Shown piece by piece: positions 1 through 29,325 of a DNA stretch of 29,325 nucleotides (within the stretch, counting starts at the first letter, position 1; each line of letters begins with the position of its first letter). The position numbers and the translations under genes were made by a program. The notes under the pieces are model-generated. The model was not told the origin of the DNA. It worked only from the letters and a program-made list of their open reading frames with translations, and made no database searches. The DNA is from a virus. The DNA is taken from positions 1 through 29,325 of the IMG/VR virus record IMGVR_UViG_3300048930_000314. The stretch is one strand, 5' to 3'.

Positions 1-801
1 GCGGAGCAGTTGGTGCGTTCGTCGTTCGTCCCTGAGTCGTTCCGAGGAAAGGCGCACGAGGCGACAGCGGCAATCCTCGCCGGACTGGAAGTCGGCCTCG
101 CCCCGATGGCGGCGCTGCGTTCGTTCGACGTGATCCAGGGTCAAGCGGCCCCGCGAGCCGTGACGTTGCGGGCAATCGTCCAGTCGCAGGGCCACGAGAT
201 CGAGTTGGTCGAGTCGACCGCATCGCGATGCAAGATGCGCGGCCGGCGTCACGGATCTCAGACGTGGCAGGAGGTGACGTGGACATTTGACCGGGCAAGA
301 CAGTTGGGCCTGACGACGAAGTCCAACTGGAAGTCGCAGCCGCAGGCGATGTTGGTGGCCCGTGCAACGTCGGAGATCGCGCGACTCCTTGCATCCGACG
401 CCATCCTCGGCATTGCCTACTCCATCGAGGAGATCGCCGACGGCGTAGGTGGCGGCGTCGATGTACCGGCTGCTACGGCCGCGTCCGAAACGCTGAGCAG
501 TACACCGGGAACGCGGCGGATGAGCCGCCGAGCGATCCCACCTCCGAGCGATGAAGTCGAGGTCGCCGACACCGACGACGTCGACCTCGACGAGGACGAT
601 CCCCTGTCGGAGCGTGTCGCTGCGGTGATGGCTGACATGAAGGCGCTGACCGACGACGGCAAGGCCGAGTTGAAGGCGTGGGCTGATGGCCGCAAGTTGT
701 CCGGCGCTGCCCTGCTCGCCAACGAGAGCTTCCTGGGACATCTCGAGGATTGGTTGGCCGAACGGGCAGCGACAGACCGACAAGGAAATGACGTCCGATG
801 A
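1..801 (+). CDS. RecT-family single-strand DNA annealing protein, 5' partial
   Basis: The frame is open through the left edge (the first codons read A-E-Q), so the true start lies upstream. The visible N-terminal half fits RecT-family recombinases of actinobacterial phages and prophages. It has a hydrophobic helix with G-L-E-V-G-L-A-P-M-A-A-L, then a V-I-Q-G-Q strand, a T-F-D-R-A-R-Q-L-G-L-T segment, and W-K-S-Q-P-Q-A-M-L-V-A-R-A, where this family usually has W..yP..ML.aRA. Family proteins anneal complementary single strands during phage recombination and normally work with an exonuclease, which would be upstream and out of view. The C-terminal third is acidic (D/E-rich around nt 550-600) and probably interacts with partner proteins. 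The last codons lie in a repeated start-associated element, and the stop overlaps the next ATG. Family call is confident; the exact N-terminus is unknown. Confidence 0.85.
   Translation, partial: AEQLVRSSFVPESFRGKAHEATAAILAGLEVGLAPMAALRSFDVIQGQAAPRAVTLRAIVQSQGHEIELVESTASRCKMRGRRHGSQTWQEVTWTFDRARQLGLTTKSNWKSQPQAMLVARATSEIARLLASDAILGIAYSIEEIADGVGGGVDVPAATAASETLSSTPGTRRMSRRAIPPPSDEVEVADTDDVDLDEDDPLSERVAAVMADMKALTDDGKAELKAWADGRKLSGAALLANESFLGHLEDWLAERAATDRQGNDVR
778..800 (+). repeat. Start-associated repeat, copy 1 (divergent)
   Basis: CGACAAGGAAATGACGTCCG followed by ATG. It keeps the CGACAAGGAAA half but diverges before the start. In the upstream gene it encodes R-Q-G-N. Confidence 0.6.
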
Positions 802-1091
802 GGGCTCGCATCACGGGGATGTGTAACCGCCCCGACGGGTCTGTCTGGCGGGACGACCGCGGCCAGTGGTGGCTCGTCGAGAACGTCGGAGCACCACCAA
901 TCGGCTTCCGCGGCCAATGGTCTGGGTGGATCGAGTCGCCGATCTCGGCCCGCAAGGCTCGCCGACTCGTCCGACGTGGAGCGATCGCCAACCCTCCGGA
1001 GCGGTGGCCGATCAGATCACAGCCGTATCCGCCAGGCGTTCCAAACCCGCAACGAGATGAGGCCCAGACGGGCCGACAAGGGAACGCGTGA
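798..1091 (+). CDS. Small hypothetical protein, paralog of the next gene
   Basis: 97 residues, starting at the ATG of an ATGA overlap with the RecT gene. No named family is recognised. The core has V-W-R-D-D-R-G-Q-W-W followed by S-A-R-K-A-R-R-L-V-R-R. This parallels I-W-Q-C-D-C-G-R-Y-W and S-A-R-F-A-R-R-R-L-R in the next gene, so the two look like diverged tandem duplicates. This copy has lost the C-x-C pair, so any metal site there is probably gone. The protein ends in R-Q-G-N-A, encoded by the repeated start-associated element shared with neighbouring genes. Function unknown. Confidence 0.75.
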   Translation: MRARITGMCNRPDGSVWRDDRGQWWLVENVGAPPIGFRGQWSGWIESPISARKARRLVRRGAIANPPERWPIRSQPYPPGVPNPQRDEAQTGRQGNA

Positions 1092-1093
1092 TG
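1074..1093 (+). repeat. Start-associated repeat, copy 2
   Basis: CGACAAGGGAACGCGTGATG, carrying a ribosome site and a GTGATG start doublet. The upstream gene reads it as R-Q-G-N-A-stop. Confidence 0.75.
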
Positions 1094-1360
1094 GCCTGGC
1101 GCATCCACCCCACCGAAGTCCCGGTACCCCATCGCTGTGACCTGCCTGGCGAAAGATCGTTGTGCCACCTGCCCGAGTTCCCGGAAGTGGTCTTTGTGAC
1201 GAGCAACGTGGGTGGGGCTATCTGGCAATGCGACTGCGGCCGGTACTGGCAGGGACGCAGGGTCCATGAGTGGTGGCCCGTTTCTGCTCGGTTCGCACGG
1301 CGACGGCTGCGCCAGCACCACCCGCAAACGAGTGCTGACCAGCGACAAGGAAACGCGTGA
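1091..1360 (+). CDS. Small hypothetical protein with C-x-C motif
   Basis: 89 residues from ATG 1091. The preceding in-frame GTG at 1088 overlaps the upstream stop and could also be used. ATG is preferred because the AAGGGA at 1078-1083 is then about 7 nt away. Four cysteines are visible (C-D-L-P...L-C-H and Q-C-D-C-G), suggesting a small zinc site. The C-terminal half has a tryptophan-rich stretch (W-W-P) and an arginine-rich helix (A-R-R-R-L-R). It is similar in layout to the gene before it, and again ends in R-Q-G-N-A. Function unknown; membership in the early small-gene block is the only context. Confidence 0.75.
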   Translation: MAWRIHPTEVPVPHRCDLPGERSLCHLPEFPEVVFVTSNVGGAIWQCDCGRYWQGRRVHEWWPVSARFARRRLRQHHPQTSADQRQGNA

Positions 1361-1362
1361 TG
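1343..1362 (+). repeat. Start-associated repeat, copy 3
   Basis: CGACAAGGAAACGCGTGATG, one base different from copy 2 and in the same reading frame relative to the gene it ends. Confidence 0.75.
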
Positions 1363-1629
1363 GTGGGCGTAAAGCACGTCGCTGAGATCGATGTCGCCGA
1401 GTACGCGATCCGCTACTGCATGACCCGCCAGACGTACGCGTTCACGGAGGGGCTCGACCTCGCGGAGCACCACTGGCGGCAGTTGAGCAGAGCCACGAGA
1501 GACGACGTGCTGACGGCGACCCGCGTTCATGGCTTCCCGATGAACGACGCGCCATCCCGCTGGCCGAACATTTGGGCCGTTCGATACCCGCAAGAGGCAG
1601 CCGCCGAGCGACAAGGAAACGAGGTCTGA
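1360..1629 (+). CDS. Small hypothetical protein
   Basis: 89 residues from ATG 1360, with GTG 1357 as an alternative start inside the GTGATG doublet. An AAGGAA sits 7 nt before the ATG. No family is recognised. The sequence is a mix of helical segments with conserved-looking aromatic positions (E-H-H-W-R-Q-L, S-R-W-P-N-I-W) and no clustered cysteines. It ends in E-R-Q-G-N-E-V, whose R-Q-G-N is encoded by the same repeated element that ends the three preceding genes. Part of the tightly coupled early block; function unknown. Confidence 0.72.
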   Translation: MVGVKHVAEIDVAEYAIRYCMTRQTYAFTEGLDLAEHHWRQLSRATRDDVLTATRVHGFPMNDAPSRWPNIWAVRYPQEAAAERQGNEV

Positions 1630-1633
1630 CATG
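1609..1633 (+). repeat. Start-associated repeat, copy 4 (extended)
   Basis: CGACAAGGAAACG followed by a longer spacer AGGTCTGAC before ATG. It encodes R-Q-G-N-E-V at the end of the upstream gene. Confidence 0.65.
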
Positions 1634-1804
1634 GCCCATCGATGCACCCACAGATTCCCGCTCCCGTCCTGGATGGGGGAAGACCAGGACGAGCCCTGTC
1701 GCTGTGATCTGCCGTGGGGCCACGAGGGAGCGCACTCGTGCTCGCACCTTCGGGCGAGCGGACAGCCCGTCACTAAGCCGCAAGTGAATGGCGGTGAGTC
1801 GTGA
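1631..1804 (+). CDS. Small Cys/His-rich protein, probable zinc finger
   Basis: A 57-residue gene read directly from the sequence. It starts at ATG 1631, downstream of the fourth copy of the start-associated element, and ends at TGA 1804 inside a GTGA overlap with the next gene. It contains C5, C23, C25 and C37 plus histidines at 3, 7, 31, 35 and 39. The core C-R-C-D-L-P-W-G-H-E-G-A-H-S-C is a compact Cys/His cluster typical of small zinc-binding phage proteins. A similar arrangement recurs in the gene at 4949. Such proteins may bind nucleic acid, but no specific role can be assigned. Confidence 0.68.
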   Translation: MAHRCTHRFPLPSWMGEDQDEPCRCDLPWGHEGAHSCSHLRASGQPVTKPQVNGGES

Positions 1805-2040
1805 ACGACCGCGGCCAGACGGCGTTGGCATGGATCAAGGTGCTACGCGACCGCGACTATCACGGCGCTGCTGCGTTGGTCGAATCGATGGACCGTGCCG
1901 AGATGATCATGGTCATCACGCACCTCGCGGCGTTGGTCGCTGACGAGTGGGAACACGACTGCGACCGGCTGGGCGTCGACTTCGATCACTTCATGCGTGA
2001 GGCGGCGTTGGCGTTGGCGGAGAAGGCGGGCGGGTCGTGA
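1801..2040 (+). CDS. Small helical hypothetical protein
   Basis: 79 residues, starting at GTG 1801 in a GTGA overlap. Predicted to be almost entirely helical, with an acidic middle (A-D-E-W-E-H-D-C-D-R) and no recognised domain. Its last residues, L-A-E-K-A-G-G-S, are nearly identical to the end of the following gene (L-A-E-K-A-S-G-S), and the 27 nt encoding them are 23/27 identical. This reads as a duplicated gene junction rather than shared function. The gene precedes and is coupled to the PAPS-reductase-like gene. Function unknown. Confidence 0.72.
   Translation: MNDRGQTALAWIKVLRDRDYHGAAALVESMDRAEMIMVITHLAALVADEWEHDCDRLGVDFDHFMREAALALAEKAGGS
2014..2040 (+). repeat. Gene-end repeat, copy 1
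   Basis: 27 nt ending in GTGA, encoding L-A-E-K-A-G-G-S and stop, and containing the start of the next gene. It matches 2775-2801 at 23 of 27 positions. Confidence 0.65.
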
Positions 2041-2801
2041 ATCGCACTGTCGCATGGTTCTCCGCTGGTGCGGCATCGGCAGTCGCCACGAAGCTCGCCA
2101 TTGCCGAGCACCCCGACACGATCGTGGTGCGTATCGACACCGGCAGCGAGCACCCTGACCACGAACGATTCGCCATCGACTGCGCGTCGTGGTTCGGCCG
2201 TCCGATTGAGGCCATCGCATCCGCCGACTACGTCGACACGTGGGATGTCTGGGAGCGAACCCGCTATCTCGTCGGCCCGCTCGGCGCACGCTGTACGACC
2301 GAACTCAAGAAGCGGCCACGCATGGCGTTCGAGCGTCCCGACGATCGGCAGGTGTTCGGCTACACCGTCGAGGAACGCGACCGGGCTGACCTGTTCCGCC
2401 GACAGAACCCAGAGATCAACCTGGCCACGCCGCTGATCGACGCCAACCTGACGAAGTCGGACTGTCACGCCATCATCGACAGGGCAGGCATCGAGATGGG
2501 TGCCATGTACCGACTCGGCTACCCGAACTCGAACTGCATCCCCTGCCCGAAGGCCACCGCTCCGTCGTACTGGGCTCGGATTCACCGCGACTTCCCCGAC
2601 GCCTTCAACCGCATGGCGAAGGTCGAGCGCGAACTGAACGTGTCGATCCGGCGCACCGACGCACGACGTGAACCGGATGGTCAGTCACGAAAGCTTTGGC
2701 TTGACGAGCTGGACGTGGCCGCCGTCGACATGGGCGCAGACGAACCTGACTTCGAATGCTCGCTGATGTGCCACCTGGCTGAGAAGGCGAGCGGGTCATG
2801 A
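2037..2801 (+). CDS. PP-loop ATPase, PAPS-reductase (CysH)-like phage protein
   Basis: 254 residues from GTG 2037 in a GTGA overlap. The N-terminus (V-A-W-F-S-A-G-A-A-S-A-V) is the phage variant of the SGGxDS PP-loop of adenylating ATP pyrophosphatases, with S9-A-G-A-A-S14 in its place. It is followed by D-T-G-S-E-H-P-D, typical of PAPS-reductase-like proteins. Further family marks are the C-T-T-E-L-K-K segment, V-F-G-Y-T, and the paired cysteines N-C-I-P-C-P-K. Phage members are common in actinobacteriophages and are usually annotated as phosphoadenosine phosphosulfate reductase, but a role in sulfate reduction is unproven. Nucleotide or nucleic-acid modification is an alternative. Fold call is confident, reaction is not. 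Confidence 0.82.
   Translation: MNRTVAWFSAGAASAVATKLAIAEHPDTIVVRIDTGSEHPDHERFAIDCASWFGRPIEAIASADYVDTWDVWERTRYLVGPLGARCTTELKKRPRMAFERPDDRQVFGYTVEERDRADLFRRQNPEINLATPLIDANLTKSDCHAIIDRAGIEMGAMYRLGYPNSNCIPCPKATAPSYWARIHRDFPDAFNRMAKVERELNVSIRRTDARREPDGQSRKLWLDELDVAAVDMGADEPDFECSLMCHLAEKASGS
2775..2801 (+). repeat. Gene-end repeat, copy 2
   Basis: Second copy of the 27-nt junction, encoding L-A-E-K-A-S-G-S and stop with the ATG of the following gene inside it. Confidence 0.65.
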
Positions 2802-3220
2802 ACGTCGCCCGCCTCCGCAACCTCCACAGCCACGACGACGACCGCTTGACGGTGGGTTGCCCGGAGTGCATTCGGGCGACGCGTGCCGCCGAGGAGGTTG
2901 CACGTTGGGAACAGGCGCCGCTACGCACGGTGACGTGGACGTTCAGCTACGACAACCAAGACGGCGAGACGTCGTCGCTTGTGGTCGAGTTGGTTGTGGA
3001 GGTTCCAGACGATGCCACGTCGATCGAGATTGACGAACGACACGCACATTTGACCGGGTCGGCATTCCTCGCTGCACTGCCCGACTCTCTGCCGGGATCG
3101 TGGACCGACCACGCCTGCTCGACGATGGAGGTGGAGTCGGTGAAGATCGGTGCGCTCTTGGAAGCGGAAACCCCGACTGTGTCGGAGCCGTCACTGTTCG
3201 GACCGTGGGGGACGGCGTGA
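2798..3220 (+). CDS. Hypothetical protein with CxxC knuckle
   Basis: 140 residues from ATG 2798 in an ATGA overlap. The N-terminal 35 residues include H-S-H and V-G-C-P-E-C-I, a possible half zinc site. The middle (about 45-110) alternates hydrophobic and charged residues like a beta sandwich (V-T-W-T-F-S-Y, V-V-E-L-V-V-E-V). No family is recognised. It sits in an uninterrupted coupled series between the PP-loop protein and another short Cys-containing gene. Function unknown. Confidence 0.72.
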   Translation: MNVARLRNLHSHDDDRLTVGCPECIRATRAAEEVARWEQAPLRTVTWTFSYDNQDGETSSLVVELVVEVPDDATSIEIDERHAHLTGSAFLAALPDSLPGSWTDHACSTMEVESVKIGALLEAETPTVSEPSLFGPWGTA

Positions 3221-3525
3221 GGCGCCGCCTGTTGTGGCCGGTCGCAGATGATCGGGTCGCTCTTGCGTTCACGCAGCACACCACGATCCACGCATCAGCC
3301 GACCGTCCGCTCGTGGTCGCCAAGGGCGGTCGTCCTGAGGCCCGATCGGTGTGCGGCTCGGATGTCTACCCGTACATCGTCGGCATTGATGGCCGCGACG
3401 ACATGGCGATGGTGATGCCCTGGCCGCCACCACCGGAGCGCCGCTGCGAGGACTGCTGCCGGCTGCTGGGTGGGACTCCAAGAAAGGCGCGAGGGGGCTG
3501 GGGATCGTGGGAGCACTTGTCGTGA
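3217..3525 (+). CDS. Small Cys-containing hypothetical protein
   Basis: 102 residues. GTG 3217 is chosen because it forms a GTGA overlap with the upstream stop, like the other junctions. The frame is open further upstream to 3100, but that part overlaps the preceding gene. Visible features are V-C-G-S-D-V-Y-P in the middle and R-C-E-D-C-C-R-L-L-G near the C-terminus, which together could bind a metal ion. H-T-T-I-H-A resembles the histidine-containing opening of other short actinophage proteins of unknown role. No function can be assigned. Confidence 0.68.
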   Translation: MRRRLLWPVADDRVALAFTQHTTIHASADRPLVVAKGGRPEARSVCGSDVYPYIVGIDGRDDMAMVMPWPPPPERRCEDCCRLLGGTPRKARGGWGSWEHLS

Positions 3526-4007
3526 CCCCGTTCAAGCCGGGCGACCTGGCCCGCACGAACGCAGCAGCCGGGTTCGCTCACGGCCAAACCGTCGTGGTGC
3601 GGGAAGCGCTACCCGGTGACCGTGTCCGCATCTCCTACCCCGGCGTCACAGACCTGATCGTCGCCGGCGACAACCTGCGCCCCCTGCCCGCTCTCGCAGC
3701 ACCGGAGGATGGCGACACCGCCCAGATGGCAGCGGACTCGCAGACACCGGAACGTCTCACGAGGGATCGACGGTTGGCGCTCGTCGAACTGGCGAAGGCG
3801 TACCCGCACGGCCTCACCGACTTCGAGCTCGCAGCTCGAACGGGACGCAAGCAGACCTCGATCGGCAAACGCCGCTGGGAGCTGGTCGATGCAGGCATGG
3901 CGATCGACACGGATGAGCGTCGCCCATCCGATACGGGTGCACTGGCGAAGGTCTGGGCGATCACGACGTTCGGGTTGGAGCAGCTACAGCAGGACACGGC
4001 GTCGTGA
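3522..4007 (+). CDS. Winged helix-turn-helix protein with N-terminal SH3-like part
   Basis: 161 residues from GTG 3522 (GTGA overlap). GTG 3507 in the same frame would add five residues and overlap more. Residues 1-50 (F-K-P-G-D-L-A-R, G-Q-T-V-V-V, G-D-R-V-R-I-S-Y-P-G) look like a small SH3/KOW-type barrel. After a linker, residues of about 85-150 form a winged helix: L-A-L-V-E-L-A-K, then G-L-T-D-F-E-L-A-A-R-T-G and Q-T-S-I-G-K-R-R-W-E-L-V as turn and recognition helix, then a wing ending in V-W-A-I-T. The fold suggests DNA binding in replication or regulation; the target is unknown. Confidence 0.75.
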   Translation: MTPFKPGDLARTNAAAGFAHGQTVVVREALPGDRVRISYPGVTDLIVAGDNLRPLPALAAPEDGDTAQMAADSQTPERLTRDRRLALVELAKAYPHGLTDFELAARTGRKQTSIGKRRWELVDAGMAIDTDERRPSDTGALAKVWAITTFGLEQLQQDTAS

Positions 4008-4330
4008 GCACGATCCGTAGCCGCTACTACCGGCCGAAGCCGAAGGGCGTCACGTTCACGCGTGGTGTGTGCGCCGTGGAGGGCTGCCAGGAGGAGCGGC
4101 TCGGCACGAGTGGACTTTGCCTGCGAACCCACCACGCGCAGTTCCTGAAGATCGTGCGTGCCGAAATGCCGCTGGACCCGGACACGCCCCTGCACTGCGT
4201 GTGTGATCGCTCGCAACCAAGCAACGAAGGGATGATGCTCCGGCTGTTCGGTACGGTCGAATGCCGCCGCTGCGGCCGGGCGATCTTCAACTCGGACGGC
4301 AAGCAGGTCCACGAGGTCGGTGCGCCATGA
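4004..4330 (+). CDS. Zinc-finger-like small protein
   Basis: 108 residues, start GTG 4004 in a GTGA overlap. Two clusters suggest two zinc sites: C-A-V-E-G-C followed by G-L-C-L-R-T-H-H in the first half, and C-V-C-D with C-R-R-C-G-R-A in the second half. The N-terminus is basic (R-S-R-Y-Y-R-P-K-P-K). The first cluster resembles the CxxxxC...LCxxHH layout seen in many phage zinc-finger proteins. It directly precedes a small HNH gene with which it is translationally coupled. A nucleic-acid-binding role is plausible but inferred. Confidence 0.72.
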   Translation: MSTIRSRYYRPKPKGVTFTRGVCAVEGCQEERLGTSGLCLRTHHAQFLKIVRAEMPLDPDTPLHCVCDRSQPSNEGMMLRLFGTVECRRCGRAIFNSDGKQVHEVGAP

Positions 4331-4629
4331 GGCACCCGATGCCCGCCGAGCGCTGGAAGCAAGCGATGCGCGCCGCCGGATGGGAGTGCGAAGCGTCCCG
4401 CTACAACCTCGGCTCCATCCACCCATGTGCCGGGGCACTGATCGTCCACCACAAGCGACCGCGAGGGATGGGCGGCACATCGGACCCGAGCATTCACGAC
4501 CTGTCGAACCTGGCGGTGCTGTGCGGTGGCGTGACCGGCCGCGACGGCCACCACGGCGAGGTCCATGACTTCCCTCGACGCGCATACGACTGCGGACTGT
4601 TGATACGGCGATCGGCCGTGGCGTCGTGA
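4327..4629 (+). CDS. HNH endonuclease-like protein
   Basis: 100 residues from ATG 4327 (ATGA overlap). The frame is open back to 4261, but that part lies over the upstream gene. The core reads L-I-V-H-H-K-R-P-R-G-M-G-G-T, then D-L-S-N-L-A-V-L-C-G-G and H-H-G-E-V-H, the H-H...N...H pattern of HNH nucleases with the usual glycine-rich turn. Cysteines before the first histidines (W-E-C-E, H-P-C-A-G) may hold structural zinc. Small HNH proteins in phage early regions can be homing nucleases or act in DNA processing. This one is short but apparently intact, and it is one of four HNH domains within 6.4 kb. Confidence 0.8.
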   Translation: MRHPMPAERWKQAMRAAGWECEASRYNLGSIHPCAGALIVHHKRPRGMGGTSDPSIHDLSNLAVLCGGVTGRDGHHGEVHDFPRRAYDCGLLIRRSAVAS

Positions 4630-4952
4630 GCATCGACGATCTGCGCGCTCAGGCGCTCACGGAGTCCCGCATCCTGCGCGAAGCACTCCCACCGAGCGAC
4701 GCCCAAGCCCATCTGACCTACAAGGTCCACGTCACCTGCCCACGTTGCGCCGGCCCGGTCCAACATCTGACATCGAGCGCTCCTGCCCGCTCACTGTGCC
4801 TTGAACAGGCCGCAGTGTTCGAGTGTGTCCCGTGTGGCGACTCGATCGTGTTGTCCGTGCAGTTGACCTCGCAGGTGGTAGCGCAGCGTCGTTTGGCGTC
4901 GCTTGCTGCTGACACCTGTCTGAACCCTCCTCGCCAGGAGGCGATCGCATGA
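4626..4952 (+). CDS. Zinc-ribbon-like small protein
   Basis: 108 residues from GTG 4626 (GTGA overlap). An N-terminal helical stretch is followed by V-T-C-P-R-C-A-G-P-V and, about 28 residues later, F-E-C-V-P-C-G-D, a classical pair of zinc knuckles forming a ribbon. A further cysteine appears near the end. The protein lies in a run of small Cys-rich coupled genes upstream of the helicase-methyltransferase. A DNA-binding or protein-bridging role is possible. No family name can be given. Confidence 0.7.
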   Translation: MSIDDLRAQALTESRILREALPPSDAQAHLTYKVHVTCPRCAGPVQHLTSSAPARSLCLEQAAVFECVPCGDSIVLSVQLTSQVVAQRRLASLAADTCLNPPRQEAIA

Positions 4953-5146
4953 GCACACCGAGACATTCCCAGCTGCTCTCGGTGCCGCTCTCGGAGCGAT
5001 GCCACACGACCACACCGGTCGACGCCACCGCCGGCCGTTGCCGCGGACTGTTCTCGGATGGTTGGGACTGGCACGGCTGCGACCTGACACCACCGCACAC
5101 ATCGCATCACTGCCCGTGCGGACACCAATGGAGAAAGACGACATGA
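4949..5146 (+). CDS. Small Cys/His-rich protein
   Basis: 65 residues from ATG 4949 (ATGA overlap). The C-terminal half holds C-R-G-L-F, W-H-G-C-D-L, H-T-S-H-H-C-P-C-G-H-Q-W, a dense Cys/His cluster. The pattern G-C-D-L-x-P-x-x-x-x-H-x-C-x-C resembles the gene at 1631, so the two are likely members of one small zinc-binding family. Its stop overlaps the start of the large helicase-methyltransferase gene, which may make it a translational leader as well as a protein. Function unknown. Confidence 0.68.
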   Translation: MSTPRHSQLLSVPLSERCHTTTPVDATAGRCRGLFSDGWDWHGCDLTPPHTSHHCPCGHQWRKTT

Positions 5147-7665
5147 CCGACGCCTACGAGCAGCTGCTGCGCGACAAGATCACCTTCGACTCAGCCTGCG
5201 GCTACGACATCGACGAATCAGAGATCAACCCGATCCTGCTGCCCCATCAGCGCGACATCGTCCGATGGGCGGTACACGGTGGACGCCGGGCGATCTTTGC
5301 TTCGTTCGGTCTCGGCAAGTCGGTGATGCAGCTGGAGACGTGCCGGCTCACCCGTACTCGAGCGGGTGGTCGTGCGTTGATCGTGTGCCCGCTCGGTGTG
5401 CGTCAGGAGTTCAAGCGTGACGCAGCGATGCTCGGTCAGACCTCGAAGTTCGTGCGCTGGTCGTCGGAGGTCACCGACGAGGGCGCCGAGCCGGACATCT
5501 GGTTGACGAACTACGAGAGCATTCGCGACGGCAGGCTCGACCCGGACCTGTTCACCGTGATCTCGCTCGACGAAGGCGCAGTACTTCGCTCGTTGGGCAC
5601 GAAGACGTTCCAGACGTTCCGGCTGCTCTGCGACTCGGTGCCGCATCGCTTCGTTGCCACCGCCACCCCGTCGCCGAATGAGCACACCGAACTGACGAAC
5701 TACGCCGACTTCCTCGGCGTACTTGACCGTGGCCAGTCGCTTACGAGATGGTTCAAGCGGAACTCGTCGAAGGCCGGCGAACTCACCTTGATGCCGCATC
5801 GCCTCGATGAGTTCTGGGCGTGGGTCGCGACGTGGTCCGTGTGGTTGCAGAAGCCGTCGGATCTCGGCTACTCCGACGACGGCTACGAACTCCCCGAGAT
5901 CGACGTCCGCTACCACGAGATCGAAGTCGACGCGCTCAACTCGTTGACGTTCGAGAATCAAGGCCAAGGGGTGCTGGTGCGTGACGGTGCGCTCGGTGTC
6001 GTCGGCGCGTCCAAGGAGAAACGCGACTCGATCACCGCACGCGTCGAGAAGGCGAAGGAGATCGTCGACGCCGACCCCGACGATCACTTCGTGTTGTGGC
6101 ATCACCTCGAATCGGAACGTCAGGTGATCGCCCGCACGATCCCCGACGTGTGCGAGGTGTACGGCTCGCTCGACCTCGAAGAACGTGAGCGGCGCATCGT
6201 CGCATTCTCCGACGGCGAAGAGCGACTGCTCGCCACGAAGCCGTCGCTGTCCGGATCGGGCTGCAACTTCCAACGGCATTGCCATCGGGCGATCTTCGTC
6301 GGGATCGACTTCAAGTTCGCCGACTTCATCCAAGCCTGCCACCGCATCCAGCGCTTCCAACAGGACCGCCCGGTGCGGATCGACATCATCCACGCCGACA
6401 CCGAACGCCAGGTCGTCGCCGAACTCAACCGCAAGTGGAAACAACACAGGGAGATGACCGCAACCATGTCGAAACTCATTCAGGAACGCGGCCTATCGCG
6501 TGAGGCGATGTCGGAGGCGCTCGCCCGGTCGATCGGCACCGAACGCGTCGCAGCATCGGGCGAAGGTTGGGAGATCGTCAACGACGACACCGTCCGCGAG
6601 ACACGTCGCATGGCGACGGAGTCCGTCGATCTGATCTGGTCGTCGCCGCCGTACGGCACACAATACGAGTACGTGGCCGCGATCGAAGACTTCGGGCACA
6701 ACGACGACAACGACGCCTTCTGGCGACAGATGGACCACCTGACACCCGAGCTGCATCGCATCTTGAAGCCGGGACGTATGTGCGTGTTCCACGTCAAGGA
6801 CCGCATCCGCTTCGGCAACATGAACGGCCGCGGCTATGCCACGGTGCAGCCGTTCCACGCCGAAGCGATCATGCACATGATCAAACACGGCTTCGGCTTC
6901 GTCGGCGAGATCACGTTGGACACCGACGTCGTCCGCGAGAACAACCAGACGTATCGGCTCGGCTGGTCCGAGGTCGTCAAGGACCGAACGAAGCTCGGCG
7001 TAGGCACACCGGAGAAGGTGCTGCTGTTCCGCAAGAACCAAACCGATCGAACGACAGGCGCAGCCGATGAGCCGGTGGTCAAGACGAAGGAGCAGTACAC
7101 GCTCGCCCGCTGGCAGATCGACGCCGCATCGCTGTGGAAGTCGTCCGGCAACCGCTTCATCACGCCCGAGGAACTCGAGGGGCTCCCGGTGCCGACGCTG
7201 CGCAAGGTGTTCGCCGCTGCGTGCGAGTCGCGCATCTACGACTACGAGGCGCACGTCGCCCTGGGCGACGACTTCGCTGCGAGGGGTCGTCTCCCGACGA
7301 CGTTCGCCATGCTCGCTCCGACGACCGAATCACCGGTCATCTGGACCGAGGTGAACCGTCTGCAGTCGCTGAACACGTCGCAGGCACAGAAGGGTCGAGA
7401 GCTGCACGTCTGCCCGACTCCAACCGACGTGCTCGACCGCTGCATCAACCAATGGTCGAACCCCGGCGATCTGGTGTACGACCCGTTCGGCGGGCTCGGC
7501 TCGTGCGTCGTACGTGCCCTGGCCCTGGGCCGGCGAGGGAAATGCACCGAACTGAACCCGCTGTACTGGGGTGACGCCGTGAAGTACGCGCAGGCGATGG
7601 AGAACAAGGTCAACATGCCGTCGCTGTTCGACGCCTTCGATGTCCTCGCCGAAGAAGTGGCGTGA
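5143..7665 (+). CDS. SNF2-like helicase fused to DNA methyltransferase
   Basis: 840 residues from ATG 5143 (ATGA overlap, GGAG 9 nt upstream). ATG 5128 and the longer open frame overlap the previous gene. The N-terminal half is a superfamily 2 helicase/ATPase: L-L-P-H-Q at 32-36, a Walker A of form S-F-G-L-G-K-S at 54-60, D-E-G-A at 143-146 as motif II, A-T-A-T-P-S for motif III, and Q-A-C-H-R-I-Q-R at 397-404 as motif VI. The C-terminal half is an amino-methyltransferase of the N4-C/N6-A type in circular order. The catalytic S-P-P-Y-G is at 501-505, and the AdoMet-binding D-P-F-G-G-L-G starts at residue 780, ahead of C-T-E-L-N-P. No nuclease domain is visible. It could modify phage DNA against host restriction. 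The recognition sequence is unknown. Confidence 0.88.
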   Translation: MTDAYEQLLRDKITFDSACGYDIDESEINPILLPHQRDIVRWAVHGGRRAIFASFGLGKSVMQLETCRLTRTRAGGRALIVCPLGVRQEFKRDAAMLGQTSKFVRWSSEVTDEGAEPDIWLTNYESIRDGRLDPDLFTVISLDEGAVLRSLGTKTFQTFRLLCDSVPHRFVATATPSPNEHTELTNYADFLGVLDRGQSLTRWFKRNSSKAGELTLMPHRLDEFWAWVATWSVWLQKPSDLGYSDDGYELPEIDVRYHEIEVDALNSLTFENQGQGVLVRDGALGVVGASKEKRDSITARVEKAKEIVDADPDDHFVLWHHLESERQVIARTIPDVCEVYGSLDLEERERRIVAFSDGEERLLATKPSLSGSGCNFQRHCHRAIFVGIDFKFADFIQACHRIQRFQQDRPVRIDIIHADTERQVVAELNRKWKQHREMTATMSKLIQERGLSREAMSEALARSIGTERVAASGEGWEIVNDDTVRETRRMATESVDLIWSSPPYGTQYEYVAAIEDFGHNDDNDAFWRQMDHLTPELHRILKPGRMCVFHVKDRIRFGNMNGRGYATVQPFHAEAIMHMIKHGFGFVGEITLDTDVVRENNQTYRLGWSEVVKDRTKLGVGTPEKVLLFRKNQTDRTTGAADEPVVKTKEQYTLARWQIDAASLWKSSGNRFITPEELEGLPVPTLRKVFAAACESRIYDYEAHVALGDDFAARGRLPTTFAMLAPTTESPVIWTEVNRLQSLNTSQAQKGRELHVCPTPTDVLDRCINQWSNPGDLVYDPFGGLGSCVVRALALGRRGKCTELNPLYWGDAVKYAQAMENKVNMPSLFDAFDVLAEEVA

Positions 7666-7674
7666 CGATCCGTC

Positions 7675-8454
7675 GTGTGGCTCAAGATCGACGACCGTCT
7701 GCACGGCCACCCGAAGTGGACGCGCTGCACCTCAGACGCGAAGGCACTGTGGATCACTGTCGGTTCGTGGTGTGCGTCGTACAAGACGGACGGCATCGTG
7801 CGCTCCCACGACCTGGCCCTACTCGCCCCGTCAGTGGGGATCTCGGCACTCAAGGCGAAGCGTGCCGCAGCGGACCTCGTGGCGAACGAGATGTGGGTCG
7901 TGCTCGATGACGGCTGGGCGTTCCACAACTGGACCGACTTCAACCCGTCCAGAGCGCAACAGGACGACACCGAAGCAGTGAAAGCCGAACGCCGAGCAGT
8001 CCAGAACGACGTGGTGATGAAAGCCTCGGTGCGTCTGCGTGACGCCGACCGCTGCTGCTTCTGTGATGTCGTGGTCGACTTCGCCAAGCGCGTGGGCCAT
8101 CTTGCGGGCCAGTACGACCACACCATTCCGCTCTCGAAAGGTGGCAAGACAACGCTGGCGAACGTGCGAGTGATCTGCCGTTTCCACAACCAAACGAAGG
8201 CGGGAAAGTTGCTCGCAGACCTGCCGGAATCCTTCCCGCCCCTGCTAGAGCCATACACGCACCGTCACCCGGAAGGGGACCGACTGAATCCCGACTTAGT
8301 CGCAAACCAGTCGCGTAGTCGGGTCGGGACGGCTCAGGTCGGGTCTAGTCGGAACGGGTCGGTACTGCCCGATGCGGACCTGTTCGGTTCGGTCCCTCCT
8401 CGTCCTCGCTCCGGGTCTCGTTGGCTCTCTGCCGTGTCGGATGGGACATCGTGA
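7675..8454 (+). CDS. Replication-initiator-like protein with HNH domain
   Basis: 259 residues from GTG 7675, 9 nt after the previous stop. Residues 1-95 start W-L-K-I-D-D-R-L-H-G-H-P-K and contain A-L-W-I-T-V-G-S-W and F-H-N-W-T-D-F-N-P. This N-terminal domain occurs in many actinobacterial phage and prophage replication-initiation or DnaD-like proteins. Residues of about 110-185 form an HNH nuclease: R-D-A-D-R-C-C-F-C, then Q-Y-D-H-T-I-P-L-S-K-G-G, L-A-N-V-R-V-I-C-R-F-H-N. The C-terminal 60 residues are low complexity, rich in R, S, G and P, and are encoded by GGGTC/TAGTCG repeats that could be origin iterons. It follows the helicase, consistent with replication. The HNH function is uncertain. 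Confidence 0.75.
   Translation: MWLKIDDRLHGHPKWTRCTSDAKALWITVGSWCASYKTDGIVRSHDLALLAPSVGISALKAKRAAADLVANEMWVVLDDGWAFHNWTDFNPSRAQQDDTEAVKAERRAVQNDVVMKASVRLRDADRCCFCDVVVDFAKRVGHLAGQYDHTIPLSKGGKTTLANVRVICRFHNQTKAGKLLADLPESFPPLLEPYTHRHPEGDRLNPDLVANQSRSRVGTAQVGSSRNGSVLPDADLFGSVPPRPRSGSRWLSAVSDGTS
8297..8417 (+). other. GGGTC / TAGTCG repeat cluster, origin candidate
   Basis: TAGTCG occurs at 8297, 8316 and 8346, and GGGTC at 8321, 8341, 8356 and 8413, inside the low-complexity 3' end of the initiator-like gene. Origins located within or beside initiator genes are known in other phages. Here it is only a suggestion, because GC-rich simple repeats can arise by chance. Confidence 0.3.
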
Positions 8455-9119
8455 AGCACTCCGACGTCGTCAAGCAGCTCTCGGCGGATATCGAGGCGAT
8501 CATCTCGGGTCTGCCTGCTGCTCTCGCTCATCTGAACGAGTGGACCGGTGAGATCCCGTCGCCGTCGTCCGGGTCGTCATCCGCGCCCGACGAGGAGCGC
8601 ACCTCGGTCGTGTCGGGTGACCATGCGATGCGGTTGCAGTTGTCGATCCTGGCGCGCATCCGTCTGGCTGCTGCTGCTGCGATCGACGTGTTCGCCGAGC
8701 TCGACGGTGTGAGGTTGCCGGTCGAGGTCGTCCACGAGGCGCATTCGTTGGCTGTGTTGCGTTGGGCAGCGAAGCGTCTGCGCACCGATGCGAACGATGT
8801 CCCGGCACGCAAGCTCGACAACCTGTCTCGTTTGGTCGCTAATGCCCGTTCGCTGGTCGTGGAGTATCAGCCGACCGAGTCGACCAGACCGACCGGTTGT
8901 CGTCTTCATGCCGCTGCCGGCGATCATCAGCCGATCGACGATCGTCACCGGGCGCAGTCGTTGTGTCGTCGCTGCGGGGAGTTCCGTCGCAACAACGACC
9001 GTTCCGAGCCGACACCGGCGATCCTGCGGGCGTGGTCGAAGGGGATCAAGCCGACTGCCGCTCAGGTTGCTGAGGCGAAGACGGCGGCGAAGAAGAAGCG
9101 CAAGCGAAAGGGGAGATGA
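8451..9119 (+). CDS. Hypothetical protein with C-terminal zinc knuckle and basic tail
   Basis: 222 residues. GTG 8451 forms a GTGA overlap with the previous gene; the frame opens upstream at 8421 but only over that gene. The N-terminal and middle parts are helical (about 1-150) with a Ser/Pro-rich linker near residue 40. The C-terminal part has C-R-L-H and S-L-C-R-R-C-G-E-F-R, a zinc ribbon, and ends in a strongly basic tail (K-K-K-R-K-R-K-G-R). This layout is common in actinophage genes downstream of replication initiators. The tail and knuckle suggest nucleic-acid binding. No named family is recognised. Confidence 0.72.
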   Translation: MKHSDVVKQLSADIEAIISGLPAALAHLNEWTGEIPSPSSGSSSAPDEERTSVVSGDHAMRLQLSILARIRLAAAAAIDVFAELDGVRLPVEVVHEAHSLAVLRWAAKRLRTDANDVPARKLDNLSRLVANARSLVVEYQPTESTRPTGCRLHAAAGDHQPIDDRHRAQSLCRRCGEFRRNNDRSEPTPAILRAWSKGIKPTAAQVAEAKTAAKKKRKRKGR

Positions 9120-9134
9120 TGACCATTGAGAGAC

Positions 9135-9154
9135 CGACAAGGAGACGCGTGATG
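9135..9154 (+). repeat. Start-associated repeat, copy 5 (distant)
   Basis: CGACAAGGAGACGCGTGATG, 7.5 kb from the other copies and at the start of a gene with no sequence similarity to them. Here the upstream stop lies before the element, so it is not read as R-Q-G-N. Confidence 0.72.
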
Positions 9155-9472
9155 CAGGACTTCGGCGTGATGATCGAGTTGGACTTCATCAACGGGTCAG
9201 ACAAGCTCTACTTGGCCCAACGACGACCAGACGGCATGGTGTCGCACCTCGCCGCCGACGGGACATGGCGAACGGTGCCTGACGGCGCTGCCATTGACTT
9301 CGAGGTCATGCGCTTCCCGAGAGGGGCGCTAGCAGCGATCGCTGACGCCGTAAAGCCAGGCCCAACCGAGGACGTCGTGCGCGAGTTGCGAGACGCACTC
9401 AAGATCGAACGCGAGCGAGTCGACCGCGTCCTCGACGCGCGCAGAAACCCGCAAGCAACCTCCGACTCGTGA
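9152..9472 (+). CDS. Small hypothetical protein behind a start-associated repeat
   Basis: 106 residues if ATG 9152 is used. That start is preferred because the repeated CGACAAGGAGACGCGTGATG lies at 9135-9154, exactly as before the genes at 1091 and 1360. In-frame ATGs at 9116 and 9119 overlap the upstream stop and would add 11-12 residues. The protein looks like a small beta-rich domain (V-M-I-E-L-D-F-I-N-G, G-T-W-R-T-V-P-D-G) followed by a helix with E-L-R-D-A-L-K-I-E-R-E-R-V. No family is recognised. The element ties it to the small early genes about 7.5 kb upstream. Confidence 0.7.
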   Translation: MQDFGVMIELDFINGSDKLYLAQRRPDGMVSHLAADGTWRTVPDGAAIDFEVMRFPRGALAAIADAVKPGPTEDVVRELRDALKIERERVDRVLDARRNPQATSDS

Positions 9473-9615
9473 AGCGTCCACCACGCGAAGGCGAACGCGT
9501 TGCCGTCACCTGCTGGTGTGAGGAGATCATCGTGTGGATCGACGTGCTCGAGGTCCGCCGTGGCCGCACCCGATCATGCGGGCGACCTGCCTGCAAACCG
9601 CCGGAGGGTGCTTGA
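9469..9615 (+). CDS. 48-residue zinc-ribbon protein
   Basis: Read directly: GTG 9469 in a GTGA overlap, stop TGA 9613-9615. It contains V-T-C-W-C-E-E near residue 15 and R-R-G-R-T-R-S-C-G-R-P-A-C at 30-42. This matches the small CxC...G-x-T-x-S-C-G-x-x-x-C zinc ribbon often seen alone or next to homing-nuclease domains in phages. A TTGACA box starts within its last codons, so the gene appears to end the upstream transcription unit. Probable nucleic-acid binder; role unknown. Confidence 0.62.
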   Translation: MKRPPREGERVAVTCWCEEIIVWIDVLEVRRGRTRSCGRPACKPPEGA

Positions 9616-9641
9616 CACGAACTGCCTGCGTGTGGTGGAAT
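9612..9641 (+). promoter_or_regulatory. Candidate sigma-70-type promoter
   Basis: A perfect TTGACA at 9612-9617, an 18-nt spacer, and TGGAAT at 9636-9641 as a partial -10, within one of the few AT-rich patches of the window. It would start transcription near 9648, upstream of the structured leader and the HNH genes. Confidence 0.5.
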
Positions 9642-9650
9642 AAATACCAC
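9632..9650. promoter_or_regulatory. Operator-like palindrome over the -10
   Basis: GTGGT at 9632-9636 and ACCAC at 9646-9650 flank a 9-nt centre (GGAATAAAT). The inverted repeat covers the proposed -10 box, so a bound protein would block the promoter. Confidence 0.4.
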
Positions 9651-9660
9651 ATTTCGTTGA

Positions 9661-9762
9661 GTGGCTCCCTGCATCTCGCAGGTCGAGCCACCGGAGGTTC
9701 AGAGCGACGCAGTCGTCGCCATCAAACAAGTGAGCCGGGCGCTGCGTCAACAGCCCCGGCTC
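9661..9762 (+). promoter_or_regulatory. Three-hairpin structured leader
   Basis: Hairpin A pairs GTGGCTC+CCTGC (9661-9672) with GCAGG and GAGCCAC (9678-9691), 12 bp with a 2-nt bulge. Hairpin B pairs GCGACG (9704-9709) with CGTCGC (9714-9719) across a CAGT loop. Hairpin C pairs GAGCCGGG and GCTG (9732-9744) with CAGC and CCCGGCTC (9751-9762), 12 bp, one bulged C and a CGTCAA loop. A good Shine-Dalgarno and ATG 9785 follow. The 169-nt gap 9616-9784 holds no other gene. It may be an attenuator, regulatory leader or small RNA. No T-run follows hairpin C. Confidence 0.55.
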
Positions 9763-9784
9763 CGATCAGCATGGAGGTGCTGAC

Positions 9785-10489
9785 ATGCGAGACGTTACCC
9801 CTAGCGAACTGCCTTGGCGGATCGCCGAGAAGATCAAGGTCGCCGACAACGGCTGCTGGGTGTGGACCGCCTTCGTTCAGTCGAACGGTTACGGCAAGTA
9901 CAACTTCCGTGATGCCGTCTGGCTGGCCCACCGTGTCACCTACACGTTGCTGCGGGGCGAGATACCTGATGGGTTGGTGATCGATCACCTGTGCCGAAAC
10001 CGGGCGTGCGTGAATCCCAATCATCTCCGAGCCGTGACGCAGCGAGAGAACACACTCGCCCCCGGATCGAAGTCACCCGGCGCCATCAATGCCGCTAAGA
10101 CGAAGTGTCCATATGGGCATGAACTCGTCCGTCGTTACCACGGCTACCGAGTCTGCGTTGAATGTCGGATTGAGCGGGACAGGAAGAGATGGCCCGAACG
10201 GTCCGCCCGCCGGTCAGAGGCGAGCAAGGCAAAGCGAAGGATCGACGAAGCAGCTCGACTGAGATTGATCAGCGATGCGATCGCCGCGTTCGGGGATGAG
10301 GACAGACTCACTAGCGCTGAACTCATGGATCGACTCATGCAGGTCGACGAGTGGCGTCCGAGGCTTGCACCGATGCCGGCAAAGGCGCGAACGCAATGGT
10401 TCGGCGAAGTCGTCGGCATCAGGGCGCGGATGCACAAGTTCAGTGACCGCACGACAAAGGGGTACAAGCTGGTGGACCTTGCAGCGTGA
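9785..10489 (+). CDS. HNH endonuclease with DUF3631-like C-terminal domain
   Basis: 234 residues from ATG 9785, with a good GGAGGT 6 nt upstream. Residues 20-95 fit HNH_3-type nucleases: C-W-V-W-T at the front, L-A-H-R-V-T-Y, I-P-D-G-L-V-I-D-H-L-C, R-A-C-V-N-P-N-H-L-R. A second zinc finger follows (C-P-Y-G-H-E-L, C-V-E-C). After a basic helix, residues of about 160-234 (F-G-D-E-D-R-L-T-S-A-E-L-M-D-R-L ending T-T-K-G-Y-K-L-V-D-L) resemble the C-terminal winged-helix tail of DUF3631 primase-helicase proteins. That tail may supply DNA targeting. This gene follows a structured leader and is coupled to another HNH gene. A homing nuclease is the likeliest identity; fusion function is inferred. Confidence 0.8.
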   Translation: MRDVTPSELPWRIAEKIKVADNGCWVWTAFVQSNGYGKYNFRDAVWLAHRVTYTLLRGEIPDGLVIDHLCRNRACVNPNHLRAVTQRENTLAPGSKSPGAINAAKTKCPYGHELVRRYHGYRVCVECRIERDRKRWPERSARRSEASKAKRRIDEAARLRLISDAIAAFGDEDRLTSAELMDRLMQVDEWRPRLAPMPAKARTQWFGEVVGIRARMHKFSDRTTKGYKLVDLAA

Positions 10490-10725
10490 ACGCCTACGAC
10501 CGGCGATGGCGTGCCGTCCGCTTGGAGATCCTCAAGCGGGATGACTACCGATGCCAGTTCCCTGGATGTCAGTCGGTCGCCACACAGGTCGACCACATCG
10601 TCCCACTGATGCACGGTGGGGCCAGGCTCGACCCAAGCAACCTCCGCGCAGCGTGCGCTCGTTGTAATACGAGTTCCGGAGCCACGGCCGGAAATAGCAA
10701 CCGGGAACCACATAGTCCCTGGTAG
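10486..10725 (+). CDS. HNH endonuclease next to terminase
   Basis: 79 residues from GTG 10486 (GTGA overlap). Essentially the whole protein is one HNH domain: E-I-L-K-R-D-D-Y-R-C-Q, Q-V-D-H-I-V-P-L-M-H-G-G, D-P-S-N-L-R-A-A-C-A-R-C-N. Position just upstream of the terminase genes is typical for HNH proteins that cooperate with large terminase in cos-type packaging of HK97-like phages. That role is known for relatives and inferred here. The zinc-holding cysteines (C-Q-F-P-G-C, C-A-R-C) are intact. The gene ends before a T-rich stretch that may be a weak terminator. Confidence 0.88.
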   Translation: MNAYDRRWRAVRLEILKRDDYRCQFPGCQSVATQVDHIVPLMHGGARLDPSNLRAACARCNTSSGATAGNSNREPHSPW

Positions 10726-10738
10726 ATGCCCGTTTTTT
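10701..10738 (+). terminator. Weak terminator candidate before the terminase operon
   Basis: CCGGGA (10701-10706) can pair with TCCC-T-GG (10716-10722), and a TTTTTT run is at 10733-10738, unusual in this GC-rich sequence. The stem is short and about 10 nt from the T-run, so the call is weak. The 92-nt gap 10726-10817 shows no clear promoter. Confidence 0.3.
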
Positions 10739-10817
10739 AGATGGAGCCAATGCGCTGTTGACCCCGCTCCGAACGGTTCTCTCCCCGACAGAACGGCCAG
10801 CCTCGGAGGTGCCCCCG

Positions 10818-11048
10818 ATGATCGATCGCCGGGTGGAGCTCGAAGGGCACATCGCCCGCATCGACATGGCGCTCGAGTCCGGCGAGACGACGGGCTCGGA
10901 GGTGGCGTCGCTGCTTCGTGAGCGTCGGATCACGGTGACCGAACTGGCGTCGATCGGACAGCCGGTGGGATCGAAGATCGACGAGGTGAAGTTGCGTCGT
11001 GAGTCTCGCCGTCGAGGTGTCGCCAAGTCTGCTGCATCTTCCTCCTGA
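10818..11048 (+). CDS. Small protein at the small-terminase position
   Basis: 76 residues from ATG 10818, with GGAGG 7 nt upstream. The frame is open from a TTG at 10758, but nothing supports that start. It is largely helical with an acidic N-terminal half and a basic C-terminal end (K-L-R-R-E-S-R-R-R-G). A possible helix-turn-helix lies around E-V-A-S-L-L-R-E-R-R-I-T-V-T-E-L. It directly precedes and overlaps the large terminase by 50 nt, the usual place of the small subunit. It is much shorter than most small terminases, so this is only a positional suggestion. Confidence 0.6.
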   Translation: MIDRRVELEGHIARIDMALESGETTGSEVASLLRERRITVTELASIGQPVGSKIDEVKLRRESRRRGVAKSAASSS

Positions 11049-12456
11049 CGTCGTCTCGTCGTCAGGCTTGGAGGCGATCGAGTTCGCTCGTGATGCGTGC
11101 GGGATCGAGTTGGACCCGTGGCAGTCGTGGTTCGTCGATCAAGCGCTTTCGGAGCGCATCGACGCATCCGGCGAAGTGACTTGGGCCGCGTTCGAGGTCG
11201 CGCTGGTCGCTCCTCGCCAGAACGGCAAGAACTACATCCTCGAAACGATCCAACTGGCGTCGATGTATCTGTTCGGGGATATGACGCTGGTGCATTCGGC
11301 GCACAAGTTCGACACGTCGGTGGAGCATTTCAACCGGCTCCGGTGGCTGTTCGAGAACACGCCGGAGTTGTCGACGCTGCTTCTACCGGGCGATCGGTCG
11401 TTCGTGACGTCGAACGGCAAGGAGCACATTCGGCTCAACACCGGCCAGCGGGTGCTGTTCAAGGCCCGGTATCGCGGCTCGTCTCGTGGCTTCGTCGGTG
11501 ACAAGGTGTTCTTGGACGAGGCGTACGACCTGCATCCGTCGGCGATGGGCGCCACGATCCCGACGCTGTCGACCCGACCTGGCGCGCAGGTGTACTACAC
11601 ATCGTCGGCGCCGCACGCTTCGTCTCGAGTGCTTCACGCAGTCCGGGCGAGGGCGGTGACACCGGACGTTCGGGACCGGTTGTTGTTCGTCGAGTACGGC
11701 AACGACTCATCGGTGCTCGAGTTGGAAGTGTCCGATCCGGCGTTCATGGACGCGATCCGCTCAGCCAACCCGGCGGTCGCGGCGGGACGCATCACCGAGG
11801 ACTACATCGTTCAGGAGATCCGCACATTCTCCGGCGACCCTGAACTCGTCGAGGAGCATCAACGGGAACGTCTCGGTGTCCCGACGATGCCGCTTTCGGC
11901 TGACGACACGGTGATCCTGCCGAACTGGCCCGATCTCGCACTCGACGGCTCGACCATCGCCGAGTCCCAGCAGTGGGCGCTCGCGGTGGCACCGGATCGT
12001 GGCTGGGCGTCGCTCGGCAAGGCCGGTCGCACGTCGGAGGGCAAGCTCCACGTCGAGTGGATGGATCATCGCGTCGGCACCGGGTGGATCGTCGAGCGCG
12101 TGCTGTACTACTGGGGACTGAAGCCGATCCCGATCCGGATCCACAAGTCTGGTCCGGAGGCTGCGTTCATCGCACCGTTGCGTGAGCGCGGCGTCGAGGT
12201 GGTCGAGGTCTCCACCGCCGATGTCGCCCAGGCGACGGGGCAGCTGTTGGATGCTGCAGCGAACGGCCAGCTGGTGCATCTCGGTCAGCCGTCGCTCGAC
12301 AAGGCAGTGCGTGGCGCCGTGTTGTCGATGTCGTCTGATGGTGCGTCGGTGTTGTCGCAGCGCAAGTCGTCGGTGGAGATCACCCCGCTGCTGGCCGTGA
12401 CCGTGGCGCTCGGTGGCGTGCCGGAAACACCGACGCGACCGGTCTTCGCCGCCTGA
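10999..12456 (+). CDS. Terminase large subunit
   Basis: 485 residues from GTG 10999, overlapping the previous gene by 50 nt. The ATPase half has a Walker A of form A-P-R-Q-N-G-K-N at residues 71-78, a Walker B with V-F-L-D-E-A-Y at 170-176 (D173, E174), and a coupling motif in Y-Y-T-S-S-A-P. The C-terminal half holds the RNase H-like nuclease, where A-V-A-P-D-R-G-W is the likely first catalytic aspartate. The protein is the motor that cuts concatemers and drives DNA into the prohead through the portal encoded two genes downstream. Length is normal for actinophage HK97-type terminases. A later start cannot be excluded because of the overlap. Confidence 0.93.
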   Translation: MSLAVEVSPSLLHLPPDVVSSSGLEAIEFARDACGIELDPWQSWFVDQALSERIDASGEVTWAAFEVALVAPRQNGKNYILETIQLASMYLFGDMTLVHSAHKFDTSVEHFNRLRWLFENTPELSTLLLPGDRSFVTSNGKEHIRLNTGQRVLFKARYRGSSRGFVGDKVFLDEAYDLHPSAMGATIPTLSTRPGAQVYYTSSAPHASSRVLHAVRARAVTPDVRDRLLFVEYGNDSSVLELEVSDPAFMDAIRSANPAVAAGRITEDYIVQEIRTFSGDPELVEEHQRERLGVPTMPLSADDTVILPNWPDLALDGSTIAESQQWALAVAPDRGWASLGKAGRTSEGKLHVEWMDHRVGTGWIVERVLYYWGLKPIPIRIHKSGPEAAFIAPLRERGVEVVEVSTADVAQATGQLLDAAANGQLVHLGQPSLDKAVRGAVLSMSSDGASVLSQRKSSVEITPLLAVTVALGGVPETPTRPVFAA

Positions 12457-12476
12457 GAACACGAACGGAGGCGACC

Positions 12477-12620
12477 ATGCTGCGCAACTGGATCACGACG
12501 ATCACTGAGGTCACCGGACTCGCGCTGGTCAGCGCGGGCGCCTGGAATGCGTTCGGCGCCGGCGTTGGCATGATCGCCGCTGGGGTGTCCTTGATCGTGG
12601 TGTCGGTGGTGTCGGCGTGA
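12477..12620 (+). CDS. 47-residue membrane protein between terminase and portal
   Basis: Read directly from ATG 12477 (GGAGG at 12467-12471, 5 nt before the start) to TGA 12620, which overlaps the portal GTG (GTGA). The sequence is two hydrophobic segments: about residues 10-25 (V-T-G-L-A-L-V-S-A-G-A-W) and 27-47 (G-V-G-M-I-A-A-G-V-S-L-I-V-V-S-V-V-S-A), joined by a short glycine turn. The arrangement predicts a small two-pass inner-membrane hairpin. Its position between packaging genes is notable, but a role in packaging is not established; superinfection exclusion or a holin-like role are equally open. Confidence 0.65.
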   Translation: MLRNWITTITEVTGLALVSAGAWNAFGAGVGMIAAGVSLIVVSVVSA

Positions 12621-13747
12621 GTCTGCTCGTCAGGTCACGCCCCGCACCGGAGAAGCGGTACTCAGACCCGAACCGGGTGCCCAGTCCCGGCGAAGCCAGC
12701 GCCGGTGTCGGCTACGAGTACCGAACCCAGGACGCATTCAAGATCGCCGCCGTAGTCGCCTGCATCGGTCTGCGTGCAGGCGCGCTCGCTCAGATCCCGC
12801 TCAAGGCGTATCTGCGTGGAGAAACGCAGGCCCTGGCATCGCCGCAACCTGAACTACTCACGGCACCGTCGACGCAACGCGTCGTGGTCCCGTCGGTGTG
12901 GAAGACGCAACTGTCGATCTCTCGTGACGTGTGGGGCTACGCCGGCGGCCATATCCGTGGCGTGGACGCATCAGGACGCGTGTCCAAGGTCGACTGGAAG
13001 CTGCCCGGCACCGACATTGTCGGCGTCTACGACCCGGCGATCAGTGATCTGCGCTGGAGGATGCACGGCGCCCCGATCGACTCATCGCTGGTTTTCCACG
13101 TACCGTCGCGATGGGTGATGCCCGGCAACCCGCTCGGCGTCTCGCCGCTCGAACATTCCGGTCTCGTCGACCTGGCGAAGCGGGCGCAGGACTTCGGTCG
13201 CGACTGGTTCCGCAATGGGGCAGTTCCGTCGTCGATCCTGTACTCCGACACCGAGATCGACTCGGACGAGGCAGACAGCATCCTGGAGAAAATTCGCCAA
13301 CGCTGGAGGCGACGTCAACCGGCAGTGATCGGCTCGGGGTTCAAGTACGAAAAGGTGTCGGTCGCGGCGAACGAGTCGCAGTTCATCGAAACGATGCAAC
13401 GCGCTGCTGCGGACATCGCGATCTCGTTCAACCTCCCCCCGTCCAAGATTGCCGCTGCGGTCGCGTCGGGTGGCGACATCAAGTACCAGAACCTGGAGAT
13501 GTCGACCCAGCAGTACCTGATGGACTCGATCAACCCGGACCTGGTGCTGACCCAGGAGATCATCGGCTTGTACGTCAACCCGCGGACCTACCTGCGTTGG
13601 GCGACCGGGGCGTTCACTCGTTCCGACTTGAAGACCCGCTACGAGTCGTACGCGATCGGCAAGGCGGCCGGGTTCCTCGTCAACGACGAGATCCGCGAGT
13701 GGGAAGAACTCGGACCCATACCCGAAAGCGACGGAGGTGCCCCCTGA
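12617..13747 (+). CDS. Portal protein, HK97 family
   Basis: 376 residues from GTG 12617. Typical HK97-type portal features appear in order: the N-terminal V-A-A-V-V-A-C-I-G-L-R-A-G-A-L-A-Q-I-P-L-like segment near residue 45, a W-K-L-P middle region, G-N-P-L-G-V-S-P-L-E at 170-180, the R-N-G-A-V-P-S-S-I-L segment near 200, and F-N-L-P-P-S-K-I-A-A with Y-Q-N-L-E near the C-terminal clip. Twelve copies would form the DNA channel at one capsid vertex. It lies between terminase and protease as expected, and its stop shares a base with the next ATG (TGATG). Confidence 0.93.
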   Translation: MSLLVRSRPAPEKRYSDPNRVPSPGEASAGVGYEYRTQDAFKIAAVVACIGLRAGALAQIPLKAYLRGETQALASPQPELLTAPSTQRVVVPSVWKTQLSISRDVWGYAGGHIRGVDASGRVSKVDWKLPGTDIVGVYDPAISDLRWRMHGAPIDSSLVFHVPSRWVMPGNPLGVSPLEHSGLVDLAKRAQDFGRDWFRNGAVPSSILYSDTEIDSDEADSILEKIRQRWRRRQPAVIGSGFKYEKVSVAANESQFIETMQRAAADIAISFNLPPSKIAAAVASGGDIKYQNLEMSTQQYLMDSINPDLVLTQEIIGLYVNPRTYLRWATGAFTRSDLKTRYESYAIGKAAGFLVNDEIREWEELGPIPESDGGAP

Positions 13748-14691
13748 TGGCGAAGCAGCTTGAGCGTCGGTCGTTCCACGCCGACTGGCAGGTACGCGAC
13801 AACGGTGACGGCACAGTCGGCGTCCGCGGATACGCGGCCGTGTTCGATTCGCCTGCGCATGGCGAGGTGATCAAGCGCACCGCGTTCAACCGGACGCTGC
13901 AGCAGAAGGACAACGTCCGGCTGCTTCGTGACCACAACCCGTCGCTGTGCTTCGCGTCGACGCGCGCCGGGACAATGACGCTTGAGGTCGACGACCGAGG
14001 TCTCATCTTCGACGCACCATCGCTCGACATGGACTCGCCCGATGTGCGTTCGTTCGTGTCGGCGATCAACCGTGGCGACGTGTACCAGTGCTCGTTCGCC
14101 GGCTACTGGCGTGACGCCCCAAAGGTGGCCGGGCAGACCGAGGTCCGCGAGGTCGAACTCGTCGACGTGTCCGGGGTCACTTTCCCGTGGTATGACGACA
14201 CCGAGGTCGGTCTGACCGGTGACCGCTCCATCGATCGGGAGCTCGTGACCCGCTCCGCACCCGACGTCGACATCAGTGAGCAGCAGCGTGCACAGGCGCT
14301 CCGCAACCTGCGAGCAGCACCTCCGGGCAAGACGTCGTTCGGTGACGAGATGAACGATCTGTGGGACGCCATCGAGGACAAGGTCCGAAACGACACCGGC
14401 TCAGCTGACGTGTACGTATACCTCGTCGACTGGGGCACCGATTGGGCCGTCTATCGGATCTACAACTGGGACACCTACGAATACGGCCCGCACATGCAGT
14501 GCGCATGGTCGAAGAACACCGACGGCACCTACAACCTCGGTGAACCATTCGAGGTGGAACGGATCACCGAGTACCGGCCCCTCACCACCGAAGATCGCAC
14601 CGGAGCAGACCTCGACCTCGAGGACCGCTCCGACGAGACCCGACCGGCACCCATGTCGGTCGAAGCCGCCCGAGCTTTGCTCGGCCGCTGA
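13747..14691 (+). CDS. Prohead maturation protease, HK97 (U35) family, with extra C-terminal domain
   Basis: 314 residues from ATG 13747 (TGATG overlap). Residues 1-165 are the HK97-type prohead protease. They include G-Y-A-A-V-F-D-S at 29-36 and R-T-A-F at 44-47. The likely catalytic histidine is in R-D-H-N-P (H63) and the serine in Q-C-S-F-A-G (S116). It processes the N-terminal delta domain of the capsid protein. Residues of about 195-285 form a separate alpha/beta segment (L-W-D-A-I-E-D-K-V, V-Y-V-Y-L-V-D-W, V-Y-R-I-Y-N-W, L-G-E-P-F-E-V-E). Similar C-terminal segments occur in other actinophage proteases and may act as scaffold. Protease identity is confident. Confidence 0.9.
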   Translation: MAKQLERRSFHADWQVRDNGDGTVGVRGYAAVFDSPAHGEVIKRTAFNRTLQQKDNVRLLRDHNPSLCFASTRAGTMTLEVDDRGLIFDAPSLDMDSPDVRSFVSAINRGDVYQCSFAGYWRDAPKVAGQTEVREVELVDVSGVTFPWYDDTEVGLTGDRSIDRELVTRSAPDVDISEQQRAQALRNLRAAPPGKTSFGDEMNDLWDAIEDKVRNDTGSADVYVYLVDWGTDWAVYRIYNWDTYEYGPHMQCAWSKNTDGTYNLGEPFEVERITEYRPLTTEDRTGADLDLEDRSDETRPAPMSVEAARALLGR

Positions 14692-14780
14692 CGAACCCGG
14701 AGCCGGACCCGGAGCGCCATCGTGCGCCACCACGCCGAGCCACCACGTCGTCCCCTCCCCAAACGCAATCGACATCTCCG

Positions 14781-14787
14781 AAGGAGG
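14781..14787 (+). promoter_or_regulatory. Near-perfect ribosome binding site of the capsid gene
   Basis: AAGGAGG, fully complementary to the 16S rRNA anti-Shine-Dalgarno core, lies 5 nt before ATG 14793. Most other genes here use coupled overlaps with weaker sites, so this fits high, independent translation of the most abundant structural protein. Confidence 0.8.
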
Positions 14788-14792
14788 AGACA

Positions 14793-16268
14793 ATGTTCCC
14801 CAACTCCAACGCGCCCACCCGCGCCGTCATCGACGGTCGCGACTCGTGGGTGTTCCCCAACGGCCGGGTCCTCCCGGTCATCTCCGGCGGTGACGAAACC
14901 GCCACCGCTGAGGTCCGCACGCTCGCCGATCTCCAGCTCGCCGCACGCGCCGAGCTCGAAGACGGCATCGTCGCTCGCGCCACCGAGGTGATCGCGCTCG
15001 CCGAAACCGAGCAGCGCGTCCTCACCGACGAGGAAGCACAGATCGTCCGCGACGCCGCCACGGCGACCCGCGAACTCGATCAGACCATCGAGGCCCAGAT
15101 CCAGATCCAGCGCGGCAACGACCTCGTCGCCTACGAACGGCCCGCACAGCGCGCCGTCGGTGGCGCGATCGTCCGCTCGGAGCCGATGACGTACAGCCGC
15201 GAGGCGTCGCACTCGTACTTCCGGGACCTCGCGCTGCAGTCGCTGGCACGCAACGGCCACCGGTCGGACAAGTACCAACCGTCGGTCGACGAGCGCCTCG
15301 AGCGTCACGGTCGCGAGATCGCCGTCGAGACCCGCGCCGGCACCACCACCGACGGCGCCGGCGGCGAGTTCGTCCCGCCGCTGTGGCTGCTGTCGGAGTA
15401 CGTCCCGATCTTCAGGTCGGGTCGCGCAACCGCGGACCTCGCCCGGTCGCTCCCGCTGCCGTCGGGCACCGACTCGGTGAACATCCCGACCATCACGACC
15501 GGAACGCTCACCGCGGTGCAGGCGACGGAGAACTCCGCGGCCACGACCCGTGACCTGGCGACCGGCTCGACCACGGCCGAGGTGACCACCGTCGCCGGCT
15601 ACTACGACGCCTCGGTGCAGCTCGTCGAGCAGTCGGCTCTCGCCGGTGGCTTCGATGCGCTGGTGTACGGCGACCTCGTCGCCGACCGCAACCGGGCCAC
15701 CGACGTGCTCGTTCTCTCCGGGACCGGAGCGAACAACCAGCCCGTCGGCGTGCTCACCGCCGCGTTCACGACCGTCACGGTCGCGACGGCCGCAGCGACG
15801 GCGCTGTACGCCGGTATCGCCGACGGCATGAACCGGGTTGCCACGAACCGGTTCGACATGCCGCAGGTGATAATCATGCACCCACGCCGCTGGTTCTGGC
15901 TGGTGTCGCGCTTCGATTCCCAGGGTCGCCCCCTGGTCACCCCCGACGCCGGCGCAGGTCAGAACCTGATCGCGGCGATGGGGATGCCCGAGGCCCAGGG
16001 TGTCGTCGGCACGATGCTCGGTCTGCCGGTCGTCATCGACGCCAACGTGCCCACCACCACGTCGACGCACTTCGACGACGTCATCGTGTGGCGTCCGAGC
16101 GACGCCATCCTGATGGAAGGCGCACCGCGGCTCGAGGCGTTCCGCGATGTGCTGTCGGCGACGCTCGGCGTCCGCTTCCGGCTGTACAACTACGCCGCGT
16201 TCACGACCCGCACGTCGCTCTCCGCGGCGAAGCTCACCGGCGCCGGGCTCACCGGCCCGACCTTCTGA
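14793..16268 (+). CDS. Major capsid protein, HK97 fold
   Basis: 491 residues from ATG 14793. The first 150 or so residues are charged and helical (L-Q-L-A-A-R-A-E-L-E-D, E-Q-R-V-L-T-D-E-E) and match the scaffold-like delta domain removed by the protease. The shell domain begins near the T-R-A-G-T-T-T-D-G-A-G-G-E-F-V-P region. It continues through E-N-S-A-A-T (E-loop/P-domain), the A-L-V-Y-G-D-L helix, G-T-G-A-N-N-Q-P-V-G and the M-H-P-R-R-W-F-W-L segment typical of phage capsid proteins. The end, R-F-R-L-Y-N-Y-A-A-F, is also characteristic. No cross-linking Lys/Asn pair can be assigned by eye. It is followed by strong hairpins, which may limit read-through. Confidence 0.93.
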   Translation: MFPNSNAPTRAVIDGRDSWVFPNGRVLPVISGGDETATAEVRTLADLQLAARAELEDGIVARATEVIALAETEQRVLTDEEAQIVRDAATATRELDQTIEAQIQIQRGNDLVAYERPAQRAVGGAIVRSEPMTYSREASHSYFRDLALQSLARNGHRSDKYQPSVDERLERHGREIAVETRAGTTTDGAGGEFVPPLWLLSEYVPIFRSGRATADLARSLPLPSGTDSVNIPTITTGTLTAVQATENSAATTRDLATGSTTAEVTTVAGYYDASVQLVEQSALAGGFDALVYGDLVADRNRATDVLVLSGTGANNQPVGVLTAAFTTVTVATAAATALYAGIADGMNRVATNRFDMPQVIIMHPRRWFWLVSRFDSQGRPLVTPDAGAGQNLIAAMGMPEAQGVVGTMLGLPVVIDANVPTTTSTHFDDVIVWRPSDAILMEGAPRLEAFRDVLSATLGVRFRLYNYAAFTTRTSLSAAKLTGAGLTGPTF

Positions 16269-16283
16269 GCCGGGTCACCCTTC

Positions 16284-16357
16284 GACCGACCTGCGCTCGG
16301 TCTCACTGATCCCGAGACGCCGGCGCCTGACGCGCAGGAATGGCGTCGGCGTCTCGG
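16284..16357 (+). terminator. Two hairpins after the capsid gene, possible attenuator
   Basis: Hairpin one pairs GACCGA (16284-16289) with TCGGTC (16297-16302) across a 7-nt loop. Hairpin two pairs 16312-16327 with 16342-16357, a 16-bp stem with a single G-U pair and a 14-nt loop. No T-run follows, so a canonical intrinsic terminator is not shown. Partial termination, mRNA 3'-end protection of capsid transcripts, or both would fit this position between a highly expressed gene and the low-need sugar cassette. Confidence 0.6.
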
Positions 16358-16380
16358 TTCCTGCGCCCCTTGGAGGACCA

Positions 16381-17265
16381 ATGCCCGAACAAGAAGACGT
16401 ACTGCGCCCGTTGATGGTCGTCGAGCAAGACCTGCCCGACGGCCCCGAACCAGGGACCGTGATGGTCGGATACCTGTCCGGCTCGAATGTGTCGAACCTG
16501 TTTCTGCACTCGATGTTGTCGCTGTCCCGGTTTGACGCCGACCAGGGATTCAACCGGCTGCAGCATCCGAACTGGTGGTTCAATCAGCGGTCCGGCGTCA
16601 ACGTGTCGAAATCTCGTAACGATCTGGTGCGCCAGTTCCTCGCTCAGCGCGACCCGGCACCCGAGTGGCTGCTGATGACCGACGCGGACATGTCGTTCAG
16701 CCCTGGCGCTCTCGAGTCGCTACTGGCTGCCACGGTGGTGCCCGAAGCGGACATCGAGGCGAACGGCGACTCGGTACGGCGCATCGTCGGCGGGTTGTGC
16801 CTGGCGTTCGGTATCGACCCGGAGTGCCAGTTCACGACACTGCCGTCGCAGAACGCCGTCATGTCGACCGCGTTCGATCCGGGCCCGGAGCTGCCTGGAG
16901 TCGGGATCCTGCCGTTCCGTGTCCTGAAGAAGTCCGAGGTCCCGAAGAACACGCTGCGCGAGGTGTACGGCACCGGCGCCGCGTTTCTGCTGGTGCACCG
17001 TCAGGTGCTGATCGACATCGCCTACATGACGAACTCGCGTTACGGCTGGTTCCGTGAGATCATCGTCCCCGACGAACGCCCCGACGTCGACATGCTCGAC
17101 GCGAACGACTACTGGGTGTCCGAAGATCTGTTCTTCTGTCTCCAGTCGAGAGCCGCCGGGCATCGCATCTTCGTGCACACCGGCGTCGAGGTGCAGCACA
17201 CCAAGTCGATCCGGCTCACGGAGAAGCTGTGGCGCCAGTACTCGCGGGTTCCGGAGTCGGCATGA
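16381..17265 (+). CDS. Glycosyltransferase, GT-A-like
   Basis: 294 residues from ATG 16381, with GGAGG 5 nt upstream. The frame extends upstream to 16147 but only through the capsid gene and hairpins. The fold is GT-A-like: W-L-L-M-T-D-A-D-M-S-F holds the metal-binding D-x-D at 101-103. Farther on are G-T-G-A-A-F-L-L-V-H near residue 200, W-V-S-E-D-L-F-F-C as the acceptor/catalytic acid region, and V-H-T-G-V-E-V-Q-H-T as the distal histidine. It would transfer a sugar from a nucleotide donor to a phage or host acceptor. Location directly behind the capsid gene, with an epimerase in the same operon, argues for virion glycosylation. The sugar and acceptor are unknown. Confidence 0.82.
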   Translation: MPEQEDVLRPLMVVEQDLPDGPEPGTVMVGYLSGSNVSNLFLHSMLSLSRFDADQGFNRLQHPNWWFNQRSGVNVSKSRNDLVRQFLAQRDPAPEWLLMTDADMSFSPGALESLLAATVVPEADIEANGDSVRRIVGGLCLAFGIDPECQFTTLPSQNAVMSTAFDPGPELPGVGILPFRVLKKSEVPKNTLREVYGTGAAFLLVHRQVLIDIAYMTNSRYGWFREIIVPDERPDVDMLDANDYWVSEDLFFCLQSRAAGHRIFVHTGVEVQHTKSIRLTEKLWRQYSRVPESA

Positions 17266-17927
17266 TCGACATCATCATCCCCACGATCGGTCGCCCTGAT
17301 CGCCTGGCCGCGCTGGTCGACAACATCGACACCGTCACCGCCACCGATCACTCGATCACGTTCGTGACCGAGGCGTTCGACACCGCGACGATCGAGACGG
17401 TCACCGCCCTCGGTCTCACCCCAGTGATAAACGACCGGACCGAGAACTACGCCGGAGCCGTGAACACCGCCTACGAGCAGTCCGACGCCGACTACCTGTT
17501 CGCCGGCGCCGACGACCTGATCTTCCACCCAGGGTGGGATCAGGCGTGCCTGGCGGGGTTCGACGGGTGGTTCGGCGTGGTCGGCACGAATGATCTGCTG
17601 AACCCGTACGTGCTCGCCGGTTCTCACTCGACGCATCATCTCGTCGCCCGCTGGTATCTCGACGACGTCGGCGGTGTGGTTGATCTCGGCCCCGGCTCGT
17701 TCCTGCCCGAGTGCTACGACCACAACTTCACGGACACCGAGTTCATCGGCACGGCGAAGATGCGGGCGCGGTTTCGTCCGTGCCTCGACGCAGTCGTTGA
17801 GCATCTGCACGTCACGACCGGTCGGGCTCCGGCGGACGCCACCCACGAGCGCTCGGTGCGTGCGTTCGCCGAGGACGCCGCAATGTACGACGACCGCCGC
17901 GAACTGTGGTTCGGGATCACACGATGA
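17262..17927 (+). CDS. Second glycosyltransferase, family 2-like
   Basis: 221 residues from ATG 17262 (ATGA overlap). The start I-D-I-I-I-P-T-I-G-R-P-D-R-L is the classic N-terminus of family 2 glycosyltransferases. F-A-G-A-D-D-L-I-F around residue 84 supplies the acidic metal-binding pair. D-T-E-F-I-G-T-A-K-M-R and V-E-H-L-H near the end correspond to the acceptor side. It is shorter than most family 2 enzymes but has no break. With the preceding enzyme it could build a disaccharide or modify two different sites. It forms a coupled three-gene unit with the epimerase that follows. Confidence 0.8.
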   Translation: MIDIIIPTIGRPDRLAALVDNIDTVTATDHSITFVTEAFDTATIETVTALGLTPVINDRTENYAGAVNTAYEQSDADYLFAGADDLIFHPGWDQACLAGFDGWFGVVGTNDLLNPYVLAGSHSTHHLVARWYLDDVGGVVDLGPGSFLPECYDHNFTDTEFIGTAKMRARFRPCLDAVVEHLHVTTGRAPADATHERSVRAFAEDAAMYDDRRELWFGITR

Positions 17928-18928
17928 CGAACTATCACCTCGTCGACCAGAACATCACCTCCCACGCCAAAGCCAATCGGCTGGCTGAACCGGTGGTCGT
18001 GCTCGGTGGCGGCGGCTTCATCGGCTCCCGCCTCGTGGAACGCCTCGTGCGCGACGGCTACAGGACCGTCGCCGTCGACATCGCATGGCCCGCAGAGCGC
18101 GACGGCTACCTCGAGGGCGCTGACCGGTGGACGCTCGATCTCACCGACGTCACAGCAGCGTCTAGCGCGGTGCATGGGGCGGGAACGGTGTTCCATCTCG
18201 CCGCCGACATGGGCGGTGTCGGCTGGTTTCACTCCGACCGGGACTGGCAGTCGTCACTCACCAACGGCCGCATCACCACCAACGTCCTCGAGCAGGCGAC
18301 CCGCCACGAGGTGCAACGGCTCGTGTACGCATCATCGGCGTGCGCAGCAGCGACCGAACCACAGAGCAATCCGTCGACCCCGTACCAGATCACCGAGGAC
18401 GACCTGACGTGGGGGACACCTGACGCCCTATATGGAGCCGACAAGCGCCACGGCGCCTGGCTCTGCTCTCACGCCCCGTTCGACGCCCGTGTCGGCGTGT
18501 TCCACACGATCTACGGACCAGGCCAGGAACACGCCGGACCACGAATGAAGTTCCCGACCGCCGTCGCCACCAAGGCTCTCGCATCACGGGAGTCCGGACG
18601 TCTCGAACTGTGGGGCGACGGCACACAGATGCGCAGCTACCTTTTCATCGACGACGCGATCGACCGCATCATGCAACTAGCCACGGCATCGGAGAGCCCG
18701 GGGCCGGTGAACATCGGTGCCGAAGGTGCGATCTCGTGCCAGGACATTGCCCAGATGTGTCTGCTGATCGTCGGATCGAACGCCGACATCGTGCACGTCG
18801 ACGGCCCGACCGGGGTCGCTGCACGCGACGCAGACCTCACGAAGTGGCGAGCGATCTTCGGGCCACCCCACCAGACGTCCTATTGGGACGGGTTCTCCGA
18901 ACTGATCTCGTGGCTGGAGGCGCTGTGA
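17924..18928 (+). CDS. GDP-mannose 3,5-epimerase-like extended SDR
   Basis: 334 residues from ATG 17924 (ATGA overlap); GTG 17906 would add six residues. The NAD-binding G-x-x-G-x-x-G is at 28-34 within V-L-G-G-G-G-F-I-G. The catalytic set of GDP-mannose 3,5-epimerase is recognisable: S-S-A-C with C140, Y-G-A-D-K with Y170/K174, and a lysine in R-M-K-F-P (K209). These are spaced much like C145, Y174, K178 and K217 of the plant enzyme. M-G-G-V-G-W, L-W-G-D-G-T-Q-M-R-S and P-V-N-I-G also match. Such enzymes convert GDP-D-mannose to GDP-L-galactose or GDP-L-gulose. This one probably supplies the two glycosyltransferases. Other epimerase/dehydratase activities are possible. Confidence 0.8.
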   Translation: MTNYHLVDQNITSHAKANRLAEPVVVLGGGGFIGSRLVERLVRDGYRTVAVDIAWPAERDGYLEGADRWTLDLTDVTAASSAVHGAGTVFHLAADMGGVGWFHSDRDWQSSLTNGRITTNVLEQATRHEVQRLVYASSACAAATEPQSNPSTPYQITEDDLTWGTPDALYGADKRHGAWLCSHAPFDARVGVFHTIYGPGQEHAGPRMKFPTAVATKALASRESGRLELWGDGTQMRSYLFIDDAIDRIMQLATASESPGPVNIGAEGAISCQDIAQMCLLIVGSNADIVHVDGPTGVAARDADLTKWRAIFGPPHQTSYWDGFSELISWLEAL

Positions 18929-19044
18929 CCGCCAAGCCGGACACCCCGCCACAAGGGCACGACGACCGTCGCGAACGCCCGCAGAAGGCAACCAGGACCG
19001 AAGGCATCAAGCGTGCTGTCCTCCCGCCACCCGACGAACGCTGA
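18925..19044 (+). CDS. 39-residue basic protein
   Basis: Read directly from GTG 18925 (GTGA overlap with the epimerase) to TGA 19044. It is hydrophilic, rich in Lys, Arg, Pro and Asp (R-R-E-R-P-Q-K-A-T-R-T-E-G-I-K-R), with no visible fold. Small basic ORFs of this sort often occur between capsid and connector genes, but no family is recognised. It may be an expressed peptide or only a coupling ORF. Confidence 0.5.
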   Translation: MTAKPDTPPQGHDDRRERPQKATRTEGIKRAVLPPPDER

Positions 19045-19066
19045 CAGAAACGAGGGGTGAAACGCC

Positions 19067-19198
19067 ATGCTGCTGTCGACGGTCGCTGACCAACAGATCC
19101 TCGCCGGCACCGCGGCCACGCTGTCGTGGCAGCCGGTCGACTCCGACGGTGAACCGGCCGATCCGGGCACGGTGACTCGCACATCTGAGAGGCGGTGA
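19067..19198 (+). CDS. 43-residue ORF, possibly a truncated structural-protein domain
   Basis: ATG 19067 to TGA 19198. The text A-T-L-S-W-Q-P-V-D-S-D-G-E-P-A-D-P-G-T-V looks like the first two strands of the Ig-like beta sandwich found in many phage structural proteins; the gene at 26311 starts with a comparable T-I-V-R-G-A-D-M-A-F-Q-L-T-V-T pattern. The domain stops abruptly in T-R-T-S-E-R-R, so it looks like a remnant of a longer gene. Its end carries GAGAGG, which acts as the ribosome site for the connector gene three nt downstream. Alternatively it is a genuine small decoration protein. Confidence 0.5.
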   Translation: MLLSTVADQQILAGTAATLSWQPVDSDGEPADPGTVTRTSERR

Positions 19199-19200
19199 CC

Positions 19201-19794
19201 ATGACGCTCTACGCCACGGTCGAGGAAACCGAGCAGTATCTGCGTTCGACGGTCACTGCGGATCTCGCCGAGATCAAGGTGGCGTTGACGGTCGGCTGCC
19301 AGGCGATCGATCTCGCTACGGTCCGCACGTTCGGTGTGCCCGACGACGAGACGACGAAGGTCTACGCCCCGATCAGTGGCGACCTGGTGAAGGTGGACGA
19401 CATCGCGAACACGACAAACCTCGTGATCGTCGACAACGGCTCCACGCTTTCGGCGTCCGACTACCAGTTGGAGACGTGGCCGGGCCGCGCCAATCAGATG
19501 TCGCAGACGGGGATCATGTACCCGTTCGCCTACATCAGGCGTATCTCCGGTTCGTGGCATGTTCCTTGCAACGGTGAGGCGACGTTGTCGGTGACGGCAC
19601 AGCATGGTTGGCCGGCGATTCCCGACTCGATCAAGCTGGCGTCGAAGCTCGCTGCGAAGGACTACCTCGACATGCGCGACACCCGGTTCGGGTTGGTGCA
19701 GGTCGGTGACTTCGCTCGTCGGATCATGGAGAACTCGACGATCGGCGGCCTGCTGCAGCCGTTCCGTAGCGGCGATTCGTGGGGCATTGCCTGA
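19201..19794 (+). CDS. Head-tail connector (adaptor) protein
   Basis: 197 residues from ATG 19201, preferred over the GTG at 19195 because the GAGAGG is then correctly spaced. The opening Y-A-T-V-E-E-T-E-Q-Y-L and helical stretch with A-L-T-V-G-C-Q-A-I-D fit the HK97 gp6-like connector/DNA packaging proteins. Later segments (V-T-A-Q-H-G-W-P-A-I-P, A-S-K-L-A-A-K-D-Y-L) are typical of this group: a Gly-Trp-x-x-(V/I)-P followed by a long helix. It would bind beneath the portal. Its position after capsid and before tail-completion genes agrees. Assignment rests on pattern and order. Confidence 0.75.
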   Translation: MTLYATVEETEQYLRSTVTADLAEIKVALTVGCQAIDLATVRTFGVPDDETTKVYAPISGDLVKVDDIANTTNLVIVDNGSTLSASDYQLETWPGRANQMSQTGIMYPFAYIRRISGSWHVPCNGEATLSVTAQHGWPAIPDSIKLASKLAAKDYLDMRDTRFGLVQVGDFARRIMENSTIGGLLQPFRSGDSWGIA

Positions 19795-20234
19795 TGAGTG
19801 TCCTGTCCGATGTCCGCGAGGGCGTCGCGAACCTGATCCGCAACGCCGGGTTCGACTCGTCGCTGAACGTGTACGAGTACCGCCCCGTGTCGATTCGTCT
19901 GCCGGCTGTGGTGGTCCGCCCGAGCGCAGACACCTACATCGAGTACCACGGCACCTTCGGTGCGTTGCGAATGCAGACGGTGTTTCTCACGGTGGAGGTA
20001 ATCGTCCCGCACGCCGGTTCGCCGGAGTCGGGTGAACGGCTGCTCGACGACCTGCTGTCGTCCGGCACGAGCGAGTCGTCATCGATCGCCGATGTTCTTG
20101 TTGGCGCGCAGACCTTCGGCGACGTCTTTCCGGGAGATGCCCGAGATCATCGTTACGGCGCACTCGTGGAGTCTCCGCAGACGCCGACGGTGTCCGCCGA
20201 GTTGCCGCTGTCCATCGTGTTCAAGAGGAGCTGA
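19794..20234 (+). CDS. Tail terminator / tail-completion protein
   Basis: 146 residues from ATG 19794, sharing one base with the previous stop (TGATG). The protein begins with a helix (V-L-S-D-V-R-E-G-V-A-N-L-I) followed by beta strands with Y-R-P-V-S-I-R-L-P-A-V-V-V-R-P and Q-T-V-F-L-T-V-E-V-I-V. This alpha/beta layout matches tail terminators that cap the tail tube and join it to the head. Order (connector, this gene, then tube proteins) supports the call. A head-closure role is the main alternative. Confidence 0.68.
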   Translation: MSVLSDVREGVANLIRNAGFDSSLNVYEYRPVSIRLPAVVVRPSADTYIEYHGTFGALRMQTVFLTVEVIVPHAGSPESGERLLDDLLSSGTSESSSIADVLVGAQTFGDVFPGDARDHRYGALVESPQTPTVSAELPLSIVFKRS

Positions 20235-20237
20235 CTC

Positions 20238-20429
20238 ATGCTGCGTTGCATCCAGGCGCACCACGTCGACGAGTTCGGCGACATCCCTGTGGGCTCGCTG
20301 TGGGAGGACGACTCGCCGTACGTGACGGACGGCGCGTACTTCGTCGACGCAGCGACACCAGCGCCCGAAGAAGAGCCAGCACCGCGACCGGTCAAGAAGA
20401 CAGCAGCCAAGCCCGTGAAGGAGTCCTGA
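20238..20429 (+). CDS. Small hypothetical protein with Pro/Ala/Lys tail
   Basis: 63 residues from ATG 20238. The first 38 residues contain H-H-V-D-E-F-G-D-I-P-V-G-S-L-W and look like a small folded strand-rich piece. The rest is a low-complexity E/P/A/K tail (P-A-P-E-E-E-P-A-P, K-K-T-A-A-K-P-V-K). Short proteins of this kind are common in actinophage head-tail regions and are thought to be minor structural parts, but this is weak inference. It sits 3 nt after the tail terminator and 1 nt before the first tube gene. Confidence 0.68.
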   Translation: MLRCIQAHHVDEFGDIPVGSLWEDDSPYVTDGAYFVDAATPAPEEEPAPRPVKKTAAKPVKES

Positions 20430-20430
20430 C

Positions 20431-21162
20431 ATGGCGATCCAGTATTGGAAGGACATGTCGATCCTCGTGGGGTCGATCGAGATGGCGTGCTACGCCAAGA
20501 GCTTCAGCGTGAACAACGAGGTCGCCCAGCTCGACACGACGTCGCTCTGCTCGACCGGTTGGACGTCGTCCATCGGTGGGTTGAAGTCCGGCAGCGTGCA
20601 GATCGAGTTCATGCAGGACGTCGCCGAAGCCTCGGTTGACGACACGCTGTACCCGCTGCTCGGTCAGGCTGGCGTCGTCAAGTCGATCGTCACCGGCTCG
20701 GCTGACGGTTCGGCCGCCTACCTGTTGAAGTCGATCCCGTTGACGTACACGCCCGTTCAGGGTGCCGTCGGCGAGCTGGCGATGGGCAACATCTCTGGTT
20801 CGTCCTCGACCGGTCCGGTCGTGCGTGGCAAGTTGCTGCACCCGTCGAACGTGTCGCGCTCGTCGAGCTCGACCGGCACGGGCCGCCAGCTCGGCGCGGT
20901 CGCCGCCGGCCAGAAGGTCTACGCCGCCCTCCACGTCATCGCAGCGAGTGGTACGCCGACGCTCGACGTCATCGTACAGTCCGACGACAACGCCGGCTTC
21001 ACGACGCCGACGACCCGCCTGACGTTCACGCAGGCCACCGGCTTGACGTCGGAGTTGCTGTCGACCGCCGGTGCGATCACCGACGACTACTGGCGGGTGT
21101 CGTACACGATCGGCGGGTCGTCGCCCGAGTTCGCTTTCGCAGTCACCTGCGGAATCATCTGA
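20431..21162 (+). CDS. Major tail tube protein, long paralog
   Basis: 243 residues from ATG 20431. Residues 1-125 share with the next gene the motifs L-D-T-T, G-W-T-x-x-I-G-G-L-K-S-G, D-D-V-A or Q-D-V-A, and G-A-V-G-x-L-A-M, marking both as tail-tube proteins of the same family. Residues of about 140-243 add a second beta domain (L-G-A-V-A-A-G-Q-K-V-Y-A-A-L-H-V, S-G-T-P-T-L-D-V-I-V-Q-S-D-D, Y-W-R-V-S-Y-T). This domain is often present in actinophage tail tube proteins and probably projects from the tube surface. Which paralog forms the bulk of the tube cannot be told from sequence. Confidence 0.83.
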   Translation: MAIQYWKDMSILVGSIEMACYAKSFSVNNEVAQLDTTSLCSTGWTSSIGGLKSGSVQIEFMQDVAEASVDDTLYPLLGQAGVVKSIVTGSADGSAAYLLKSIPLTYTPVQGAVGELAMGNISGSSSTGPVVRGKLLHPSNVSRSSSSTGTGRQLGAVAAGQKVYAALHVIAASGTPTLDVIVQSDDNAGFTTPTTRLTFTQATGLTSELLSTAGAITDDYWRVSYTIGGSSPEFAFAVTCGII

Positions 21163-21187
21163 TCCCCTCAACCCAAGGAGCAACAAC

Positions 21188-21598
21188 ATGGCCATCCAGG
21201 CTCTGACGGCTGAGGTCGTCAGCATCAACAGTGTCGACATCTCCGCCTACTGCAAGTCGGCGACCCTCACGATCGACGTCAACCAGCTCGACACGACCGA
21301 CTTCGCCAGCGATGGCTGGACGGAGATGATCGGCGGACTCAAGTCGGGCACGCTCGCCATCGAACTGATGGACGACGTCGCCGACGACCAGATCGACGAG
21401 GACTTCTACGCGATCCTCGGCACCGTCGTCCCGTTCGCCCTGAAGCTCGACGACGCTGCGATCTCGGCGTCGAACCCCGAGTATCAGGGCAACGTGCTGA
21501 TCACGTCGCACTCGCTCGGTGGCGCGGTCGGCGACCTGGCGATGAAGTCGTACAGCTTCCCGATCACGGGCGCCATCGTTCGCGACATCACCGCCTGA
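21188..21598 (+). CDS. Tail tube protein, short paralog
   Basis: 136 residues from ATG 21188 with AAGGAG 8 nt upstream; the upstream open frame covers the previous gene. Like the preceding gene it starts M-A-I-Q and carries Q-L-D-T-T, G-W-T-E-M-I-G-G-L-K-S-G, D-D-V-A-D-D and G-A-V-G-D-L-A-M. It has only the tube domain and lacks the extra C-terminal sandwich. A tandem duplication followed by divergence is the simplest origin. It may form the tube shaft while the long copy decorates it, or the reverse. Confidence 0.8.
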   Translation: MAIQALTAEVVSINSVDISAYCKSATLTIDVNQLDTTDFASDGWTEMIGGLKSGTLAIELMDDVADDQIDEDFYAILGTVVPFALKLDDAAISASNPEYQGNVLITSHSLGGAVGDLAMKSYSFPITGAIVRDITA

Positions 21599-21610
21599 TC
21601 GCAGCCCGCC

Positions 21611-22081
21611 GTGGCCGACACGTTCGCCAGCTTCAACGCGAAAGTCGCCAAGCTCCAAAAGGAGCTGAAGGACGACGCGATGATGCACGAGATCGGCAAG
21701 ATGGCGAAGGCTGAAGCCGATCGGGCAGCGAAGGCCGACCTCGGACCTGACGGCCAGTTCTCGGGTTGGCCGGGTGCGTTGTCGACTCGTTACGAGATCG
21801 TCGGGCCTGGCCGCCTGTCGTTCAAGCCGTCGAACGCTCGTGCTGCCGGGAAGATCACTGTCGCCGAGCTCGGTCGCAACGCGTCGGCCGGTCCGCGGTT
21901 GCGGTCGTCGTCGTTGACGGTGACCGGTCGTCGTCGGTCGGCTCGTTCGATCCGTCGGTGGAACGGTGTGACGCAGGGCAAGGGCACGGCGTCGGATGCG
22001 CTCGCGGCGATCGAGCCGAAGGTGCCGAAGATCGTAGACCAGCGAATCGGCCGGGCGATCCGCAAGGCCAGGCTGGGTTAG
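21611..22081 (+). CDS. Tail-region protein between tube and tape measure
   Basis: 156 residues from GTG 21611. The N-terminus is a charged helix (F-N-A-K-V-A-K-L-Q-K-E-L-K). The middle contains D-L-G-P-D-G-Q-F-S-G-W-P-G and F-K-P-S-N-A-R-A-A-G, a pattern I associate with a conserved actinophage tail-region protein of unknown function. The end is basic (I-G-R-A-I-R-K-A-R-L-G). It occupies the place where siphoviruses usually encode the two tail-assembly chaperones linked by a programmed frameshift, yet no slippery heptamer is visible near its end. It may replace a chaperone or be a neck protein; role uncertain. Confidence 0.65.
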   Translation: MADTFASFNAKVAKLQKELKDDAMMHEIGKMAKAEADRAAKADLGPDGQFSGWPGALSTRYEIVGPGRLSFKPSNARAAGKITVAELGRNASAGPRLRSSSLTVTGRRRSARSIRRWNGVTQGKGTASDALAAIEPKVPKIVDQRIGRAIRKARLG

Positions 22082-22188
22082 CGGAGGAAGCCGAAGCTCG
22101 CAGCGATCCCGGCAGCGATCACGAGGGCGAGAACGACGAGCCCCTCCGCTTGCTGCTGGCGCTTGGACTTCTGCCGAATGATGGTCAT
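22078..22188 (-). CDS. Possible small antisense membrane protein
   Basis: A 36-residue reverse-strand ORF, ATG at 22188-22186 and stop TAA at 22080-22078, filling most of the only sizable gap in the tail operon (22082-22225). It reads M-T-I-I-R-Q-K-S-K-R-Q-Q-Q, then a hydrophobic helix (L-V-V-L-A-L-V-I-A-A-G-I-A-A), ending F-G-F-L-R. Third codon positions are GC-rich (31 of 36). There is no clear Shine-Dalgarno upstream. It could be a real single-pass peptide, or non-coding sequence with a chance frame. Low confidence. Confidence 0.3.
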   Translation of the reverse strand: MTIIRQKSKRQQQAEGLVVLALVIAAGIAASFGFLR

Positions 22189-22225
22189 GTGGGCCGACGG
22201 TAACACGAGAGTCAAGGGGTGAGCC

Positions 22226-23848
22226 GTGGCGAACAAGATCAGCGTACTTGTCGACGTCACGGTGGACCGGGCGAACCAGGCGCTCGGAAACTTCCGCAAG
22301 TCGGTCGTCGACGCCGATGGCGCTCTCGGCAAGTTCAAGGCTGGTGCCGGCCAGGCGTTCAACGCGATCAAGGAGAACGCCGCGCAACTCGCTGTCGCTG
22401 GCGGTGCCGCGCTGGTGGCGTTCGGTGCCAAAGCCGTCAACGAGTTCAACGACGCCGCACTAGCGGCCGGCAGGTTCGCCGAGGCGACCGGCATCTCGAC
22501 CGAGGAGGCGTCGCGCTGGATCAGCGCCGCCGACGACATCGGCGTGTCCGCCGAGGCGGTCGAAAAAGCCTTCGTCAAGATGACCGTCGAGATGGGCAAG
22601 GGCAACGCCGTCTTTGACCAGTACGGCATCGAGGTCATCAAGGCCGCCGACGGCACTGACGACATGAACGCCACGATGCTGAACACGATCGACGTGATCG
22701 GCAGGATTCCGAACGCCTCGGAGAGGGCGCGCGTCGCTCAGCAGTTGTTCGGTCGCGGCTATGCCGAGGTCGCGGAGCTCGTGATGAACGGCTCCGAGGG
22801 TGTCATCGAAGCACTCGAAGCCACGTCCGACGCTCAGATATTCGACGAGGACGAAGTCCGTAAGGCCCGCGAGTACCGGGCGGCAATGGACAACCTGGGC
22901 GACGCCGTCACCGACGTCACGTTGATCGTCGGTGAGGGCTTGACGCCCACGATCACTAGCGCGACCAACGCATTGATGGCGCTCAGGGAAGCGGCGAACG
23001 TCGTGCCCGGCCCGCTGCGCGATGCGTTTGGCGTCATCGAGAAGGCCATCAACCCCGTCAACCAGTTCAACGAGATCATGGAGACGGGCGAGGAGCTGTT
23101 CGGCGAAGCGGCCGAGACGGTGGGCACGCTCGGCGACTCGTTCAACGAGACGTCCGGCGACATTGACCGCGGCACCAACATCATGTCGGACGCCGAGATC
23201 AGCGCGCGCCGACTGGAAGCCAGCCTCGAGGACACTGAGGACGCCGCCGCCGCGCTGTCTGCGGAATACCAGCGGCTACGCGACCAACTGTCGGACCGCG
23301 AGGCGTACCGCGTGGCGCAGGAGGGCTTGTCTGGGCTGCTGACGCAGGCGGTCGAGACGGGCGACGTGTCCGTGGCGCAGATCGACCGGATGAAGTCCGA
23401 CCTCCTCGACTACGGCGAGACGTTGGATTCCGAGGCAGACAAGAGGCGTGTCGCCGAGCTCGTCACCAACCTCGACCAGGATTCGTTCTGGGCGACGGCG
23501 CTGGCGTTGAAGGAGCTCGAAAACACCCGCTACGTCAACTTCGTCGCCCAGACCGGCGCCACGCAGGGCGGGCAAACTCGCCGCGCCGGTTCGGTCGACG
23601 GGTTCCGCGCTGCTGGTGGCCCGGTGTCCGCCGGCGGCACCTACGTCGTCGGCGAGGATGGCCCGGAGCTGCTGCAGATGGGCAGCCAGTCGGGCAACGT
23701 CATCCCGAACGGTGCGACCATCGGCGGCGGTGGAACCAACATTACGATCAACGTCACGGCCGGTATGGGTGCTGATGGCCAGCAGATCGGGCGACAGGTT
23801 GCATCGGCGCTCGAGTCGTACTATCGCTCCGGCGGTCGACGGATATGA
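22226..23848 (+). CDS. Tail tape measure protein (short)
   Basis: 540 residues from GTG 22226 (AAGGGG upstream). The N-terminal helix (L-V-D-V-T-V-D-R-A-N-Q-A-L-G-N-F) and hydrophobic stretch at about 50-75 (A-A-Q-L-A-V-A-G-G-A-A-L-V-A-F-G) are usual in tape measures. Long helical segments follow. Near the C-terminus A-A-G-G-P-V-S-A-G-G-T-Y-V-V-G-E-D-G-P-E-L is the hallmark of the tape-measure tail-tip end. At about 1.5 angstrom per residue it predicts a tail near 80 nm, short for a siphovirus. No lytic transglycosylase or peptidase domain is seen. Its stop overlaps the hub gene. Confidence 0.88.
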   Translation: MANKISVLVDVTVDRANQALGNFRKSVVDADGALGKFKAGAGQAFNAIKENAAQLAVAGGAALVAFGAKAVNEFNDAALAAGRFAEATGISTEEASRWISAADDIGVSAEAVEKAFVKMTVEMGKGNAVFDQYGIEVIKAADGTDDMNATMLNTIDVIGRIPNASERARVAQQLFGRGYAEVAELVMNGSEGVIEALEATSDAQIFDEDEVRKAREYRAAMDNLGDAVTDVTLIVGEGLTPTITSATNALMALREAANVVPGPLRDAFGVIEKAINPVNQFNEIMETGEELFGEAAETVGTLGDSFNETSGDIDRGTNIMSDAEISARRLEASLEDTEDAAAALSAEYQRLRDQLSDREAYRVAQEGLSGLLTQAVETGDVSVAQIDRMKSDLLDYGETLDSEADKRRVAELVTNLDQDSFWATALALKELENTRYVNFVAQTGATQGGQTRRAGSVDGFRAAGGPVSAGGTYVVGEDGPELLQMGSQSGNVIPNGATIGGGGTNITINVTAGMGADGQQIGRQVASALESYYRSGGRRI

Positions 23849-25782
23849 CGGCGACGTACTTCGAGACGTCGATCACGGTCGAGGCGGCGTTCGGGTACGG
23901 GCCGACGGACACGCCCGCGTGGACCGACATCACGGACTACGTCCGCGACTTCGAGATCAACCGCGGCCGAGCCGACGAGTTCGGTTCGTATTCGCCTGGA
24001 ACGGCGAGCGTCGTGCTCGACAACAGGGGCCGTCGGTTCGATCCGTCGCACGCCGCCGGCGACTACTTCGGCGACCTCGTGCCGATGGTGCCGCTCCGCA
24101 TTAAGGCCATCTACGCCGCTGCGCTGACCGACGAGTTCGGCGAGGTGTTGACCGACGGCATGGGTGGCATCTTGGGTGTCGGTCCCGGCGAAAGCGTGGA
24201 GTACCCGCTGTATTACGGGTTCGTGCAGGGCTGGCCGCAGCAGTACATCCAGAACATCGACTCGACGGTCACGGTCAACTGTGTCGACGCGTTCCGCCTA
24301 TTGGAGCAGGCGACGCTCGCTGCGTCGGTGTACCGGTCCGAGGTCGAAGTGGATGGGGCGATCGCCTACTGGCCGTTTCAGGACGGCGACACCGGTGAGC
24401 GTGCCGACACGGTCACCGGCCTACCATTGCTCCCCGCCAGCGGTCAGCAGTGGACAACGGGCGCTATCGATTGGATTCCGGGCGCCGGTTCAGCGCAATC
24501 AGATGGTCCCGGAACCCTGTCGTATTTGCAGACTGGCACGTTCCTCGGCGCAGACCCATTTGCCGTGGACTGCGTGTTCGAGTGCGACACGTTTCTGGGC
24601 TTTACGTCTGACATCTCAGTCGTCGCCAAGTCCGGCACTGATAGCTACCTGCGAATCCAGGTGTCCGATGACAACGTGTCGGTGACGTTCTCGAACGCCA
24701 CGGCCAACCAGCGCCAGAACGCTGGCGGTGACGTCTACTACTTTCAAACTGGCCGCACGTATCACGTCGCCGCAAGCGTCGATGGTGATGACGTGTTGCG
24801 GGTGTACGTGGACGGCGCGCTGATCTCGGAGGACGCCCTATCCGCCGGCACTGAAACACTCGACCAGACGACGCCGATGGGGGTGCAGGTTTCCGACGGA
24901 AACCGCGTTGCACACTTCGCGGTCTATGACGCCCCGCTGACGTCGACCCGCATCGCGGCCCACTACGACGCCGGCCGGTTCGCGTTCGGTGGCGATTTCG
25001 TCGAGTATCCCGGCGCCCGTATCGGGCGCGTGCTGGACTCGATTGGCTGGCCGTCAGGGACGCGCGACATCGCTGACGGTGGCATCGAGTTGGGCGAGTA
25101 CATGCCGAACGGGCGCAGCGCGCTGGACTACATCCGCGAGGTCGAGCTGACCGAGCAGGGCTTGTTCTACGCCACCGCAGACGGGGAGCTGGCGTTTCGT
25201 GACCGGGCATGGCAGTTCGACCAGACGTCGTTCGCCGACTTCGGTGACACGGCACCAGACCTCGAGTTCCACGACGTAGTGCCCGACGGCAACACCGTCG
25301 ACGTCATCACGAACAAGGTCAAGGTCATCTACAACCAGAGCGACAGCAACGTCGTCGTCGAGGACGCTACGTCGATCGCCACCTACGGCTACGAGTCCGA
25401 CGAGCTGTCGGCGCCATTGATTCAGACAATCAACCCAGCTCGAGGGCTGGCGTCGTTCAGGGTGCGCGTCGGTAAAGACCCACGGACGCGCGTGTCGTCG
25501 CTGCTGGTGAAGCCGCGCGCCAATCCTGCCGACCTGTTCCCGGCGGTTCTTGCCGCCGACCTCGGCAAGGTCCTGACGGTGTCGTTTACGCCGATTGGTG
25601 TGGGTTCGGCCTCAACGTTCGTGACGTCGATCCAGGGCATCCGCCACCGGGTCGGGCGTGGCGAGTGGGATGTCGAGTTCTACCTGGCGCCGGCGGTGTC
25701 GGAGTCGGGGCCGTACTGGAAGATCGGTGACGCCACGCTCGGCAAGATCGGCGCGGCGTTCGGCAACAAGTTGTCTTACTGA
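23845..25782 (+). CDS. Tail hub / minor tail protein with inserted LamG-like domain
   Basis: 645 residues from ATG 23845 (ATGA overlap). Residues 1-160 (W-T-D-I-T-D-Y-V-R-D-F-E-I-N-R-G-R, A-S-V-V-L-D-N-R-G-R-R-F-D-P) and 385-645 form a tail hub or distal-tail-like scaffold found in actinophage minor tail proteins. Between them, about 168-380, lies a beta-sandwich insertion beginning A-I-A-Y-W-P-F-Q-D and including F-E-C-D-T-F, G-R-T-Y-H-V-A-A-S-V-D-G and L-R-V-Y-V-D-G-A-L-I. These are typical of LamG/concanavalin-like domains. The insert probably binds surface glycan, so this may be a receptor-contact protein. Downstream of the tape measure, as expected. Confidence 0.78.
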   Translation: MTATYFETSITVEAAFGYGPTDTPAWTDITDYVRDFEINRGRADEFGSYSPGTASVVLDNRGRRFDPSHAAGDYFGDLVPMVPLRIKAIYAAALTDEFGEVLTDGMGGILGVGPGESVEYPLYYGFVQGWPQQYIQNIDSTVTVNCVDAFRLLEQATLAASVYRSEVEVDGAIAYWPFQDGDTGERADTVTGLPLLPASGQQWTTGAIDWIPGAGSAQSDGPGTLSYLQTGTFLGADPFAVDCVFECDTFLGFTSDISVVAKSGTDSYLRIQVSDDNVSVTFSNATANQRQNAGGDVYYFQTGRTYHVAASVDGDDVLRVYVDGALISEDALSAGTETLDQTTPMGVQVSDGNRVAHFAVYDAPLTSTRIAAHYDAGRFAFGGDFVEYPGARIGRVLDSIGWPSGTRDIADGGIELGEYMPNGRSALDYIREVELTEQGLFYATADGELAFRDRAWQFDQTSFADFGDTAPDLEFHDVVPDGNTVDVITNKVKVIYNQSDSNVVVEDATSIATYGYESDELSAPLIQTINPARGLASFRVRVGKDPRTRVSSLLVKPRANPADLFPAVLAADLGKVLTVSFTPIGVGSASTFVTSIQGIRHRVGRGEWDVEFYLAPAVSESGPYWKIGDATLGKIGAAFGNKLSY

Positions 25783-25795
25783 CAGGGGTATTTGG

Positions 25796-26266
25796 ATGGC
25801 ACAGATCACCTTCGCCGACGGGGACGTTCCTACGGCTGCACAGCTCAACACGTACGCCCTCGGTGAAGGTGGCGCGTGGACGTCATGGACGCCTGCCGTC
25901 GTGCAGTCGGGCAGCGTCACCGTCACGAACACGCGCAGCAGGTATGCACGTTACGGACGGCTCATCGTCTTTACGGTCGACCTTGCGGTGACCGGTGCGG
26001 GCACCGCAGCGAACGCCATTAGCGTGTCGCTGCCTGCGACGGCCGCAGATGCCAACAGCGTGACGGGGGGGACCGGCTATGTCACCGACGACTCGACCGC
26101 CACGATCTATCCCTTCCAGGTGTTCCCGTTCACGACGACGACGTTCCGTCTGAAGTCGTCGACTACGGCGTCCGGGTCCGGCCTGTTGGGTGTCATCGAC
26201 TTCACCGGCGGTCTTACGTCGGGCGACCTCATTCGCTGCACCGGGCAGTACGAAGCGGCTAGCTGA
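25796..26266 (+). CDS. Minor tail protein, beta-sandwich tip
   Basis: 156 residues from ATG 25796. The frame is open upstream only over the hub gene. It starts with a short leader (I-T-F-A-D-G-D-V-P-T-A-A-Q-L-N-T), common at the front of tail-tip proteins. Then comes A-W-T-S-W-T-P-A-V-V-Q-S-G-S-V-T-V-T and a Y-A-R-Y-G-R-L-I-V-F-T-V-D-L beta domain of the type often found at the ends of phage fibres. No enzyme motif is visible. It lies in the tip region between hub and fibre genes. Confidence 0.72.
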   Translation: MAQITFADGDVPTAAQLNTYALGEGGAWTSWTPAVVQSGSVTVTNTRSRYARYGRLIVFTVDLAVTGAGTAANAISVSLPATAADANSVTGGTGYVTDDSTATIYPFQVFPFTTTTFRLKSSTTASGSGLLGVIDFTGGLTSGDLIRCTGQYEAAS

Positions 26267-26310
26267 CGATCCCCGGCGTGAGTCGATCCGTTGATTAGGA
26301 GATAAATGCG

Positions 26311-26877
26311 ATGAGCGTTGGCTTTGATAATCGCGGAACGAAGTTTCCCCTCACGATCGTCAGGGGCGCCGACATGGCGTTCCAGTTGACGGTCACAGAC
26401 TCGGCCGACGCGGCCGTCGATGTGTCGGCAGCGACAATCGCCGGCGAGATCTACTCGACCGCGGGCGCGCTGGTCGACACGTTGACCGCTGTCGTGTCGG
26501 GTGCCGGTGACAATGTCGTCACGCTGTCGTTCACCGACACCGAGACGACGGCGTTCACCAGCGACGCCTACCAGTGGACGCTGTGGGTCACGCGTGGCGG
26601 CGACAAGCGGCCGTGGCTCGCCGGGCCGGTTCGGGTGACCGACGGCACCAACGGTGGCCGCTCGACGTCCGATGCAACGCTCACCGTCGACTCCGACCTG
26701 ACGGTCGCGGTCACCGTCAACGCGATCGGCGGCGCCGGCGTTTCGTCTGGTGCTGGCGCTCCCGCATCGACGCCGTCGACGGTCGGTCTGATCTACATCG
26801 ACACGACGGCCGGCACTGCTTACATCGCTACAGGGGTCGCGTCGCCGGCCGACTGGACCGGGATTCTCACCGCATGA
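26311..26877 (+). CDS. Tail-tip protein with Ig-like N-terminal domain
   Basis: 188 residues from ATG 26311, with AGGAGA about 9 nt upstream in an unusually AT-rich 44-nt gap. Residues 1-105 form an Ig-like sandwich similar in layout to the BppU-type N-terminal domain of receptor-binding and baseplate proteins (F-P-L-T-I-V-R-G-A-D-M-A-F-Q-L-T-V-T, L-W-V-T-R-G-G-D-K-R-P-W-L-A). The C-terminal end (G-L-I-Y-I-D-T-T-A-G-T-A-Y-I-A-T-G) is a short repeat motif common in fibres. A minor tip or fibre-attachment protein is likely. Confidence 0.7.
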   Translation: MSVGFDNRGTKFPLTIVRGADMAFQLTVTDSADAAVDVSAATIAGEIYSTAGALVDTLTAVVSGAGDNVVTLSFTDTETTAFTSDAYQWTLWVTRGGDKRPWLAGPVRVTDGTNGGRSTSDATLTVDSDLTVAVTVNAIGGAGVSSGAGAPASTPSTVGLIYIDTTAGTAYIATGVASPADWTGILTA

Positions 26878-26890
26878 TCGGAGTCAACTG

Positions 26891-28246
26891 ATGCCAGCTT
26901 TCAAGGATTTCGTCGAGGGCAACCCGTCTGCCGACCTGTCGGACGGCACCGCCAAGTTCGCGATGCTCGGCCCGGACGGCGAGAACGCCGAGGCGACTCT
27001 GACGGCGGTGGCCGCCGCGCCCGCGTTCACTTCGCAGTATGCGCCACGCCCCGCCGTCGACGGCACGGCCGGTCAGGCGCTCAAGATCGCATCGCTTTCA
27101 CCGTTGGTGACGGAGTGGGGCGACGCTGGCGGAGGTGGCAGTGGTGCGAACCTGGCTTGGAACGCCGCCACGTCGCAGGTCACGTCCGACACTGGCACAG
27201 ATGCCACACTCACAGCAGTTGACGGAACGAATCCGGGACTGATGACGGTGGCACTCAAGTCGAAGCTCGACGGCATCGAAGCGTTGGCGGATGTCACCGA
27301 CACTGCGAACGTGACGGCGGCTGGGGCGTTGATGGATTCCGAGGTCGACGCCGACATCAAGACACTGTCACTCCCGGCGAACACGACGATCTCGACGTTC
27401 GGTGCGTCGCTCGTCGATGACGCCGATCAGGCGACGGCACGCACGACGCTCGGCCTCGGCACGGCTGCCACGACGGCGGCAACCGATTACGCCACAGCGG
27501 CGCAGGGTGCGACGGCTGACGGGGCGATCCCGAAGTCGTTGATGGACGCCAAGGGTGACTTGATCGTGGCGACCGCCGCCGACACGGTGGCACGGGTCGC
27601 TGTCGGTGGCACGAACGGGCATGTGTTGACGGTCGATTCCGCTGAGGCTGCGGGCGTCAAGTGGGCTGCGGCTGCGGGTGGCGGTGGTGGCGGTCTTGAC
27701 TTCAATTTCATTCAAGCCGACAGCACCAAGTATTGCGTCGTTCCCGGCCAATACATGCAGGGCGGTTCAGGCGCGCAGGCACATTCGCTCAACACGTCGT
27801 ATTACACGCCGTTCATCGTGTCGCAGTCAACGACACTTGCCGGGTTCCTCGTCAATGTTTCCACGGCCGGAACCGCAGCAACGTCAGCATCGCTTTCCAT
27901 CTACTCCGCGACCGACAGCTTCCAACCAGACGCACTAGTGGTGGACCTCGGCACGATCGCCATTGACTCGACCGGAATCAAGACGAAGGCAACAAGCCAG
28001 GTTCTTTCCCCCGGTCGTTACCTAGCGCGGTACAACGGCGAGTCCACGGCCACGCTGTCTTGTCCGCTTTTGGCGCTGAATATGTGGCATCCCGCATGGG
28101 CTGGTCAGGGCAACATCAAACAGATGTACGACACCGGGATCACGTACTCGGCAACGGCCCCTGCAACCCCGTCGCAGTGGGCGGTCACGACGACAGCGTC
28201 GGCTGGGTTCTATGCGTTCGGCGTGTTCACGATTGCCTCGTTCTGA
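26891..28246 (+). CDS. Tail fibre-like protein
   Basis: 451 residues from ATG 26891. It carries fibre-type repeats: P-R-P-A-V-D-G-T-A-G-Q-A-L at about 52-64, A-T-A-R-T-T-L-G-L-G-T-A-A, and K-G-D-L-I-V-A-T-A-A-D-T with G-T-N-G-H-V-L-T-V-D near the middle. A glycine linker (A-G-G-G-G-G-G) leads to a distinct C-terminal beta domain of about 175 residues, starting D-F-N-F-I-Q-A-D-S and ending G-F-Y-A-F-G-V-F-T-I-A-S-F. That domain is the best receptor-binding candidate. The P-R-P-A-V-D-G-T-A-G-Q segment recurs in the last gene of the window. Confidence 0.78.
   Translation: MPAFKDFVEGNPSADLSDGTAKFAMLGPDGENAEATLTAVAAAPAFTSQYAPRPAVDGTAGQALKIASLSPLVTEWGDAGGGGSGANLAWNAATSQVTSDTGTDATLTAVDGTNPGLMTVALKSKLDGIEALADVTDTANVTAAGALMDSEVDADIKTLSLPANTTISTFGASLVDDADQATARTTLGLGTAATTAATDYATAAQGATADGAIPKSLMDAKGDLIVATAADTVARVAVGGTNGHVLTVDSAEAAGVKWAAAAGGGGGGLDFNFIQADSTKYCVVPGQYMQGGSGAQAHSLNTSYYTPFIVSQSTTLAGFLVNVSTAGTAATSASLSIYSATDSFQPDALVVDLGTIAIDSTGIKTKATSQVLSPGRYLARYNGESTATLSCPLLALNMWHPAWAGQGNIKQMYDTGITYSATAPATPSQWAVTTTASAGFYAFGVFTIASF
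27041..27117 (+). repeat. Fibre-gene direct repeat, copy 1
   Basis: Segment encoding A-P-R-P-A-V-D-G-T-A-G-Q through P-L-V-T-E-W in the fibre gene. It begins GCGCCACGCCCCGC, identical at the DNA level to the copy at 28871-28948. Confidence 0.6.
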
Positions 28247-28261
28247 GAGAGGAAAGACCAC

Positions 28262-28780
28262 ATGACCAAGCGCATCGACCGCAACCAGACCTTCGACGCC
28301 GACGGCAACCTGATCTCCGAGGAAGTCGTCGAGGTCATCGAGTACCCGTCGCCCGACGAGTCGCTGATCGCCGCCGCCCGCCTCGTCGTGCTGCCACTGA
28401 TCGCCGCCGACGAACTGAAGGACGAAGCCGCCGAACAGTTCGCCGGTCTGTTTCCCGACTGGGAACCGGACATCGCCGTCAAGGTGGGCGAGGTGTACCG
28501 CTGGGACGGCACACTTGTCGAAGTCGTACAAGCGCACACGACGCAGGCCGATTGGGAGCCCGATCAGGTGCCCGCCCTGTTCAAGATTCATCGCACACCG
28601 ACCGCCGCGCCGTGGGTGCAACCGTTGGGGGCGCAGGACGCCTACCAGACCGGTGAGCAGGTCACGCATGATGCGGTGGCGTTCCCCGAGTTCACGTTGT
28701 GGCAATCGAAGATCGACGCGAACACGACCGAACCCGGCACGGACGGCACGTTCCACCGCTGGTGGGAACCGCTGGGCTGA
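28262..28780 (+). CDS. Carbohydrate-binding tail protein, CBM5/12-like
   Basis: 172 residues from ATG 28262 with GAGAGGAAAG upstream. The first 70 residues are acidic and helical. The C-terminal 100 residues contain two tandem units with the aromatic pattern of chitin-binding-type modules: V-G-E-V-Y-R-W-D-G with H-T-T-Q-A-D-W-E-P, and Y-Q-T-G-E-Q-V-T-H, L-W-Q-S-K-I-D-A-N-T-T-E-P, W-W-E-P-L-G. Such modules in phage tails bind peptidoglycan or cell-wall sugars. A structural adhesin is more likely than an enzyme, since no catalytic domain is present. Confidence 0.78.
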   Translation: MTKRIDRNQTFDADGNLISEEVVEVIEYPSPDESLIAAARLVVLPLIAADELKDEAAEQFAGLFPDWEPDIAVKVGEVYRWDGTLVEVVQAHTTQADWEPDQVPALFKIHRTPTAAPWVQPLGAQDAYQTGEQVTHDAVAFPEFTLWQSKIDANTTEPGTDGTFHRWWEPLG

Positions 28781-28825
28781 CGCAGCCCTTACTTCCAATT
28801 ATCTTCGCCCGATCGGAGTGTCCTG

Positions 28826-29325
28826 ATGACAGCTTTCAATTCGTGGACCGGGGTCGACAATCCGAGACTCGCGCCACGCCCCGCAGTGGACGGCACGGCG
28901 GGGCAGGTGCTCGCCATCGATTCACTCGATCCGCTCGTCACTGAATGGGTGACCGGCGGCGGGGCAGTTGGCACGATCGCGGCGCAGGATGCTGACGACG
29001 TGAACATCAGCGGCGGCGTTCTCGACTCCGTCGACATTCAAGACTCGACAATCGTCAGCCTGTCGACGGACCTCGCCGTGGCTCACGGCGGCACGGGTGC
29101 GTCGACTGCTGCTGCCGCACGCGAGAACCTCGGCGTGATCCAGGAGAAGGTGTACACGTGGCCCGGCGACGCCGAGGTCGACACGGGCGCTATCCGCATC
29201 TACTTCAAGCGGGCAGCGACGATCGTCAACGTGTACGCGTCGTGTTCGACGGAACCGACCGGGGCGTCACTGATCCTCGACGTCAACTTGAACGGGACAA
29301 CGATCTTCACGACGCAAGGCAACCG
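28826..29325 (+). CDS. Tail fibre-like protein, 3' partial
   Basis: At least 166 residues from ATG 28826, running off the right edge. The N-terminal part has A-P-R-P-A-V-D-G-T-A-G-Q-V-L and P-L-V-T-E-W, matching the fibre gene at 26891. It is followed by A-V-A-H-G-G-T-G-A-S-T-A-A-A-A-R-E-N-L-G, the frequent GGTGA..AR.NLG fibre motif. A beta-rich domain then begins (V-Y-T-W-P-G, I-R-I-Y-F-K). The shared segment suggests a common attachment site on the tail tip, with different distal domains. Confidence 0.75.
   Translation, partial: MTAFNSWTGVDNPRLAPRPAVDGTAGQVLAIDSLDPLVTEWVTGGGAVGTIAAQDADDVNISGGVLDSVDIQDSTIVSLSTDLAVAHGGTGASTAAAARENLGVIQEKVYTWPGDAEVDTGAIRIYFKRAATIVNVYASCSTEPTGASLILDVNLNGTTIFTTQGN
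28871..28948 (+). repeat. Fibre-gene direct repeat, copy 2
   Basis: Corresponding segment in the last gene of the window, likely a shared tail-attachment module that could also serve for recombination between fibre genes. Confidence 0.6.

Follow-up and report, generated by a model that had tools for sequence, protein, structure and literature searches.

We detected, in the head-gene region of a phage, a gene resembling GDP-mannose 3,5-epimerase (GME) that is coupled to two glycosyltransferase genes, and we propose, with a probability of roughly 0.55, that these genes form a late-operon virion-glycosylation cassette in which the GME-like epimerase and the glycosyltransferases decorate the major capsid protein. 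The stretch analysed (the window) spans all 29,325 bases of an IMG/VR virus record and probably represents part of the genome of an uncultured tailed phage. Its structural region is siphovirus-like, with genes for TerL, portal, protease, HK97 capsid, adaptor, tail terminator, tail proteins and tape measure, and the capsid is 35-39% identical to mycobacteriophage capsids. The features on which the argument draws are the following.

12617..13747, + strand: portal protein, in the exchanged block with the cassette (PF04860, 1.1e-36; PHROG 12; blockwise identity).
13831..14691, + strand: head maturation protease with an uncertain start codon, in the exchanged block (PHROG 80, 3.3e-24).
14793..16268, + strand: HK97-type major capsid protein, the probable sugar acceptor (PHROG 2263, 2e-47; TIGR01554, 2.1e-26, above cut-off; PF05065, 1.7e-22).
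16381..17265, + strand: GT1, GT-A-like glycosyltransferase of 294 aa with DAD, ED and His (PHROG 34859/1574; alignment; weak model).
17262..17927, + strand: GT2, family-2-like glycosyltransferase of 221 aa, the constant partner of the epimerase (PHROG 14945, 3.5e-10; PF00535, 3.9e-4).
17924..18928, + strand: GME-like NDP-sugar epimerase, an extended SDR of 334 aa (PDB GME, 1.1e-41; AF2 model; catalytic residues; tree).
18925..19044, + strand: 39-codon ORF overlapping the epimerase stop and ending ATRTEGIKRAVLPPPDER.
19195..19794, + strand: head-tail adaptor, outside the exchanged block (PHROG 442, 7.6e-12; 98% identical to the relative L169, versus 52-60% for the block).

The first-pass annotation had placed three coupled ORFs between the major capsid and connector genes, and this layout was confirmed: the capsid gene is followed by GT1, GT2 and the epimerase and then by the adaptor (19195), with the tail terminator downstream of the latter, and the neighbours were identified by PHROG and TIGR01554 matches. 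GT1/GT2 and GT2/epimerase are each joined by ATGA, a 4-nt stop/start overlap. None of the three products carries transmembrane-like segments. The GC and GC3 contents of the cassette fall within the range of the neighbouring genes, and thus composition does not indicate a recent foreign acquisition. The motif ATRTEGIKRAVLPPPDER / ATTRTQGVERAVRTPERR belongs in the window to the overlapping 39-codon ORF (18925-19044), which is a gene apart; in five related contigs (L168, L169, L167, L170 and L003) it is fused to the epimerase as a C-terminal tail. Besides, the L169 epimerase has fused to it, in frame, the counterpart of a 43-codon ORF (MLLSTVADQQ...TRTSERR) that precedes the adaptor in the window (19067-19198). 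Elsewhere, the window encodes a phage PAPS-reductase-like protein (2037-2801; PHROG 424, 1.1e-46), an 888-aa fusion of an SNF2-like helicase (PHROG 16, 4.5e-106) and an N6/N4 DNA methyltransferase (PF01555) at 4999-7665, and two related tandem major-tail-protein-like genes (20431-21162 and 21188-21598).

A PDB sequence search with the epimerase ranked plant GMEs first (1.1e-41), ahead of the nearest other SDR family (9e-18), and NCBIfam and Pfam gave only generic or far-below-cut-off SDR matches. The AlphaFold (AF2) model (pLDDT 92.5), superposed on Arabidopsis GME (2c5a), gave a Z score of 43.5 and 1.4 Å over 310 residues, versus a Z score of 36.9 for the best non-GME SDR entry. The C-Y-K-K catalytic spacing seen at first pass was borne out, with C140, Y170, K174 and K209 aligned to Arabidopsis C145, Y174, K178 and K217. 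GMEs are the best match by both sequence and structure. Further matches are S138/S143, K217/K225, Q235/Q241, R237/R243 and R301/R306. The residues of SDR-type membership are present (G28/G31/G34 with S138, Y170 and K174), as are the GME acid/base pair (C140 and K209), the Cys-acidifying Arg (R301) and the diphosphate Arg (R237). In length, the K217 loop agrees with that of GMEs and not with the shortened Cys-His form. GDP-4-keto-6-deoxymannose epimerase/reductase (GMER, GDP-fucose synthase) was considered and rejected, the His base and acidifying Lys that characterise it being replaced by Lys209 and Arg301.

The residues proposed for recognising a GME are the Ser-Tyr-Lys triad, Cys145, Lys217, Arg306, Arg243 and Asn203, the last described as highly conserved (PMC8787198). 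It is here that the phage protein departs from the family. Asn203 is Thr195 and Glu216 is Met208 in the window epimerase; Thr at the former position and Met or Val at the latter occur in 10/10 members of the phage clade, whereas Asn203 and Glu216 were found in 23/23 canonical GMEs examined (plant, 12 from actinobacterial genomes, 8 cyanophage or marine-virus and 2 from other viral contigs) and Thr with Met/Val in 0/23. The GME motif FHNIYGPxGTWxGGREKAP is replaced by FHTxYGPxQEHxGxRMKFP. In the tree, the ten phage sequences form a clade with support of 100/99 on a long stem (branch 1.25), and this clade and the canonical GMEs group apart from the Cys-His SDRs (100/98). The canonical set has its own branch (88/78) with the window epimerase outside it, so that the phage clade is probably sister to the plant, actinobacterial and cyanophage GMEs, with moderate support. 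Compared with Arabidopsis GME, the epimerase therefore shares the fold, the Cys-Lys acid/base pair, the Arg, the Ser-Tyr-Lys triad, the AADMGG motif and about 31% identity, but differs in its separate clade and in the two pocket substitutions. Because the catalytic residues are kept in a separate clade with a changed pocket, we label the enzyme GME-like rather than a canonical GME: of the first-pass assignment, enzyme class and catalytic residues stood. Membership of another family with an altered active site had been named as evidence against that assignment, and half of this was seen, namely another clade and a changed pocket around conserved catalytic residues. The predicted product, GDP-L-galactose or GDP-L-gulose, stays plausible, but with Asn203 and Glu216 substituted it may also be another epimer.

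Searches for further relatives depended on the query. A scan of viral contigs with the single epimerase protein gave no matches, and one with a two-sequence alignment gave six loci. The tabulated relatives from cellular genome contigs were rejected as GMEs and referred to other SDR families, since they carry His at Lys217 or also lack the Cys. Genome-contig loci L098-L147 represent an SDR group, widespread in bacteria and haloarchaea, with the GME Cys, His at Lys217 and usually Arg at 306. In 396 Actinomycetota genomes the epimerase matched at no more than 35% identity, the best 12 matches inspected being canonical GMEs, and a search for the capsid at E 1e-60, run without a positive control, gave no match; we therefore assign no host.

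The claim of two GT-A-type transferases was upheld. From its matches, GT2 is a family-2-like glycosyltransferase, its PHROG glycosyltransferase match (3.5e-10) being accompanied by a PF00535 match (3.9e-4) below the gathering score. GT1 reads as a divergent GT-A enzyme: it matches the PHROG 34859 glycosyltransferases at 4.8e-6, as do 12/12 aligned relatives (best 3.7e-27), and keeps the DxD motif, ED and His in the alignment. Its model is weak (pLDDT 62.7) and its PDB matches, used for the GT-A class only, are GT-A enzymes that include collagen and mucin-type protein O-glycosyltransferases, a resemblance that we take as a hint only. Among 59 related-capsid loci with at least 2.5 kb downstream, a GT1 relative was present in seven, directly after the capsid gene, and the epimerase in none, suggesting that decoration is optional.

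A second viral contig carries homologues of the cassette at 51-59% identity with gene order preserved, and close pairs give dN/dS values of 0.07-0.15 for the epimerase; together these indicate that the cassette is not a chance assembly. It is under purifying selection (L168 versus L169: epimerase 0.07, GT1 0.12, GT2 0.10, GT3 0.13). Four contigs (L003, L167, L168 and L169) have related capsids, the same head order and the arrangement capsid-GT1-GT2-GT3-epimerase, the window cassette being without GT3; L170, a fragment, starts only within GT1. The adaptor follows the cassette in L003, L167, L169, L170 and the window, and L168 ends before that point. L003 also carries, at 5527-6372 between capsid and GT1, an ORF of 281 aa, judged HNH-like from its sequence and not present in the window, that looks like a homing-endonuclease insertion. 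GT2 adjoins the epimerase, or has just GT3 in between, in 10/10 contigs of the clade, and this pair is the constant core. It also occurs in the head-gene regions of three additional kinds of phage, whose capsids are divergent or unrelated. L097 has the order capsid, connector, GT4, GT2, epimerase and a galactosyltransferase-like gene, and L094 has an SU10-type capsid, GT4, GT2, epimerase and a GT. In L091/L092, GT2-epimerase precedes the terminase, with GT4 directly after the capsid gene in L091. L097 is filed under a Planctomycetota MAG; with terminase, portal, capsid and tape-measure genes as well as the cassette, it is a phage contig in that bin.

The blockwise identities connect the cassette with the head. 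L168 is 90% identical to the window up to the end of TerL (12457), about 66-69% from portal to epimerase and 94.6% from 19066 onwards, and L169 is 88% identical to the window from 19068 on; L168 and L169 have the portal-to-cassette block in common at 92%. Between the window and L169, the adaptor, tail terminator and major tail protein are 86-98% identical, versus 52-57% for the cassettes. The simplest reading is that portal, protease, capsid and cassette were exchanged as one unit, which would link the cassette with the head and not with the tail. This reading is drawn from one event in two related contigs, and as the block also holds portal and protease, the linkage is to the head module and not to the capsid alone.

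Based on these data, we propose the following scheme. The epimerase would take a GDP-hexose, most likely host GDP-D-mannose, and oxidise it at C4; Cys140/Lys209 would invert C5 and/or C3, and reduction would yield a GDP-hexose epimer (GDP-L-galactose, L-gulose or D-altrose). Soluble GT1 and GT2, with GT3 in most relatives, would then transfer the sugar in the cytoplasm to freshly synthesised major capsid protein, perhaps onto a sugar attached beforehand, all enzymes being expressed late. We infer substrate, product, acceptor and benefit to the phage alike, the identity of the sugar from homology; it is probably rare and perhaps an L-sugar. Evasion of host or antiviral recognition, suggested at first pass, is speculation.

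The major capsid protein, also favoured in the first-pass annotation, appears the likeliest target by position, exchange and precedent. GT1 and GT2 lie in the structural operon directly after the capsid gene, the arrangement that marks a virion-glycosylation cassette, and the cassette recurs beside capsids and moves with portal, protease and capsid. The two pocket substitutions and the position of the L091/L092 pair, before the terminase and away from the capsid, are points against the proposed scheme. Another virion protein (tail tube or fibre, or portal) is an unlikely target, though mycobacteriophage glycosyltransferases modify the tail tube as well as the capsid (PMC12363180): the cassette follows the head block, and the adaptor, tail terminator and major tail protein are much closer to those of L169 than the cassette is. 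More improbable is an alteration of the host cell surface, by receptor masking or superinfection exclusion. Cyanophage GME-like genes do lie in large cell-envelope sugar clusters, and the authors on phage S-SCSM1 read such epimerase/GT clusters in that way (PMC9602691), but the genes here overlap inside a head operon, encode no membrane-like segment and were exchanged along with portal, protease and capsid, and the ORFs searched on the 29-kb fragment yielded neither a lipid-carrier nor a flippase gene.

Phage glycosyltransferases can also act on DNA, as in T4-like phages, and the window encodes the helicase-methyltransferase fusion; glycosylation of DNA bases nevertheless seems very improbable, as no hydroxymethyl-pyrimidine-making enzyme was found among the ORFs searched in this fragment and GT1, in its model, resembles GT-A protein/lipid transferases. 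A serious competitor, though one we would hold only tentatively, keeps the virion role and gives the epimerase a new specificity, as a single C3- or C5-epimerase or on another GDP-sugar, with neither L-galactose nor L-gulose as product. The separate long-stemmed clade and its invariable departure from the Asn and Glu of canonical GMEs favour it, and single epimerases may exist (PMC8787198); against it, all residues for double epimerisation (Cys, Lys, Arg, Ser-Tyr-Lys) and the GME-length K217 loop are retained. Capsid decoration by the cassette may extend to a broader proposal, which we regard as possible but short of an even chance: that a distinct phage GME-like subfamily of new specificity, which accompanies the head genes in several unrelated kinds of tailed phage, supplies these phages with a rare and possibly L-type sugar of their own for the capsid, independent of the host repertoire. 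If true, some phages would encode a donor-making enzyme in the head module, beyond borrowing host sugar donors, and a capsid could carry a sugar that the host does not make. It would also provide a further source of enzymes for rare sugars (L-hexoses), the co-evolution of capsid and capsid sugar would become testable, and the product of the altered pocket could show what decides between single and double epimerisation.

Among known systems, the cyanophage GME-like genes (e.g., Synechococcus phage S-SCSM1 ORF123) are likewise phage-encoded, belong to the same wider family at about 30% identity and lie near glycosyltransferases, but have the canonical Asn/Glu pocket and sit in large sugar/metabolism clusters rather than in a head operon. 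In mycobacteriophages (Che8 gp110, Corndog gp38, Myrna), phage glycosyltransferases modify the capsid and tail tube, whereas the available portions of these reports mention no phage epimerase (PMC12363180, PMC11600133). A non-exhaustive literature survey gave no direct precedent for an epimerase that takes part in the glycosylation of phage virions. In TurkishDelight, a glycosyltransferase lies three genes after the capsid. The Omegavirus mycobacteriophage Ariel (genes 13-17: capsid-GT-GT-kinase-methyltransferase) has a capsid 37% identical to that of the window and two annotated glycosyltransferases directly after the capsid gene, but no epimerase there, and its glycosyltransferases have no BLAST match to GT1 or GT2. 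Overall, capsid-adjacent glycosyltransferases and capsid glycosylation were already known from mycobacteriophages and, as far as the collections and literature searched extend, the epimerase in that place is new.
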